Positions 1-64,000 of a DNA stretch of 64,000 nucleotides are shown piece after piece. The stretch is from Gammaproteobacteria bacterium. Its GTDB lineage: Bacteria > Pseudomonadota > Gammaproteobacteria > Pseudomonadales > Pseudohongiellaceae. The number at the start of each line of letters is the position of its first letter. Positions within the stretch are counted from its first letter, which is position 1. The translations under genes were made by a program, and so were the position numbers. The DNA lies in assembly GCA_012960305.1 (NCBI GenBank), contig DUBM01000020.1, positions 124,001-188,000 of the forward strand. Reading direction: 5' to 3'. The notes below the pieces were generated by a model. The model had not been told where the DNA came from and made no database searches. It saw only the letters and a program-made list of their open reading frames with translations.

Positions 1-129
1 TGAAGTTCATCTTTGCTCAAATCAAGCAAGTTGAGAAAATGTCTGGAACTCATGGGAATACTCTTTTTGCTATAGTGACCTGGTTATGGGCTGCTAAAAT
101 TGTTCGATACAACTTACTGGAAATAAAAA

Positions 130-147
130 GGGCAGCTTTCGCTGCCC
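130..147 (-). terminator. Short GC-rich hairpin with a T-tract on the minus strand
   Basis: A perfect 7-bp stem (GGGCAGC, loop TTTC, GCTGCCC). Read leftward it is followed by TTTTTATTT, the form of an intrinsic terminator; read rightward the tail is GTTAAAAAAG, which is poor. No minus-strand gene is visible directly to its right, so its client is unclear. A second smaller stem-loop (TGCCC/GGGCA) lies at 173-186. The rest of 1-251 holds no recognisable gene. Confidence 0.4.
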
Positions 148-251
148 GTTAAAAAAGCATTCTAGCCAAGTCTGCCCTGCGGGGCAATTGTCTTTGTTAT
201 TATCATCAGCTAGTCTCCTAAACACTTAATCCATCGACTGTGTGGTTTGCA

Positions 252-1802
252 TTGAATTCAGTAGAACTAAAATTATTCTCCAGTCGTGTTGCAGCTATCT
301 GCGATGAAATGGGTCAAGTTTTACGCAGAACTGCCTTCTCTCCGAATATAAAAGATCGGCTAGATTTTTCCTGTGCAATATTTGGAGCTCAAGGAGAGCT
401 CTACGCTCAAGCAGCCCACATACCAGTCCATTTGGGAAGTATGGCATTTGCTATGAGAGGGATTATTGGTAATAGACCTTGGCAGGCAGGGGACGTACTA
501 ATGGTAAACGACCCCTTTCTAGGGGGCACTCATCTTCCTGACGTTACGGTAATCTCGCCGGTTTTTTTATCAAATTCTGAGTCCTTGCTTGGGTTTGTAG
601 CTAATCGAGCACACCATGCCAACATTGGTTGCGATACTCCAGGCTCCATGCCCGTTTCCACCTGTCTCGAGGAGGAAGGGCTGATCATTTCGCCAACATT
701 CTTATTTAAGAAAGGGAAGTTACAGCAAAATTCAATCGCGCTCCCTGGTCTAAAGAACGGAGTCTTAATTGGTGACTTCGCAGCACAAGTTGGAGCGAAT
801 CAAGTAGGTGTGCGACGCCTCCAAAATTTGATCGAACAAACTGGATCCTCTGCCTATCTAATTGGTATGCAGGAGCTTAATGATTATGCCGATCGACTTA
901 CTGCAAATTTGATTACATCGATTGAGCCAGGAGAGTTCAGCTTCAAAGATATGCTTGATGACGATGGTTGTGGCAACAAGGAAATCGGTCTCGCGGTGAG
1001 CATGCGAATTACGCCTGCCTGTATTGAATTAGATTTTAGCAAAAGTGCAGATCAAGTTGAGGGGAATCTTAACTGTCCGGAACCTGTGGTAGCGGCGGCA
1101 GCCTACTTTTGTTTTAGATGCCTAATGCCCGCTGAGGCGCCTTCATGCGAGGGCTTATTTCGTCGCATTAAAATCATAACCCGAGTAGGCTCCTTGATCA
1201 ACGCTCGGCGGCCTGCAGCGGTTGCAGCCGGAAACGTTGAGACTTCAACAAGATTAGTCGATGTGGTTTTCGGGGCCCTTGCTCAAGCTATGCCAGAAAA
1301 AATTGCAGCAGCGAGTCAGGGTACTATGAACAATGTGGCCATGGGTGCTATCGATGAATCATCCGGTATTCGCTGGGATTATTACGAGACCCTGGCTGGA
1401 GGTATGGGTGGAGGGCCAAATTTTTCAGGCCTAGATGCAGTTCATACTCATATGACAAATACTCTCAATACGCCCATCGAAAGCTTGGAAATGCACTACC
1501 CGCTGCGAGTGCATCAGTACCGAATTCGCCCAAATAGTGGCGGTGGAGGAGCGCAAAAAGGCGGCAATGGAATTGTTCGGGAATATGAATTTCTCGAGTC
1601 CACCCAGCTAAGTTTACTTTCGGAGCGACGATTAAATAAGCCATGGGGATTGCGCGGAGGATCCGCTGGGGCTTGTGGTAATAATTTTCTCAATGATAAG
1701 TTGCTGCCCAGTAAATGCAATTTGCATGTAGTGGCTGGAGATAGGCTGATCATTGAAACACCTGGTGGTGGTGGTTGGGGTGTTGCTGGTCCGGAGACGT
1801 AG
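252..1802 (+). CDS. Hydantoinase B / oxoprolinase family protein (orphan HyuB)
   Basis: About 516 residues, the full length of the HyuB family, which forms ATP-dependent hydantoinase or 5-oxoprolinase complexes with HyuA. Conserved landmarks are RTAFSPNIKDRLDFSCAIF near the N-terminus, AAHIPVHLGSM, VNDPFLGGTHLPD, the glycine-rich AGGMGGGPNFSG and the C-terminal ETPGGGGWG. I prefer the TTG at 252 (MNSVELKLF) because family members begin there; a GTG four codons upstream is also in frame. No clear ribosome binding site is visible for either. HyuA, normally adjacent, is absent on both sides, so the real substrate and even activity are uncertain. The frame is open without internal stops. Confidence 0.85.
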   Translation: MNSVELKLFSSRVAAICDEMGQVLRRTAFSPNIKDRLDFSCAIFGAQGELYAQAAHIPVHLGSMAFAMRGIIGNRPWQAGDVLMVNDPFLGGTHLPDVTVISPVFLSNSESLLGFVANRAHHANIGCDTPGSMPVSTCLEEEGLIISPTFLFKKGKLQQNSIALPGLKNGVLIGDFAAQVGANQVGVRRLQNLIEQTGSSAYLIGMQELNDYADRLTANLITSIEPGEFSFKDMLDDDGCGNKEIGLAVSMRITPACIELDFSKSADQVEGNLNCPEPVVAAAAYFCFRCLMPAEAPSCEGLFRRIKIITRVGSLINARRPAAVAAGNVETSTRLVDVVFGALAQAMPEKIAAASQGTMNNVAMGAIDESSGIRWDYYETLAGGMGGGPNFSGLDAVHTHMTNTLNTPIESLEMHYPLRVHQYRIRPNSGGGGAQKGGNGIVREYEFLESTQLSLLSERRLNKPWGLRGGSAGACGNNFLNDKLLPSKCNLHVVAGDRLIIETPGGGGWGVAGPET

Positions 1803-1971
1803 TGCAAAGCAGTGTTTTGACCGCGTCTCATTTATTCCCAATTGCTCGCTAAGGTGTCCACTTTGTCCACTTATCTACAGAAGCATGTGTAGTGAAACTG
1901 CCAAATTGACCGAGTTCCGTGTAAACTTACAGCCTGATTTTAAAGCTACACGCAAGCAAGTTAAAATTATT

Positions 1972-2001
1972 TTATTGTTGACGCTTTGCATTGATTACAA
2001 T
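1972..2001 (+). promoter_or_regulatory. Candidate sigma-70 promoter for grxD
   Basis: TTATTG (1972-1977) and TACAAT (1996-2001) are separated by 18 bases in an AT-rich stretch, 32 bases before the chosen grxD start. Prediction by eye only. Confidence 0.3.
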
Positions 2002-2033
2002 CAATGAATAAAAGAATGACCGAGGAAGTTTCC

Positions 2034-2378
2034 ATGAGCGTAGAAGAAACCATTAAAGAGCAAATTGAATCGAATAGTATTTTATTGTATATGAAGGGAA
2101 ATCCAGAGCAGCCGCAATGTGGGTTTTCGTCACAGGCGACACAGATATTAATGGCTTGTGGGAAACGCTTTGCTTATGTGGATATCTTAAGTAATCCAGA
2201 AATTCGGGCGACATTGCCCTCGGTTTCAAATTGGCCAACGTTCCCTCAGTTGTTTGTAGGCGGAGAGCTAGTTGGTGGTAGCGATATCATCACAGAAATG
2301 TTTGAAAAAGGTGAATTACAGCCGATGATTGACGCTGTAGTAGTTGAAGAAGAATCGTCGGAAAAGCCGGAAGAATGA
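2034..2378 (+). CDS. grxD: Monothiol glutaredoxin Grx4 family
   Basis: A 114-residue monothiol glutaredoxin. It has the CGFS active site (within GNPEQPQCGFS), the cis-proline WPTFPQLFVGGELVGG segment and a short acidic C-terminal tail. The family binds a glutathione-ligated [2Fe-2S] cluster, often as a dimer or with BolA, and takes part in iron-sulfur trafficking and iron sensing in the cytoplasm. The ATG at 2034 is chosen because GAGGAA lies just upstream and the protein then begins MSVEETIKEQI as in relatives; two earlier in-frame ATGs (2004, 2016) are less likely. It lies near rnt-pyrC-argG, as in pseudomonads. Confidence 0.93.
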   Translation: MSVEETIKEQIESNSILLYMKGNPEQPQCGFSSQATQILMACGKRFAYVDILSNPEIRATLPSVSNWPTFPQLFVGGELVGGSDIITEMFEKGELQPMIDAVVVEEESSEKPEE

Positions 2379-2397
2379 TAGAAATATTCTTGAGGTT

Positions 2398-2421
2398 GGT
2401 GTCTATTTTTTAATAGGCGCC
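2398..2421 (+). terminator. Hairpin terminator between convergent grxD and rnt
   Basis: GGTGTCTAT and ATAGGCGCC pair over nine positions (two G-U) around a six-base TTTTTA loop. It sits 20 bases after the grxD stop; the following sequence is only moderately T-rich. Confidence 0.5.
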
Positions 2422-2533
2422 AGTTATCTTTCTAAACTTGAGGGATGAGCCTTATCGTTTGAATTAGGCGTATTCGAATAGTCTAGCGTAACCCTCCTGC
2501 TACAACACGATTAATTCTTCTAAATCTCAGGTG

Positions 2534-3175
2534 TTAAAGTGGCCATCCTCCCAGATCTTGCCATTTGTTGACAATGCCGCAAAACAACTCAGCAGTTTTT
2601 TCTGCATCATAGCGAGCAGAGTGAGCTTGATTGCTGTCGAATTCAATTTTTGCCACTTCACAGGCCCGAGAGAGCACAGTTTGTCCATAGGCGAGGCCGG
2701 CAAGGGTCGCAGTATCGAAACTAGAAAAAGGGTGAAAGGGGTTGCGCTTCAAATTATGTCGCTCACTAGCAGCATTGAGAAAACTGTGATCAAAGTGAGC
2801 GTTATGCCCAACCAGAATGGCTCGTTTGCAGGCATTGCTCTTCATCGAGTCTCTAACGAGCTTGAACATATTCGAGAATACATCTTTTTCAGATTTCGCT
2901 ATTCGCAATGGGTGGTAAGGATCGATGCCAGTGAATTTAAGTGCGGCCTCTTCGATATTAGCGCCATCAAAAGGGACTACGCGATGGAAAAAAGTTTGTT
3001 CAATTTCGATTTTTCCTGATTGATCTATCGCCAGTATTACCGCTGCTATTTCAAGAACCGCATCGGTTTTTGAGTTAAACCCGCCTGTTTCAATATCGAT
3101 TACAACTGGTAAATAAGTGCGGAATCGATTTGCCATTAATGACGTACCGACTCTGTCCATTTCCGGATGGTTCAT
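2534..3175 (-). CDS. rnt: Ribonuclease T
   Basis: A 213-residue 3'-5' exoribonuclease of the DEDDh superfamily, acting in tRNA CCA-end turnover and 3' maturation of stable RNAs. Visible catalytic motifs are VIDIETGG (Exo I), VGHNAHFDHSFLNAA (Exo II) and the His/Asp pair in QAHSARYDAE (Exo III). RNase T signatures KRNPFHPFSSFDTATLAGLA and the C-terminal GGWPL match the family closely. The start ATG overlaps the pyrC stop by four bases (ATGA), so the two genes are translationally coupled. Length is normal. Confidence 0.96.
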   Translation of the reverse strand: MNHPEMDRVGTSLMANRFRTYLPVVIDIETGGFNSKTDAVLEIAAVILAIDQSGKIEIEQTFFHRVVPFDGANIEEAALKFTGIDPYHPLRIAKSEKDVFSNMFKLVRDSMKSNACKRAILVGHNAHFDHSFLNAASERHNLKRNPFHPFSSFDTATLAGLAYGQTVLSRACEVAKIEFDSNQAHSARYDAEKTAELFCGIVNKWQDLGGWPL

Positions 3176-4221
3176 GGGTTATCCTTAACTAATTTCCAGC
3201 GAATCGCCTCATTGGCGCGAATGGGCACTACTGATGTTTTATCGAGTTGATAGCTTGGAGGGGCAAGCCATTCTGATTTTTGTAAGGTTACCTCTTCTTG
3301 ATTTCTTGCCAGTCCATAAAAGTCTGCCCCATGAAAACTAGCAAAAGCTTCTAATCTATCTAATGCATCTAATTCTTCAAAAACTTCAGCATAGAGTTCT
3401 ATTGCTGCGGGGGAGGAATAAATTCCAGCACAGCCGCAGCTATTCTCTTTTAGTTCTTTTGCATGAGGAGCGGAGTCAGTGCCTAAGAAGAACTTTGGAT
3501 TGCCGCTGGTGGCTGCAGCTCTTAAAGATTGAGTATGCGAGCTACGCTTAAGAATCGGCAAGCAATAAAAGTGAGGCCTGACTCCTCTTGTTAGCATATC
3601 GTTTCTGTCATACAGTAGGTGGTGAACAGTGATGGTTGCTGCAACATTTTGATTTCTTTCTCTGACAAAATCCACCGAATCGCTGGTGGTGATATGTTCG
3701 AGTATGATCTTTAGTTCAGGGAATCGGTCACAGAGCGGACTGAGTGTCAGGTCAAGAAATTCCTTTTCACGATCAAAAATATCAGTGCTTGGGTTAGTGC
3801 TTTCACCATGTAAGAGCAATGGTATGCCAAACTCAGCCATCCGTTCGATAATGGGGTAGACCTTTTCAGTGCTTGTCACTCCATTTTTTGAATTAGTTGT
3901 TGCGCCTGCCGGATAATATTTTACAGCGACAACTTCTTCAGTGTTGGCTAAGAGATCAATTTCTTCTAATCTTAAAGTATCGGTTAAATAAAGCGTCATC
4001 AATGGTTGGAAGGAAGACCGTTCAGGGACGGCTGCTAGGATTCTTTCACGATAGCTTAGCGCATCGCTAATTGAAGTTATTGGTCGTTTAAGATTGGGCA
4101 TGACGATGGCGCGCCCAAAAACTCTTGCCGTATGTGGAACTGTGGTACGCAGTGCAGGACCATCTCGGAGATGTAAATGCCAATCGTCGGGCCGAACCAA
4201 GCTTATATAATCAGAACTCAT
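3172..4221 (-). CDS. pyrC: Dihydroorotase, class II
   Basis: A 349-residue dihydroorotase, which interconverts carbamoyl-aspartate and dihydroorotate in pyrimidine synthesis. The binuclear zinc site is recognisable: HLHLRDG near residue 16, the carboxylated lysine in VAVKYYPAGATTNS, histidines in LLLHGES and LEHITTSD, and the aspartate in GTDSAPH. The length equals that of the short homodimeric class found in enterics and pseudomonads. It precedes rnt with a four-base overlap. The promoter must lie in the long gap to the right, but I could not identify it. Confidence 0.97.
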   Translation of the reverse strand: MSSDYISLVRPDDWHLHLRDGPALRTTVPHTARVFGRAIVMPNLKRPITSISDALSYRERILAAVPERSSFQPLMTLYLTDTLRLEEIDLLANTEEVVAVKYYPAGATTNSKNGVTSTEKVYPIIERMAEFGIPLLLHGESTNPSTDIFDREKEFLDLTLSPLCDRFPELKIILEHITTSDSVDFVRERNQNVAATITVHHLLYDRNDMLTRGVRPHFYCLPILKRSSHTQSLRAAATSGNPKFFLGTDSAPHAKELKENSCGCAGIYSSPAAIELYAEVFEELDALDRLEAFASFHGADFYGLARNQEEVTLQKSEWLAPPSYQLDKTSVVPIRANEAIRWKLVKDNP

Positions 4222-5032
4222 TAAAGACTGCTTTTTTGTGAAGTTTATCTATTGTAGCTGAATAAAGAATACAGCTGAATTACCCATTTAAATAAATCAC
4301 AACATAGTTTACCTAATGTCATTGCCGGACCCAACTCGGTAGGAGCTAGGAGTCTAGACGGAACAGGGTGCTCCATGCGCACTAATACAAGGGTTTTAAG
4401 CTAAACCATGGCCATGGGTTCCTGGCTATGGCTTTGCGTATTTCCTCTCTCCTCTCGGCTAAGCCACGGGCTTTTCTAACTTAAATGCACGAGGCTGAGT
4501 AGATTTTCGATAAATCGGTTTAGATTGTTGGCTCACTCAAACTGCACTTTAATATGGCCGAGCGATGTTTTGTAATTAGTCAGGAGGCGCTCTCAATTTT
4601 TGACTATTAGCGAGTACTCGCTTACTAAATCAGGGAAGTCTCACAATATCTCCCATGTCACCGCCGTGGAATTAGTAGCGCAGTGAAAAATAAATTATCG
4701 ATACTCAGTAGCAAGATGACGCTACAGTAAAGTTTGACGAGACCTTACCGAGAAAACTAATGGGCGAGATTCGGGCTGCTATGAAGTTTAGCTCAGACTT
4801 TTTAGAAGCTATATACAGATGCACAGGACACTCCGGATTGCTGGAGGTGTTTTCCACTGCACCTATGATAGTGCTAGAATACGTCTCTTTTTTTCTGAGA
4901 CTCACCTAGGATAAAGATTTCGTCGTCGCAGGGATAGATATTTTGGGCTATTCCAGTCTTAGTTATTTAAATCTCGATTCACGTTTCACCTAAGACATAA
5001 TTCAGCCACTGGTAGCTGTTGGGAGTATATTC
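4222..5032. other. 810-bp region without a supported gene between pyrC and argG
   Basis: No credible reading frame on either strand; the longest (4705-4905, minus, 66 codons) has no family features. In pseudomonads the flagellar motor gene motY stands between argG and pyrC. A short in-frame stretch at 4418-4444 reads VPGYGFAYF, similar to a segment I associate with the MotY N-terminal domain, but stops surround it, so a motY fossil is only a suggestion. The right end must carry the argG promoter. Confidence 0.5.
4966..4983 (+). promoter_or_regulatory. Candidate ArgR operator (ARG box) upstream of argG
   Basis: TAAAT-CTCG-ATTCA at 4968-4981 matches nine of ten core positions of the enteric ARG box (TGAAT-N4-ATTCA), about 50 bases upstream of the argG start. 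A second, much weaker half site (ATTCA, 5000-5004) follows at imperfect spacing. ArgR is not in the window, so this is an inference from consensus. Confidence 0.3.
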
Positions 5033-6244
5033 ATGTCGGGCATACAAAAAGTCGTATTAGCCTATTCTGGGGGCCTAGATACTTCTGTTATCGCTAAGTG
5101 GTTGCAACAAACTTACGATTGTGAAGTAGTCACTTTTACCGCGGATATAGGACAGGGAGAAGAAGTTGCGCCCGCGCGAGCCAAAGCTGAGGCAATGGGT
5201 ATAAAGGAAATATATATCGAAGATTTGAGGGAAGAATTTGTTAAAGACTATGTTTTCCCAATGTTTCGCGCTAATGCACTATATGAGGGCGAATACCTCT
5301 TAGGTACTTCGATTGCGCGACCGCTGATCGCCAAGCGACTTATTGAAATTGCAGCTGAGACAGATGCTGATGCGATCTCACATGGAGCTACAGGAAAAGG
5401 CAATGACCAAGTTCGATTTGAGTTAGGTGCTTATGCCCTTAGTCCTGGAATTCATGTAATAGCTCCTTGGCGCGAATGGGATCTCACCTCGAGAGATACT
5501 TTGTTAGCCTACTGTGATCAGCATGGAATTCCGGTGGAGAATAAGCTTGGTAAGAAATCGCCATACTCCATGGATGCTAACCTTCTGCACATATCCTATG
5601 AAGGCGATATTTTAGAAAACCCTGGAGCCGAACCAGAGGAAGCTATGTGGCTTTGGACTGTGTCCCCAGAGAATGCACCAGATGAACCACGTTACCTTGA
5701 GTTAGGATATAAACGGGGTGACATTGTCAGTATTGATGGCAAGCCCCTTTCTCCTGCTGAAATTCTGACCAAGCTAAATAAGATTGCAGGCGAAAACGGC
5801 ATTGGCAGAGCCGATATAGTTGAGAATCGCTATGTTGGAATGAAGTCCAGGGGTTGCTATGAAACCCCTGGTGGTACTGTCATGCTGAAAGCACATCGGG
5901 CGATTGAATCACTGACTTTAGATCGCGAGTTAGCTCACCTGAAAGATGATTTAATGCCAAGGTATGCTTCATTGGTCTACAACGGGTACTGGTGGGCGCC
6001 GGAACGATCGGCGCTCCAAGCGCTGATCGATACTTCCCAAGAACATGTTAATGGTACTGTGCGCTTAAAACTGTACAAAGGGAATGTCATTGTAGTGGGG
6101 AGGGAATCAAAGGATTCATTATTCGATGAAGCTATCGCCACTTTCGAAGATGATGCTGGTGCCTACGATCAGGCTGACGCCGCTGGCTTCATCAAGCTCA
6201 ATGCTCTGCGCTTAAGAATTGCCGCATTGAAAGGCAGAAAGTAG
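5033..6244 (+). CDS. argG: Argininosuccinate synthase
   Basis: A 403-residue type I argininosuccinate synthase, which joins citrulline and aspartate with ATP in arginine synthesis. Landmarks: the PP-loop [10 protein letters not shown] at residue 10, the substrate region [11 protein letters not shown] (here [15 protein letters not shown]), [18 protein letters not shown] and [10 protein letters not shown]. The length is standard and the frame intact. It is monocistronic in this window, with decayed DNA downstream and a long non-coding region upstream. Confidence 0.98.
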
Positions 6245-6275
6245 CTTACTTAAGACATTCGCTACATTAGCAGCC

Positions 6276-6303
6276 AATCCCGGATGCGTCTTTGCTCGGG
6301 ATT
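6276..6303 (+). terminator. Weak hairpin downstream of argG
   Basis: AATCCCG (6276-6282) and CGGGATT (6297-6303) form a 7-bp stem with a 14-base loop, 31 bases after the argG stop. No T-run follows, so its function as a terminator is doubtful. Confidence 0.25.
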
Positions 6304-6412
6304 CACATTTCGAATCTCTTTACTTACTGGTGCTGATGGTCAGCCCGGTGATAAACCCTCCAGCGCGGCCGATGATTTCTGCTTATGCTCAAGTCATGTT
6401 TTGCTTTAATTA

Positions 6413-6898
6413 TTGGCAGAAAATTTTATAAATTCTGATCAGTCACGGCCTCTAATTGTCGATGACAATGAGCTCAATTTATCTCCGCTCTTGGATATGT
6501 TGAAAGGTCTAGGTGTCTTTTCAATAATTGCAGAACCTTGTAGCAAGATAATTGAATTTGCAAATCGGCATGGTCTTTCACTAATTTTACTTTATGTCGA
6601 AATTCTCGAAATGGACGAATTCCACGCGTTAAAGCTATTCTCTATCGACGCCATCCTCACTGTGCGTGGTCTGCGGTGCTGAGTTTTAACCCGCGGCGGA
6701 AGATGTGGGATTGATGACGCATAAGAAAATGTAATTGATATTAGGCACAAGCGCAGTACTGAAGTTACTGCGGCCGAAATTGTTCGCGGCGACGTGATTG
6801 CCCTGTTGGGAAAACTAGCCTGTGATTTAGGGTCCTTGTTCGACATGGAAGTTGAGTCGGCAGATACATCTCTGGAGCTACTGAGGAGTATTATCTAA
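6413..6898 (+). pseudogene. Decayed receiver plus Hpt-like signalling gene fragment
   Basis: One frame carries the shape of a response-regulator receiver domain followed by an Hpt-like tail. RPLIVDDNELNLSPLLDMLK (residues 12-31) resembles the acidic pocket and first helix, and LILLYVEILEMDEFHALK resembles the phosphoacceptor strand and loop, but the phosphoryl Asp is lost (LLYVEI). After stops at 6680-6682 and near 6722 the same frame continues with GGRCGIDDA, like the C(L/E)AGMDDYL end of receivers in hybrid kinases, and ends with a helical stretch (DVIALLGKLACDLG to LELLRSII) typical of the Hpt end. No start with a ribosome binding site and no kinase core remain. I read it as the 3' relic of a hybrid sensor kinase. 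Confidence 0.6.
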
Positions 6899-6926
6899 TA
6901 AGGTGATTACGCTAGCGCTAGCTATC

Positions 6927-7562
6927 TCAACTCCCGCTTTTCTTCTTAAATTCACACAAATCCTCAATAACACAGGCGCTACAGCGTGGCTTGCGGGCGA
7001 CACAGATATACCGACCATGGAGAATTAACCAATGATGCACATCTAGCAAGAATTCTTCAGGCACCAATTTGACTAATCTTTTTTCCACTTCTAAAACATT
7101 TTTGCCTGGGGCGATTCCTGTGCGGTTTGAAATCCTAAAGATGTGAGTATCAACCGCTATAGCTATCTGGCGAAATGCGGTATTTAAGACCACGTTAGCG
7201 GTTTTTCTGCCAACCCCCGGGAGTGCTTCGAGTTCCTCTCGGGTGCTGGGAACTTGAGAATTATGATTCTGAATCAAGCTTTTGCAAGTCTTGATAATGT
7301 TTGCGGCCTTAGTGTTAAACAAGCCAATTGTCTTTATGTATTTCTTGAGGCCATTAACCTCCAAAGCAGCAATTTCTTCAGGAGTGCCGGCGACTTGATA
7401 GAGTTTTTCCGTGGCTTTGTTGACGCTCACATCTGTGGCTTGGGCAGAAAGGATGACTGATATTAGTAGTTCAAAATCACTAGTGAATTTCAATTCGGTT
7501 GTCGGCTCAGGATTTTCAGCTCTCAAGCGCTGAAATATTTCGGTCCTCTTCATCTTGTTCAT
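6927..7562 (-). CDS. nth: Endonuclease III
   Basis: A 211-residue bifunctional DNA glycosylase/AP lyase that removes oxidised pyrimidines. The helix-hairpin-helix LEALPGVGRKTANVVLN carries the catalytic lysine, VAVDTHIFRISNRTG carries the catalytic aspartate, and the C-terminal CVARKPRCSACVIEDLCEF supplies the C-x6-C-x2-C-x5-C [4Fe-4S] ligands. The start overlaps the end of rsxE by four bases, the usual position of nth at the end of rsx/rnf operons. Confidence 0.97.
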   Translation of the reverse strand: MNKMKRTEIFQRLRAENPEPTTELKFTSDFELLISVILSAQATDVSVNKATEKLYQVAGTPEEIAALEVNGLKKYIKTIGLFNTKAANIIKTCKSLIQNHNSQVPSTREELEALPGVGRKTANVVLNTAFRQIAIAVDTHIFRISNRTGIAPGKNVLEVEKRLVKLVPEEFLLDVHHWLILHGRYICVARKPRCSACVIEDLCEFKKKSGS

Positions 7563-8266
7563 ATTTTACCGGTCACTCTTGCTCGCTTTGCAGCTTGAGT
7601 ATCTATTTTAATTTTAGATGAGCCTATTCTACGTTTAGAATCGATTAGGTTTTTTGTAGCAATTATTAAACCTAAGATAATAAACGCAGCCGGTGGTAAT
7701 TTTGCGAAACTGAATAGTTCCTCCTGATTCGCATTGCCCTCAATGGAGAGTTTCACGAATTTAGGTCTCAGTAGATCTAAGTCGCCAAATATAGTCCCAG
7801 TAGATAAAGCTTCGCGTATTGCTGCTAGTAATAATATGGTAACTAGGAAACCGAAACCAACGATTAGATTATCTATAACAACCTTGGCAAGTTTTTTGGT
7901 GTGTAAACTGGCTTCAAGTCGCATGAGAATTACGACATTACAACAAATTAAAGAAAGATAGATTCCTAATTCCTTTGAGAGTGCAAAGAAGTAGAGCTGG
8001 ACAATTAGATCGACAATGCTGGTGGCTGCAGCCGCGATGGTTCCGAACCATAGCCATCGCCAACTTTGCGCAATCTGGTGTTTGCAGAGGCTTACTACAA
8101 CGGAGGAGAGGAGCAATACGAACATACTAGCTATCCCCAAGGCCAAGCCTGTGGCAAAGCTGGTGGAAATAGCCAGCACCGGACTGAGACCGAGCAACTG
8201 AACTAAGACTGGATTGTTATTCCAGATCGAGGGTGATTGCTGGGAATAATAATTTGCCCTGCTCAT
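7559..8266 (-). CDS. rsxE: RsxE/RnfE subunit lacking the usual iron-sulfur cysteines
   Basis: A 235-residue polytopic membrane protein of the RnfE/NqrD family, about the usual length. Conserved segments include NNNPVLVQLLGL, ELGIYLSLI and LPPAAFIILGLIIA. In known Rsx/Rnf complexes RnfE and RnfA each supply two cysteines to an intramembrane [2Fe-2S] cluster. Here the first site reads LLGLSP (Ser28 where LLGLCP is usual). The second reads ICCNVV (Val111 where the TNC cysteine is usual), with Cys108-Cys109 displaced upstream. I checked both on the DNA. It overlaps rsxD by four bases, leaving no room for rsxG, and overlaps nth downstream. Confidence 0.9.
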   Translation of the reverse strand: MSRANYYSQQSPSIWNNNPVLVQLLGLSPVLAISTSFATGLALGIASMFVLLLSSVVVSLCKHQIAQSWRWLWFGTIAAAATSIVDLIVQLYFFALSKELGIYLSLICCNVVILMRLEASLHTKKLAKVVIDNLIVGFGFLVTILLLAAIREALSTGTIFGDLDLLRPKFVKLSIEGNANQEELFSFAKLPPAAFIILGLIIATKNLIDSKRRIGSSKIKIDTQAAKRARVTGKI

Positions 8267-9387
8267 GAATCCATGCCTAGATCACCGTCGCTGCCTTTAC
8301 CAGCAGGTCCTGCAACGCCTTTCTTGTGACCATAGATTCGTGGACGAAGAAAGTGGTCTAACAGGGGAGCGGAAAAATTTCCTAGTAATACAGCTATCGC
8401 AATAGAGTCTAAATAGTTTCCCCAAACTCTTACGCTGTAAATGCTTAAACCAATTATCATCCCGTAAACCAGTTTCCCTTTACTAGTAGTTGCTGCGCTG
8501 ACTGGATCGGTGGCAATAAAAAAAGCGCCGATCATTGTGGCACTGCCGAACAAGTGCAAATAAGGAGTTCCGTAAATTGTATAACCACCCGGGGAATAAA
8601 ATAAAATTGATAGGGTTAGTACAGTAGCAATGACAGCCGCTGGGATATGCCAACTTATGATGCGCTGCAAGAGTAAGAAACAACCACCGAAAAAGTAGCC
8701 AATATTAACCAGTTCCCACGCTGTTTCCGAGCTTCGTGAGAACATCGATTGGTCAGTTTGCCAGGCTGCCAGAAGTTTGCTGGTGCCAGCTAGTTTTGAC
8801 TCAATTAAAGGAGTTGCCATAGCTAAACCGTCTATAAGTTCATTAGAACTAAAGGTGCTGAGGTTAAGAAACGGGAAGCTGAGCTGCAGGCTTTGTTGCA
8901 GACCAGACAGACTTATGGGAGCAAATTCCTGCACGTCACTTAGAGCATCGCTGGGGATATGCCAGCTAGTCATCTCCAGGGGAAAGCAGAGCAGTAAAAA
9001 CAAATAGCCACACATTGCTGGATTAAATGGGTTCTGACCGAGGCCTCCGTATATGTGTTTGGCGATCAATATGGCGAAGCCCATACCTAAGAATGGTATC
9101 CACCAGGGTGATCCTGGAGGAATTGCAAGACCAAATAAAACCGCCGCAACCAATGCGCTATTATCAGCTAATATGGCCTGAATGTGGCGTTCCCTTAGGC
9201 TGACCGCAGCAGCTTCAAAACTTAGAGCAAATGCGATCGACAGGAGCACATTAACCAGAATGCCGTAACCAAAATACCAGGTCGATATACTAATACCTGG
9301 AATGCAAGCGGCGACTACCATCAACATAATATTGTTTGTGCTGTGACGAGCATGCTGAAATGGAGAAGACTGTGGCGAGGATGTCAT
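8263..9387 (-). CDS. rsxD: RsxD/RnfD subunit, covalent-FMN membrane protein
   Basis: A 374-residue membrane protein of the RnfD/NqrB family. Conserved segments: the N-terminal SPFQHARHSTNNIMLMV, KHIYGGLGQNPFNPAM, the flavinylation region IDGLAMATPL and FGSATMIGAFFIATDPVSA. Thr192, the residue that carries covalent FMN in the family, is present, although the motif reads A-M-A-T rather than S-x-A-T. The stop is followed by no rsxG; rsxE begins inside the last codons. The start abuts the rsxC stop with no gap. It is not fused to an RsxG domain. Confidence 0.93.
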   Translation of the reverse strand: MTSSPQSSPFQHARHSTNNIMLMVVAACIPGISISTWYFGYGILVNVLLSIAFALSFEAAAVSLRERHIQAILADNSALVAAVLFGLAIPPGSPWWIPFLGMGFAILIAKHIYGGLGQNPFNPAMCGYLFLLLCFPLEMTSWHIPSDALSDVQEFAPISLSGLQQSLQLSFPFLNLSTFSSNELIDGLAMATPLIESKLAGTSKLLAAWQTDQSMFSRSSETAWELVNIGYFFGGCFLLLQRIISWHIPAAVIATVLTLSILFYSPGGYTIYGTPYLHLFGSATMIGAFFIATDPVSAATTSKGKLVYGMIIGLSIYSVRVWGNYLDSIAIAVLLGNFSAPLLDHFLRPRIYGHKKGVAGPAGKGSDGDLGMDS

Positions 9388-11016
9388 CTATTTACTCGAC
9401 TCAGTATTTTCGTCACTGCTTGAAGCAATAAGTCTCGTCTTACGCTTTCTGACTCGATCAACTGCAGCGGCGATTTCTTTTTTTGCTGACTCCCGGGAAA
9501 ATGTTGGCAGCATGTTTTGCACGGTTGATCCCGCAGATTGAACAGCTTCATCAGTTTTTGCTACAGCGCCTCGCTTCTTAGATTCTCGGCTTGCTTCTTT
9601 GTCTTTCTTAGCTCGATATTGGTGATACTGAAAGCGCTGTTTCCATTGCGCGCTGCTCATTTCGTTTTTTAATTGATTCCCGATCTCTTCTTTGCTGGCT
9701 CGGTAATACTGCACGAGTGGAATGTTGCTTGGGCAAACATATGCGCAAGCACCGCATTCAATACAGTCGTTTAAGCCGTGACTAATTAGTTCGGAGTAAT
9801 ATTGACACTTAGCGTAGAGATACAACTGTTGGGGTAACAGTGATACTGGGCAGGCATCAGCGCAGAAACCGCAGCGAATACAAGCTTGCTCTAGGGCCGG
9901 AGGTGGAAATTCAGCATTGGAGGCTGCAATTATACAGCTTGTGGTTTTTAGAATTGGCACATCAGTTCGAGCTAGCTTAACCCCCATAAGGGATCCGCCC
10001 ATTAGTGTCATTGTATGGTCCTGTTGATTTAGGCCGCAGAGTTCCAGCAAATAATCAACAGAAGTGCCAATTAAAGTTTCAAAATTTTTCGGTGTTTGTA
10101 GAGCAGGCCCTGCCAGAGTAGTAATTCTGCTGATGCAAGGCTTTCCCTCAACAACGGCTTGGTAAGCAGCATACGCAGTGCCTACATTGTGCATGAGTAT
10201 TCCAATATCAGCAGGGTATTTGCCGCTGGGAACTTCCTTAGACGTTATTGTTTGAATTAACTGCTTCTCACTACCGGTGGGATATTTCGGTGCTACCTTT
10301 ATTAATTCAATTGGGCAATTTAATTGTGTTTGTTCCAGAGCTTCAATAGCATCAGTATTATTAGAATCTATGGCGATAACACAATGTTCAGCCATGCAAG
10401 CGGCTTGAAGAATTTTTGCGCCGAGGACTACTAGCTTAGCTTTTTCTCGCAAGAGAGCTTCATCAGCAGTGATATAAGGTTCGTTTTCCGCGGCGTTGAT
10501 GATTAGAAGTTTTACTGCTTTGCCTGAGCTAAGCTTTAGACGGTTTAAATATCCCTCTCCGCCAAGCCCAAATATTGCACCTTCTTCGATGAGCTTGGCT
10601 AATTCCAAATAACTAAGGGAGCAGTAATCAGTTATAGCATTGTGATCAATTTCTGCATCAAAACCGTCACTTTCAAGGAGGATGCACATTGACTCTTTAT
10701 TCAAGGGGCTTGGAATGGCAAAATTCTCGATGGCTCTAATCACCCCTGAAGTGGGTGCATGCAGATCAACTATACCGGTTGCTTCAGAACAGGCGATGGT
10801 TTGGTATTTAAGGACTTTGTCTCCAGGTTTGACTAATGGTTTAGTTCTAGTGCTTCCATGCTGAATCAAGGGCAGTATTAGTTCTCTAGGGATGGGTGTT
10901 GGCATTAGTCGTGATCTTAGGGTTGCCTGCTTGTAGTCTGGTGGTTTAATTCCTCCCGGTATTGGCGTACCCGCCTTACCACGCATGGCTCCAATAATGT
11001 TTTCCACAAGCCTCAT
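9388..11016 (-). CDS. rsxC: RsxC/RnfC subunit with an altered nucleotide/FMN loop
   Basis: A 542-residue cytoplasmic RnfC-type subunit, in relatives the NADH-oxidising flavoprotein. The order is barrel-like N-terminus (GGIKPP), Rossmann-like region, SLBB region and two ferredoxin motifs ([12 protein letters not shown] and [12 protein letters not shown]), both complete, then a short basic tail without the long Ala/Lys repeats of E. coli. The glycine loop, normally GLGGAGFPT, reads GLGGEGYLN, and the usual AAECEPYIT reads AAENEPYIT. These changes touch the FMN/NADH site of the family. I chose ATG at 11016 because it overlaps the rsxB stop (ATGA); an 18-codon longer frame exists upstream. Confidence 0.9.
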
Positions 11017-11606
11017 AGATCTGTTTCCAATGTATTGAATCTGGAATTTTGGATTTTTGGGGTTAGCCAATACCTAGGCTTAGGAGTGGGCAATAAAACC
11101 AAATCAATGCAATCAACAGGGCAGGGATCTATACACAGATCACAACCAGTGCATTCGCTAGAGATAACTGTATGCATGAGCTTTGGCCCACCGAGGATGG
11201 CATCTAATGGGCAGGCTTGAATGCATTTAGTGCAACCAATACATTCGTCTTCCCGAATTATCGCGGCTAATGGAGGTTGAAAAACTCCATGAGCAGGGTT
11301 GAGTCTGAATCCTGGTTCATTTACAAAATCTACCAGTTTAAGGATCGTTGGTTCGCCTCCAGGGGGGCACTTGTTAATCGCATCACCTCGGCTGATAGCG
11401 CGAGCATAGGGCAAACAGCCTTTGTAGCCACAGCGGCCACATTGAGTTTGGGGCAGATAGCTATTTATTTGATCTACCACAGATTTTTGCGCTAGATATT
11501 CCTGGCGCAAATATTTACGAACTAAAAGTAGTCTATGAGCTAAGAAAATAAAGATGCTGGCGGCTGCTACAAATTGGAAAAGTTGCTTATCAATGAATGC
11601 TTCCAC
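11013..11606 (-). CDS. rsxB: RsxB/RnfB iron-sulfur subunit
   Basis: A 197-residue protein: one N-terminal membrane helix, then the four-cysteine domain (CGRCGYKGC and NKCPPGG), then two ferredoxin motifs ([12 protein letters not shown] and [12 protein letters not shown]). All cluster ligands expected for RsxB are present, so this subunit looks fully functional as an electron carrier. The GTG at 11606 starts two bases after the rsxA stop; an in-frame codon further upstream would overlap rsxA. A ferredoxin-like subunit with intact motifs contrasts with the damaged sites in RsxA, RsxE and RsxC. Confidence 0.93.
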
Positions 11607-11608
11607 GG

Positions 11609-12184
11609 TTATATTAGTCCGGCCAGACCGATAAAACACATAGAAACAATGCCGGCGCTCACAAGTTGAATGGCAGGTCCGCGAAATACATCTGGAATAT
11701 CCATAGTATCCAAGCGTTGGCGTAACGCGGCGAAAGCAATGAGAACAATAGCAAAGCCTAAGGCAGAGCCGAAGCTATACGCCAAACTTTGGGAAACTGT
11801 GTGCACGCCCATGGCGCTTAATAAAGAGATTCCGATAACTGCGCTGTTAGCGCCAATCAGGTAGAAGGCTAGGTCGTGGCGGCGAATGGAGAGAGGAAAA
11901 TAGTCTTCAGCGCACTTATAACAAACAATCGTAAGAGTAGAGCTTATCCCGACAAAAACAATTAAGCGCAAGTAGGCTAACCCAATTGGGTTTAAGAAAA
12001 ACCGATAGATGATAAAATTTAGAAATGAGGATAAAAAAAGAACTATAAAACTGAATAGGGCGAGCTCGCAAGCGCTGCGTAGGCTATTGCTACTTGAAAA
12101 AAGAGTTGAAACGCCGAGTAGATTGACCAGAACCACATTATTTATCAATGCAGCGGCGATAATGACACCAAGTATTTCAATCAC
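11609..12184 (-). CDS. rsxA: RsxA/RnfA subunit lacking both iron-sulfur cysteines
   Basis: A 191-residue, six-helix membrane protein of the RnfA/NqrE family, taking the GTG at 12184 that gives the family length; the frame stays open to 12247. Conserved segments are [11 protein letters not shown], the NSAVIG region, [18 protein letters not shown] and [14 protein letters not shown]. In relatives the first site is GLCPF and the second TTNCAVLG, each giving one ligand to the intramembrane [2Fe-2S] cluster. Here they read GVSTL (Ser26) and GANSAVIG (Ser114). It is the first gene of the rsxABCDE-nth operon. Confidence 0.9.
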
Positions 12185-12303
12185 TAGATATGCAGTCCTG
12201 GAGTTTGTCCTATTTAGAAGCTCAATTTGGAAGTAAAAATTAACCAATCTGGCGCTGATCTAGTTTGTCATTCTATCACGGCTTGGTATCTCGGTAGACA
12301 GCT

Positions 12304-12339
12304 GCACAAAAACCCCAAGGCAGAAAACTGCATGGGGTC
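12304..12339 (-). terminator. Intrinsic terminator of the HtrA-like protease gene
   Basis: On the minus strand ACCCCATGCAG, loop TTTT, CTGCCTTGGGGT forms a long stem with one small mismatch and is followed directly by TTTTTT. It lies about 55 bases past the protease stop and separates that gene from the rsx operon, which must therefore have its own promoter in about 12185-12300. Confidence 0.75.
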
Positions 12340-12392
12340 CGTGTTATCAATCATAGTCAGCTAGAGGCTAAGCTATCATTAAAGAGGGAAAA

Positions 12393-13904
12393 TTATTCCT
12401 CAAATAGCCCAACAGAATGTGCGGCAGGGATACGATACTGTGAGAGTATTTGCGACTCACTATCTATTGCATCTTCATGATTAATTACCATTTGATAGCC
12501 GTTTTTATTTTCAAACACGATGTCTTCCGTTTCATTGTTATTAATTAATGAAGCGAAATGGGAGAAATCTGTGATGGGTTCCCCATTCACAGATTCAACT
12601 ACCCAATTTCTCCAATCGTGATAACCCAGATTGACATCGCCAGCGAGGATTTGGAGTGCAACTACTAACTCGCGTCTTTCCGGTGAACTCCACTCGTTGC
12701 GCGCTTGTAATAGACTGACTGGAGCCGTGCGGCCCCAATCGGTGCCCCAACGTTTAATGAGATTCATATTCAACGGTACAAACAAAATGCCGCCATAAAT
12801 ATAATATTGCGGTATTTTGTCGAATTGCTCCCCCGCTACTAGGCTATAACTCTTCAGTGAGGGTTCGGCTAACAAGGTAGCAGTGTTGAATTTGCCATCC
12901 CGGGAGTAGCTAATTTCAATCGAATCATCAATATGGTGTAAATCTATCGCATGCTTGTAGTCGGTGAGCAAATCTTCCGACAATTTAATGCTGCCATCGT
13001 CAGCAATTTCAAATTCATCTATCTTCAAGATTACATCATTCTCTTGCAAAATTGCTTCAGCTGGAGAATCTTTAAAGACCTTGATAACCAGCACACCATC
13101 TTGGTGGGGTTCTAAACCATAGGCAGCTTTAGCTGATGGGCTATCGAGTGTTTGTGTCCTAAACCCGAGGTCGGGAAAGCCATCGTGCGCTCCATCTTCA
13201 GAATCTATTAGTACGTGTTGAATAATACTTGGCGGCACAAAATAGCCGAGGTTCTCGGCTCTGCCACCGCTATTCGCTTGCATAACCACTCCGACAATTT
13301 GTTGATCAACGATAACTGGCCCGCCACTATTTCCGGGGTTTATCGCGGCATCAATTTGGCCAGCAAGCAAGTAAGCTCCGGCGTGTGCATAGATTTGCTG
13401 TTCCACTCGAGAAAGAATCCCCTTGGTAATGCTCAAAGATTTGCCACCTATTGGATAGCCGTAGACAGAAACCTCTTGCAACGGGTCAGGGAGATCGCCG
13501 ATGGCTAGCGCCTTTAAGTCACTAAAGAAGCCAACTTCGTCGACAGTAATGAGAGCTAAATCGGCTTCGTGGGAAATAAAAACTACCCGGGCTTGGTACC
13601 TACGTGGATCATTGTGCTTTTGTGCTTGAACGTAGCTGGCATTAGCAACGACGTGGGCGTTTGTTAAAATTCGATTGCCAGTAATTACAGATCCGGAACC
13701 ACTGCTTTGTCGGGGGGTTAGTAATCGCCATGGGGTAAAGTAATCAGGCGCTGCTTGTGTGGTGTAAATCTTAATGACCGAGTCTTCAATTGCTCTAATT
13801 TCATTGTTTTGAGCGAGAGCTGAATTGGAAATTCCGAATAAAAATGACAGTAGCCAAAGCGCCGGAAGTATTTTGTACAAACGGCGAGCGTTAATAATAA
13901 TCAT
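12393..13904 (-). CDS. Exported HtrA/Deg-like serine protease with PDZ domains
   Basis: 503 residues with a signal peptide (basic start, hydrophobic core, cleavage after NSALA), so probably periplasmic. A trypsin-like domain (about residues 45-235) has the complete triad: His in LTNAHVV, Asp in HEADLALI and Ser in NPGNSGGPV. A PDZ-like region follows (about 260-350, DGVLVIKVFKDSPAE), and a second PDZ-like stretch near the C-terminus (VVESVNGEPITDFSHF). The long linker makes it resemble plant-type Deg proteases more than DegP or DegS. AGAAGG seven bases before the ATG supports the start. It is a single-gene unit with its own terminator. Confidence 0.85.
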   Translation of the reverse strand: MIIINARRLYKILPALWLLSFLFGISNSALAQNNEIRAIEDSVIKIYTTQAAPDYFTPWRLLTPRQSSGSGSVITGNRILTNAHVVANASYVQAQKHNDPRRYQARVVFISHEADLALITVDEVGFFSDLKALAIGDLPDPLQEVSVYGYPIGGKSLSITKGILSRVEQQIYAHAGAYLLAGQIDAAINPGNSGGPVIVDQQIVGVVMQANSGGRAENLGYFVPPSIIQHVLIDSEDGAHDGFPDLGFRTQTLDSPSAKAAYGLEPHQDGVLVIKVFKDSPAEAILQENDVILKIDEFEIADDGSIKLSEDLLTDYKHAIDLHHIDDSIEISYSRDGKFNTATLLAEPSLKSYSLVAGEQFDKIPQYYIYGGILFVPLNMNLIKRWGTDWGRTAPVSLLQARNEWSSPERRELVVALQILAGDVNLGYHDWRNWVVESVNGEPITDFSHFASLINNNETEDIVFENKNGYQMVINHEDAIDSESQILSQYRIPAAHSVGLFEE

Positions 13905-14294
13905 AAATACCTTCTCTTAAGTGTCATGCAAAGTAGGCTGGTTGCTCAATTCGATCACAGAAACGGCATCCATTGAACTGCCACAAGCTTATTACTTTAG
14001 TCAAAGATGTACCAGCCACAGACTCTAGTTTTCAGAGGAATGAGAATTTCGTTAAGCTATTTTCAGCTGACAAAAGAGCTAAAGCTCGGAAGTATATATA
14101 TAGGCAAATATAATGTGTGTAGGCCAGTAAAGGGAGCCGCAGAAGAGGTCAATATAAATAGTACGCCGAAACTACGTTGGACTACTGATTGCCGGATAAT
14201 AGAGGAAAATGGACATTACAGGCTCTTGTGATTTGGGGCGATGGGAAAGTTTGCAAATTGCGGCGATTAGCCGACATAGAGCAATTATCAAGGG
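13905..14294. other. 390-bp intergenic region between metG and the protease
   Basis: Nothing recognisable. A 74-codon plus-strand frame (14007-14231) has no family features and lies between two minus-strand genes; I do not call it. The protease promoter should lie at the left end. Confidence 0.5.
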
Positions 14295-16337
14295 CTAGGT
14301 AATTCGCATTCCTGCTTTAGCACCATTATGGGCTTCTAGTAGCCAAATTTCTTCACCCCCTGGGCCAGCAGCCAGAATCATTCCCTCAGATACCCCGAAT
14401 TTCATTTTGCGTGGTTTTAAGTTTGCCACAACAACAGTATGCATGCCGATTAGATCTTCAGGTTTGTAGGCAGACTTAATTCCGGAAAATACAGTTCGGG
14501 ATAGCGCGTCGCCATTTTTGTCCGTCCCCAAGTCCAGACTTAACTTTAATAATTTGTCAGCACCGTCCACAAGTTCAGCATTAGCAATCTTAGCTACCCG
14601 AAGGTCGATCTTAGCGAAATCATCGAACTCAATTTCTGGTTCTAAGCCGCTAGTATTTTTTGCTGGTTTTGTTGTAGTGGAATTATGTTTTTCGAAATCG
14701 ATCTGTGTTGCATTCACCATTGCTTGAACCTTATCCATTTCCACACGTGTCATGAGAGGGAAAAATTTATTAATTTTGTGACTGAGTAAGATATTTTCTG
14801 AATCCTGCCACTGTAACGGTTTTACCCTTAGAAATTCTTCGGCAGATGCAGCCATGGTCGGTAGTACTGGCTTCAAATAACAAATTAGAAGGCGAAACGC
14901 ATTGATTCCAGTACTGCAAACGTTTTGTAGCTCTAGGGATTGTTTATCAGTCTGCGCGATGACCCAAGGTTGTTTGTCATTTATGTATTGATTGGCCAAA
15001 TCTGCTAAGGCCATAATTATTCGAATCGCTTTTCCATACTCACGCTGATCATATAGTAGAGCAATATTTTCGTTGGCTTTTTGTAACTCTTCCAAGAGAG
15101 TTGGGTTGTCAGGTTTTTCAGCTAAAAATCCATCGAAACCTTTGCTAATAAATCCTGCACAGCGACTGGCAATATTTACAACCTTCCCGACCAAATCTGA
15201 ATTAACTCGCTGAGCAAAATCCTCCAAGTTGAGGTCTAGATCATCAATGCCGGAGGATAATTTAGCCGCTAGGTAGTAGCGCAGGTACTCAGGATTTAAA
15301 TGATCAAGGTAAGTACGAGCATTAATAAAGGTGCCGCGGGATTTCGACATTTTAGTTCCATCGACTGTCAAAAACCCATGAACGTAAACTGCACTTGGGG
15401 TTCTATAACCGGCGCTGGTTAGCATTGCCGGCCAAAACAGGGTGTGGAAGTTTATTATATCTTTACCAATAAAATGATAGAGCTCGGTATCTTGCCCGGA
15501 TTGCCAATAGTCATCGAACTCATACTCTGAATGCTCACAAAGATTTTTAAAACTGGCCATATAGCCAATAGGTGCGTCTACCCACACGTAAAAATATTTT
15601 CCCGGTGCATCAGGTATTTCAAAGCCAAAATAGGGGGCATCACGACTTATGTCCCATTGCTGGAGCTCATCGTCTAACCATTCGCTAAGTTTGTTGGCTA
15701 CAGAGTCCTGTAATGTCCCGCTTCGTGTCCAAGCTTTGAGCATGTCAGTAAAAGCGGGGAGGTCAAAAAAGAAGTGCTCTGAATCTTTTTCAATAGGAGT
15801 AGCGCCGGAGATTGAAGATTTAGGGTCGATCAGCTCTGCTGGGCTATAAGTTGAACCGCAGGCCTCACAATTATCTCCGTATTGATCAGTAGTTTTACAT
15901 TTCGGGCAAGAGCCAGTTATATAACGGTCTGCCAGGAACAGCCCTTTTTCGGGATCAAAAAGTTGTTTGATACTTCTTCTATTTATATGGCCATTGGCTT
16001 TCAATGCGGCATAAATCGATTCTGAAAGTTGTTTGTTTTCTGATGAATGGGTCGAATAAAAATTATCGAATTGAATGAGAAAATCTTTAAAGTCTCGCTG
16101 ATGTTCAGCATTAACGTTATCAATCAGTTGCTCTGGACTAATCCCTTGGTTTTCGGCGCTAAGCATAATAGCAGTGCCATGAGCGTCATCGGCACATACA
16201 TAGACGCAGTCATGCCCACGCAGGCGCTGAAAGCGAACCCAAATATCAGTTTGAATGGCCTCCATTAAATGCCCTAGGTGTATACCACCATTAGCGTAGG
16301 GGAGAGCGCTGGTTACTAAGATTTTTCTTTGCTTCAC
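14295..16337 (-). CDS. metG: Methionyl-tRNA synthetase
   Basis: A 680-residue class I synthetase charging initiator and elongator tRNA-Met. The signatures HLGH ([11 protein letters not shown]) and KMSKS ([12 protein letters not shown]) are present, a zinc knuckle [18 protein letters not shown] lies near residue 145, and the C-terminal tRNA-binding (EMAP-like) domain [12 protein letters not shown] is retained. GTG start with AGGA upstream. Downstream of the rubredoxin gene by 50 bases and possibly cotranscribed with it. Confidence 0.98.
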
Positions 16338-16387
16338 AATTTGTCCTGCTTAGGCTTGCCGGGATGCGGTCAATAAATGTGCTTTGA

Positions 16388-16552
16388 TTAAATTTCTACC
16401 ATTTCGAAATCTGTTTTACCGACACCACAGTCTGGACACATCCAATCGTCGGGGATATCGTCCCAGGAAGTGCCCGCAGCAATACCTTCTTCGGGAAGCC
16501 CTAACGCTTCTTCATAAATGAAACTACATACCAAACACTGCCACTTTCTCAC
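16388..16552 (-). CDS. Rubredoxin (54 residues)
   Basis: A short gene encoding [15 protein letters not shown].. ending [20 protein letters not shown]. The two Cys pairs (CLVC and CPDC) that bind a single iron and the aromatic and acidic residues between them define a rubredoxin of exactly family length. Start is a GTG; an in-frame stop lies just upstream, so no longer version is possible. It is a small cytoplasmic one-electron carrier; its partner is not visible. It is placed just before metG and two genes from the altered rsx operon, which may or may not be meaningful. Confidence 0.93.
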
Positions 16553-16925
16553 TCCTTCTACCCCTTACAATGAATGCTAAACACTTCAATTTAATGCCAA
16601 AAAACAACTATCTTTTTTGAGCAGACTGGGCGCGATTATAGCTAATTCAGAGGGCTCTTTGTCGGTGATTAACTTTGGTTAACGGACAAAAGGTTCGCGG
16701 CATGAGGAAATGCATGCCTGCCGAGTATTGATTTAAGCTAGAAATCGGATGCCGAATGCATCTCAATAGGATGCGGATACTACTCCAAAGTGAGGTCGAA
16801 TTCAGTAATTTTTTGGGAGACTATTAGTTGCCAATCGAACGAAAAAATGGATGCTTCAAGGCCTAATAGGCACTATCATTCGCGTTTCTCACAAAACATC
16901 AGCAATCTGGTATAGGAATGAATTT
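16553..16925. other. Divergent promoter region between rubredoxin/metG and dcd
   Basis: 373 bases that must hold two diverging promoters; I could not place either with confidence. In pseudomonads apbC (an Mrp-type iron-sulfur carrier) lies between metG and dcd; no trace of it is seen here. Confidence 0.4.
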
Positions 16926-17495
16926 ATGAGTATTAAGTCGGACCGTTGGATTAGACAAATGGCCAATGAAGAAGGAATGATCGAGCCATTTGAGCAACAA
17001 CAGGTGCGGCATGTAGATGGCGAGAAGGTGATTTCCTATGGCACTTCAAGTTATGGGTATGATGTTCGTTGTGCCAGCGAGTTTAAAATTTTTACCAATG
17101 TCCACACGACTAGCGTGGTCGATCCCAAAAATTTTGATGAGTCTTGTTTTATTAGTATCGACGAACCTTTTTGCATAATCCCGCCGAATTCTTTTGCGCT
17201 AGCGCGAACTGTGGAATATTTTCGAATTCCTAGAGATGTGTTGACAATCTGCTTGGGAAAATCCACTTATGCCCGCTGCGGTATTATTGTAAACGTCACT
17301 CCATTGGAACCAGAGTGGGAAGGTCATGTCACATTGGAGTTTTCTAACACAACCCCACTACCAGCAAAAATCTATGCATTAGAAGGAGTCGCGCAAATGT
17401 TGTTTTATCAATCTGATGAGCAATGTGAAACCACTTATGCGCAAAGAGGTGGAAAGTATATGGGCCAGTTGGGCGTTACTCCGCCGAAAGCGTAA
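16926..17495 (+). CDS. dcd: dCTP deaminase
   Basis: 189 residues. It deaminates dCTP to dUTP on the route to dTTP. Matches along the whole family: [39 protein letters not shown], the catalytic-glutamate region [20 protein letters not shown] and the C-terminal [15 protein letters not shown] at 16926 chosen by homology and by AGGAA upstream; the frame is open 25 codons further but that part has no family match. Confidence 0.97.
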
Positions 17496-17659
17496 GATTG
17501 GTACTCAGAATTTATTAGGCTTTCTGTTTAACTTTTATTATATAAAAATATTCGCATATACCTTTGTGCCTATCTCTGCGTCAAATTCTTTCCATACCGC
17601 TCTCGCTATTCTCATGAATTAATTGATCATGCGCTCGATCTCGAAATTTTGTCGATTGA

Positions 17660-18019
17660 AATCACCCAAAAAACCCAGCTGAATCGTTCGGCTGCACTGT
17701 CGTGGACATTGGCACGGTTATACCAACCCTTTTAAACAAAACCCTTCAGAAGCATGCACACGAAATACTCGAGCATGAGCGGGGGCCAATCATTGGCTTA
17801 GCAATCCCCAAAACTAGCTGAAACTTTGGCGGCCATGGCAGCAGAAGTCAAAATTTTGACGTTTTAACTTCGGCGGTGCGGATTTCTCTGAGCTGAGTAA
17901 TTGCCCAAAGCATCTATGGCGAAAGGGCCGAGCTATCAATTGTCTTTTTAGGCACTGATTTGGAACAGATTTTGCTTAAATCACTAGAGTCGCACATTAA
18001 TGGCGGCCTCATTGAGTAA
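17660..18019 (+). pseudogene. flhA: flhA fossil (C-terminal part of the flagellar export gate protein)
   Basis: A single frame with stops carries two blocks typical of the FlhA cytoplasmic domain in the right order. At 17690 it reads GCTVVDIGTVIPTLLNKTLQ then KHAHEILEHE, matching the GYTVVD..TVVATHL..ILRQHAHELLGHEE region. Near 17855 it reads DVLTSAVRISLS, stop, VIAQSIYGERAELSIVF and LGTDLEQILLKSLES, matching the family segment (E/D)LLT..VR.AL.R.IVQQIYG...LPVI.LDP.LEQLL. The roughly 60 residues normally between the blocks are deleted and at least three in-frame stops are present. It lies where flhA belongs, upstream of flhF and fliA. Confidence 0.75.
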
Positions 18020-18257
18020 GGTGCGATCCCAATAGAGCCCAAGTTAGTTGCTAACGATAATTGAAGAAGTACAGATGAGGAATTTTAGTCACGTTTCTGT
18101 ACTTATAAACAGAGACGAATGCGACCTCACTTTAGCCAGAAATCGTGAATACAGTTCGGCTATCAGGTAAGTCGTCAAAAATAGAATTTAGTTTAGAGCG
18201 ATAATTGATTTAAACGGAATTAACGTAGTCCGACAAAAATAGGGAGCATGCTAGAGC

Positions 18258-18365
18258 ATGGCAGTTAAAAGATTTTGTGTGTCAGGCGTGCATATAGCAC
18301 TAAATATTATCCGCAACCAATTGGGTGTGTGTGCAGTTAGTATTACAATAAAAAGGGATCAGTGA
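18258..18365 (+). pseudogene. flhF: flhF fossil (N-terminal 35 codons)
   Basis: A 35-codon frame reads MAVKRFCVSGVHIALNIIR followed by NQLGVCAVSI, which follows the FlhF N-terminus pattern (M.VKRF.A.DMR.AL..VR.ELG.DAVI). It stops at TGA 18363-18365, directly at the fliA start. The rest of flhF (the SRP-like GTPase) and all of flhG are missing, so a deletion has joined the first codons of flhF to fliA. The gene order flhA-flhF-fliA is as expected in pseudomonads. Confidence 0.65.
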
Positions 18366-18367
18366 TA

Positions 18368-19117
18368 ATGACTTTAACAACCGGGGCTTCCGCCTACAGC
18401 AATTTACCGTTAGAAATTGATGCGGCAGAGGAAAAATTGACTGAAGTGGTTGAGCGCTATGCGCCATTAGTAAAAAGAATCGCACATCACTTATTGTTGC
18501 GAATGCCGGCAAGTGTACAAGTTGATGACTTGATTCAATCAGGAATGATCGGTTTGCTCGAAGCGGCGAGAAAATATGATGTGTCGAAAGGAGCGAGTTT
18601 TGAAACTTATGCAGGGATTAGAATTCGCGGTTCGATGCTTGATGAGGTGCGCAAGGGCGATTGGGCTCCTAGATCGGTTCACCGCAAATCAAGAAAAGTT
18701 GCTGAAGCGATTAAGGCAATCGAAGCGCGGACTGGTAAAGATGCAAAAGACGGGGATATAGCCCAGGAATTGGATATCGATCTCAATTCCTATTATGCCA
18801 TCTTGCAAGATGCCAGTGGTAGCAGGCTATTTAGTTTCGACGATATAATGGAAGGAGATGACTCGGCTATTGAGTTGGCTGCAGGGGAACTTCAGGGCCC
18901 ATGCGACGGATTACAGAGATCTACTTTCAAGGAACACCTTGGAAGAGCTATCGATGGATTGCCTGACCGGGAAAAACTGGTGTTAGCCTTGTATTATGAT
19001 GAAGAATTAAACCTGAAAGAAATTGGAGAAGTTATTGGTGTTAGCGAATCTCGTGTTAGCCAGATTCATAGCCAGGCCGCCATGCGACTAAAGACACGGC
19101 TTTCTGACTGGAAGTAA
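18368..19117 (+). CDS. fliA: Sigma-28 (FliA), flagellar sigma factor, apparently intact
   Basis: 249 residues, normal length. Region 2 (APLVKRIAHHLLLRMPASVQ, DDLIQSGMIGLLEA, ASFETYAGIRIRGSMLDE), region 3 and region 4 (GLPDREKLVLALYYDEELN, LKEIGEVIGVSESRVSQIHS) are all present with the flagellar-type signature. ATG at 18368 or GTG at 18362 both follow AAAGGG. It normally directs late flagellar and chemotaxis genes. Here the upstream flagellar genes are fossils and no chemotaxis genes follow, so its target regulon is unclear. No stop or frameshift is visible. Confidence 0.93.
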   Translation: MTLTTGASAYSNLPLEIDAAEEKLTEVVERYAPLVKRIAHHLLLRMPASVQVDDLIQSGMIGLLEAARKYDVSKGASFETYAGIRIRGSMLDEVRKGDWAPRSVHRKSRKVAEAIKAIEARTGKDAKDGDIAQELDIDLNSYYAILQDASGSRLFSFDDIMEGDDSAIELAAGELQGPCDGLQRSTFKEHLGRAIDGLPDREKLVLALYYDEELNLKEIGEVIGVSESRVSQIHSQAAMRLKTRLSDWK

Positions 19118-19302
19118 TTTCCAAGCAAAGTGCATTGTAATAATGGAGTAATTAAGGATTCATAAATTAAATAGAAGTAAATCGAAGATAAGTTAAGAAA
19201 TGTCTGGCAAAGCTTAGGTTGGACATTTGATCGTCTAAGCAATGAATTTTTTGTCAAGGATAGGCAAATGCTTAACAGCTATTTTAATCAGCGATTTTCC
19301 TG

Positions 19303-19470
19303 TTAGTTGTTAGCCGCATACGTTTGATGGAGCAGTAGATAAATAAAACAAGCTATCGTCAGGAAGCCTGAAAACCAAGGAATCAGTAGAGGCATCGCTT
19401 TCACAGGCTGGCAAGTTACTAAGTCTTTGAATCGATGAAGAACAACTTGTCCTTGAATTTGCTTTGTCAT
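19303..19470 (-). CDS. Unrecognised 55-residue protein with a C-terminal membrane helix
   Basis: MTKQIQGQVVLHRFKDLVTC is followed by a hydrophobic stretch (LLIPWFSGFLTIACFIYLLL) and a short polar end, so probably a single-span or tail-anchored peptide. Its ATG overlaps the TGA of the upstream minus-strand frame (ATGA), a sign of translational coupling and of a real gene pair. No family recognised. It lies in the interval where cheYZAB, motCD and cheW stand in pseudomonads, on the opposite strand to fliA and ccmA. Confidence 0.45.
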   Translation of the reverse strand: MTKQIQGQVVLHRFKDLVTCQPVKAMPLLIPWFSGFLTIACFIYLLLHQTYAANN

Positions 19471-19927
19471 AAGAATTCTTCGAATATTTTCTTTGTATCA
19501 ATCATAGCTTCAAGATCTTTAATCGTCGTCATGATTACTTGTGACTGTTTGTCAATCTCTGTAAAGCTCTTAAAATCTGCAGCTACTCTGTCTTGAGGTT
19601 GAGACCTGGTCTGCTTTCTATTGAGAATACTGCCCCCAATTTAGTATGATGTCTTCCAGTTTTATAAATTGCACTTGATCTACGCTGGGCTGAAATGAAA
19701 TGAAATGCATCATTCCTTCGTAGTATTGCCTGTATTTGGGGGTCGTAAAATTCAACGGCCATGTTTAGGTTGGTAAATGCATCGCTGGCCTGACGTGTGA
19801 GGATTGAGATTTCAGTTATAAGAGCTTCTGTGGCTGTGATAAATATCGAGCTAAGGCTCAGGTAGATAAAATCTAGGTGGGATATAAACAGTAACGAGGG
19901 TATTCCAACAGCGAATATCAAAGTCAT
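19467..19927 (-). pseudogene. Unrecognised gene interrupted by a one-base frameshift in a G run
   Basis: An open frame from 19927 (MTLIFAVGIPSLLFISHLDF, hydrophobic start, then a mostly helical stretch) ends at 19583. One base added in the GGGGG run near 19635 (CCCCC on the plus strand) would join it to a second frame ending KKIFEEFL at 19467, giving about 153 residues that end four bases inside the 55-residue gene. The joined protein has one or two N-terminal membrane segments and a polar charged C-terminus. I recognise no family. The frameshift may be real or an assembly error in a homopolymer. Confidence 0.35.
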
Positions 19928-20142
19928 CTATGAATTTGCTTTTGTTTCGAGAAAATCCAGAGGGTCTAACTATTTCCTTTCTTCTTTTTAACAGTTTTAG
20001 TGAGTTCCAATAGAGATTCCTGCACCATTAAGGACAAGGACCTGGCGGCATTCGTAGCTAAAGGTGGCAGAATTTACCTGAGTGCCGATTTAGTTTGTAT
20101 CCGTTATAATCTCGGCTCTCACTTAGCCTAATAAAGCTTATT

Positions 20143-20799
20143 ATGACAATCGCATCAAGACAGGATAGTAGCCATTCTGGCTCCAGGCAGTTAATGCTGA
20201 GTGCTGCGAATTTATTTTGTGAAAGAGACGATAGAGTTCTATTCCAAGGGCTTAATTTCGATATAGAAGAGGGGCAGGTTCTGCAAATTGTTGGTAGTAA
20301 TGGTAGTGGAAAAACAACCTTGATGAGGATTCTCTGTGGTCTTAATGACGGCTACAAAGGAATGATCTCTTGGTACGGCGAGGAGATTTCTGAGCAGATT
20401 GAAAACTTTTATCAATCACTGCTCTATATAGGTCACCGGGTTGGAGTAAACAAAGTTTTAACGCCAATTGAAAACCTCCGCTGGGGTTGCAGCCTTCAAG
20501 CTCAACTTGAGGATGAGCAATTGATGGAGGCGCTCTCAACAGTTGGTTTACGTGGTTTTGAAGAATCTCAGTGCTTCACTCTTTCTGCCGGACAACAGCA
20601 GCGTGTTTCTTTGGCGAAATTATTAGTAAGCCCAGCTAAGCTATGGGTATTGGATGAGCCTTTTACAACCTTAGATTTACGAGCCGTACAACACTTAGAA
20701 AATCTCGTCGCCGCCCATGCTGATGCTGGTGGTGCGGTGATGATAACAACTCATCACGATCTAAAAATAACAAACCTCAGTAAACTAGACCTCGGGTGA
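20143..20799 (+). CDS. ccmA: Cytochrome c maturation ATPase CcmA
   Basis: 218 residues, an ABC ATPase with Walker A GSNGSGKTT, signature LSAGQQQR and Walker B LWVLDEP, of the short CcmA type. With CcmB, CcmC and CcmD it forms the complex that releases holo-CcmE for heme delivery in the periplasm. First gene of the ccm operon; a later in-frame ATG at 20194 (MLSAANLF) may be the true start. The stop overlaps ccmB. It follows fliA after the missing chemotaxis block, an order shared with pseudomonads. Confidence 0.95.
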   Translation: MTIASRQDSSHSGSRQLMLSAANLFCERDDRVLFQGLNFDIEEGQVLQIVGSNGSGKTTLMRILCGLNDGYKGMISWYGEEISEQIENFYQSLLYIGHRVGVNKVLTPIENLRWGCSLQAQLEDEQLMEALSTVGLRGFEESQCFTLSAGQQQRVSLAKLLVSPAKLWVLDEPFTTLDLRAVQHLENLVAAHADAGGAVMITTHHDLKITNLSKLDLG

Positions 20800-21497
20800 A
20801 GTTGATGACCGTCGGTAATTCCACCCCTACTTCTGCAGCGTTTTTATCGACGCTAAAAAGAGATCTGCTTATCGCCTATAGACGGAAGAACGATGTTGTT
20901 AATCCCTTTATGTTCTTCTTTATTGTTGTTTCCTTATTCCCTATCGCGATTAGCCCTGATGCTGACAAGTTAGGAGAAATAGCGGCTGGTGTGCTTTGGA
21001 TTGCTGCTCTGCTGGCGGGAATGTTGTCGATGGATAGTCTATTTCGGGCAGACTATGAAGATGGCTCGCTCGAACAATTGTTGCTTAGCCCACATCCACT
21101 TTATTTCATGGTGCTGGCAAAGAATATTAGTCATTGGTTGGTGAGTGGATTGCCCGTGGTATTGGTTTCGCCTGTACTCGCTTATATGTTAAACCTTCCG
21201 GCAGAATCCTACATGACTCTGTTCTTAACCCTGCTATTGGGAACTCCGGTATTGAGTTTGCTCGGCTCAATTGGTGTCGCTTTGACAGTCGGCTTAGGAA
21301 GTAGAGGATTGATTCTAGCTGTTATCACACTACCGATGAACGTGCCGGTACTGATTACCGGAACACTAGCGGTTCAACAGACTCTCAATGGCGCCACTTT
21401 AGCTTTTTATCTGGCGATTCTCGGTGCAATGTTGCTGGCTTCTATTGCTTTGGCACCGCTAGCTTCAGCGGCGGCATTAAGAATCAGTGTGAATTGA
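20796..21497 (+). CDS. ccmB: Heme exporter membrane protein CcmB
   Basis: 233 residues with six hydrophobic segments. RDLLIAYRRKNDVVNPFMFF at the N-terminus and the LFRADYEDGSLEQLLLSPHP region are typical. GTG at 20796 overlaps the ccmA stop; an ATG three codons later is an alternative. It forms the ABC transporter-like release module with CcmA and CcmC. Confidence 0.95.
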   Translation: MKLMTVGNSTPTSAAFLSTLKRDLLIAYRRKNDVVNPFMFFFIVVSLFPIAISPDADKLGEIAAGVLWIAALLAGMLSMDSLFRADYEDGSLEQLLLSPHPLYFMVLAKNISHWLVSGLPVVLVSPVLAYMLNLPAESYMTLFLTLLLGTPVLSLLGSIGVALTVGLGSRGLILAVITLPMNVPVLITGTLAVQQTLNGATLAFYLAILGAMLLASIALAPLASAAALRISVN

Positions 21498-21620
21498 ATC
21501 AAAATAAGGTAATTTTAGTTATTACTCCGTAATTACAATGAGTTACAATACGTAACATGGCCTAATTTTGGGGCATGGTATATTTGTGCTCCGGCAGCAC
21601 TTGATCAAGGGTATCCGATA

Positions 21621-22361
21621 GTGTGGTTGTGGTTTTCCAAGCTGGGTTCACCCAAGTGGTTTTATGAATTGTCAGGTCGATGGCTACCTTGGCTGGTTGC
21701 CGCTATGTTCGCCTTTCTGTTTGTAGGGGTAGTTTGGGCATTGCTTTTCGTGCCGCAAGATTATCAGCAAGGATTAACCAATCGTATATTTTACGTTCAT
21801 GTGCCTGTAGCCAGTATCTCCTTAGCTTTTTTCCCACTAATGGCAATAGCTGGCACCATTACTTTAGTTTGGAAAATGAAATTGGCAGACATTGTAGTGA
21901 AGACAGCGGCGCCGTTAGGAGCCTGGTTTACTGCCTTTGCTTTGGCATCAGGTTCAATCTGGGGTATTGATACTTGGGGGACTTGGTGGATTTGGGACGG
22001 CAGGCTTACCTCACTGCTTTTTCAATTTTTTCTCTTGATCGGAGTAGTCTCTTTACGCTCGGCTCTGGAAGATAGTGATGCGGCTGCTAAAGCTTGTGCT
22101 CTGCTCTCAATTGTCGGTTGCATCAATGTCGTGGTGATTAAATATTCAGTTGATTGGTGGAATACGCTCCACCAACCCGGAACAGATTTTGTGCTTTCTT
22201 CCAATAAAGCTAACGGTCCTGATATTTGGGTACCGTTGGTTCTAATGATTGGTGCGGTGTACCTGTTTTTTGCAGTCAGCATGATAATGTCAACTCGAAA
22301 TGAAATATTAGAAAGAGAACGCCGATCTCAATGGGTTGAAGAGCTAGTCGATAACTTGTGA
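21621..22361 (+). CDS. ccmC: Heme-handling protein CcmC
   Basis: 246 residues, six membrane helices. The WWD-type heme motif reads WGTWWIWDGRLTS, flanked by the axial His residues in FYVHVP and DWWNTLHQP. It places heme on CcmE in the periplasm. GTG start. About 120 bases separate it from ccmB, more than elsewhere in the operon, with no hairpin that I could see. Confidence 0.95.
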   Translation: MWLWFSKLGSPKWFYELSGRWLPWLVAAMFAFLFVGVVWALLFVPQDYQQGLTNRIFYVHVPVASISLAFFPLMAIAGTITLVWKMKLADIVVKTAAPLGAWFTAFALASGSIWGIDTWGTWWIWDGRLTSLLFQFFLLIGVVSLRSALEDSDAAAKACALLSIVGCINVVVIKYSVDWWNTLHQPGTDFVLSSNKANGPDIWVPLVLMIGAVYLFFAVSMIMSTRNEILERERRSQWVEELVDNL

Positions 22362-22414
22362 TTGCTTGTGTAGAACAGAATTTTATTTGATTATAGAAAT
22401 GCATTATTGAATTT

Positions 22415-22621
22415 ATGTTAAACGCTATACAATTTTCTAGCTTTAGTGAGTTTCTCAATATGGGAGGCTATGCCTTCAATGTTTGGAGCGTATACGGATT
22501 ATTTACAATATTCCTTGGAGCAAACTTACTTGTTCCAATGTTTAAGAAAAAACAAATACTAAAAGATCTGAAACGTCGAAGGGTGGTAAATAAAAACGCG
22601 CGACCAGAAATTAATGAATAA
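22415..22621 (+). CDS. ccmD: CcmD, small membrane adaptor
   Basis: 68 residues: an N-terminal segment FSEFLNMGGYAFNVWSVYGL typical of CcmD, one membrane helix, then a lysine/arginine-rich cytoplasmic tail (KKKQILKDLKRRR). It helps release holo-CcmE from the CcmABC complex. ATG at 22415 is preferred over the internal ATG at the MGGY motif because family members carry the segment before it. Confidence 0.88.
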   Translation: MLNAIQFSSFSEFLNMGGYAFNVWSVYGLFTIFLGANLLVPMFKKKQILKDLKRRRVVNKNARPEINE

Positions 22622-22756
22622 AAATAATGAGCAAAATACCGAATAGACTACGAATTAAGAATGAGCAGAAAGAGAATAGTGAACGAATAGACACAAAATA
22701 GACGGAAAGGATGCTGGCTGTTTTATTAGAAACAGCCGTCCTGTTGGAGAAAATTA

Positions 22757-23218
22757 GTGAAACCTCATCGACGTAAACGACTTGCTGTTGTGGCCTTTAT
22801 TGCTGTCAGTTTGAGTATGGCAACAGGGCTTACCTTGTTTGCACTAAGCCAGAATATTGATTTGTTCTACACGCCTACGCAGGTTGCTGGTGGTGAAGTC
22901 AATATTGGTCAGCAAATTAGAATTGGTGGTATGGTGAAAGAAGGGTCTTATGAGAGTGCTAACGACACTATGAGAGTGATGTTTTCTGCAACTGACTATG
23001 TGAATGAAGTGCCTATACAGTTTGATGGAATTTTACCTGATCTTTTTCGCGAGGGGCAGGGTATTGTTGTCGAAGGTGCTATTGATAGCAATGGCCTATT
23101 TGTCGCTTCAAGAGTGCTAGCGAAACACGATGAGAATTATATGTCCAACGAAGTGAAAGCGGCTATGGAAGCTGCTGGCGTCAACACTGAAAACCAATCC
23201 GCCCTGGCTGAATACTAG
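22757..23218 (+). CDS. ccmE: Heme chaperone CcmE
   Basis: 153 residues with an N-terminal membrane anchor and a beta-barrel periplasmic domain. The heme-binding motif reads AKHDENYMSNEV, with the histidine that bonds heme covalently and the following tyrosine. GTG start with GGAG eight bases upstream. The stop codon shares a base with the ccmF start. Confidence 0.95.
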   Translation: MKPHRRKRLAVVAFIAVSLSMATGLTLFALSQNIDLFYTPTQVAGGEVNIGQQIRIGGMVKEGSYESANDTMRVMFSATDYVNEVPIQFDGILPDLFREGQGIVVEGAIDSNGLFVASRVLAKHDENYMSNEVKAAMEAAGVNTENQSALAEY

Positions 23219-25209
23219 TGATTCCAGAGTTAGGGCAATTCTCGTTAATTCTGGCTTTCTGCCTGAGTATATTGTTGGGTAGCATTCCCCTTGTTGGTGC
23301 AGCTAAAGGCAATCAGCTGTGGATGAGCTTGGCTCGCCCACTTTCTGCGGGCGTATTTGTGTTTTTAGCAATAAGCATTCTTATCCTTGCTTATGCATTT
23401 GTTGCCGATGATTTTTCAGTCCAATTTGTTGCTCAACATTCCAATACTTTACTCCCCACTCGCTACAAGATGACTGCAGTTTGGGGAGGCCACGAGGGTT
23501 CGTTTTTATTGTGGACTTTTATGCTTTCGGGCTGGATGCTTGCAGTAAGTATTTATAGCAAGAGCTTGCCAATAGATTTCGTTGCGCGGGTATTGGGAGT
23601 TCTCGGAATACTTTGCACGGCCTATATTCTTTTCATGCTGGCTACATCTAATCCGTTCGATCGCATTGTGCCGTTACCCCCTCAAGATGGTGCTGATCTA
23701 AACTCAGCGCTTCAAGATATTGGTTTCATCATTCATCCGCCTACTTTATATATGGGATATGTGGGCTTCTCAGTCGTTTTTGCATTCGCGATAGCCGCTC
23801 TACTAAGTGGCAGGCTGGATGCGGCTTGGGCCAGATGGTCAAGGCCCTGGGCAAACGTATCTTGGGCGATTCTAACCATTGGCATTGCTTTGGGAAGCTG
23901 GTGGGCATATTACGAATTGGGTTGGGGCGGTTGGTGGGCCTGGGACCCGGTAGAGAATCCACCATTAATTACCTGGCTTTTTGGCACGGCTCTGATTCAT
24001 TCGTTAGCTGTCACAGAAAAACGTGGAGTATTTAAAAGCTGGACTGTACTACTGGCTATTCTTGCTTTTTCCGGCAGTCTGTTAGGTACATTCATAACTC
24101 GATCCGGACTATTAACATCTGTTCATGCCTTCGCCAGTGATCCGTCAAGGGGTGTTTTTATTCTTGGTATTCTCGGCTTGGCTATAGGTGGTTCGCTAAT
24201 ACTATTTGCCTTTCGCGCGCCATTAATGAAAGGTAATTTTGGTTTTGACTTAGTTTCCCGGGAAATATTCTTGCTGACCAATAACGTAATTTTGGTGGTC
24301 GCTTCTGCTTCGGTATTCTTGGGCACTCTATTCCCAATGTTTTATCAAGCCATCACCGATGATCTTATCTCTATTGGCCCGCCGTATTTTAACGCCATTT
24401 TTATTCCACTAATGACATTGTTAGTTTTGGTGCTTGGGGTAGGCCCAATGTGCCGGTGGAAAAAAACATCGATCAGTTATCTGATAGAGCAATTAGGAAA
24501 AGTTGCGCTGGCAAGTTTGGCAATAGGAGTTGTATTGCCGACTATAATTCTTTTGCAAGTGTCATGGGTGGCAATCGTGGCGGTGACGCTTGCTGCTTGG
24601 ATAGTGTTATCTATGCTTAAAGACATGGCGAATAAGACTGCAAACAAAGTTACGAGATTGGCTGGTTTGCGTGCATTATCATTGAGTTATTATGGTATGC
24701 AGGCGGCACACTTTGGCATGGTGCTGATGCTTATCGGTGTTGCCTTTACCAGTGAATTTAGCGAAGAAAAGAGTGTTCTGTTGGCTCCAGGAGAAAGTAT
24801 CGATGTGGGGTCTTATAATTTTACTTTTAACGACACCCAAGCAATTACCGGCCCAAATTATGTTGGCAACCAAGCTGATTTTAGTGTCAGTAAAAATGGT
24901 AATGGGTTGAGTAACCTCAATCCAGAGCGGCGAATTTATCTTGCAACAGGAACGCCTTCTACTGAAATGGCGATTGATGCCGGTTTTCTTAGAGATCTTT
25001 TTGTCACATTAGGCGAAGAAAAAGAAAACAGCGCCTGGACTATGACTATTTATGTAAAACCTTTTATTCGCTGGATTTGGTTAGGGGCAATTTTTATGGC
25101 TTTCGGTGGAACAGTTGCTGCCGGCGATAAGCGCTATCGTCGTGTTCGAGAGCGCTACTTAAAAAGAGAGGAGCAGGCTTTAGCTACAAATTTGCAAGTA
25201 GCCTCCTGA
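23218..25209 (+). CDS. ccmF: Cytochrome c heme lyase subunit CcmF
   Basis: 663 residues with many membrane helices. It attaches heme to apocytochrome c together with CcmH and CcmI. The histidine segments GGHEGSFLLW, FIIHPPTLYMGY and LLTSVHAFASDP are present. The WWD segment reads WGGWWAWDPVENPPLITW, while the form I know is WGGWWFWDPVENASFMPW. The W, D, PVEN and final W are kept but the loop after PVEN differs. GTG start overlapping the ccmE stop. Confidence 0.95.
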   Translation: MIPELGQFSLILAFCLSILLGSIPLVGAAKGNQLWMSLARPLSAGVFVFLAISILILAYAFVADDFSVQFVAQHSNTLLPTRYKMTAVWGGHEGSFLLWTFMLSGWMLAVSIYSKSLPIDFVARVLGVLGILCTAYILFMLATSNPFDRIVPLPPQDGADLNSALQDIGFIIHPPTLYMGYVGFSVVFAFAIAALLSGRLDAAWARWSRPWANVSWAILTIGIALGSWWAYYELGWGGWWAWDPVENPPLITWLFGTALIHSLAVTEKRGVFKSWTVLLAILAFSGSLLGTFITRSGLLTSVHAFASDPSRGVFILGILGLAIGGSLILFAFRAPLMKGNFGFDLVSREIFLLTNNVILVVASASVFLGTLFPMFYQAITDDLISIGPPYFNAIFIPLMTLLVLVLGVGPMCRWKKTSISYLIEQLGKVALASLAIGVVLPTIILLQVSWVAIVAVTLAAWIVLSMLKDMANKTANKVTRLAGLRALSLSYYGMQAAHFGMVLMLIGVAFTSEFSEEKSVLLAPGESIDVGSYNFTFNDTQAITGPNYVGNQADFSVSKNGNGLSNLNPERRIYLATGTPSTEMAIDAGFLRDLFVTLGEEKENSAWTMTIYVKPFIRWIWLGAIFMAFGGTVAAGDKRYRRVRERYLKREEQALATNLQVAS

Positions 25210-25216
25210 TTTCTAA

Positions 25217-25759
25217 ATGAATAGATTTAATTTTTTTATTCCGGCGATTGGCTTCTTTGTATTGGCGCTAATCTTGTGGCGTGGGTTATACCTAGATCCG
25301 AAAGAACTTCCTTCCATGCTGATAGATAAACCTATGCCTAAGTTTGCCCTGACTACAGTCGATGGAAATGAGATTAGCAATGCAGATTTACCTAATAGTA
25401 TGTTTCTCCTTAACGTTTGGGGTAGTTACTGTTTGCCTTGTCTAATCGAACATCCTACTTTGATGCGTCTTGCGGAAGAGGGCGAGATTCCAGTTGTAGG
25501 GATTAACTATAGAGATAAAAAACAACTGGCTCTAGGTTGGTTGAGTGACAATGGCAATCCATTTGCTTTTAGCATTCTCGATGAAAGCGGTCGCTTTGGC
25601 ATTGATCTTGGTGTTTACGGTGCTCCTGAAACCTATTTAGTTGATGCCGACGGTGTGATTCGTTACCGGCATGTCAGTGTGTTAGATGAGAATGTTTGGC
25701 GACAGGACTTTCTGCCAGCGATAAATAAGTTACAAGCAGAGAGCAATACTCAACAATGA
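25217..25759 (+). CDS. ccmG: Thiol:disulfide reductase CcmG/DsbE
   Basis: 180 residues: N-terminal membrane anchor and periplasmic thioredoxin fold. The active site is NVWGSYCLPCLIEHPT, so the CxxC pair is intact but the residue before it is Tyr where Trp is usual. YGAPETYLVDADGVIRYRHVG-type cis-proline region present. It reduces apocytochrome c or CcmH. Overlaps ccmH by four bases. Confidence 0.94.
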   Translation: MNRFNFFIPAIGFFVLALILWRGLYLDPKELPSMLIDKPMPKFALTTVDGNEISNADLPNSMFLLNVWGSYCLPCLIEHPTLMRLAEEGEIPVVGINYRDKKQLALGWLSDNGNPFAFSILDESGRFGIDLGVYGAPETYLVDADGVIRYRHVSVLDENVWRQDFLPAINKLQAESNTQQ

Positions 25760-26262
25760 GGATATTTCACAAATTCTCATGGGAATTTAAGGTCTGCCGG
25801 CCCATAGCAGCGTTGTTGTTAATTCTAAGCGTTTCAGTAATGGCTACTTTAAACGCCCAAGTTGATGCTTTCGAATTTGAAAATGAGGAACAACAAAAAA
25901 GATTTAGAACTCTCTCGAATGAGTTGCGTTGCCCAATGTGTCAGAACACTAATTTATCAGGGTCTACAGGGGGTGTAGCAGAGGATCTGCGTCGAGAAGT
26001 TCACCGTATGATAGTCGATGGCTTTAGCGATACGGAGATAGAAAAATTCATGTTTGATCGTTACGGAGATTTCATATTCTACCGTCCGCGACTTCGCGCT
26101 GAAACCATTCTTCTATGGTTTGGTCCGATTATGTTTTTGCTAATTGGAGGGTATCTTGCATTAGGAATATGGAGAAGGGCAAGCTTGAGCAGCGTTGATT
26201 CTACTTCGCTTGACTCTCATCAAGCAGCCCAATTGCAAAAATTACTTCGCAATAAACACTAA
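25756..26262 (+). CDS. ccmH: CcmH (CcmL-type) apocytochrome c thiol protein
   Basis: 168 residues: N-terminal hydrophobic export segment, the LRCPMCQN motif (LRCxxCQ family signature), a three-helix domain (EDLRREVHRMIVDGFSDTEI, FMFDRYGDFIFYRPR) and a C-terminal membrane helix. It is the short form; the TPR part is a separate gene, ccmI, as in pseudomonads. Confidence 0.94.
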   Translation: MRIFHKFSWEFKVCRPIAALLLILSVSVMATLNAQVDAFEFENEEQQKRFRTLSNELRCPMCQNTNLSGSTGGVAEDLRREVHRMIVDGFSDTEIEKFMFDRYGDFIFYRPRLRAETILLWFGPIMFLLIGGYLALGIWRRASLSSVDSTSLDSHQAAQLQKLLRNKH

Positions 26263-26307
26263 ACAAAAAGTCATAAATATTAATTCATTAAACAAGTTGG
26301 AATAGAT

Positions 26308-27651
26308 GTGTTCTGGGTATTAACCGTAGGTCTTCTTTTGCTTGCTTCGCTTTTCATTATTCTCCCAGTGTGGTTGAGGAGTCGAGAAGAAAATGGAGAA
26401 TCAGCTGAACTTAGAAAAGAGGCGAATATTGCCCTTTTCCATGAGCGCAGCTTTGAGCTTGAGAATGACCTGTCTGCAGGTAACTTAGATCAAGGTCAGT
26501 TTGATTCCTTGCTGATAGAACTACAAAAAAGTTTGCTTGCAGATACTTCTTTTAATGATCAAGACGAGCCAGCCTCCATTGAAAATTTTATAGTAAATTC
26601 AAGCCAGAAGAAAACCTTCAATAAAGTAAGCAATAGAAAGAATAAAAAGAAAGATTCGGTTTCACGGCTATCAGCTACAAATCTTATCCCAGTTATATTG
26701 GCTATGTTGATTCCAGTGCTAGCATATAGCTTGTATGACCAGTGGGGATATATCGATGATGTTGAGTTGATGGGGTTGTTTCAACGCGCTCTAAATAGTA
26801 CCGGCGACCCTGGGGAGGCGCAGGCGTTAGTTGAAAGCCTTGTCGAAGCAACGCAAGCTGATGAGGAGCGCCCGTGGGCTTGGTATTTTCTTGGAGAGAA
26901 TTTCGCCAATTTAAGCATGTTTGCTGAGTCAGAAAGCGTAAGACGAGACTTATGGCTTCAAGCTATGACCGCTTATCAGCAATCGTCAGTGTTATTTGAT
27001 GAAGGGCCAGAAAAAGCTTTCTTACTAGGTCGCGTAGCTCTCGCTAAATATATGAATTCGGGGCGGGAGTTTAATCAGGAGATTCTTGACGTAATAGAGC
27101 AAGCACGTGAAATAAATCCCAACGAGAACACAATATTACAACTGCTGGCGGCAGATGCAGAGCAGAGGGAAGACTATACTGTTGCAATACAATATTGGCG
27201 ATTACTCATTCAGGCCAATCCAAATTCAGCAGAAGCTCAGATGCTGCGGCAAAAAATAGCTACAGAGCAACAGGTGCTAGCAGCGAATGGTGAAGAAATT
27301 GATGTTGGCCCGATTGTTGAGATTAATTTATCAGTGGCTGATGGAATCGTATTGGATGAAAATCTTAGAGTTTTTGTTGCGGTACGTAATGCAGCGAGGG
27401 AAGGCATGCCACCTTTGGCCGCGACGGATTTGAGAGTTAGTAATCTACCACAGACGATTCAGCTCGATAATAGCTCAGCTGTTGGTCCCTTTAACTTAGC
27501 CTCTTCAGATACAGTCTATGTGTCCGCTCTGGTCTCTTTTGCTGGCGTAGCGAATCCTCAGATTGGTGATTATCGTGTTGTTTCGGAAAATTTTTCCCAC
27601 AATGGTCAACATACGATTATTGATCTGCTAATTTCAGAGCAAGTTCAATAA
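26308..27651 (+). CDS. ccmI: CcmI, TPR protein of the heme lyase complex
   Basis: 447 residues. Two membrane helices (1-20 and about 128-145) flank a cytoplasmic loop beginning with the typical REENGESAELRKEANIALFHER. A TPR-rich periplasmic part follows (about 150-320), then a beta-rich C-terminal domain (about 335-447). It captures the C-terminus of apocytochrome c. GTG start. Last gene of the ccm operon. Confidence 0.92.
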   Translation: MFWVLTVGLLLLASLFIILPVWLRSREENGESAELRKEANIALFHERSFELENDLSAGNLDQGQFDSLLIELQKSLLADTSFNDQDEPASIENFIVNSSQKKTFNKVSNRKNKKKDSVSRLSATNLIPVILAMLIPVLAYSLYDQWGYIDDVELMGLFQRALNSTGDPGEAQALVESLVEATQADEERPWAWYFLGENFANLSMFAESESVRRDLWLQAMTAYQQSSVLFDEGPEKAFLLGRVALAKYMNSGREFNQEILDVIEQAREINPNENTILQLLAADAEQREDYTVAIQYWRLLIQANPNSAEAQMLRQKIATEQQVLAANGEEIDVGPIVEINLSVADGIVLDENLRVFVAVRNAAREGMPPLAATDLRVSNLPQTIQLDNSSAVGPFNLASSDTVYVSALVSFAGVANPQIGDYRVVSENFSHNGQHTIIDLLISEQVQ

Positions 27652-27706
27652 GTTCTCCACCTTTTAAATATTGGTTCTAAACTCAAATTGAGGTTCTTTC
27701 TTAGTC

Positions 27707-28330
27707 GTGTATTGGGCAGAATTTTTCACTATAGCTGTCGCTCATTTATTTGCGGTTGCATCCCCGGGCCCGGATTTTGCGATAGTGACTCGCCAGTGTA
27801 TGAGTGGGGGAACTCGAGCGGGAGTTTGGACTAGCCTGGGAGTTAGTTCGGCAATACTGCTACATGTAACTTATTGTATTTTGGGTGTAGCTCTATTGCT
27901 TGCTCAGTCGACTACATTGTTCAATAGCATGAAATACCTTGCTGCTGCTTATCTCGTATATTTGGGTGTGCAATCTATTAGAGGATCATTCAGGCAAACA
28001 AATACCGCTCTCTATACTAGAGGTGAGGTAGCAATTTCTCCGTCGAAGGCATTTGCAGTTGGGTTTCTAACTAATGGATTAAACCCGAAGGCGACGTTGT
28101 TCTTTCTTGCTCTGTTTACAGTGGTTATCGATTCAAATACACCGAGTTCAATACAGATTCTCTACGGCTTGTATCTCGCAATCGCAACATTTCTATGGTT
28201 TTCGATGCTTTCGAAAATACTGGGTCGGCCAAACGTGCGGGCATTTATAATAAAAACCGGTAATTGGGTCGAACGTGGCATGGGGGCTATTCTAATACTG
28301 TTGGCTCTACAAATATCCATGAGCACCTAA
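27707..28330 (+). CDS. LysE/RhtB family amino-acid exporter
   Basis: 207 residues with six predicted helices. The family signature is clear: VASPGPDFAIVTRQCMSGGTRAG near the N-terminus, YLAAAYLVYLGVQSIRG and GFLTNGLNPKATLFFLALF. Relatives export homoserine, threonine or similar metabolites; the substrate cannot be told from sequence. GTG start. It follows ccmI by 55 bases and precedes moaA. Confidence 0.93.
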   Translation: MYWAEFFTIAVAHLFAVASPGPDFAIVTRQCMSGGTRAGVWTSLGVSSAILLHVTYCILGVALLLAQSTTLFNSMKYLAAAYLVYLGVQSIRGSFRQTNTALYTRGEVAISPSKAFAVGFLTNGLNPKATLFFLALFTVVIDSNTPSSIQILYGLYLAIATFLWFSMLSKILGRPNVRAFIIKTGNWVERGMGAILILLALQISMST

Positions 28331-28454
28331 GACGTTTATCAAACATTAAGGGCAGGCTTTTGTGCTTATGGACCTAAATACGGTGCATGTAAGGGCTCAA
28401 CTGCGATATAGTTGCACTGAATCTTAAATATTATTTCAGAGATTGAACTTTCCA

Positions 28455-29462
28455 ATGGGCAATACAAATCATCCAAATAAGCTAGTTGATAAGTTTGGGC
28501 GCCATGTCGACTACATTCGGTTAAGCGTAACCGATCGTTGTGATTTTCGTTGTGTCTACTGTATGACAGAGGACATGACGTTTTTGCCGCGGAAGCAAAT
28601 TTTGTCTCTGGAAGAGATTTATCAGATTGCTCAAGCTTTTACTGAGCTCGGTGTACGCAAGATTCGGCTCACTGGTGGTGAGCCGTTAGTGCGTACTGAT
28701 GTTATGAGTCTCGTCGAAAGGCTTGGAGTGCTACCAGGATTAGAAGAGCTATTGCTTACGACAAATGGTGCGCAGCTAGATAAATACGCTTCAGCTTTAA
28801 AAGCAGCAGGAGTAAATAGAGTAAATATCAGTATTGATTCTTTGGACGCTGATCGCTTTAAGCGAATTTCCAGAGTTGGTAAATTGGATAAAGTCCTAAC
28901 AGGGATCGACGCTGCAATCGCTGCAGGCTTTGATCGCATTCGGCTTAACGCAGTCATAATGCAAGGCTATAACGAAGACGAAGTTATTGCCCTAGCTGAC
29001 TACGCGATAGCGCGTGGAATTGATATTGCTTTCATTGAAGAAATGCCACTTGGTGAAGCGTCAGATCATAATCGAGAAGATACGACCTGCAGTAATGATT
29101 GGGTGCGCTCGATAATCGAAGCAAAATATGGTTTGGAAAACAGCGATGATACAACCGCGGGCCCATCGCGCTATGCTGAAATTGCGGGTAAAAAAAGTCG
29201 AATTGGTTTTATTTCTCCAGTCACTCATAATTTTTGTGAAGATTGTAATCGGGTAAGAGTAACCGTAGAGGGTCGTTTACTTCTTTGTTTGGGAAATGAA
29301 CATTCAGTAGATCTGAGGACTATCCTTAGAGATGAATCTCTGGGTATGGACGATTTAAAGAATACACTAGTAGCAGCTATGGATATTAAACCTGAACGAC
29401 ATTACTTCTATGATAGGGACCACCCTCAGCCGGTTCGCTTAATGAATATGACTGGGGGCTAA
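28455..29462 (+). CDS. moaA: GTP 3',8-cyclase, molybdenum cofactor step 1
   Basis: 335 residues. Radical-SAM motif CDFRCVYC near residue 30, C-terminal second [4Fe-4S] ligands FCEDCNRVRVT and LLCLG, and the conserved Gly-Gly end (MTGG). It makes the pterin intermediate with MoaC. ATG at 28455 chosen; a TTG four codons upstream is open. moaC, moaD and moaE are not in the window. No Moco riboswitch could be seen in the 110 bases upstream. Confidence 0.96.
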   Translation: MGNTNHPNKLVDKFGRHVDYIRLSVTDRCDFRCVYCMTEDMTFLPRKQILSLEEIYQIAQAFTELGVRKIRLTGGEPLVRTDVMSLVERLGVLPGLEELLLTTNGAQLDKYASALKAAGVNRVNISIDSLDADRFKRISRVGKLDKVLTGIDAAIAAGFDRIRLNAVIMQGYNEDEVIALADYAIARGIDIAFIEEMPLGEASDHNREDTTCSNDWVRSIIEAKYGLENSDDTTAGPSRYAEIAGKKSRIGFISPVTHNFCEDCNRVRVTVEGRLLLCLGNEHSVDLRTILRDESLGMDDLKNTLVAAMDIKPERHYFYDRDHPQPVRLMNMTGG

Positions 29463-29476
29463 TTTAGACCGAGCCA

Positions 29477-29980
29477 ATGAATTCCACTACTAACTCCTTA
29501 AACATCGCAGTAGTCACAGTATCTGATACGAGAACTGAAGACACGGACAAATCAGGTGCTGTATTGGTCTCCAGCTTGCAGGCTGTGGGTCATAAGCTGT
29601 CGAGTAAATTCATAGTAAGAGATGATATTTACCAATTGCGTGCAGTGATTTCCTCGCTCATCGCTGATAAGGAAATTCAGGCCGTATTGATGACTGGGGG
29701 CACTGGGTTTACTGCAAGAGACAATACCTATACTGCAATCACGCCGCTATTTGACCTAGATATTTATGGTTTTGGAGAATTGTTTCGGCAGTTATCTTAC
29801 GAAGAAATAGGTAGCTCCACGATTCAATCTAGAGCATTTGCAGGATTGGCTAATGGCACAATTGTGTTTTGCTTGCCTGGCTCACCCGGAGCCTGTGCAA
29901 CAGGTTGGGATAAGATAATAGTCGAGCAACTAGACAGTAGCCACAAACCCTGCAATTTTACCGATAAGCTCTCATTTTAA
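29477..29980 (+). CDS. moaB: Molybdenum cofactor biosynthesis protein MoaB
   Basis: 167 residues of the MogA/MoaB fold that adenylates molybdopterin. Motifs: VVTVSDTRTEDTDKSG, MTGGTGFTARD and FCLPGSPGACATGWDKII. It follows moaA by 14 bases and is surely cotranscribed. Confidence 0.95.
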   Translation: MNSTTNSLNIAVVTVSDTRTEDTDKSGAVLVSSLQAVGHKLSSKFIVRDDIYQLRAVISSLIADKEIQAVLMTGGTGFTARDNTYTAITPLFDLDIYGFGELFRQLSYEEIGSSTIQSRAFAGLANGTIVFCLPGSPGACATGWDKIIVEQLDSSHKPCNFTDKLSF

Positions 29981-30012
29981 GAAACTCACTCCAAAGTTTA
30001 GTCTAGGGTTTT

Positions 30013-30416
30013 GTGTCTATTAGACGACTGCTCTGGGTTGGCGGTTTCTCTTTCGCTTCCATTTCTTTAGCGGCAGACCGTTCTTGATTGCGTTTCAGAT
30101 TTTGGTTCGCCGTATGCAGCCGGTTTTCAAAACACGGCAGCGGTTCCGCACCAATCAAAGTATCCGGTCACTTGCGGAGATTAGCTACGTGTCGAATAGC
30201 GAGTTAAGTTTTGGCTTGCTTGTTTTTGGTCTACGAATTATCCCTGGTGGAATTAGTACTGCTAATCCTGCCTCAGAAATTCTCAACTCTATCAAAAGGC
30301 TGAGAGCTCAAGGTAAGGATCAAGTATCAGCCAATACTGTCCTGAGTATGGGTTGCGCTTTGTTTCTTTTAAGTACCTTAAAAAGAATTACCGTCAAAGT
30401 CGATATTTTTGATTGA
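30013..30416 (+). pseudogene. Possible decayed secreted-protein gene after moaB
   Basis: A 24-codon frame at 30013 reads like a signal peptide (VSIRRLLWVGGFSFASISLA) and stops at 30085. From 30084 another frame runs 110 codons (MIAFQILVRRMQPVF.. to ..LKRITVKVDIFD) without any domain that I recognise. The pair could be a broken exported protein, or chance frames. No ribosome binding site supports the second start. Confidence 0.2.
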
Positions 30417-30610
30417 GGAAATGCTGGAAAGAGAAGAAATCGGACTTGGGGATAATTTAAAAATAACGCTAGCCTAAGTTGGGTATCCGAAATATGGACC
30501 TTAGACCAGCGTTCAGTCAGTGCTTAATTTAGTGATAAATGGGCGTTAGGCCTTCAGCTTATTGGCAAAACTTGATGAAAGGAAAATCATAACCTCCTTC
30601 AATGTTATGG

Positions 30611-30724
30611 TTATGAAGCGGTGTAAAGAATTACTGCAGGAACTGCGAGGGCAGCTAATACTAAAACTAGGCTCACTACAGTTGCTTCAGCGACAGGCCG
30701 TAGTTTGGCTATTGTCTTACTCAT
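30611..30724 (-). CDS. 37-residue single-span membrane peptide
   Basis: MSKTIAKLRPVAEATVVSLV leads into VLVLAALAVPAVILYTAS: a basic N-terminus and one strongly hydrophobic helix. GGAG stands eight bases before the ATG, a convincing ribosome binding site, and TACAAT (30749-30754 region, minus strand) could be its -10. It has no recognised family. Peptides of this shape often modulate a larger membrane enzyme. The plus-strand frame opposite it is probably a shadow. Confidence 0.55.
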   Translation of the reverse strand: MSKTIAKLRPVAEATVVSLVLVLAALAVPAVILYTAS

Positions 30725-31240
30725 ACTTATTCTCCAAATTTGGTTAATTGTAATCTTTTAATTGGGGCTGATCTTTGTCTTCATCGACCAATGGCGCGAA
30801 TAGTAACACAAAATGTCCTAATAGGTAACATAAATGCATAATTTGTTCTAAATATGTTATGAAAGGTAACAAAAATTAAAGTCGAGCATAAAAAACTAAA
30901 AATATCTATCAATAACGATGGGCTTTGCAAAGTCTATGAGGCCGCTTATAAAAACTCTTTACGTCGGAGGGAATTATAACTTATTGAAAAATATGATAAA
31001 TCCTAGGCTTTATTTTTTATGATGATCTAGCACTGCTTATAAGGTATGAAAATGTAACCATATTTCACATATAGGAAAATAACCTGTGCGAAACAGTTGG
31101 GAATCTCTAGAAATCAAGCTAACTCTCAGGAAAAATTGATAAAGTATCTGCGAACGCTTGCGGGTTTTCTTCTCATTTATTGCACTTTGTCTAAATACGG
31201 TGTTCCTGACCTTTCAGGCTTAATTCCGATAAAATGGTCC
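30725..31240. other. AT-rich non-coding stretch with a repeated GTAAC element
   Basis: No gene recognised. The motif TAGGTAACATAAA (about 30822), AAAGGTAACAAAAA (about 30861) and AAATGTAACCATA (about 31050) recurs in very AT-rich DNA. It may hold promoters for the 37-residue peptide (leftward) and the HemD-like gene (rightward). Confidence 0.3.
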
Positions 31241-32086
31241 ATGGACATGAAACCTCAGCTGCAATCTCCGTTAAAGGGCAAAGTGATTGCGCTCCCAGAG
31301 AGTCGGCAATTAGATATTCTATCTGCCTTATTTCAAAGACGTGGTGCGTTGGTAGATCGTATACCTTTAGTCTCAATTATCGATGCTCCGGATCAACCGA
31401 AAATCCGCCGTTGGCTAAAGCAATTTATATCCGCCCCGCCTGATTATTTTGTATTACTAACAGGAGAGGGATTAAGAAGGTTGTTAGCTACGGCAAGGCG
31501 GATGTCATTGGAAACCGTTTTCATCAGCGCTCTGTCAAATTCTATTCTGATTTGCCGAGGGCCAAAGCCTGGGCGTGTACTAAGAGAAATACAATTACAA
31601 GCTCACTACTTAGGAACCAGTCCAACTAGTGCAGGTATAGTGGAGACGCTTAGAGGACTGGATCTCACACACAAATCAATATCAGTTCAACTCTACGGTG
31701 AGGATCCAAATGATTTGCTAATGGGTTTCTTGGGCACCGTGGGAGCTAAAATTATAAACCCGGTGGCACCTTATAAATATGAGCAAGACAGTAATGGAGA
31801 TTTGGTTTTCTCACTTATTAATAGATTACACCTCGGTAAAATAGATCTCATTGCATTTACCAGTAAGGCTCAGGTAAAGCGATTATTTTCTGTAGCTACT
31901 CAGCGCAATTGCGTAGAACAGTTAACCTCCTCCTTAAAGGCAACCAAGGTTGCAGCGATAGGCCCCATAGTTAAGGAATGCTTGGAGCAGTTCGCCTGCA
32001 CAGTGGAAATCATGCCAAGCGAGAGTTACTTCATGAAACCGATGGTTCGAGCGAGCGAAGTTCTTTTTGCCGAATTGGAAGAATAA
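31241..32086 (+). CDS. Uroporphyrinogen-III synthase family protein (HemD-like)
   Basis: About 281 residues from the ATG at 31241; the frame is open to 31097. The protein shows the two-lobed HemD pattern: KGKVIALPESRQLDILSALFQRRGALVDRIPL, PPDYFVLLTGEGLRRLL, TSPTSAGIVETLRGLDL, then YEQD..LINRLHLGKIDLIAFTSKAQVKRLF and KVAAIGPIVKECLEQF. Such proteins cyclise hydroxymethylbilane in heme synthesis, or are paralogues beside other systems. hemC and hemX are not adjacent, so this may be a second copy. Position after an AT-rich gap suggests its own promoter. Confidence 0.75.
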   Translation: MDMKPQLQSPLKGKVIALPESRQLDILSALFQRRGALVDRIPLVSIIDAPDQPKIRRWLKQFISAPPDYFVLLTGEGLRRLLATARRMSLETVFISALSNSILICRGPKPGRVLREIQLQAHYLGTSPTSAGIVETLRGLDLTHKSISVQLYGEDPNDLLMGFLGTVGAKIINPVAPYKYEQDSNGDLVFSLINRLHLGKIDLIAFTSKAQVKRLFSVATQRNCVEQLTSSLKATKVAAIGPIVKECLEQFACTVEIMPSESYFMKPMVRASEVLFAELEE

Positions 32087-32171
32087 TTTTAGGCCTCCAT
32101 TCTGCTCTGGCTTCGCTTCTTGCCTGCAGCTAGAATTAGCCTTCAGACTATTTAAATTGAGACTTCATCAT

Positions 32172-32939
32172 ATGCGCATAATGACTCTGAACTGCAACGG
32201 AATTCGGGCTGCGGCAAGAAAAGGTTTCTTCGATTGGATCTCTCGGTGCGATTTCGATGTCGTTTGCTTGCAGGAAACTAAAGCTCAAATTGATCAGTTA
32301 AGTGACCCAATCTTTCATCCAAAGGGATATCACTGCCATTACTTCGATGCAGAGAAAAAAGGTTATTCTGGCACAGCAATCTACTGTAAATCAGAACCGG
32401 AAAAAATCACCAAAGGTTTGGGGTTTTTACTTGCTGATACTGAGGGCAGGTATGTGCAAGCCGATTTTGAAAAGCTAAGCGTCGCCTCTTTATATTTGCC
32501 ATCAGGCTCAAGCGGAGATGAAAGGCAGGCTCGTAAAATGTCATTCATGAAAGATTTTATGAAGCACATGAAAAAGCTGAGGGAACAAGACCGCGAATTA
32601 ATCGTCTGTGGTGATTGGAATATTTGCCATAAGCAAATTGATTTAAAGAACTGGCGACCAAATCAGAAAAATTCTGGCTTTTTGCCCGAAGAAAGAGGAT
32701 GGCTAGATACCTTGTATGACAAGGTCGGCTTTGTCGATGCCTTCCGTGAAGTAAATCAATTAGAAGACCAGTACTCATGGTGGTCGAATAGAGGACAAGC
32801 AAGGGCAAATAATGTCGGATGGCGCTTGGATTATCATGTGGTAACTCCTAGTATCGCTGAAAAGGTTGTTTCGGCGGAAATTTATACCGAGCAGAAATTT
32901 TCCGATCACGCTCCGGTTATACTAGAATACTCTTTATAA
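32172..32939 (+). CDS. xthA: Exodeoxyribonuclease III
   Basis: 255 residues of the ExoIII/APE family. Motifs: MTLNCNGIRAA, CLQETKA (metal Glu), GYSGTAIYCK, CGDWNICHKQIDLKNW, and the catalytic end FSDHAPVILEYSL. It cuts abasic sites and degrades DNA 3'-5'. ATG at 32172 by homology; the frame is open 35 codons further upstream and overlaps the HemD-like gene, but that part does not match the family. Confidence 0.95.
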   Translation: MRIMTLNCNGIRAAARKGFFDWISRCDFDVVCLQETKAQIDQLSDPIFHPKGYHCHYFDAEKKGYSGTAIYCKSEPEKITKGLGFLLADTEGRYVQADFEKLSVASLYLPSGSSGDERQARKMSFMKDFMKHMKKLREQDRELIVCGDWNICHKQIDLKNWRPNQKNSGFLPEERGWLDTLYDKVGFVDAFREVNQLEDQYSWWSNRGQARANNVGWRLDYHVVTPSIAEKVVSAEIYTEQKFSDHAPVILEYSL

Positions 32940-32970
32940 TTTAATAGGCATTTGGTATTAAAATAGAACT

Positions 32971-33585
32971 ATGAAAAACATAATTAGGATTTCTGATTAT
33001 TTAATTATTAACACCAGAGCAACGCTCATGAGGGCAGTCTTGTGTAGCGCCTTGCTACTAAATAGTGCTGGCAGCCATGCCCAGCAGCTAAATGTATTAA
33101 TCGAAACTTCAAAAGGTGATATTCGGTTTGAATTGAATGCTCGTGCAGCGCCTACTACGGTCGCAAACTTCATTAATCTGGTGAATCGTGGATTTTATGA
33201 TGGTTTGACTTTTCATCGCTATGAGAGGAATTTTATGATTCAGGGTGGTGATCCTTTGGGTACAGGCCTAGGTGGGCCAGGCTATCAGTTTAGCGGTGAG
33301 GCAATCTTGAAACACAATCAACCCGGGATACTATCTATGGCGAATTCGGGACCAGGAACTGATGGAAGCCAGTTTTTTATTACCCATCTCGCTACCCCTC
33401 ATCTTGATGGTCTGCATTCCGTATTTGGGAAAATTGTAGCGGGGCAAAATGTCGTTAATCAATTAAGAAGACGCGACCTAATAACCAAGATAAGTGTTGA
33501 GGGGGATTATTCTGCATTGCTCGAACGCAAGGCCGCTCAATTAGAAGAGTGGAATGCAATTCTCGATAGAGAATTCCCGCAGTGA
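32971..33585 (+). CDS. Exported cyclophilin-type peptidyl-prolyl isomerase
   Basis: 204 residues. An N-terminal export signal ends near SAGSHAQ, followed by a cyclophilin domain with FHRYERNFMIQGGDP, GILSMANSGPGTDGSQFFI and HLDGLHSVFGKIVAGQ. Active-site Arg, Gln and Phe residues are present. A start at 33028 (MRAVLCSALLL) is possible. Probably periplasmic; a second exported cyclophilin is at 59180-59740. Confidence 0.92.
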   Translation: MKNIIRISDYLIINTRATLMRAVLCSALLLNSAGSHAQQLNVLIETSKGDIRFELNARAAPTTVANFINLVNRGFYDGLTFHRYERNFMIQGGDPLGTGLGGPGYQFSGEAILKHNQPGILSMANSGPGTDGSQFFITHLATPHLDGLHSVFGKIVAGQNVVNQLRRRDLITKISVEGDYSALLERKAAQLEEWNAILDREFPQ

Positions 33586-33633
33586 TAAATGGTATTCAGT
33601 AAACTTGATATTTAGAGCAAACACTAAGCAGGG

Positions 33634-33930
33634 TTATAACACTCGTTTGTATGGTTTTACCGAAACCTTTTGATAAACCCCAGCAGTGACATAAGGGTCA
33701 GTATCAGCCCACGATTTGGCTTGTTCTAGGCTATCAAATTCAGCAACAATTAGACTGCCGCTAAAACCGGCGTTACCGGGATCGGGGCTATCGATAGCAG
33801 GATGTGGCCCAGCAATCATTAGTCGATCTTGACCGGCTAATTTATTGAGTCTATCCGAGTGACCTGGGCGTGCAGATTTTCGTTTTGTCAGACTGTCGTC
33901 GATATCTTCACCCATGGCTGCATAATACAA
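33634..33930 (-). CDS. YciI family protein
   Basis: 98 residues with the YCII fold. The conserved His-Asp pair lies in RPGHSDRL and WADTDPYVTAGVY, and AGPHPAIDSPDPG is typical. Biochemical role unknown in general. TTG start gives the family N-terminus (MYYAAMGED). It follows yciB by 40 bases on the same strand, an arrangement common in gammaproteobacteria. Confidence 0.9.
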   Translation of the reverse strand: MYYAAMGEDIDDSLTKRKSARPGHSDRLNKLAGQDRLMIAGPHPAIDSPDPGNAGFSGSLIVAEFDSLEQAKSWADTDPYVTAGVYQKVSVKPYKRVL

Positions 33931-33970
33931 AAATCAACCCTCCAGCCTGGAAATAATTAGATTGTTTTAA

Positions 33971-34597
33971 TTATATAGATTTTTCTGATGTTGAATCGAT
34001 GCTTTCTTCTTGTATATTTTCCCCTTCATCTACTTCAAAGTATTTGGCTAGAATAGGCATCTGTCCAATAACGAAGGCAAAAGTTAGTATAAGGTTTCCG
34101 AATACTTTGAATTTTATCCATAGAGCCTCGCTAAGAGTAAAAGCAACGATAAGGTTTATTGCGCCGAGCACGATAAACCAGCAAATCCAGATAGTGTTTA
34201 ATTTGAGCCATACTTCTTTTGGTGCATTAACTGCATGGCCCATCATGTGTTCAATTGCGGGTTTGTCGCCGAAGAATCTGGAAGCTAAAAAAACTGTAGC
34301 GAATATCCAGTTTACTATTGGAGCCTTCCATTTAAGGAATTCTATATTTCTAAGAATTATTGTTGGAAGGCAAAATAATACGACTGCGACTAGGGTAATC
34401 CACTGAAATTTATCTAGCCGCTTTTGGGCAATAAGGAGTGAACCATACACTAGGACGGACGCCCCTAATAAGAATTCTGCAGCGCTGAATACACCACCGA
34501 TACTATGAGTAAATCCTGCTACTTCTATAGCTCTTTCATCCATTGCCCAAACAGTGAAGAAAACCAAGAGTGGGATATAGTCGATGAACTGCTTCAT
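33971..34597 (-). CDS. yciB: Inner-membrane septation-type protein YciB
   Basis: 208 residues with five or six membrane helices. Start MKQFIDYIPLLVFFTVW and the segments AFTLSEALWIKFKVFGNLIL, FGDKPAIEHMMGHAV are typical of YciB (IspZ), an inner-membrane protein linked to envelope and septum synthesis. The tail after residue 185 is acidic. First gene of a yciB-yciI unit. Confidence 0.94.
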   Translation of the reverse strand: MKQFIDYIPLLVFFTVWAMDERAIEVAGFTHSIGGVFSAAEFLLGASVLVYGSLLIAQKRLDKFQWITLVAVVLFCLPTIILRNIEFLKWKAPIVNWIFATVFLASRFFGDKPAIEHMMGHAVNAPKEVWLKLNTIWICWFIVLGAINLIVAFTLSEALWIKFKVFGNLILTFAFVIGQMPILAKYFEVDEGENIQEESIDSTSEKSI

Positions 34598-34757
34598 TTT
34601 ATAAGTCCGAACCTATGTTGTAGGCATCATTAGGGAGCAGCAGCATCTTAATGGATTTAAATTAAGGTGTCTGCTTTTATGAGCCGATGTATTAGTATCT
34701 GCATCGCTGAATTGAGTCGAATTTAGTATAGATCCCTAAAGAGTTCTGTTCCCTGTT

Positions 34758-35378
34758 ATGGTTGATTTTTTACAAGTACATCCAATTAATCCCGAAGTGC
34801 GCCTCATCAAGCAAGCCGTTGGCGTGCTTATGGATGGTGGAGTGATCGTTTATCCGACCGATTCGACTTACGCGCTAGGTTGCCACATTGGAGATAAGTC
34901 AGCCCTAGAACGTATTCGCCGCATTCGGCAATTAGATAGTAAGCACAATTTTACTCTAGTGTGCTGCGACCTTTCTTCATTGGCCAGCTACGCATTAGTG
35001 CACAACAGAGCCTACCGAATCCTTAAAGCTTATACCCCTGGTCCATACACCTTTATTTTGAAAGCGACAGCGGAAGTTCCGCGGCGCTTAATGCATCCTA
35101 AGCGAAAGACCATCGGATTGAGAGTTCCCGAAAACGCTATTGCCCAAGCGATTTTGGCGCTTCACGGCGAGCCGATAATGAGTACTAGTTTGATCTTACC
35201 TGGTGAGGGTGAGCAATTATTCGATGCCTATGAAATGCGACTAAAGATAGGAAAACTTGTAGACTTGATCATTGATGGTGGCGCCTGTGGTTTAGAACCC
35301 ACTACCATGGTCGATTTAGTTGATGGTGTGCCACAAATACTTAGGGCGGGAAAGGGTGATACCAAGCCGTTTCTCTGA
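34758..35378 (+). CDS. yciO: YciO-type Sua5/YrdC family protein
   Basis: 206 residues of the Sua5/YrdC fold. MDGGVIVYPTDSTYALGCHI, the KxR-like IRQLDSKHNFTLVC, PGPYTFILKATAEVPRRLMH and IGLRVPENAIAQAIL are characteristic of YciO rather than TsaC. Relatives make threonylcarbamoyl-AMP for tRNA t6A; YciO itself is less certain. In pseudomonads trpH lies beside it; it is absent here. Confidence 0.92.
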   Translation: MVDFLQVHPINPEVRLIKQAVGVLMDGGVIVYPTDSTYALGCHIGDKSALERIRRIRQLDSKHNFTLVCCDLSSLASYALVHNRAYRILKAYTPGPYTFILKATAEVPRRLMHPKRKTIGLRVPENAIAQAILALHGEPIMSTSLILPGEGEQLFDAYEMRLKIGKLVDLIIDGGACGLEPTTMVDLVDGVPQILRAGKGDTKPFL

Positions 35379-35459
35379 CTGACTATTTTTTAGCTTATAA
35401 GGTTTAAATCCAATAACGATTACTACTAAGTGTAGTTTGAATAGAATTAGGAGAAGAAG

Positions 35460-36674
35460 TTGTCAACAGTGGACTCGCAACAAAGGGTACTGTCAGGAAT
35501 GCGACCGACTGGTCGCTTGCATTTGGGCCACTATAACGGGGTGCTGAAGAATTGGGTGAAATTGCAATACGAATATGAATGTTTCTTTTTCGTCGCCGAT
35601 TGGCACGCCCTTACTACTCATTACGGTGATTCTGCCATTTTTCAAGAGCATGTTTTGAACATGGTGATTGACTGGTTGGCTGTCGGAGTTAACCCTGGCT
35701 CGTCTTCTTTATTTGTCCAGTCGAAAGTTCCCGAGCATGCAGAGTTGCACTTGTTACTGTCTATGTTGACTCCACAGGGATGGTTAGAACGGGTGCCATC
35801 TTATAAAGATCAGCAAGAAAAGCTAAGTGAAAAAGAACTCGATACTTATGGGTTTCTTGGTTATCCACTCTTACAGGCAGCGGATATTTTAATCTACCGC
35901 GCGGGATATGTTCCCGTCGGCGCCGATCAAGTTGCACATGTAGAGCTCACTCGCGAAGTTGCTCGAAGATTCAATCATATCTACGGTCGTGAGCATGGCT
36001 TCGAAGAAAATGCCTTGGCAGCAGTGCGAAAGATGGGTAAGAAATCAGCTCGACTCTACGCGCAATTACGCACAGCGTATCAAGAGCAGGGGGACCACGA
36101 AGCCTTAGAAAAAGGTCAAGCTCTTTTGAAAGAACAACAGAATATTTCTATCGGCGATAGAGAACGGCTATTTGGATTCCTTGAAGGTAGTGGGAAGATG
36201 ATCCTGGCAGAGCCGCAATCTTTATTGACGAAAGCATCTAAGATGCCGGGGTTAGATGGTCAGAAAATGTCTAATTCCTATGACAATATTATTAGTTTGC
36301 GGGAGCCCCTCGAGGAAGTTGAAAATAAAATTGCCACCATGCAGACTGATCCTGCTAGGGTGCGCCTAACTGACCCGGGAGATCCGGAAAAATGCCCGGT
36401 ATGGCAGTTTCATCAAAACTATTCTTCAGAGGAAACGAAGACTTGGGTTATTGAGGGATGTAAGAGTGCGGGGATCGGTTGTTTAGAGTGTAAGAAACCA
36501 ATAATCGATGCGGTTACTGCTGAATTAGAGCCGATTCAGAAAGAAGCAGCACAGTACGAAAAAGATCCAGATATCGTACGCTCCATTCTCGCAGAAGGCA
36601 GCGAAACCGCGCGGGAATCAGCGAAGAAAACGATTCAGGATGTTCGCGAAGCGATGGGCTTAAATACCTGGTAA
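35460..36674 (+). CDS. trpS: Tryptophanyl-tRNA synthetase (long form)
   Basis: 404 residues. Class I motifs: GMRPTGRLHLGHYNGVL (HxGH) and GLDGQKMSNSYDN (KMSKS-like). The protein is about 70 residues longer than the E. coli enzyme, owing to a central insert (residues 200-260, rich in Lys, Glu and Gln), a form found in pseudomonad relatives. TTG start supported by AGGAG seven bases upstream. Confidence 0.96.
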   Translation: MSTVDSQQRVLSGMRPTGRLHLGHYNGVLKNWVKLQYEYECFFFVADWHALTTHYGDSAIFQEHVLNMVIDWLAVGVNPGSSSLFVQSKVPEHAELHLLLSMLTPQGWLERVPSYKDQQEKLSEKELDTYGFLGYPLLQAADILIYRAGYVPVGADQVAHVELTREVARRFNHIYGREHGFEENALAAVRKMGKKSARLYAQLRTAYQEQGDHEALEKGQALLKEQQNISIGDRERLFGFLEGSGKMILAEPQSLLTKASKMPGLDGQKMSNSYDNIISLREPLEEVENKIATMQTDPARVRLTDPGDPEKCPVWQFHQNYSSEETKTWVIEGCKSAGIGCLECKKPIIDAVTAELEPIQKEAAQYEKDPDIVRSILAEGSETARESAKKTIQDVREAMGLNTW

Positions 36675-36778
36675 CTAGTGGCTCGCGAGATGAGCTTTTC
36701 CAGTTCAATTAAGGTAAAATTCGTTCTTAGATTTAGACCCGGATATGATCCCGTAGCCGAAAATAGCAGATCAGTAGA

Positions 36779-37645
36779 TTGACAACCAATGGCGCCGAAG
36801 CAGACACTGAGATCCTTGATACGAAAGGGGATGCTGCTACCTCGGAAGAATTAGACTCCGACTCTCCCTCCCAGCAAGAGCTTCCTTTTGCCTTCGTTGC
36901 AGGGGAGGCGATTACAGAAGTCCCTAAAGACCTCTATATACCACCGGATGCTCTGGAAATTTTTCTTGATGCTTTTGAAGGTCCATTAGATTTATTGTTG
37001 TATCTAATTAAGCGACAAAACATTGATATTCTCAATATCTATGTCGCAGACATCACTGACCAGTATATGACCTATGTAGATCTGATGGAGGCGAGTCAAT
37101 TTGAATTGGCTGCGGAGTACCTAGTAATGGCCGCCATGCTGGCGGAAATCAAATCCAGAATCTTGCTGCCTAGAGAAGAAGAGGAATCAAAAGAATCTGA
37201 CCCTCGAATGGAACTCATTCGTCGGCTGCAAGAGTATGAGCGCTTCAAGAAGGCCGCTGAAGATATTAATAACCTCCACCGAATGGATCGAGATATACAT
37301 CGAGCTGCAGCGGCTTTACCTGAGATTGAAAAAATTGCTCAGGACCCTGATGTCAAGCTGCAGGATGTGTTAGTAGCGTTGAGTAGGGTGTTAAAACGAG
37401 GCGATAATTATGAGCACCACCACATACAGATGGAGACGCTTTCTACTCGGGAGAAAATGTCTGAGATTCTAGTTCGAATTTCCGAACACAAATTCGTGCC
37501 GCTGGTTTCATTGCTGCTAAAAGAAGAAGGTCGCCTTGGTGTGGTGGTAACTTTTTTAGCAATCATGGAATTAATGAAAGATTCACTTATCGAAATTGTG
37601 CAATCAGAATCTTTTGCACCTATCCATGTAAAATCTAGAAGTTAA
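36779..37645 (+). CDS. scpA: Segregation and condensation protein A
   Basis: 288 residues, the kleisin subunit of the SMC-ScpAB condensin. N-terminal helical domain FEGPLDLLLYLIKRQNIDIL, helix AAEYLVMAAMLAEIKSRILL, acidic linker, C-terminal winged helix near TFLAIMELMKDSLIEIVQ. The first 40 residues are a variable acidic extension. TTG start; an alternative is not obvious. Confidence 0.93.
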   Translation: MTTNGAEADTEILDTKGDAATSEELDSDSPSQQELPFAFVAGEAITEVPKDLYIPPDALEIFLDAFEGPLDLLLYLIKRQNIDILNIYVADITDQYMTYVDLMEASQFELAAEYLVMAAMLAEIKSRILLPREEEESKESDPRMELIRRLQEYERFKKAAEDINNLHRMDRDIHRAAAALPEIEKIAQDPDVKLQDVLVALSRVLKRGDNYEHHHIQMETLSTREKMSEILVRISEHKFVPLVSLLLKEEGRLGVVVTFLAIMELMKDSLIEIVQSESFAPIHVKSRS

Positions 37646-37784
37646 GGAATTTTGGGTGCAAAAAGATAGAGTGAACTGATAAATGAATTATATGATTCAC
37701 GAGGAATTTACTTCAATAAGAGTTAGATTCATTGGGTGTCGATTAAAAAAATAATTAGTTAGAAAGTAGTAGAGTAGAAGACCC

Positions 37785-38750
37785 ATGACTGATGTAGACA
37801 GCAAAGTAAAAATAATTGTGGAAGGATTGCTATTAGCAGCTGGCAGACCTTTAAGTTTGGATAATATTGCTCAAATATTTGCCAAGAATGAAAGGCCAGA
37901 CAAAGCCGAATTGAAAGCGGTAATGCAGAGTATTACCGAAGACTGCGCTGATCGGGGATTCGAGCTCAAAGAAATAGCCACAGGGTTCAGGTTTCAAGTT
38001 AAACAAGATCTTAGTGAATGGGTGGCCAAGCTGTGGGAAGAGCGGCCCCCAAGGTACACACGAGCATTGCTGGAAACTTTGGCGCTAATTACGTATCGAC
38101 AACCGATAACTCGTGGAGATATTGAAGAAATACGCGGGGTTGGGGTTAGCTCGAATATTATTCGGACTCTCTTAGACAGAGAATGGGTAAGGGTGGTGGG
38201 TCATCGAGATGTGCCTGGTAGGCCTGCAATGTTTGCTACTACAAAACAGTTTCTTGATTACTTTAATTTAAAGAGTCTACAGGAATTACCGCCTCTATCT
38301 GAAATCAAGGACTTGGTGAAAGCCGATCCGGAATTTGACTTAGAAGATGACTTGGCGGCTCAGCGTATTCTCGATGTACCGGAAGATAGCGAAGATCAAA
38401 GTAGCTATGAAATGACAGGAGGAGAAGTAGAACAGATGCTTGCCGAAGAAGAAGCTGCTGAGCTGTCCAAAAAGCCTCTAGATGAAATATTGGCCGATGA
38501 CCCTGGTCGAATGATTGAAGAAGAGGTGGACGAAGAAGACGAAGAGTTTAGGAATTCTGATGAAAACCTAGAGGTCGATGAAATCAATAGGAGAGTCGAG
38601 GACGCAGGATCTGTAATCATGGAGGCAGTTACTCCTGAAGAAGATTTCGCTACAGCTGATTCATTGGACGAAATCGAAGATGAACATGCTCAAAGCGAAA
38701 AAGCTCAGCAAGAAGATATGAATCAAGAGAACCCTGAGCAGGAAGAATGA
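37785..38750 (+). CDS. scpB: Segregation and condensation protein B with a long acidic tail
   Basis: 321 residues. Two winged-helix domains occupy about residues 5-175: IVEGLLLAAGRPLSLDNIA, RALLETLALITYRQPITRGD and RPAMFATTKQFLDYFNLKSL. The remaining 145 residues are very acidic and low in complexity. The ORF ends at a TGA after which the same frame continues for 40 acidic codons (38751-38873). ScpB dimers bind ScpA in condensin. Confidence 0.92.
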   Translation: MTDVDSKVKIIVEGLLLAAGRPLSLDNIAQIFAKNERPDKAELKAVMQSITEDCADRGFELKEIATGFRFQVKQDLSEWVAKLWEERPPRYTRALLETLALITYRQPITRGDIEEIRGVGVSSNIIRTLLDREWVRVVGHRDVPGRPAMFATTKQFLDYFNLKSLQELPPLSEIKDLVKADPEFDLEDDLAAQRILDVPEDSEDQSSYEMTGGEVEQMLAEEEAAELSKKPLDEILADDPGRMIEEEVDEEDEEFRNSDENLEVDEINRRVEDAGSVIMEAVTPEEDFATADSLDEIEDEHAQSEKAQQEDMNQENPEQEE

Positions 38751-38873
38751 AATATCGAGTTTGAAGTCGTATCTCCGATTGATGATTCAGAAGCTAGCGA
38801 CGAAGGCGAAGGCCTAACTCAAGAAGGTGAAAGCTTCTCAACTGACGATGATAGTGAAGAAATGACACTCTGA
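38751..38873 (+). other. In-frame acidic continuation after the scpB stop
   Basis: Directly after the TGA at 38748-38750 the scpB frame stays open for 40 codons to TGA 38871-38873. It begins NIEFEVVSPIDDSEASDEGE and is as acidic as the preceding tail. Most likely a recent nonsense mutation shortened the tail; stop readthrough is possible but unsupported. Confidence 0.5.
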
Positions 38874-38927
38874 ATCCATCGCCAAAATACTTAGACAACC
38901 ATTCATTAATAAATATACTGAAGAGTC

Positions 38928-39686
38928 ATGACAGAGAAACTTCAAAAAGTTTTGGCACGGGCTGGATTTGGTTCGCGTCGCGAAATCGAGAGCTGGATAA
39001 GCAAGGGCCGTATCAAAGTAAATGGAAAAGTCGCTATTTTGGGTGAGCGAGTAGGAGGCGATGATCGAATCGTCGTCGACGGCAAGAAGCTGGCCCCACA
39101 GAAACGAATCCGTGATGGGCGACGGGTTCTACTCTATAACAAACCCGACTATGAAATTTGCACGAGAAATGATCCAGAGGGTAGACCGACAGTATTTGAT
39201 AAGCTGCCACCGCTGAAACATGGTCGCTGGGTATCCATTGGTCGATTGGATTTAAATACTAGTGGATTGTTACTTTTTACGACAGACGGGGAGCTAGCCA
39301 ATAAGCTAATGCATCCAAGTTCCGAAATTGAACGAGAATACGCAGTTAGAGTTATGGGAGATGTTACTCAAGAAATGGTTGATCAAATGCATGCGGGCCT
39401 AATATTGGACGGAGCTCTTTGCCGATTTACCGACGTCCAGTACTTTGCTGGAGAAGGCTTGAACCAGTGGTATCACGTGGTGCTCATGGAAGGGAAAAAC
39501 CGAGAGGTTAGAAGGCTGTGGGAATCTCAGGGCTTAAAAGTTAGTCGCTTGAAGAGAGTTAGATTTGGTCCAATATTTATTCCCAGTACCGTTCGCAGAG
39601 GAGATTTTCAAGAATTAGCCAAAAATGACATAGATAAACTACTTAAAGCTCTGCCATTGGTGGAGAAACCTAATGCAAGCCGATGA
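38928..39686 (+). CDS. rluB: 23S rRNA pseudouridine synthase RluB family
   Basis: 252 residues. S4 RNA-binding domain (MTEKLQKVLARAGFGSRREI) followed by a RsuA-type catalytic domain with the aspartate in GRLDLNTSGLLLFTTDG, and the RluB/RluF-type EGKNREVRRLWESQGL. It converts a uridine in 23S rRNA helix 89. It follows scpB in the order known from pseudomonads. Confidence 0.95.
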   Translation: MTEKLQKVLARAGFGSRREIESWISKGRIKVNGKVAILGERVGGDDRIVVDGKKLAPQKRIRDGRRVLLYNKPDYEICTRNDPEGRPTVFDKLPPLKHGRWVSIGRLDLNTSGLLLFTTDGELANKLMHPSSEIEREYAVRVMGDVTQEMVDQMHAGLILDGALCRFTDVQYFAGEGLNQWYHVVLMEGKNREVRRLWESQGLKVSRLKRVRFGPIFIPSTVRRGDFQELAKNDIDKLLKALPLVEKPNASR

Positions 39687-39890
39687 CCTCGCTAGCGGCT
39701 GTAGTCAATAAAATTATGATCACTGTCTATTTGACATCTACTTATTTATAGTCCGTAGGATCTTTCTGAATCTCATTGCGAACTCTTTCCACTAAACTAT
39801 TTACAGGATCTGTAACTGTGAGAGTTGCAAATCCTGCTCTATTCTCAAGCCGTCAGCCCTCTTTAGTTGTGTTTAGATAGTACCTAGTAC

Positions 39891-40672
39891 CTAAGGGAGT
39901 TTATGCGTCTTAAGGTCGGCAGAGTCAAATTCACGAACATTCAGAGCACGCCCTGTGATATTCGCGGCCTCCTTACCCATTAAATAGAGATATACCGGCA
40001 TGATTGACTCGGCAGTAGGCTGAGCCGCAGGATTTTCCGCAGGGTAGGCATCTCGTCGCATGGAAGTTCTGGTACCGCCGGGATTTAGGTTATTTACTTT
40101 GATTGATGTGATATTTCGAAGCTCATCAGCTAATGTTTGCATTAGACCTTCCACAGCAAATTTTGAGACTGCATATGCTCCCCAGTAGGCGCGACCTATT
40201 CGACCTACAGAAGATGATGTGAAAATCATCCTTGCATCCAGGGAGCGTGAAAGGCTCGGTATGAGTGCTTTGCTAAGGTAGAAGGCGGCATTCACGTTTA
40301 CCTGCATTAAATCCATCCATTCTTTATCAGAATAAAATTCGATAGGAGTTCGAGCTCCAAGTAGGCCGGCATTGTGCATTAGCCCGTCTAGACAGCTAAA
40401 TTGCTCATCCAGGGACTGACAGAGAGTCGTGTGATCTTCGGGTGAGGCGGTAATGAAATCCATTGGGTGAATGATTGCTTTGCCGGGGGTGAATTGATTT
40501 AATTTCATCGTAGGCGGATTCTAGTTTTTCTTGGCTGCGGCCTAATAAAATGACCATTGCACCATAATCCGTAAAGGTTTTCCCACAAGCTAGGCCGATA
40601 TCATCGCTGGCACCAGTTATTAGGATGGTTTTACCTTCAAGAAAACTCTCTGGTGGGGGGAAAGTTCAACAT
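39891..40672 (-). pseudogene. yciK: YciK-type short-chain dehydrogenase with two frameshifts in C runs
   Basis: An ATG at 40672, three bases after the gph stop, begins MLNFPP. Skipping one C of the CCCCCC run moves to the frame PESFLEGKTILITGASDDIG (dinucleotide motif) through YGAMVILLGRSQEKL. Skipping one C of a CCCCC run near 40490 gives PGKAIIHPMDF and the open C-terminal part with HNAGLLG, the Ser/Tyr/Lys site (TSSSVGRIG, YAVSK) and NPGGTRTSMR. With both bases removed the gene is full length (about 259 residues). Both changes are single extra Cs in homopolymers, so a true pseudogene and sequencing error are both possible. Confidence 0.8.
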
Positions 40673-40675
40673 GTC

Positions 40676-41377
40676 TTAAGCAAATTTTAGAAGGTTTAAA
40701 AGGGAAATAGCTTGATCAGGTTTGGCGAGGATGAAATCTGCGTACCATTCTTCGACTTTCGAGCCCTCCGTCAAATATCCATAGGCAGCGGCAATAGCAA
40801 TAACGTCTGCATTCTTGGCTGCCTGGATGTCGCGTAAGTGGTCGCCGAGATAAACAGTTCTTTCGGTACCAACTCCAAGCTGTTGGCATGCGAGCAGAAT
40901 AGGTTCTGGATGAGGTTTACGCTCGCTAACATGATCGGGGCAGACTAAGGATTTGCACCTCGTCAATAAACCTAGCTTGTCCAGAAGGAGTGTACTGTAC
41001 TTTTCTGGCTTGTTAGTGACTATCCCCCAGGGCACGCCGTGCTTCTCTAAAGTAGTCAGTAACATGTCCATGCCGGGGTAAAGCACTGACTGGGTGTTTT
41101 CAAGTTCTACAAAATATAATTCCAGAAGCTGTTGATTTAACTCGTCGAAGTGGGGGTCACTTTCTTCAATACTGAATGCTAGTTTTACTAGGGCTCTCGC
41201 GCCATCTGAAACGGTTTGACGGATCAATTGCGAGGATATTGGATCGGTGTCGTTTTTTGCTAGCAATTTATTAACGGCGATATGAAAATCTTCTGCTGTA
41301 TCAATTAGAGTGCCATCTAAATCGAACAGTACGCACTCTATGGAAGTTGCTAGTTGAACAGCTCCTGATTGAGTCAT
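40676..41377 (-). CDS. gph: Phosphoglycolate phosphatase family hydrolase
   Basis: 233 residues, HAD superfamily. Motif I FDLDGTLIDT, motif II IVTNKP, motif III lysine KPHPEP and motif IV YLGDHLRDIQAAKNA. In this operon position (between ubiG and yciK) it corresponds to the pseudomonad Gph homologue, sometimes suggested to act on N-acetylmuramic acid 6-phosphate instead. It overlaps ubiG by four bases. Confidence 0.9.
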   Translation of the reverse strand: MTQSGAVQLATSIECVLFDLDGTLIDTAEDFHIAVNKLLAKNDTDPISSQLIRQTVSDGARALVKLAFSIEESDPHFDELNQQLLELYFVELENTQSVLYPGMDMLLTTLEKHGVPWGIVTNKPEKYSTLLLDKLGLLTRCKSLVCPDHVSERKPHPEPILLACQQLGVGTERTVYLGDHLRDIQAAKNADVIAIAAAYGYLTEGSKVEEWYADFILAKPDQAISLLNLLKFA

Positions 41378-42093
41378 GATTGGTGGTCCGGTTTTTTGTA
41401 AAGGGCTATGTAATTAACATCAATAGATTTCCCTAAGGAATACTTTTTGTTCAGTGGGTTGTAACCCAATCCTGTTTGATCAAGTAGTTGAAGATTAGCT
41501 GCTCTAGACCACGAAGCAAGTTCAGAAGGTTTAATTAATTTATGGTAATCGTGCGTGCCTTTGGGAATTAGGTTCAGCAGGTATTCGCCTCCAACAATAG
41601 CGAAAGTATAGGCTTTAAAGTTGCGATTAATTGTCGAGAAGAATACCAAACCATTTGGTTTAAGTAGTTGTTGGCAGGCGGCAACGATCGAAGGAGGCGT
41701 AGGCACGTGCTCTAACATTTCCATGCAGCAGATAACGTCAAAGTTGCCTGGGTTTGAATCAACGAGCTCTTCCGCAGAAATATTTTGATAATCAATTTCT
41801 AGTTTGCTTTCGAGCAGATGTAACCTGGCTACTTTAAGAGATGCCTCGGCAAGATCTATGGCCGTAACTTTGGCGCCGTGATAAGCCAGAGCTTCAGTGA
41901 GAATTCCACCTCCACAGCCAATATCTAAAACTTTCTTTCCAGCCAAATTAACGTGCTGGCTGATATAGTTCATGCGTAGCGGGTTTATATCATGCAATGG
42001 TTTAAATTCACTGTCTGGATCCCACCAACGAGCAGCAAGAGCTTCGAATTTTTTTATTTCGAGTTCGTCAACATTATGATTTGATGCTGTCAC
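41374..42093 (-). CDS. ubiG: Ubiquinone O-methyltransferase UbiG
   Basis: 239 residues of the class I SAM methyltransferase fold with LDIGCGGGILTEALA (motif I) and VICCMEMLEHVP. The N-terminal EIKKFEALAARWWDPDSEFKP and NRNFKAYTFAIVGGEYLL are diagnostic of UbiG. It performs two O-methylations in ubiquinone synthesis. Overlaps both neighbours by four bases. Confidence 0.95.
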   Translation of the reverse strand: MTASNHNVDELEIKKFEALAARWWDPDSEFKPLHDINPLRMNYISQHVNLAGKKVLDIGCGGGILTEALAYHGAKVTAIDLAEASLKVARLHLLESKLEIDYQNISAEELVDSNPGNFDVICCMEMLEHVPTPPSIVAACQQLLKPNGLVFFSTINRNFKAYTFAIVGGEYLLNLIPKGTHDYHKLIKPSELASWSRAANLQLLDQTGLGYNPLNKKYSLGKSIDVNYIALYKKPDHQS

Positions 42094-43415
42094 TTCCGTG
42101 CTATCCTGTGTTGCCAGAGTGTGGTTGTCGTAGCCACATTCTTACTATCTAGAGTCTGTAGTTTACCGTTTTCCAGCAACACGCTGCCACCACACCATAC
42201 ATGGGATACTTGAGCGGCCTGTGTTGCGTAAACTAACTGTGACACTGGATTGTATATTGGTTTCGCATTCATGCAGTTTAGATCTACTGCAGTAATGTCG
42301 GCATACTTGCCAATTTCTAGGCTGCCAATTAGGTCCCCTAAGCCAAGCGCTTTGGCACCATTGATAGTTGCCATTTCTAAAGCTTGTTGTGCTGGGACTG
42401 CGCTTGCATCCTCAGCTACAATTTTTCCTAATAATGCAGCCGAATGCATTTCTGAAAACATATTGAGGTCGTTGTTGCTGGCACAGCCATCTGTTCCTAA
42501 AGCGACATTAACTCCATGCTTTGATAGCTTACTAACCTCGCATAAGCCGCTCGCAAGCTTCATATTAGATTCAGGGCAATGAATTACTGATGCTCCATGT
42601 TGAGATAGCAAGCTGATTTCATCATCAGTTAGCTGGGTGGCGTGAATGCACAGTAGTCGCGGCGTAATTAAACCCAGCTTGTGCAGTCTCTCTATAGGGC
42701 GCATTCCGTCAGCAGCCAAAGCATCGGCTACCTCTTGGCTGGTTTCATGAATATGTATATGAATTGGCAGATCTAATTCCTCAGCTAATATCGAGATTTT
42801 TTGTAACGGCGCGTCAGAAACTGTGTAAGGGGCGTGTGGTCCAAAGGCTGTATAAATCAAATCGCTGTTACGGAAGTCGTCATGTAGCTTGGTAGCTTTG
42901 TAAATGTATTCCTCAGCGTCCTTTGCCCAGGCGGAGGGGAAATCTAAGACTGGACATGCTAGTTGTACTCGAATGTTAGCCTCAGTAGCTGCTCGAGCCA
43001 CAGCATCGGGGAAAAAGTACATATCAGCAAAACAGGTAGTGCCAGATGTAATCATTTCGGCTATAGCTAGAGTGGTGCCTTGCTCAACGAATTCCTCGTT
43101 GATGAACTCGTTCTCTAGAGGCCAAATATAATTTTCTAACCAATCCTTTAGCGGGACATCGTCTGCAGCGCCTCGCAAAAGAGACATAGAAGCATGGCCA
43201 TGGGAGTTTATTAGGCCAGGAATTACTGCGTGATCTTTTAGGTCATATTCTCGATCGGCAGAAAAGATAGATTTTGCCTCATCGCTAGGACAAATTGCTG
43301 TGATTTTCTTATCAGAAATTGCCAGACAATGATTTTCCAGAACGGCTCCCTTGGGCACTACAGGGATTAACCATTTTGCATGGATTATCTGGTCAATTTT
43401 TTCTGGAGGCTGCAT
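42090..43415 (-). CDS. mtaD: Methylthioadenosine / S-adenosylhomocysteine deaminase family
   Basis: 441 residues from the ATG at 43415 (a GTG five codons upstream is also open). Amidohydrolase metal ligands: NSHGHASMSLLRG, HIHIHETSQEV, CIHATQLTDDE and LGTDGCASNNDL. It matches the MtaD/SahH-deaminase type that starts the operon with ubiG in pseudomonads. The reaction (deamination of MTA, SAH or a related nucleoside) is inferred from family. mtnA, a frequent neighbour, is absent. Confidence 0.92.
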   Translation of the reverse strand: MQPPEKIDQIIHAKWLIPVVPKGAVLENHCLAISDKKITAICPSDEAKSIFSADREYDLKDHAVIPGLINSHGHASMSLLRGAADDVPLKDWLENYIWPLENEFINEEFVEQGTTLAIAEMITSGTTCFADMYFFPDAVARAATEANIRVQLACPVLDFPSAWAKDAEEYIYKATKLHDDFRNSDLIYTAFGPHAPYTVSDAPLQKISILAEELDLPIHIHIHETSQEVADALAADGMRPIERLHKLGLITPRLLCIHATQLTDDEISLLSQHGASVIHCPESNMKLASGLCEVSKLSKHGVNVALGTDGCASNNDLNMFSEMHSAALLGKIVAEDASAVPAQQALEMATINGAKALGLGDLIGSLEIGKYADITAVDLNCMNAKPIYNPVSQLVYATQAAQVSHVWCGGSVLLENGKLQTLDSKNVATTTTLWQHRIARK

Positions 43416-43925
43416 GGAGAAAAATTCCACTATTTCTGGTCAATTTATAGGTGATTTGGCGCTTCTGTTTCATGCTCGTTATCAGCAATTGATTATACCC
43501 TGAATTTGAGAAAATAGCGCCCTGTGAAAGGTTTGCTATACATCGACGGAAGCTATTGAATAAACAGGGAAAATACTTGGGGGGAAAAGACAATTATGGT
43601 GTCAATTTCTCTGGATTCCATGTTAAAATTAGTTGTGTTTTCGAGGGCGGGAATTACGATTAGAAATGCGTAGGAAATAGTTAATTAAATAAGCCAATAA
43701 TCTTAAAAATTAGCCAAAATATGCCGCTAATTACAGGGTAAGCCGATTAACACTTCTTAGATCAATTTCTCATTTTGATCTGGGGGATTATGAGCAATTT
43801 TGAGCCAGACTTTGACGGAAATAACGAGCAAACTATTTATTTAGAATTTAACTAAGAATTTACTGAAATATGCCATCCATAAAAGTCCGCGTTACAACCC
43901 TAATCTGATAGGAAAAAGCTAGTTT
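43416..43925. other. About 500 bp intergenic region between divergent mtaD and gyrA
   Basis: AT-rich, no gene recognised. It should hold promoters in both directions. AGGAAA stands just upstream of the gyrA ATG. Confidence 0.5.
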
Positions 43926-46598
43926 ATGTCTGAATTTGCCAAGCAGGTTTTGCCTGTAGCATTAGAAAGCGAAATGCGTGAGTCCTACCTTGCCTATGCG
44001 ATGAGTGTAATCGTAGGAAGGGCGCTGCCTGATGTCCGTGATGGTCTAAAGCCAGTGCATCGACGCGTTCTTTTCGCAATGAATGTGCTGTCTAACGATT
44101 ATAACAAGCCCTATAAGAAATCCGCTCGTGTAGTGGGGGATGTGATTGGTAAATATCACCCACACGGTGATACAGCGGTCTATGACACTATCGTTCGTTT
44201 AGCTCAGGACTTTTCTCTGCGTTATCCGTTGGTAGATGGGCAGGGAAACTTCGGATCAATTGATGGTGATGCTGCTGCCGCAATGCGTTATACGGAAATC
44301 CGTATGGCGAAGATTGCACATGAATTATTGGCAGATTTAGACAAGGATACTGTTAATTTTTCACCGAACTACGATGGCACCGAAGATACACCTGATGTTC
44401 TGCCGGCGCAGGTTCCCAATTTGTTGATAAACGGCTCTTCGGGTATTGCGGTGGGCATGGCAACCAATATACCCCCGCATAATATTGTTGAAGTTATTAG
44501 CGGTGCGATTGCTTTATTGGATGATCCAGAGATCGAGATTGACGGCTTAATGGCGCATATCACAGGGCCCGATTTTCCTACAGCTGGAATAATTAATGGT
44601 AGAGCAGGTATCGTGCAAGCGTACAGAACCGGTCGTGGTCGAATTTATGTGCGGGCCAAAGCAGAAGTGCTTGAAGATGAAAAAACTAGTAAACAAACAA
44701 TCATCGTCAGCGAGATTCCTTACCAACTTAATAAGTCAAAGCTTATCGAGAGGATTGCAGAACTAGTTAAGGAGAAAAAGCTTGAAGGAATATCGGAGCT
44801 ACGTGACGAGTCAGACAAAGACGGGCTGCGAATAGTAATAGAACTTCGACGCGGCGAAGTGGGTGATGTTGTCCTCAATAATCTCTACGCCCAAACGCAA
44901 ATGCAGTCTGTTTTCGGAATCAATATGGTGGCTCTCGTTGACGGTCAGCCACGGGTTCTAAATTTAAAGGAAATCCTCGATTCCTTCGTCCGCCATCGCC
45001 GCGAAGTTGTTTCCCGTCGCACCAGCTATTTGCTGCGCAAGGCGCAAGAAAGAGGTCATATTCTTGAAGGATTGGCAGTAGCTCTAGCAAATATCGATGC
45101 TGTTATTGTGCTTATAAAGAGTTCTCCTGCGTCCAGTGAAGCTAAAGAGAAATTGCTTGCACGCTCCTGGAAGTCGGATAGTGTTTTGGCAATGTTAGGC
45201 GAAGTTGGCGCAGATGCCTGTCGGCCAGCAGAGTTAGATGAACAGTATGGTTTAAAAGATAATGAATACTTTCTATCTCCACAACAAGCTCAAGCTATTT
45301 TGGAGTTAAGGTTGCATCGGTTAACAGGTTTGGAGCACGAAAAGCTAATCAACGACTACAGCGAATTGTTGAAACAGGTCGCAGATTATCTTGATATTCT
45401 AGAAAATCAGCCAAGATTATTGAACGTGGTCCGAGAAGAACTAAAAAGTATTCAAGAAGAGTATGGTGATGAGCGCAAAACTGAAATAGTTGAATCGCAA
45501 CAAGATTTGAGAATCGAAGATCTGATTACAGAAGAAGATCGGGTGGTAACCATCTCTCAAACAGGCTATGCCAAGACACAACCCCTTTCAGATTACAGCG
45601 CTCAACGTAGAGGCGGGATGGGTAAAGCGGCAGCGGCGGTAAAAGACGAAGATTTTGTTGAGCACCTGCTTATTGCAAGTACACATGACACATTACTTTG
45701 TTTTAGCAGTGTAGGGAAAGTGTACTGGCTGAAAGTGTTTTTGATACCTGTCGCCAGCCGAACTGCTCGAGGCAAACCAATTATTAACATACTGTCACTT
45801 GAGGAAGGTGAAAGAATTACATCGATGTTACCCGTAACTGAGTATACCGATGATCATTTCGTTTTTATGGCTACGTTAAATGGCACGGTTAAGAAAACCG
45901 CTCTGACAAATTTTGCCAGACAACGTAGTGCTGGATTAAGAGCCATTGAGCTAGATGAAGGCGATCGACTTATTGGTACAGCAGTTACCGATGGTGAGCA
46001 AGATATTATCCTAGTAAGCAGCAGTGGCAAAACAATTCGCTTTAAAGAGTCAGATGTAAGGGCAATGGGGCGGACCGCACGTGGAGTGCGTGGAATCAAA
46101 TTGGTCTCGGGCCATACTATGATTTCATTGATCATTCCTGATGCGGGGAAACAAATATTGTCTGTTAGTGAAAATGGTTTCGGAAAGCGTACTAAGACGG
46201 AAGATTTCCCTGTTTATGGTCGCGGTGGCCAGGGAGTAATTGGAATGCAAACCAGTGATCGAAATGGTCCAGTAGTTGGTGCCGTGCAGGTTTCTGATAG
46301 CGACGAGATCATGCTGATATCGGATAAAGGTACACTTGTGCGCACTCGTGTTGAAGAAGTTTCAGTGCAAGGTCGAAATACTCAGGGTGTACGTTTGATT
46401 AGATTGAAGGTAGGTGAGAATTTGGTTGGTTTGGAGCAAGTGGATGAGCCAGACCCGGGGCTAGTTAGTAAGCTGGAAGAGCAGATTGAGGATGCAGATT
46501 CTAATGAAAGTTCTACAGATAAATTAGAGCCAGAAGTAGTTGACACGAAGATTGAAGATTCTCGGTCTGATTCAGATACTCATGTCGGTGACGATTAA
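43926..46598 (+). CDS. gyrA: DNA gyrase subunit A
   Basis: 890 residues. The catalytic tyrosine lies in AAAAMRYTE and the quinolone-determining region reads [17 protein letters not shown] with Thr and Asp at the two key positions, the usual state in sensitive pseudomonads. The GyrA box is QRRGGMGK (QRRGGKGx family), and six beta-pinwheel repeats follow ([33 protein letters not shown]). An acidic C-terminal tail ends the protein. Normal length. Confidence 0.98.
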
Positions 46599-46812
46599 GA
46601 TGCTGCAAACTAGGTAAGGCAACTATTTAAATGGAAAAATATGAGCGCAGTATTAGAAGCAGTATCGACACATCAAAAAGATAAAAGGAAATATGCCCGC
46701 CTGCCGAGATCAGTCAGGTGATTTCTGTGCCAATAGCTATTCAATGATTTTCCAATATAGCAACCTTGATTCAACCCAATAACTAGCGAACACATCATAT
46801 AGGGCGAAAATT

Positions 46813-47643
46813 GTGAGTAGCACGACTACAGTCGGATATCTAGGGCCTAAAGGTACCTACTCTCAACTGGCCGTTTTAAAACATTTTGGAGAAGATGTAG
46901 CCCTGAAAGATTATTCAAGTATCGATGAGGTGTTTTTCGCTGTCGAAAAGAAACACATAGATTACGGTGTGGTTCCGGTCGAAAATTCTACAGAAGGAGC
47001 AATCAACAATACACAAGATTGTCTGCTAGACAGTAGCCTAAGGGTCGTTGGCGAAGAAATTATTCCAGTTGATCATAATTTCTTAATAAATACCGGGGCG
47101 GAGGCCTCAAATATTCGTACTATTGCTTCCCATAAGCAGTCATTAGCACAATGCCGGAATTGGATTAAGAATAATTTCCCAGGATTGAGTCAAATCGAGT
47201 GCTCCAGTAATGCCGAAGCGGCGACTCTCGCCCAACAAGACTCTACTGTGGCTGCAATTGCAGGAGACATGGCGGCGCGCATTTATAGCTTAAAAGTAGC
47301 CCACACAAGAATTCAAGACCAGCCTCACAACAGAACTAGATTTTTGGTTCTTTCCCTGGCTGAAACTAATTCAACAGCGCAAGATAAAACCAGTTTGATA
47401 ATCTATGCAGATAATAAACCTGGGGCCCTGTTTAGGGTTTTGGAGCCATTTGACAATTTGCGAATTAGTCTCACAAAAATTGAAACCCGTCCTTCAAAAA
47501 AAGAAGCCTGGGAATATGTGTTCTTTATTGACTTTGAAGGGCATGTGAAAGATGAGCGCGTGAAAGAGCTTTTTGAGCGACTTGATCTCTGCACGGTGGA
47601 AGTAAAAGTCCTGGGATCTTATCCTCTTGCGAAACTAGCCTAA
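46813..47643 (+). CDS. pheA: Prephenate dehydratase without chorismate mutase domain
   Basis: 276 residues. The dehydratase part is complete (GYLGPKGTYSQLAVL, VPVENSTEGAINNTQDCLLD, the TRF motif in NRTRFLVLS), and an ACT regulatory domain follows (KPGALFRVLEPF, the ESRP-equivalent ETRPSKKEAWEYVFFIDFEG). The enteric and pseudomonad P-proteins carry an AroQ chorismate mutase of about 90 residues in front; here the gene starts with the dehydratase. The 214 bases upstream do not encode that domain. GTG start. serC, normally between gyrA and pheA, is absent. Confidence 0.95.
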   Translation: MSSTTTVGYLGPKGTYSQLAVLKHFGEDVALKDYSSIDEVFFAVEKKHIDYGVVPVENSTEGAINNTQDCLLDSSLRVVGEEIIPVDHNFLINTGAEASNIRTIASHKQSLAQCRNWIKNNFPGLSQIECSSNAEAATLAQQDSTVAAIAGDMAARIYSLKVAHTRIQDQPHNRTRFLVLSLAETNSTAQDKTSLIIYADNKPGALFRVLEPFDNLRISLTKIETRPSKKEAWEYVFFIDFEGHVKDERVKELFERLDLCTVEVKVLGSYPLAKLA

Positions 47644-47675
47644 ATGGTCAGGAGAAAGGCGTAATCGCTTAATGC

Positions 47676-49907
47676 ATGAACGAATTGACTGATAAAACAA
47701 TTCTGATCCTAGGCCTGGGAATGATCGGTGGGTCGTTGGCGCGCGCACTAAAAGCCTTTGACCAAAAGCTAGTAATTTACGCGACAGATCCCAATGAAGC
47801 AGCAATCCAACTTGCCCTGAAAGAAAAAAGCATAGACAGAGCAGGTACGCTAGAATCCCTAGTGCCGGAGTCTGACATCATAATCTTGGCAGTACCTCCG
47901 CTCAGTATTGAAAAAATCTTATCGGCCATAGTTAAGCATGTAAAACCTGATGCCATTGTTACCGATGTAGCAAGCGTGAAAGGGCACTTGTTAGAACCTC
48001 TCAAAAAATTCGATGAAGAGTTTGTTAAAAGGTTTGTTCCAGGGCACCCAATCGCCGGTTCTGAAAAGAGTGGTTACGCGGCATCCACTGCAGAATTGTT
48101 TAAAGATAGGAATGTCATTCTTACCCCTCTTAAACAGAATAGTCTGCGGGCGGTAAATACCATCCATGCCTTATGGCGCAGCACCGGTGCTAGCATTCTT
48201 GGTATGGCGGTTGAAAAACATGATGAAGTGTTGGCAGCCACAAGTCATTTGCCTCACCTGCTTGCGTACGCGATTGTTGATGTATTAGCAGCACAGAAGC
48301 AAAGTGAAGATATTTTTCGCTACGCTGCTGGAGGGTTTGCTGATTTTAGTAGATTAGCTTCTAGTGATGAAACTATGTGGTCGGATATTTTCATTGCGAA
48401 TAGCAAAGCGACAGAACAAGTTTTAGATTCCTATATCGCAACTATTAATCGTTTAAAAGATGCAATAAGTCGCAAGAGACAGAATGAGTTAATAGATGTG
48501 TTTGGCAGGGCAAAGGAATCTAGACATAGATTCATAAGTAAATATTTTGATGCACCTAAGATAGATGATATGACTACTACGGAAACCAGTTTTGTGATGG
48601 ATGTTGGCGCAAGCAATACAGCTATTGGTGTGTCAGGTGATTTGCGTGTGCCGGGTGATAAGTCAATCTCTCACAGATCTATAATCTTCGGGGCACTGGC
48701 GACAGGGGTAACTAGGGTAAAAGGATTCCTCGAGGGCGAAGATGCCCTGAACACTGTTGCGGCATTTCGTGAGATGGGTGTGACTATTGTAGGACCCGAT
48801 GACGGAGAGTTACGTATATACGGCGTTGGTTTACATGGATTAAAAGCTCCACGCAAATCACTTTATATGGGAAATTCTGGAACAGCAATGCGCCTATTGG
48901 CTGGATTGTTGGCAGCTCAGGATTTTGACTCAGAACTAACTGGCGATGAGTCTCTTTCAGAGCGTCCAATGGAAAGAGTGATTGACCCATTAAACAAAAT
49001 GGGCGCGAGGATTCATTCAAATGAGCAAGGTACTCCTCCACTAAAGATAACAGGGACGAAATTGACTGGCATTAGTTATCACATGCCGATGGCTAGCGCT
49101 CAAGTTAAGTCTTGTTTATTGCTTGCTGGATTGAATGCTCATGGAGTTACTGAGGTAATTGAACCTGAAGTGTGTAGGGATCACACTGAGCGAATGCTCG
49201 AAGGTTTTGGTTATCCTTTAGAGAAAGATCAAAATCGATCTGCTTGCCGATTGACTGGCGGAGGGGAACTGGCAGCGACAGAAATTGAAGTGCCCGGTGA
49301 TATTTCATCTGCCGCGTTTTTTATTGTGGCTGCTACGATTACGCCTCATTCAAATTTGTTGCTCGAACACGTTGGAATTAATCCGACTCGTATCGGAGTT
49401 ATCTCAATTCTGGAAGAAATGGGAGCCGATATTTCCTTGGCTAACGAAAGGATGATAGGCGGCGAGCCAGTTGCAGATATCCGAGTCAAATATAGTAAGC
49501 TGCAGGGCATTACCATCCCAATCGATCAGATACCTCTAGCTATAGATGAGTTTCCGGTGATTTTTGTTGCCGCTGCCTGCGCAGTGGGGGATACGTTCTT
49601 GCATGGCGCTGGAGAATTGAGAGTTAAAGAGAGTGACCGAATCGATGCTATGGCGGTTGGATTGACAATCCTGGGTGTTGAGAACGAAGTGTTTGACGAT
49701 GGTATTCGAGTTCGAGGTGGAGGTATTGGCGGGGGCGCGATAGAAAGCAGAGGCGATCATCGTGTCGCAATGTCATTTGCGGTAGCTGCTCTTCGCGCAA
49801 CAGAGACTGTAGTCATTAATGACTGTGGAAACGTTGCGACATCATTTCCAGGCTTTGTAGATCTCGCTCAACAGGCTGGCCTTAGAATAAAGGCAGTCGC
49901 CAAGTAG
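47676..49907 (+). CDS. tyrA-aroA: Prephenate dehydrogenase fused to EPSP synthase
   Basis: 743 residues. Residues 1-295 form TyrA: the dinucleotide motif ILGLGMIGGSLARAL, FVPGHPIAGSEKSGY and ATSHLPHLLAYA. Residues 315-743 form AroA: VPGDKSISHRSIIFGALA, MGNSGTAMRLLAGLLA, LSERPMERVIDPL and RVKESDRIDAMAVGL. It makes hydroxyphenylpyruvate and 5-enolpyruvylshikimate-3-phosphate. The fusion is a marker of pseudomonad relatives. hisC2, usually between pheA and this gene, is missing. No chorismate mutase domain is attached. Confidence 0.96.
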   Translation: MNELTDKTILILGLGMIGGSLARALKAFDQKLVIYATDPNEAAIQLALKEKSIDRAGTLESLVPESDIIILAVPPLSIEKILSAIVKHVKPDAIVTDVASVKGHLLEPLKKFDEEFVKRFVPGHPIAGSEKSGYAASTAELFKDRNVILTPLKQNSLRAVNTIHALWRSTGASILGMAVEKHDEVLAATSHLPHLLAYAIVDVLAAQKQSEDIFRYAAGGFADFSRLASSDETMWSDIFIANSKATEQVLDSYIATINRLKDAISRKRQNELIDVFGRAKESRHRFISKYFDAPKIDDMTTTETSFVMDVGASNTAIGVSGDLRVPGDKSISHRSIIFGALATGVTRVKGFLEGEDALNTVAAFREMGVTIVGPDDGELRIYGVGLHGLKAPRKSLYMGNSGTAMRLLAGLLAAQDFDSELTGDESLSERPMERVIDPLNKMGARIHSNEQGTPPLKITGTKLTGISYHMPMASAQVKSCLLLAGLNAHGVTEVIEPEVCRDHTERMLEGFGYPLEKDQNRSACRLTGGGELAATEIEVPGDISSAAFFIVAATITPHSNLLLEHVGINPTRIGVISILEEMGADISLANERMIGGEPVADIRVKYSKLQGITIPIDQIPLAIDEFPVIFVAAACAVGDTFLHGAGELRVKESDRIDAMAVGLTILGVENEVFDDGIRVRGGGIGGGAIESRGDHRVAMSFAVAALRATETVVINDCGNVATSFPGFVDLAQQAGLRIKAVAK

Positions 49908-50038
49908 GCTTCAATTTGATGGTAGTCACTGGAAACGCTCATCCGTCATGAATGCTGACTAATTGATTCTGCGGACTATTCAATTCTTTGGGATATGAAA
50001 TTCCTCAAAATCCACTCAAATAGAGCTGTGGACAGTCT

Positions 50039-50716
50039 ATGAATAAAATACCAGTAATAGCTATCGATGGACCTTCTGGCTCTGGAAAGGGAACAATAGC
50101 AGCAAAGGTTGCTGAAAAATTGGGCTTTTTGCTTTTGGATAGCGGTGTGCTTTATCGAATACTAGGAATAGCGGTTTTGAAGGGGGGTGTGCACTTGGAA
50201 GATATCGACAGGTTGACTGCTTTAGCGCTGCAAATGGATATCGAGTTTGGCCCCTCCGGCCTCGATTCAGTCACTCTGGACGGGGAAGATGTGAGTCTGG
50301 AGATTCGGACCGACATAGGTAGTCAGATGGCATCAAAAGTTGGTGCTATTCCAGCGGCGAGGAATGCTCTCTTTAAGCGTCAATTGGCCTTCCGAAAACC
50401 TCCTGGCCTAGTCGCCGACGGGAGAGATATGGGAGCAGTAGTCTTCCCAGATGCTGCAGTGAAAATCTTCCTTACAGCAAGTGCCGAAGAGCGTGCTCAA
50501 AGGCGTTATAAGCAGTTGATAGGTAAGGGTATTGATGCTACCCTGCCGGACCTTTTGCAAGAGCTAAGAGAGCGGGATAAGCGAGATAGTCAGCGCGAAA
50601 TTTCGCCACTGAAACCCGCCGAAGATGCCACGATTTTAGACACCACCCATCAGAGTATTGATGAAGTTGTTAATCAGGTAATGGCACAATGTAACAACGA
50701 GCTAGGAATGGCTTGA
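50039..50716 (+). CDS. cmk: Cytidylate kinase
   Basis: 225 residues. P-loop IDGPSGSGKGTIAAKVAEKL at residue 8, the CMP-binding insert RTDIGSQMASKVG, GRDMGAVVFPDA and the lid RYKQLIGKG..RDKRDSQREISPLKPA. It phosphorylates CMP and dCMP. Placed before rpsA, as in nearly all gammaproteobacteria. Confidence 0.97.
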   Translation: MNKIPVIAIDGPSGSGKGTIAAKVAEKLGFLLLDSGVLYRILGIAVLKGGVHLEDIDRLTALALQMDIEFGPSGLDSVTLDGEDVSLEIRTDIGSQMASKVGAIPAARNALFKRQLAFRKPPGLVADGRDMGAVVFPDAAVKIFLTASAEERAQRRYKQLIGKGIDATLPDLLQELRERDKRDSQREISPLKPAEDATILDTTHQSIDEVVNQVMAQCNNELGMA

Positions 50717-50805
50717 ATTTAGAAGAAACTGTTTTCAACTAGCACCACCAGTATAGGCAAGTTGATAATTACTTTAAATAACCCCGCGAACGCTGGATTG
50801 CGGAT

Positions 50806-50838
50806 AGTTATAGAGTTGATAAACTATACTCTATAACT
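50806..50838 (+). promoter_or_regulatory. Perfect 11-bp inverted repeat in the rpsA leader
   Basis: AGTTATAGAGT (50806-50816) and ACTCTATAACT (50828-50838) are exact complements around an 11-base loop, ending 22 bases before the rpsA ATG. No T-tract follows and the rpsA start has only a weak purine match (TGGATAAATA). Together they fit the known theme of autogenous S1 control through a structured leader with a poor ribosome binding site, but the structure itself is my inference. Confidence 0.5.
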
Positions 50839-50860
50839 TATTGTAATGTATGGATAAATA

Positions 50861-52537
50861 ATGAGTGATAATTTTGCAGAACTGTTTGAAGAAAGCTTAA
50901 TAGAAATAGATATGACCCCAGGTGCTATTGTTACCGGCATCGTGATCGAAATTGACTCAGACTGGGTCACTGTGCACGCCGGACTCAAATCTGAGGGCGT
51001 GATTCCCCGAATACAATTCCTCGACGAACAGGGTAATTTGTCCCTGGAAATTGGCGATGAAGTCAAAGTTGCACTAGAAACTGTGGAAGACGGTTTTGGT
51101 GAAACCCGTCTGTCTCGTGAGAAAGCCAAGCTTGCTGAATCATGGATGAAGCTAGAAGCCTCCTACGAGAAGAACGATATTGTTACTGGTGTCATCAACG
51201 GTAAAGTTAAAGGTGGCTTTACGGTAGATTTGAACGATATCAGGGCATTCTTACCTGGATCATTGGTCGACGTGCGCCCGGTTCGTGACACGCTTCATTT
51301 AGAAGGCCAGGAGCTTGAGTTTAGGTTAATTAAACTGGATCAAAAACGAAATAATGTAGTGGTTTCACGTCGTGCCGTGCTTGAGTCAGTGAGCACCGAA
51401 GAACGCGACGCGCTGTTAGAAAAATTGCAAGAAGGTATGTCAGTCAAAGGCATGGTCAAGAACTTGACTGATTATGGTGCTTTTGTCGACTTGGGTGGTG
51501 TTGACGGTCTTCTGCACATCACGGACATGTCCTGGAAACGCATTAAGCATCCTAGCGAAATCGTTAATGTTGGTGATGAGATCGATGTAAAGATACTTAA
51601 GTATGATCGTGACCGAAACCGTGTGTCGCTGGGGTTGAAGCAACTTGGTGAAGATCCTTGGGTAGCTATTAAGGCTCGTTATCCTGAAAAAATTCAGGTT
51701 AAGGCAGTTGTCACAAATTTAACTGATTATGGCTGTTTCGCTGAGTTGGAAGAAGGTGTTGAAGGTCTTGTGCACGTATCAGAAATGGATTGGACTAATA
51801 AGAATATTCATCCTTCTAAAGTTGTGCAGCTTGGTGATGAAATCGATGTCATGATTCTTGATATTGACGAAGAGCGACGCAGAATTTCGCTGGGGATCAA
51901 ACAGTGCTTCCAGAATCCATGGGATGGCTTCGCTGAGAGCTTTAAGAAGGGTGAGAAAATTTCCGGGAGTATAAAGTCTATTACTGATTTTGGTATTTTT
52001 ATCGGTTTGGATGGAAACATTGATGGATTAGTTCATTTGTCTGATATTTCTTGGGATGAGCCCGGCGAAGAAGCAGTGCGGGAATACAAGAAAGGTGATG
52101 AAATTGAAACCGTTATTCTATCCATTGACTCGGAGCGTGAACGTATTTCCCTTGGTGTTAAGCAATTAGAAGATGATCGATTCATGAACTACGTTTCAGA
52201 ATTTGAGAGAGGTAGCATTGTGAAAGGCACTATTTCTGCATTGGATGTAAAATCAGCCACTATTACTCTTCGAGAAGGTGTCGAGGGAGTGTTGCGCGCA
52301 TCAGAACTCAGTCGCGATAAAGTGGAGGATGCGCGGAATGTTCTTAACGAAGGAGATGAGATTGAAGTTAAGATCGTTTCCGTCGATCGTAAGACTCGCG
52401 TTCTAAGCCTTTCAGTTAAAGCGATTGAGATTGATAATGAAAAATCTGCAATCCAAGACCATAAGAAGACAGACACTGCAGATGCATCCCTTGGAACAAT
52501 TGGTGATTTAATTAAAGCGGAAATGGATAAGAGCTAG
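50861..52537 (+). CDS. rpsA: 30S ribosomal protein S1
   Basis: 558 residues with six S1 (OB-fold) repeats, e.g. [60 protein letters not shown] and [20 protein letters not shown]. Enteric-type length. It binds mRNA for translation initiation on the ribosome. Confidence 0.98.
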
Positions 52538-52633
52538 CTGTAAACCTAATCATTATTTTATGATAGGCTATAAAAACCTCAGTCTTTACAACGCCTTCAA
52601 GCGTGGTTAAAGTGCAATACAACAGGGGGAAAT

Positions 52634-52927
52634 ATGACTAAGTCTGAACTTATAGATCGCATTGCTAGCAAGCAAACACAACTCTCATCGAAGGATGTGG
52701 AGTTAACGGTCAAAGCTGTCCTCGAGTATATGTCTTCGGTTTTGGCCGAAGGCGGAAGAATTGAAATTCGCGGATTTGGTAGTTTCTCTCTTCATTACCG
52801 GGTACCTCGTATCGGAAGGAATCCCAAAACAGGTACTCCAGTAGTTCTAAGTGGTAAATATGTTCCACACTTTAAACCAGGTAAAGAATTGCGAGATAGA
52901 GTTAATAATAGCTTACTCGCTGACTAG
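52634..52927 (+). CDS. ihfB: Integration host factor beta subunit
   Basis: 97 residues of the HU/IHF fold: [40 protein letters not shown] with the DNA-bending proline loop, then [30 protein letters not shown] precedes the ATG. It follows rpsA, as in pseudomonads. Confidence 0.97.
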
Positions 52928-52943
52928 CAATTTTAAGCCACGG

Positions 52944-52995
52944 CTCGGGGGCTAAATTTAATAACGGCATCGCCCCGAGGGTTATGCCGTTTTTT
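52944..52995 (+). terminator. Terminator after ihfB with an interleaved second stem
   Basis: AACGGCAT (52963-52970) and ATGCCGTT (52984-52991) form an 8-bp stem with a T6 tract and TATT, a good intrinsic terminator. CTCGGGG (52944-52950) can pair with CCCCGAG (52973-52979), which lies inside the loop of the first stem, so the two stems are alternatives or a pseudoknot. It could limit transcription into lapA. Confidence 0.65.
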
Positions 52996-53020
52996 ATTCT
53001 GTTCAAAATGATGGTCTGAA

Positions 53021-53332
53021 ATGAAAAAGCTAGGCCAGTTACTTTCAGGTTTGTTTCTAATTTTGGTGTTTATTGCAGCAATAACCTTCTCCAATATTAA
53101 CTCAACTCCAGTCAATATCTCTTTTGGGCGTTGGGAATTCCAAGCAGTTCCAGTTTCAGTCTGGATCATCGCAGCTTTCGTGACAGGTGGTTGCCTTGGG
53201 CTCGTCCTAGGTTTAGGGATTTGGCGAAACTTTAGATCAAAATCAAAAATCAAGCGTCTGATCAAACAATTGGCCGAGTCGCAACAAGAAGTGTCTCAGC
53301 TCCGGACAATATCCATGAAGAATATTCAATAA
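53021..53332 (+). CDS. lapA: Lipopolysaccharide assembly protein LapA domain protein
   Basis: 103 residues: two membrane helices (about 6-26 and 45-68) joined by the INSTPVNISFGRWEFQAVP segment, then a basic and coiled-coil-like tail (KSKIKRLIKQLAESQQEV). The family works with LapB in controlling LpxC and LPS level. Two bases separate it from lapB. Confidence 0.9.
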   Translation: MKKLGQLLSGLFLILVFIAAITFSNINSTPVNISFGRWEFQAVPVSVWIIAAFVTGGCLGLVLGLGIWRNFRSKSKIKRLIKQLAESQQEVSQLRTISMKNIQ

Positions 53333-53334
53333 CC

Positions 53335-54531
53335 ATGGGATATCTGAATATTTACCTAATTGTGCTTGCCGCCGTTTTTGCTGGATGGCTACTAGGCCGT
53401 CTTACTTCTTCTCAAAATTCTGCTAATCCGAAAAAAGCTACCGATTCCTTTGGAGGCTATTTTGTTGGCCTAAACTACTTGCTTAATGATGAGCCTGATG
53501 AGGCTCTTGATACTTTCATTAAGGGCATAGAAATAAATAGTGACACCATTGAGACTCACCTAGCTCTTGGTGCTCTGTTAAGGCGACGAGGGAAGGTCGA
53601 CAAAGCCATTAAAGTCCATCAGGCCTTGCTGGGCCGTCCTGCGCTGGGTCGCCACTTCTCAGATTCAACACGGTTACAGCTGTCGAGGGACTACATAGCA
53701 GCAGGTTTTTTGGATCGGGCAGAGCGCTTGCTTCAAGAAATTTTAAATGAAAATGCCAGTGAAAGTGCTAAATGGGACGCACTTAGCCTTTTAATAACGA
53801 TCTACCAAACAGAAAAAGAATGGGAAAAGGCTATCGATTGTGCAAAATGCTTGTTGGTTAATGAGCAGTACAATAAAGGTAAGGAGCTGCGAGTCGCCGC
53901 GTCTCACTACTGTTGTGAACTCTCAGAGTTATGCCTCAGCGAAGATAAGGCTTCTAAGGCGAGAGAACAGATCACGCGAGCATTTATATTCGACCGGGGT
54001 AATGTGAGAGCTTCATTGTTATTGGCACAGATAGAGCTGCGACTCGGGAACTACAAACAGGCGATTAAAGAGCTGGTTCGAATTAGAACTAACAACCCAG
54101 AATTTATCAGTCAGGTGCTTGGTCCGCTGGCGGAATGTTACGCTGAACTGGAAAACATGTCTGAGTATGAAAAACTTTTAACCAATACACTGCATGATGA
54201 GCCTAACATAATTGTAGTGTTGGCTTTATCGGAAATGGTCAAGAGCAGGTCTGGTGATGAAGCGGCTATAGAGCTTCTAAATGAATACTTAACGAAAAAG
54301 CCTTCGATAATCGGCTTGGTGGAATTATTACGATTACAAATTCCGAATGCAGAAACTGCAATCAGTAGTAATCTAAATTTACTGCAACAGATGATTAATA
54401 AATTACTGCGAAAAAGAGCAGCTTATCAATGTAATCATTGTGGTTATGAATCGCGAAGCTTATATTGGCTTTGCCCTAGCTGTCAGAAATGGGACAAAAT
54501 AAAACCAATACTTGAAGCAGATAGTGCCTAG
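53335..54531 (+). CDS. lapB: Lipopolysaccharide assembly protein LapB
   Basis: 398 residues: an N-terminal membrane anchor (IYLIVLAAVFAGWLLGRL), a TPR array (about 45-340; GLNYLLNDEPDEALDTFIKG is the first repeat) and a C-terminal rubredoxin-like metal domain CNHCGYESRSLYWLCPSCQKWD. It is an adaptor that directs LpxC to FtsH in enterics. All four metal Cys are present. Confidence 0.95.
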   Translation: MGYLNIYLIVLAAVFAGWLLGRLTSSQNSANPKKATDSFGGYFVGLNYLLNDEPDEALDTFIKGIEINSDTIETHLALGALLRRRGKVDKAIKVHQALLGRPALGRHFSDSTRLQLSRDYIAAGFLDRAERLLQEILNENASESAKWDALSLLITIYQTEKEWEKAIDCAKCLLVNEQYNKGKELRVAASHYCCELSELCLSEDKASKAREQITRAFIFDRGNVRASLLLAQIELRLGNYKQAIKELVRIRTNNPEFISQVLGPLAECYAELENMSEYEKLLTNTLHDEPNIIVVLALSEMVKSRSGDEAAIELLNEYLTKKPSIIGLVELLRLQIPNAETAISSNLNLLQQMINKLLRKRAAYQCNHCGYESRSLYWLCPSCQKWDKIKPILEADSA

Positions 54532-54617
54532 ACTCGGCAATACTTTTGCGGTGATTAAACTTGCTTCTTCGTTACAAGCAGTTCGGTTTTTTATATAGGG
54601 TAGTAGGGGTAGAGAAC

Positions 54618-55319
54618 TTGGAAAGGAAGATCGTCGTCGCCTTGGATTTTGAATCCTCCGAGCAAGCTTTTGAGTTGCTGGATCGTGTCGATTCCGACTT
54701 ATGTAGAGTCAAAGTTGGCAAGGAGCTTTTTACCATCGGCGGGCCAAACTTGGTTCGACAGATCATAGATCGGGGGTTCGATGTATTCCTGGATTTAAAA
54801 TTTCATGATATTCCCAACACTGTGGCTAGAGCTGTTAAGGCAGCGTCAACTCTTGGCGTGTGGATGATAAACGTACACGCGTCCGGTGGCATGGCGATGA
54901 TGGAGCAGGCGAAGGAAGCTTTAGAGCCGATGGGCTCAGACAAGCCCCTGTTAATAGCTGTTACAGTGCTCACAAGCCTTCTTACAGAAGATTTAGTACA
55001 AATTGGCGTTGCTGCAAATCCCGAGGACCAAGTGAGTAAGTTAGCATTTTTAACTCAAGAGGCGGGCTTAGACGGGGTTGTTTGCTCCGCCGCTGAAACA
55101 CGCTTACTGCGGTCGCAATTTCCTAAAGATTTTTGCCTAGTTACTCCAGGCATTCGACGCTTAGAAGATGCGTCCGGAGATCAAAGGCGAGTCGTTGGAC
55201 CAGCTGATGCGATTCTAAATGGTAGTAACTTCTTAGTGGTTGGGCGCCCCATAACTCGAGCAGAAGAACCGAATGAAGTATTGAAAGAGTTTAATTCCGC
55301 TGTAGCTAGCTTTCGATAA
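54618..55319 (+). CDS. pyrF: Orotidine 5'-phosphate decarboxylase
   Basis: 233 residues. Catalytic lysine region FLDLKFHDIPNTVARA (DxKxxDI), substrate loop TPGIRR and VVGRPIT. It makes UMP in the last step of pyrimidine synthesis. The TTG at 54618 is chosen because LERKIVVALDFESSEQA is the family start and GGTAGAG lies upstream; the frame remains open to 54561. It follows lapB, as in pseudomonads and E. coli. Confidence 0.93.
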   Translation: MERKIVVALDFESSEQAFELLDRVDSDLCRVKVGKELFTIGGPNLVRQIIDRGFDVFLDLKFHDIPNTVARAVKAASTLGVWMINVHASGGMAMMEQAKEALEPMGSDKPLLIAVTVLTSLLTEDLVQIGVAANPEDQVSKLAFLTQEAGLDGVVCSAAETRLLRSQFPKDFCLVTPGIRRLEDASGDQRRVVGPADAILNGSNFLVVGRPITRAEEPNEVLKEFNSAVASFR

Positions 55320-55497
55320 TTTCTTTGCTAGACTTTTAGTAGTAGCCAAGAACTTTTTTCACTAGTGACAAGCAAGTTGCTATCAATAAAATTCAAAGGT
55401 TGTGCGTGATGTTCGGGGCTGTTTTATTCTCCTATCATTCTGACCCCTCTCATTTAGAGTTAATGCCACTGCGGCGACTGGCGGGTAAATGAGCTAG

Positions 55498-55683
55498 CTA
55501 AATACCAATAGCACATGCGCGACATCTATAGCAGCCATTTTAGATAGGTTTGGTATTGTGAAGGCGCAAGAAATCGTCGCTTCCCGAGAGACGTTCGATA
55601 AATTTCGTTCTATTGATGAATTGACTGACGTTGAGGGAATCGGTGCAGTAGAGCGGTGTATAAGAATCGTGGCAGAATCGTAA
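55498..55683 (+). pseudogene. comEA-type helix-hairpin-helix fossil
   Basis: An open frame of 61 codons follows an in-frame TAG and has no ATG, GTG or TTG near its beginning. It reads LNTNSTCATSIAAILDRFG, then IVKAQEIVASRETFDKFRSI and DELTDVEGIG: the twin helix-hairpin-helix domain of ComEA-like competence DNA receptors (VNINTA..AA.L.GIG..KA.AIV..R...G.F.S.DEL..V.GIG). The signal peptide and start are gone. In pseudomonads a ComEA-like gene accompanies wbpM, so the position fits. Confidence 0.65.
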
Positions 55684-55825
55684 TTTTAGACAGTTAATAC
55701 TTTTTAGGATATTTGAATAACAAGACACTTTCATAAGCTTCTGAAAGCTCATGATTTTATTACTGAAAACTTCCAATTTGCCGATATAATAGAGAGATTA
55801 TCTTCGTTCTTGAGCTGATGCCTTT

Positions 55826-56854
55826 ATGTCATTACCGGTATTCCTTTTGGTGGTTTTTCTTTCCGCTGTGCTGCTGACCGGGTTTGTGCGAATTGTAGCT
55901 ATTCGTGCGAAAATTTTGGATCTTCCCACCTCAAGAAGTGCTCATGTCTCCCCAACTCCAGTCGGTGGGGGAGTTAGCATCGCATTGGTAACTCTAATTT
56001 CCATTTGTATATTTTTCTATAATGGCAACATTCCAGCCAATGAATTTCTGGCTCTTTGTAGTGCTGGTCTGGTCGCTGGAGTGGGTCTGTTTGATGATAT
56101 AAAAAAACTTAATATCCGTTGGCGTCTTCCTGCTCAATTATTAGCTGCTATTTGGTCTGTTTGGTGGCTAGGAAACACACCCTCTATTGATATTGCTATA
56201 TTTACGCTTAATAATTGGTTTATTCTAAACGTGCTAGCCATTCTTGCCCTTCTTTGGCTGCTAAATTTATATAATTTTATGGACGGAATTGATGGTCTGG
56301 CGGGTTCTGAGCTAGTTTTTGTAAACGCATTTGTTCTTATGTTCGTTATAAGTAATAACGATGAAGTAATAATGCTGATAGCTGCAGCATTACTGGCATC
56401 TGGTGCCGGGTTTCTGTTCTGGAATTTACCGCCAGCAAAAATTTTTATGGGCGATGTTGGTAGTGGATTTGCTGGATTTATAACAGGGATTATGGCTTTA
56501 CTCTCAATGCATCATGGCACTTTAACTATATGGACTTGGTTGTTACTTCTGGGAGTTTTTATCACTGATGCGACGGTCACCTTGATTATTCGTTTTCGGA
56601 ATGGGGAAAAGTGGTATGAAGGGCACACTAATCATGCTTATCAAAATGCTGCTCGAAGGTATAGGAGTCACGGCAAAGTGACGATAGCAGTGCTAGCTAT
56701 AAACTGTTTGTGGTTGGCTCCCCTAGCCTGGTACACAGTAGAGCGGCCTGATTTAGGAGTATTTATCTGTATTGTGGGTATGATTCCATTATTTCTTTCG
56801 GCATTAAGATTGAAGGCAGGGCATTTAGTAGTTACTGGTGAGGGCTTAAGCTAA
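55826..56854 (+). CDS. WbpL/WecA-type undecaprenyl-phosphate sugar-1-phosphate transferase
   Basis: 342 residues with about ten membrane helices. Family motifs: HVSPTPVGGGVSIALV, GLFDDIKKLNIRWRL (DDxxD-type), NLYNFMDGIDGLAG, FMGDVGSGFAGFITG and EGHTNHAYQNAARRY. It starts polysaccharide assembly by placing a HexNAc-1-phosphate on the lipid carrier in the inner membrane. Directly followed by the WbpM-type gene, the pair that ends the O-antigen locus in P. aeruginosa. No other O-antigen genes are between ihfB/pyrF and this gene. Confidence 0.93.
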   Translation: MSLPVFLLVVFLSAVLLTGFVRIVAIRAKILDLPTSRSAHVSPTPVGGGVSIALVTLISICIFFYNGNIPANEFLALCSAGLVAGVGLFDDIKKLNIRWRLPAQLLAAIWSVWWLGNTPSIDIAIFTLNNWFILNVLAILALLWLLNLYNFMDGIDGLAGSELVFVNAFVLMFVISNNDEVIMLIAAALLASGAGFLFWNLPPAKIFMGDVGSGFAGFITGIMALLSMHHGTLTIWTWLLLLGVFITDATVTLIIRFRNGEKWYEGHTNHAYQNAARRYRSHGKVTIAVLAINCLWLAPLAWYTVERPDLGVFICIVGMIPLFLSALRLKAGHLVVTGEGLS

Positions 56855-57075
56855 GAAGGTAATTGCGAAAATTTCACAAATATACTCTTACAAAAAAGAA
56901 ACCTGGGCAGAAAAATATAGGCAGAAATTAGTTGGAATGCTTATAGTTAAAGGTAATTCGGGGTTTTTGGGCCAGGTCACAGTTATTGTAAAGGCTAAAT
57001 TTTACTCAGATTAATAATTGACCTGAATGGTTAGTTTTAAGATAGAAATGTAGATTCAAAAGACTGGAGAGATTT

Positions 57076-59064
57076 ATGCATTTATACTCAATTCCACTGT
57101 CACGATCGATCAAACAAATGCTGCTTATGCTTGCTGATAGTATGATGATTGTTATGGCCTTAGGTTTTTCCTTTACACTATTGAGTAAGGATTTTTTTGC
57201 CCAGGAGCAGCGCTTTTATATCTATTTGACAGTAGCTACGATTCTTAGCGTTCTTTATTTTACTCGCATCGGTCTGTACAGAGCTCTAGTCTTATATATG
57301 GGGTTGCAATCTGGGTTCGTAGTCTTGCAAGGGGTAACTATAGCAACATGCCTAGTAACGGCGTCATACTTTTTTTCTCAAACAGCGCAGCCATCTGACT
57401 ATTCTATTCTGCCAATTTTTTGGATGATTGCGCTACTACTTATTGGTGGTAGCAGATTCGCAGCAAAAGTTATTTTGCAGAATCTAATTCAAAATTTTCG
57501 CCCTAAAGAACCAGTAATAATCTATGGTGCCGGTAGTTCCGGCATGCAGCTAGTGGTCGCATTGCAAAATGGTGATCAGTATCTACCTGTTGCCTTTGTT
57601 GACGATAGTCGTCGAATGCTTGGGAGCACAGTGCATGGGATACGAGTTTACAATCCAAATTCTCTCTATGAATTAATCGAAAGCTTATCAGTGAGGCAAA
57701 TTTTGCTGGCGATTCCTTCTGCCACTCACACAGAACGAAAAGGAATATTAAATCGCTTAGAACATTTGCCGGTACATGTAAAAACTGTGCCCGACTTGTT
57801 TGATATGGTTTCCGGGAAAGTCGGTGTCGATGAGGTTAAAGATATCGATATTGAGGATTTGCTTGGTCGAGATATTGTACCGCCGAATCCAGAGTTATTA
57901 GGTGCTTGCATTAAAGGGCAGGCTGTAATGGTGACTGGGGCGGGAGGCTCAATTGGATCAGAGCTTTGCCGACAGATCTTAACTATTAAACCTTCTAGAT
58001 TAATATTGCTTGATTCTTTTGAGTATGGTCTTTACGAATTAGAGAATGAACTTCGGGGAAAATTTAAGGGATTGGAGCGCAGCGATGATATCGAAATAAT
58101 CGCTTTGCTTGGTTCCGTGTGTAACCGAATCCAAATGGAAAATGTTATAGAGAGTTTTGCAGTTGACACGGTCTATCACGTAGCTGCGTATAAACAAGTT
58201 CCTATGGTGGAAAAAAATATTGTCGAAGGAGCGCAGAATAATATATTTGGTACTTTAATCCCGGCTCAAGCAGCGGAGAAATACGGAGTTAAGAACTTCG
58301 TGTTGATATCTACTGACAAGGCAGTGAGACCAACAAATTTCATGGGCGCTACCAAGCGCTTTGCAGAGCAGGTGCTACAAGCATTATCACAACGCAATGG
58401 TGCGACTAAGTTCAGCATGGTTAGATTTGGAAACGTGCTCGGCTCCTCTGGCTCGGTGGTCCCCCTATTTCGCAAGCAAATTAGCATGGGCGGGCCAGTT
58501 ACAGTTACTCATCCCGAAGTGACGCGCTATTTCATGACCGTACAAGAAGCAGCGCAACTTGTCCTCCAGGCTGGGTCAATGGCAACCGGTGGTGATGTGT
58601 TCGTGCTTGATATGCATGAACCGATTCGAATCGTTGATCTTGCAAAGAAAATGATCCACTTGATGGGTTATAACATTAGAGATGAAGGTTCTTATCGTGG
58701 TGATGTCGCTATTGAATACACCGGCCTGCGCCCTGGTGAAAAGCTTTATGAAGAGTTAATGATCGGTGAGTATGTAACTGGGACAGAGCATCCGAAAATA
58801 ATGCGTGTTGAAGAAGAAACACTTGCTTGGGATGCACTGAGATTATTATTAGACCGATTAGTAGTAGCTTGTGAAAAGATTGATTTGCCACAAATACGAG
58901 AAATATTGATGGAGGCTGTTGATGGTTTCGAACCTAAAGAAGAGGTGAGTGATCCTTTATGGAGGCTTTACTATGCGGCCGAAAAGAACGGCAGCGGTTC
59001 GTCTATGGGTGGGCAAATAACAGAAGAGCAAGAAAAGAAAGTTACACCACTGTTTAAGGATTAG
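57076..59064 (+). CDS. WbpM/PglF-type UDP-sugar 4,6-dehydratase
   Basis: 662 residues. Four N-terminal membrane helices (about 12-135), a nucleotide-binding domain (VIIYGAGSSGMQLV near 150) and a C-terminal extended-SDR domain (from about 285: TGAGGSIGSELCRQI, ISTDKAVRPTNFMGATKR with Met in place of the usual Tyr, as in this class, and TGLRPGEKLYEEL). It makes UDP-4-keto-6-deoxy-hexosamine for surface polysaccharides. Intact, about 220 bases after the transferase. Confidence 0.94.
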   Translation: MHLYSIPLSRSIKQMLLMLADSMMIVMALGFSFTLLSKDFFAQEQRFYIYLTVATILSVLYFTRIGLYRALVLYMGLQSGFVVLQGVTIATCLVTASYFFSQTAQPSDYSILPIFWMIALLLIGGSRFAAKVILQNLIQNFRPKEPVIIYGAGSSGMQLVVALQNGDQYLPVAFVDDSRRMLGSTVHGIRVYNPNSLYELIESLSVRQILLAIPSATHTERKGILNRLEHLPVHVKTVPDLFDMVSGKVGVDEVKDIDIEDLLGRDIVPPNPELLGACIKGQAVMVTGAGGSIGSELCRQILTIKPSRLILLDSFEYGLYELENELRGKFKGLERSDDIEIIALLGSVCNRIQMENVIESFAVDTVYHVAAYKQVPMVEKNIVEGAQNNIFGTLIPAQAAEKYGVKNFVLISTDKAVRPTNFMGATKRFAEQVLQALSQRNGATKFSMVRFGNVLGSSGSVVPLFRKQISMGGPVTVTHPEVTRYFMTVQEAAQLVLQAGSMATGGDVFVLDMHEPIRIVDLAKKMIHLMGYNIRDEGSYRGDVAIEYTGLRPGEKLYEELMIGEYVTGTEHPKIMRVEEETLAWDALRLLLDRLVVACEKIDLPQIREILMEAVDGFEPKEEVSDPLWRLYYAAEKNGSGSSMGGQITEEQEKKVTPLFKD

Positions 59065-59083
59065 CAGTGATCAGAGAACGAAT

Positions 59084-59130
59084 AGCTAGGTAAGTAAGTC
59101 ACGTCTAATAAAACTGCGAGTTACCTAGCT
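59084..59130 (+). terminator. Long inverted repeat between convergent genes
   Basis: AGCTAGGTAA (59084-59093) and TTACCTAGCT (59121-59130) are perfect 10-bp complements separated by 27 bases. It stands between wbpM (plus) and the cyclophilin (minus), the place for a shared terminator, though the tail (GCCTACGTTTT) is only moderately T-rich. Confidence 0.4.
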
Positions 59131-59179
59131 GCCTACGTTTTACCACATTAACCACTTATAACTTAATAGGTCTTCTGTA

Positions 59180-59740
59180 TTACTCTTCCAGCGAAACTGA
59201 GTTGATAAGCACTGGCTCCAGCGGAACATCTTGATAGCCTCGACTTGCACCGGTAGGGACGGCGGCAATTACATCTACGATATCCATACCTTCAATTACC
59301 TTTCCGAATGCTGTATAGCCCCAGCCTTGAGAACTTTCATTTTGGAAATCTAAGCGGCCATTATTTACCAAATTTATAAAAAACTGTGACGTTGCGCTAT
59401 CAACAACATTGGTTCTCGCCATGGCGATGGTTCCACGCTCATTGGAAATGCCGAGATTCGCTTCATTTTTTATCGCATCGTAGGTGGATTTCTGAACCAT
59501 ATCTGGAGTAAAGCCACCGCCCTGGATCATAAAGCCTCTGATAATTCGATGAAATACTAGTCCATCAAAATAGTCGTTTTCTATGTAGCGGAGAAAGTTC
59601 TCCACTGTAATCGGTGTTAGATCAGGTCGGAGTTCAATTTTTATAGCACCTAATGTGGTATCAATTACGATAACAGGGTTGTCTTGAGCCATAGCTGATG
59701 TACTCATTGCGAGTAAAATGGCGAATAGTAACGCTCGCAT
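59180..59740 (-). CDS. Exported cyclophilin-type peptidyl-prolyl isomerase
   Basis: 186 residues. Signal peptide MRALLFAILLAMSTSAMAQ, then a full cyclophilin domain: FHRIIRGFMIQGGGF, GTIAMARTNVVDSATSQFFI, YTAFGKVIEGMDIVD. The ATG at 59740 has GGAG seven bases upstream; the longer frame from 59758 is not supported. Of the PpiA type, for periplasmic protein folding. Confidence 0.94.
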   Translation of the reverse strand: MRALLFAILLAMSTSAMAQDNPVIVIDTTLGAIKIELRPDLTPITVENFLRYIENDYFDGLVFHRIIRGFMIQGGGFTPDMVQKSTYDAIKNEANLGISNERGTIAMARTNVVDSATSQFFINLVNNGRLDFQNESSQGWGYTAFGKVIEGMDIVDVIAAVPTGASRGYQDVPLEPVLINSVSLEE

Positions 59741-59814
59741 ATTAGTTCTCCACTTCAAAATTCTAAATTTATAAGGTCGCTACTATACATTAATTAGGGC
59801 GATCTTAACCATAC

Positions 59815-60126
59815 GTGAGCAGCGCTCAAGCTGTCTGGGATGGTAGAAAAGGTTCTAGAGTTTTTATTCTAAGCAGGATGTTCAGCCAAACCCCCATCCG
59901 GAATCCGGGCTGGGAGATGGGGATCCGAATCGGAGACGCCGAGACGGGTTGGGTGACGGACTTCATCCTCTACCCGTGGGGAGATCCGAGGGAAACCCTG
60001 GCCACGAGTGCGAGTGGCCGTCAGGGCTGGAACGGGGCAGAGTTCGTCGCAGTAGATCGCGACGGGAACATATACGGCGGTGAGCCCGTCTCGCGCAACA
60101 TCCAGAAGTACGTACGGGTCAGGTAG
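59815..60126 (+). pseudogene. GC-rich 3' fragment of an NHL/beta-propeller protein
   Basis: From about 59895 the frame reads NPGWEMGIRIGDAETGWVTD, then GWNGAEFVAVDRDGNIYGGE and NIQKYVRVR. This resembles the last blades of secreted six-bladed propellers (peptidyl-hydroxyglycine-lyase-like), whose usual end is EGVAADAQGNVYG.EV.P..L.KYV. Only some 75 codons of a 300-codon family are present, and the first 25 codons do not belong. The piece is visibly richer in G+C than everything around it, with codons ending in C or G. I read it as a remnant of acquired DNA. Confidence 0.6.
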
Positions 60127-60162
60127 TAGACCCCATTAACAAAAGCGTTATTTGAAAGCTCT

Positions 60163-60192
60163 AATGTCCGCTTTCGACCCAAAGCGGACATT
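60163..60192. repeat. Perfect 12-bp palindromic repeat with 6-base loop
   Basis: AATGTCCGCTTT (60163-60174), loop CGACCC, AAAGCGGACATT (60181-60192). It follows the propeller fragment and could act as a terminator in either direction. The sequence looks like a dispersed intergenic palindrome known from other proteobacteria, but only one copy is in the window. Confidence 0.6.
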
Positions 60193-60323
60193 CATGGGTT
60201 TGTAGTTCTGATGTCACGTCTGCCTCGGGTATCTCGCAGGGCAGCGCCTGATCATTATTTTATCTCTGTCGTTTTAGTTAGTTTTATCGAATTGGAAATT
60301 TTGCGGTTTTCTTACTAATTTTA

Positions 60324-60716
60324 CTATTCCTTCTTGGCCTTGAACGTGCCGGTCAACAAGCCACCTGCAATGTCGAGCATACCCGACCAAACACCTTCTT
60401 CATCGACTGTGCCTTTGTAGCTGACTGGGGCCGACTGACCCTGTAAATCCGCCTCAAACGAGACCGTGACGTTGCTCCCATCCACCATACCGGTAATATC
60501 ATTCTCTCCGAGGGCGTCGGACGAATAGTGTCCTGTGAGTTTCATGCCCTCCTGCACGAGCGTGAGTTCGGGCATGGTTATGCCTTGATCGCTCGATACT
60601 TCTAAGATCCATGAACCCGTCATGTTTGTCTGTGCACTAGACTGGGCCACGACGGCGAACATAATTGCGATTGCTGTAACCAGATTACCTGCGAGTCGTA
60701 TGTTGTTGAGTCTCAT
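60324..60716 (-). CDS. Small exported beta-rich protein, function unknown
   Basis: 130 residues: signal peptide (cleavage near QSSAQ), then a repeated pattern of short beta strands: SGSW-like TGSWILEVSSDQG, LTLVQEGMKLTGHYSS, DITGMVDGSNVTVSFEAD, YKGTVDEEGVWSG and LLTGTFKAKKE. This lipocalin-like layout is common in secreted hypothetical proteins, often near NHL-propeller or amidohydrolase genes. GGAG precedes the ATG. G+C is higher than in neighbouring core genes, so it may have come with the propeller fragment. Confidence 0.7.
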   Translation of the reverse strand: MRLNNIRLAGNLVTAIAIMFAVVAQSSAQTNMTGSWILEVSSDQGITMPELTLVQEGMKLTGHYSSDALGENDITGMVDGSNVTVSFEADLQGQSAPVSYKGTVDEEGVWSGMLDIAGGLLTGTFKAKKE

Positions 60717-61047
60717 TTGTGTCTCCTGTGCCTATTTGATTGGCTTAGTGTGTACTGGAAGACTAATAGCTATCTCCATTCAAGTCCACGCGTTATAAAA
60801 GAGGCAGATCCAATATAGTATGTATAGGGGTGCGATGGGACCTACTTGGGTAAGTTGGGGCTGCGAGAAGGCTAAACTAAGTTGAATGTTGATGGGCATC
60901 AATTGAGGTATTGAGCAGAGGAGGGTAGTTAAAGTCTTTCTTCTATATATAGGCTATTTTAAGTTTACATGATGTAGGGCTAAATCTAATGTCAAGGATG
61001 CTAAATAGAGGTTTCTTAGAGAGGAGGGAATTAGAGTCTTTGAAAAA
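60717..61047. other. 330 bp without a gene
   Basis: Nothing coding. An imperfect direct repeat is visible: GAGGAGGGTAGTTAAAGTCT near 60918 and GAGGAGGGAATTAGAGTCT near 61021. Confidence 0.4.
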
Positions 61048-61050
61048 GAA

Positions 61051-61080
61051 AACCCGTATAGCTGCAGAGCTGCACGGGTT
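61051..61080 (-). terminator. Terminator of tRNA-Asn
   Basis: AACCCGT (61051-61057) pairs with ACGGGTT (61074-61080), and an inner GCAGCTCTGC-type stem extends it. On the minus strand the stem is followed by TTCTTTTTC; on the plus strand by TTTGTTT, so it may work both ways. It starts seven bases after the tRNA 3' end. Confidence 0.75.
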
Positions 61081-61086
61081 TTTGTT

Positions 61087-61161
61087 TGGCTGCCCAACCA
61101 AGACTCGAACTTGGAACCAAGTGATTAACAGTCACCTACTCTACCATTGAGCTATTGGGCA
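61087..61161 (-). tRNA. tRNA-Asn (GTT), CCA encoded
   Basis: Minus-strand cloverleaf: acceptor TGCCCAA/TTGGGCA, D arm GCTC..GAGT, anticodon stem GGTGA/TCACT with loop CTGTTAA (anticodon GTT), T arm CCAAG-TTCGAGT-CTTGG and encoded CCA. 75 bases. Confidence 0.96.
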
Positions 61162-61359
61162 GTAGAACTTGCTCGTTTACAACAACCGGTTAATCCCTTC
61201 AACCGAGATTCTCTTAATATCGTTATCCTGGGGACAAGACAGTATAGCTGCAAACCGCGCGTATACTAATTAGAAAAGGCAATCTGGTCAACACTCACTG
61301 TAACCCGATGGTCATTCTGAGGTAATCTTAGGGGTTTGCGGAAAGACCGGCGCTTTAGT

Positions 61360-63375
61360 ATGCGAGATCAATTCAAGATTCAATCTAACTTCCAGCCCGC
61401 TGGAGACCAGCCGGAGGCAATCGCCAAGCTAGTTGAAGGCTTAGAGGATGGCTTGCACGCACAAACCCTTCTCGGGGTTACCGGGTCTGGCAAAACATTT
61501 ACTATTGCTAACGTGATTCAAAGCGTTCAAAGACCCACCCTGGTAATGGCTCCGAATAAAACCCTGGCTGCACAGCTCTACGGTGAATTCAAAGAGTTCT
61601 TTCCAAAAAATTCAATCGAATATTTCGTCTCTTACTACGATTACTATCAGCCTGAAGCCTACGTGCCCTCATCCGATGTATATATAGAAAAAGATGCCTC
61701 AATTAACGATCATATTGAGCAGATGCGTCTGTCTGCAACAAAAGCTCTGTTAGAAAGATCTGACGTTATCGTGGTTGCGACGGTTTCGGCAATATACGGT
61801 CTGGGAGATCCGAAATCCTATTTGAAAATGGTCGTTCATCTCGATCGCGGCGATCGTATAGATCAGCGTAATTTACTAAAACGTTTAACTAACCTTCAAT
61901 ACACTCGTAATGATATGGAGTTAAGAAGAGCGACCTATCGAGTGCGGGGCGACGTAATCGATATCTATCCGGCAGAATCAGAGCGCAATGCTATCCGCAT
62001 CGAACTATATGATGACGAAATTGAAAGGCTCTCTTTCTTTGACCCTTTAACAGGTGCTGTAATCAAGCAGGTTCCTAGATTGACTGTTTTTCCTAAGTCT
62101 CATTATGTAACGCCACGAGAGACCCTCTTAGGAACATTGGACGATATCAAAATTGAGCTCCGCGAGAGATTAGAAGAATTAAGGCAAAACAATCGTCTCG
62201 TTGAAGCGCAGCGATTAGAACAGAGAACGAAGTATGATTTAGAGATGATTCAGGAGCTAGGATATTGCACCGGCATTGAAAACTACTCTCGCTATCTTTC
62301 GGGCCGAGAAACTGGCGAGCCGCCCCCCACTCTTTATGATTATTTACCCTCGAATGCTTTGATAGTTGCAGATGAATCTCATGTCTCTATTCCACAGTTA
62401 GGTGCAATGTACAAAGGCGATCGTTCACGTAAGCAAACCTTGGTCGAATATGGATTTCGCTTACCATCAGCGTTGGATAATCGTCCACTTAGATTTGAGG
62501 AGTGGGAATTATTAACACCACAAATTATTTTTGTTTCAGCTACTCCAGGTCCTTATGAGAAGGAGCATGAAGGACAACTTGTTCGGCAAGTCGTCCGACC
62601 CACGGGATTAGTCGATCCGGTAGTTGATGTTCGTCCAGCTTCATCGCAGGTCGATGACCTTTTATCAGAAGTTCGGAAAGTTATCAGTAATGAAGAACGA
62701 GTTTTAGTCACTGTCCTGACAAAAAGAATGGCAGAAGATTTAACTGATTATCTTGCAGAGCATGATGTTCGCGTTCGCTACCTGCACTCTGATATTGAAA
62801 CAGTAGAGCGTTCAGAAATACTCCGTGATTTGCGGCTTGGTAGCTTCGACGTATTAGTAGGTATTAATTTGCTCCGAGAAGGATTGGATATACCAGAAGT
62901 GGCCCTCGTAGCAATTTTGGATGCGGATAAGGAAGGTTTCCTGAGGTCCGAAAGGTCGTTAATTCAAACAATGGGACGTGCTGCTCGAAACCTAAATGGA
63001 AGGGCAATTCTTTATGGGGATTCAATAACTGGGTCTATGCAGCGGGCAATGGATGAGTCACATAGGAGAAGAGAGATACAGCTGGAGTATAATAAAAAGC
63101 ATAATATCACCCCCGTAGGTGTGACGAAAAAAGTTCTGGATGTCATGGAAGGTGCATATGCCAACCCAGGTTCTCGGGTGCGGACTCGTAACCGTGGAGT
63201 TACAGAAAAAAATGGCGCCTATAACCGGCTGGATTTCTCAGATCCTTCGGCAGTACTGAAAGAAATTCAAAATTTGGAAACTGAAATGTATGAGCATGCC
63301 AAAAATCTAGCTTTCGAGCTGGCAGTCGATACCAGGGACAGAATTGCTGAGCTGAAAAGTCAGTTGTTGAAGTAA
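61360..63375 (+). CDS. uvrB: Excinuclease ABC subunit B
   Basis: 671 residues. Walker [10 protein letters not shown] near residue 40, the beta-hairpin [16 protein letters not shown]-like box [16 protein letters not shown], helicase motif [14 protein letters not shown] and the C-terminal UVR helix pair. It verifies DNA damage in nucleotide excision repair. ATG at 61360 ([11 protein letters not shown]) by homology. I found no LexA box upstream. Confidence 0.98.
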
Positions 63376-63390
63376 TAGCTTAAGCTATTA
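63373..63390. repeat. 18-bp perfect palindrome containing the uvrB stop
   Basis: TAATAGCTTAAGCTATTA reads the same on both strands and includes the uvrB TAA. Function unknown; it could be chance in AT-rich DNA. Confidence 0.4.
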
Positions 63391-63421
63391 ATGGTAGTGC
63401 TGGAATCACCAGATAAATGCA

Positions 63422-63451
63422 TCGACAGTGGGGTGCCGGATTCCGTATAAT
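63422..63451 (+). promoter_or_regulatory. Promoter of tRNA-Val
   Basis: TCGACA (63422-63427) and TATAAT (63446-63451), spacer 18 bases, 37 bases upstream of the tRNA. The -10 is a perfect consensus and the -35 matches five of six. Confidence 0.65.
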
Positions 63452-63487
63452 CGCCAGTCCTTTAATAGGGCTCGAATTAAGTTTCGT

Positions 63488-63564
<77 letters not shown>

Positions 63565-63695
63565 CTTCATTAAAGTTTAAAAATTCAGCGAAGGTTTTTT
63601 TAACCACTATCAATTAAGTTTCTATGATATCTATATGAGCTTTCTTGGAATGCATAGCTAGAATATTTATAAAGTAGTTATTGGAATTAAGATTA

Positions 63696-64000
63696 ATGCT
63701 ACAAATTACTCTTCCGGATGGCAGCAAGCGGGATTACGAAAACCCTGTTTCTATTGCCGAAATTGCAGAATCTATTGGCCCGGGCTTGGCTAAAGCGGCC
63801 CTGGCTGGTCGTATTGATGGGGCGCTAGTAGACACCTCACATGTGGTCGCGGAAAACGCTGAAGTGGCTATTGTTACGGAAAGAGATAGTGATGGTGTTG
63901 AGGTGCTGCGACACTCCTGTGCGCATTTAATGGCTCAGGCCGTGCAACGACTTTTTCCTGAAGCCCAAGTAACCATCGGTCCAGTAATTGGCGATGGTTT
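63696..64000 (+). CDS. thrS: Threonyl-tRNA synthetase, 5' part (runs off the window)
   Basis: The first 101 codons: the TGS domain ([35 protein letters not shown]) and the start of the editing domain ([20 protein letters not shown] with the HxxxH motif). The gene continues past base 64000. It is an essential class II synthetase, followed by infC in relatives. Confidence 0.96.

Follow-up and report, generated by a model that had tools for sequence, protein, structure and literature searches.

Rsx/Rnf operons without membrane-cluster cysteines in a Pseudohongiella-like lineage: possible retention of a membrane-tethered iron-sulfur wire

In Rnf complexes an intramembrane [2Fe-2S] cluster is held by four cysteines, C25 and C113 of RnfA and C25 and C108 of RnfE in A. 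woodii. This A/E cluster is the known partner of the N-terminal cluster domain of RsxB, and from it the electron passes to RsxG, which follows in the transmembrane relay. In E. coli, the Rsx genes are ordered A-B-C-D-G-E and then nth. The four A/E cysteines have been called invariant, and their region strictly conserved, in the accessible text of one report (PMC9588780); in A. woodii, according to the available part of another (PMC11889175), mutation of the cluster cysteines abolished Fd:NAD+ activity as well as autotrophic growth.

We analyzed a stretch of 64,000 nt, the window, of the Pseudohongiellaceae contig DUBM01000020.1 (assembly GCA_012960305.1; the genome is G000), which carries an Rsx/Rnf operon lacking all four cysteines. 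The genus of the window, here g1, is a Pseudohongiella-like lineage of mostly marine, uncultured bacteria, from which 42 genomes were used for residue columns, 84 for RseC and 37 for PF02508.

Operon layout and the columns of the cluster ligands

Pfam places all five Rnf families (A, B, C, D and E) in the right order in the window, and the ORF list has the genes on the minus strand where an earlier note on this DNA, made from the sequence, had located them:

12393..13904, minus strand: DegP/DO-like trypsin-PDZ protease, upstream neighbour conserved in g1 (ORF, Pfam, relatives)
11609..12247, minus strand: rsxA, 212 aa, TTG start as listed, although the true start may be further in (ORF; PF02508 at 94.8 bits)
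11013..11639, minus strand: rsxB, 208 aa, GTG start as listed (ORF, Pfam)
9388..11070, minus strand: rsxC, 560 aa, TTG start as listed (ORF, Pfam)
8263..9387, minus strand: rsxD, 374 aa (ORF, Pfam)
7559..8266, minus strand: rsxE, 235 aa, C-terminal tail KRARVTGKI (ORF, Pfam)
6927..7562, minus strand: nth (endonuclease III), conserved neighbour whose ATG overlaps the rsxE stop (ORF, Pfam, relatives)

The order DO-A-B-C-D-E-nth recurs at loci L032-L045 and L056-L090, to the extent of each contig. RsxA and RsxE score under the curated NCBIfam cut-offs; in AlphaFold single-chain models of moderate confidence (mean pLDDT 72.5 each, pTM 0.69 and 0.67), the nearest structures are RnfA of 8ahx/9eri for RsxA (residues 21-212), and RnfE of 8ahx/9eri together with NqrD for RsxE. 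The C-terminal tail of RsxE was discarded as a new feature, being also found in several relatives with four cysteines.

Profile alignment to solved structures, with A. woodii numbering as reference, puts the following residues at or near the ligand columns:

12107..12109, minus strand: Ser47 of RsxA, column of cluster ligand C25 of A. woodii RnfA
11843..11845, minus strand: Ser135 of RsxA, column of cluster ligand C113 of A. woodii RnfA
8183..8185, minus strand: Ser28 of RsxE, column of cluster ligand C25 of A. woodii RnfE
7940..7945, minus strand: CC pair Cys108-Cys109 of RsxE, preceding the ligand column by 3 and 2 residues
7934..7936, minus strand: Val111 of RsxE, column of cluster ligand C108 of A. 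woodii RnfE

The four cluster cysteines, which the earlier note had read as substituted, are thus Ser, Ser, Ser and Val. Across g1, both RsxA ligand columns hold Ser (37/38 and 37/38, the exceptions being one Pro and one Gly), as does the first RsxE column (39/39), while the second RsxE column has Cys in 0/38 genomes with a letter there; no readable A/E ligand position is Cys in any of the 42 g1 genomes, and three of the four columns are almost always Ser. Given residues this close to fixation, the substitution of all four ligands is not chance. The column of RnfA K32 varies in g1 (N in 12/38, K in 10/38). We found no description of an Rnf with this combination in the literature searched, insofar as its text was accessible, in keeping with the earlier note, which knew of none.

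RsxG, RseC and the cofactor residues that remain

Three observations were missing from the earlier reading, namely the loss of rsxG, the loss of rseC and the erosion of the operon in relatives. The gene rsxG (covalent FMN) is absent from the window operon, where rsxD and rsxE overlap by 4 bases; the D-E gap is at most 79 nt in g1 relatives where measurable vs. at least 528 nt in non-g1 loci, Clostridia with long D frames being left out of the latter. A search of G000 for a replacement returned three candidate FMN_bind matches, all on contigs other than that of the operon. RseC (PF04246) has no match in G000, a genome 97.3% complete, and passes its cut-off in 0/84 g1 genomes, with one sub-cut-off match bearing four stops in G012. 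With rsxG and rseC gone as well, what had appeared as lost ligands becomes the loss of the transmembrane relay. ApbE, which together with RsxABCDGE and RseC makes up the SoxR-reducing system, is represented in G000 by 2 PF02424 matches.

The Fe-S ligands of RsxB and RsxC and the flavin residues of RsxD are kept. RsxB of the window has its 13 conserved cysteines (67, 70, 75, 91, 133, 136, 139, 143, 163, 166, 169, 173 and 177), retained in g1 wherever the position is present. RsxC has two 4Fe-4S motifs (Cys 397, 400, 403, 407 and 436, 439, 442, 446), the eight columns standing at 36/36, 37/37 or 36/37 in g1, and an NADH/FMN-type domain (PF01512, 126.8 bits) in which the loop GGAGFPT reads GGEGYLN. 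RsxD retains the FMN-Thr motif DGLAMATPL along with the riboflavin-site columns for Asn and Asp (in g1, 41/41 for the Thr, 40/41 for the Asn and 39/41 for the Asp).

Across 293 genomes RseC tracks Rnf and, within this family, intact cysteines at the nth locus; there are counterexamples. Rnf with four cysteines and no RseC match occurs in G054 (97% complete), G075, G214, G275 and G143 (87%), with all ligands read, and Rnf with ligands partly read and no RseC match in G038, G089 and G262. Second RNF loci with four cysteines lie in G380 and G382 (CDGEA) and in G384 (DGEA visible, the contig starting in D), all genomes without an RseC match; RseC is also unmatched in G330 (3/4 Cys, 73% complete) and G334 (E pair intact, A not seen, 77%). 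Conversely, six RseC-positive genomes gave no RnfA-grade match in the first search; when PF02508 was searched for directly, G221 gave Rnf-type matches, G281 a strong match besides an NQR pair, G283 only an NQR pair, and G098, G151 and G199 no match. An independent-pairs test of RseC against cysteine state had 3 usable pairs (median p 0.25), too few for significance.

For RseC, one study (PMC9124969) points to regulation in C. ljungdahlii and another (PMC11729352) to a component of the SoxR reducer that depends on Cys and can form an Fe-S cluster. Its loss together with the cysteines suggests that it serves the intramembrane [2Fe-2S] cluster, a role that thereby becomes testable; evidence from cholerae and A. 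woodii speaks against an absolute need.

Selection, erosion and readings of the reduced operon

We are evenly divided on whether the transmembrane ion-pumping half was removed from this operon, leaving a membrane-tethered cytoplasmic Fe-S wire under selection, as the ligand loss, the lack of rsxG in the operon, the undetectable RseC, the cofactor residues kept in B, C and D and the purifying selection in relatives would suggest. The parts removed would be the RsxA/E [2Fe-2S] cluster, the RsxG flavin shuttle and RseC; the wire would consist of RsxC with its NADH/FMN-type domain and two 4Fe-4S clusters, the Fe-S domains of RsxB and the flavin residues of RsxD on a cluster-free A/E scaffold. Because the iron-sulfur centre and its partner subunit have been lost, the complex of this lineage probably no longer pumps ions. 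From the sequences, we infer for the remaining complex that: 1) RsxABCDE would still assemble; 2) ion-coupled ferredoxin:NAD+ electron transfer would not take place by the known route; 3) electrons would be exchanged among RsxC, RsxB and a partner in the cytoplasm, not crossing the membrane through A/E. That partner is probably not SoxR, since G000 has none over the TIGR01950 cut-off; with SoxR over cut-off in 4/37 genomes, its reduction was rejected as the conserved role. In favour of the wire, several relatives that no longer have the NADH/FMN domain still carry RsxB and the ferredoxin domain of RsxC. The donor may not be NADH, as certain relatives, g1 members among them, have a missing or decayed NADH/FMN part: G172 has the fusion described below, and the RsxC NADH loop is lost in L090 and L201 and altered in the window. 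Against the main reading, a substitute for RsxG may be encoded elsewhere, among the three FMN_bind ORFs, and a pure cytoplasmic wire explains neither the full retention of the RsxB N-terminal cluster domain nor that of the RsxD flavin residues. Tentatively, we also entertain a larger claim, that the pump was excised, the rest was kept under selection as an uncoupled electron-transfer machine and the linked losses identify RseC as a dedicated [2Fe-2S] factor, like NqrM for NQR.

A doubtful but serious rival, in view of the erosion among relatives, is slow loss, by which the pump became unneeded and the operon is disappearing piecemeal under weakening selection, the Cys-less form being a long-lived intermediate with little function. 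PF02508 has no match in 17/37 g1 genomes, six of which are at least 90% complete and 11 below 90%; G024 and G027 have only the NQR pair for it and G007 a remnant, DO-A-(B fragment)-nth, which shows that the operon can be done without. In G379 neither B nor E gave a match, and RsxC lies in two overlapping ORFs in G389 (L229) and three in G415 (L239), splits that may reflect mutation or assembly error; G007, G379, G389 and G415 look broken as single genomes. In G172 (g1) RsxB is fused to the RsxC ferredoxin domain. Elsewhere in the order, reduction is graded in g23, from ABCDE down to B, short C and short D, and in g24 only some of the ligands have gone, not the same ones in every genome. Alternatives to Rnf are at hand as well, with NQR in some g1 genomes and NuoA-C-like ORFs, assigned by reading, in G000. 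In some Cys-lost pairs RsxA evolves faster than nth, with dN of 0.40 vs. 0.09 (L166/L167), 0.19 vs. 0.02 (L178/L203) and 0.41 vs. 0.06 (L181/L182), while four pairs with four cysteines gave 0.01-0.10 vs. 0.05-0.16.

This acceleration is not general, however: the close Cys-lost pairs L203/L204 (0.02 vs. 0.01) and L203/L220 (0.02 vs. 0.00) differ little, the mixed pair L216/L217 gave 0.18 vs. 0.07, and A-to-nth ratios in g1 range from about 0.07 to 4.8. Also at odds with slow loss, the Ser-Ser-Ser signature is near-fixed over 42 genomes, the Fe-S and flavin ligands that lie outside A/E persist, and dN/dS is far under 1 for all five genes in close g1 pairs, which overlap and include some with dS >1.5: rsxA 0.05-0.35 (16 pairs), rsxE 0.12-0.38 (14/16, the rest saturated), the highest value being 0.40 for rsxB of one pair. 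On these ratios, simple pseudogene decay was rejected for the g1 form taken together, and the earlier note too had seen no simple decay; the window's own synonymous sites were saturated vs. both relatives tried.

It is improbable that the A/E pair still has a transport or gating role, as an ion channel or alternating-access carrier that has Ser at three of its four kinks, works without a cluster and takes its drive or its gating from B or D. The near-fixed rather than variable Ser would fit such a role, as would the fold kept in the moderate-confidence models and the binding of Na+ beside the cluster in A. woodii, given in the available part of PMC11889175; however, Ser may be merely the nearest replacement for Cys, g23 has other residues at these positions (GLEA, SLAS), and A/E evolve faster than nth in several pairs.

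Less credible still is the proposal that the CC pair of RsxE, with other residues, holds a substitute cluster or metal and that the original route still works. The Cys two residues before the ligand column is indeed retained in 36/38 g1 genomes with a letter there, but the known kind of [2Fe-2S] cluster needs more than one conserved Cys; the pair's first residue varies between C, S and A, the alignment has no conserved RsxA Cys across g1, and neither rsxG, the electron acceptor from the cluster, nor RseC was found. Being off the ligand column, the pair was rejected as a replacement cluster, and of the earlier interpretation the loss of ligands and the purifying selection in relatives stand while this partial substitute falls. 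That we are dealing with an ordinary Rnf and with artefacts of assembly or alignment is practically out of the question, with no point found in its support, the same replacements in many assemblies from many projects and columns anchored by alignment to solved structures.

Comparison with known systems

The loss of four cysteines and a flavin shuttle while other subunits are under selection suggests that Rnf may be kept for a non-pumping use. A 2025 review asks, in its accessible text, why E. coli would spend an ion gradient on SoxR when NADH suffices (PMC12174285); a natural pump-less Rsx would be a direct comparison for that question and a natural test of the remaining parts.

Within the same order, the eroded Rnf loci g119, g123, g23, g24, f40 and G182, together with L091, lie mostly beside nth, like the window, but have lost other parts. 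The g119/g123 loci, unlike the window, retain four cysteines and G and have RsxB and the ferredoxin domain of RsxC as a single fused protein; in the reduced forms of g23, B remains with a short D and a C that has only its ferredoxin part; L091 has A, D, G and E between metG and nth with no B or C match.

Compared with Na+-NQR, the window shares an A/E-like and D-like core (NqrE, NqrD, NqrB) but has Rnf-type B and C, and G000 has only two Rnf-type PF02508 matches and no second pair. The Na+-Rnf of A. woodii and C. tetanomorphum (PDB 9eri, 7zc6) has homologous A, D and E, whose ligand columns can be aligned to the window. With E. coli Rsx and A. vinelandii Rnf (PDB 8ahx), the window shares the order A-B-C-D-E then nth, the five families, the Fe-S ligands of B and C and the flavin residues of RsxD; it differs from them in having no rsxG, no RseC match and none of the A/E ligands, and in the scores of RsxA and RsxE under the NCBIfam cut-offs.

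The rsx operon of the window and its ligand positions

The earlier note had described an operon of open genes that lack the cysteines of the intramembrane [2Fe-2S] cluster, and both parts of that description held. The five rsx genes and nth are open reading frames on the minus strand of the window, and Pfam confirmed the families (PF02508 for RsxA and RsxE; PF03116 for RsxD; Complex1_51K, RnfC_N and Fe-S domains for RsxC; Fe-S domains for RsxB). NCBIfam assignments agreed with Pfam, yet RsxA (123.7 vs. a cut-off of 240; 120.2 vs. 229.3) and RsxE (181.7 vs. 184; 149.3 vs. 213.4) fell under the curated cut-offs. Single-chain predicted models of the two proteins (mean pLDDT 72.5) had RnfA and RnfE as their best structure matches. 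By profile alignment, the substituted residues, GVST and GANSA in RsxA and GLSP and CCNVV in RsxE, sit at the columns of Acetobacterium woodii RnfA C25 and C113 and RnfE C25 and C108, which are named as cluster ligands in PMC11889175. Two further features of the operon are as follows:

9388-11070, minus strand: RsxC, in which the FMN/NADH loop, GGAGFPT in most relatives of the same genus, reads GGEGYLN in the window genome
7562-7588, minus strand: C-terminus of RsxE, with a K/R-R-A/V-R-V-T-G tail

This tail was also present in most loci without the cysteines and in several relatives with all four, and absent from genus g123.

The window's genus, g1, comprised 84 genomes in the family search, the window genome among them, and residues were counted in 42 that hold a whole or partial operon. 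Position 1 of RsxA was Ser in 37/38 (Pro once), position 2 of RsxA Ser in 37/38 (Gly once) and position 1 of RsxE Ser in 39/39; position 2 of RsxE varied (Phe 15, Val 13, Ile 8, Met 1, Leu 1), with a Cys two residues before it in 36/38. When named genome contigs were scanned, 35 of the best 80 of 95 relatives matched the g1 pattern wherever the positions were seen, two were variants (L090 and L091) and 43 retained both RsxA cysteines. The order DO (a DegP/DO-like protease gene)-A-B-C-D-E-nth was found in loci L032-L045 and L056-L090, within the extent of each contig. Locus L091 (PMCP01000144.1, a fen gammaproteobacterium) carries A, D (with a run of N), G and E between metG and nth, B and C being unmatched; three of its four cluster cysteines are gone (GVDA, NSAV, GLSP, ANC), apparently an independent case of loss.

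In the window, rsxD and rsxE overlap by 4 bases, with no rsxG between them. The D-E gap was at most 79 nt in g1 relatives where measurable and at least 528 nt in loci outside g1. The exceptions outside g1 were clostridial, Lachnospiraceae included; there the gap was -13 to 145 nt and the D frames were long, and we infer these frames to be D-G fusions. All FMN_bind matches of the window genome lie on contigs other than that of the operon: an ORF of 177 aa adjoining putative porin-like and PepSY-like ORFs, one of 247 aa, and one of 688 aa that is putatively NosR-like. Thus, the electron carrier downstream of the A/E cluster is absent from the operon along with the cluster.

Retained cofactor residues and erosion among relatives

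We favour, at about even confidence, the reading that the complex is a membrane-tethered, uncoupled Fe-S wire serving a cytoplasmic partner; the main rival, an operon under slow erosion, we consider possible but doubtful. In g1, all 13 RsxB cysteines were conserved at every position covered, and each of the eight RsxC ferredoxin cysteines was found in 36/36, 37/37 or 36/37; RsxD retained its FMN-Thr (41/41) and, at columns taken from alignment with A. woodii N123 and D249, its riboflavin-site Asn (40/41) and Asp (39/41). The RsxC GGAG loop was intact in most g1 genomes and gone in loci L090 and L201. The dN/dS comparison suggested by the earlier note gave values well under 1 in g1, at 0.05-0.35 for rsxA (16 pairs) and 0.12-0.38 for rsxE (the 14 unsaturated of 16), in pairs that overlap and in some of which dS exceeds 1.5; for the window itself it was uninformative, both of its pairs being saturated.

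As for slow erosion, rsxA dN vs. nth dN was 0.40 vs. 0.09, 0.19 vs. 0.02 and 0.41 vs. 0.06 in three pairs that had lost the cysteines, 0.02 vs. 0.01 and 0.02 vs. 0.00 in two close pairs of this kind, 0.01-0.10 vs. 0.05-0.16 in four pairs with all cysteines and 0.18 vs. 0.07 in a pair of mixed state, with g1 pairs variable. PF02508 had no match in 17/37 g1 genomes, 6 of these being at least 90% complete; among the 37, G024 and G027 had by PF02508 the Na+-NQR pair only. Genome G007 retains A together with a fragment of B. In genus g23, five genomes (G080, G345, G348, G349, G352) have ABCDE without G and without ligands, and G218, G346 and G347, together with G350 from a less complete reading, have B, a C consisting of the ferredoxin domain alone and a short D that lacks the Thr motif, with E unmatched; at these reduced loci (L180-L182, L222), RsxA was diverged or unrecognised and RsxE was not found. 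In genus g24, G328 and G332 have ABCDGE with four cysteines, and G279, G299, G335 and G330 show partial ligand losses that differ between genomes, G being retained.

A fusion of RsxB with the RsxC ferredoxin domain, devoid of the NADH/FMN part, occurs at L170, L173-L175, L192, L193 and L195 (g119, g123), in G329 and G330 (g24) and G172 (g1), and at L271-L273 (family f40), some of these ORFs being assigned from motif counts only. In g24 and G172, the loci with the fusion are L216 and L217 (g24) and L197 (G172), and at all the loci named it is the two-cluster ferredoxin domain that is joined to RsxB; fusion loci have no separate rsxC NADH/FMN domain, and their A/E cysteines may be present or absent. 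RsxC is split into two overlapping ORFs at L229 (G389) and three at L239 (G415), via mutation or assembly error. The part most frequently retained among relatives was RsxB with the RsxC ferredoxin domain, the exceptions being L091 (no B or C match), G379 (no B match), G007 and possibly G182. Neither the wire nor erosion accounts for the retained RsxB N-terminal cluster domain and RsxD flavin residues, and SoxR is unlikely as the partner in this genome.

RseC and the state of the cluster ligands

RseC exceeded its cut-off in 14/137 genomes of the family search (g119 6/6, g123 5/5, g24 3/11, namely G328, G329 and G332). In ten of these 14, nth-locus A and E were read and carried all four cysteines; in G337, G338, G340 and G341, only the E pair was visible, and it was intact. 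None of the 14 has an nth-locus A or E read with a missing ligand. Among 293 genomes drawn from the order, RseC was found in 231/244 with an RnfA-grade match vs. 6/49 without, so that its presence tracks that of Rnf closely, supporting an RseC-Rnf link. Among the 13 genomes with RnfA and without RseC, five have lost ligands (G000, the window genome; G172; G279; G299; G182, 3/4 lost), four are less than 90% complete (G038, G089, G143, G262), another three come from a family with weak RseC matches (G075, G214, G275) and one, G054 (four cysteines, 97% complete), is an unexplained exception. Cysteine loss with RseC retained could occur among the 231, whose ligand residues were outside the reading. 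At L270 of G182, from a different family of the order, RsxA reads GVDP/GNAG, RsxE has one Cys left and a G-like ORF is kept; RseC was unmatched in the genome.

A phylogeny built from Nth, RsxB and RsxD united g1 with g23 in a single clade (SH-aLRT 100) and showed additional losses in g24 and G182; cysteine state mapped with at least five changes and RseC with at least four, and an independent-pairs test of the two gave a median p of 0.25 from only three usable pairs. Three genomes of the family, G380, G382 and G384, each carry a second RNF locus that runs counter to a link between RseC and the cysteines. L183 (G382) and L184 (G380) have CDGEA, and L227 (G384) has DGEA visible, each with four cysteines and no RnfB matched, in genomes without an RseC match; the ORF preceding L183 is a putative 2-oxoacid:ferredoxin oxidoreductase. 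NqrM has a role in NQR cluster insertion (PMC12174285), and a Zymomonas gene, possibly rnfF/rseC, shows cofitness with rnf genes (PMC10746277).

Comparison with the established Rnf route

We found no Rnf without A/E cysteines or without RnfG in the literature searched (titles and abstract openings, with few subscription papers and no preprints). In the established route, RnfB donates electrons to the A/E cluster, from which they go to the RnfG FMN on the outside, back to the RnfD flavins and on to RnfC (PMC12174285). Since both the cluster and RnfG are absent here, the transmembrane crossing of electrons would be gone, and we postulate that the remaining electron paths would be confined to C, B and possibly the D flavins.
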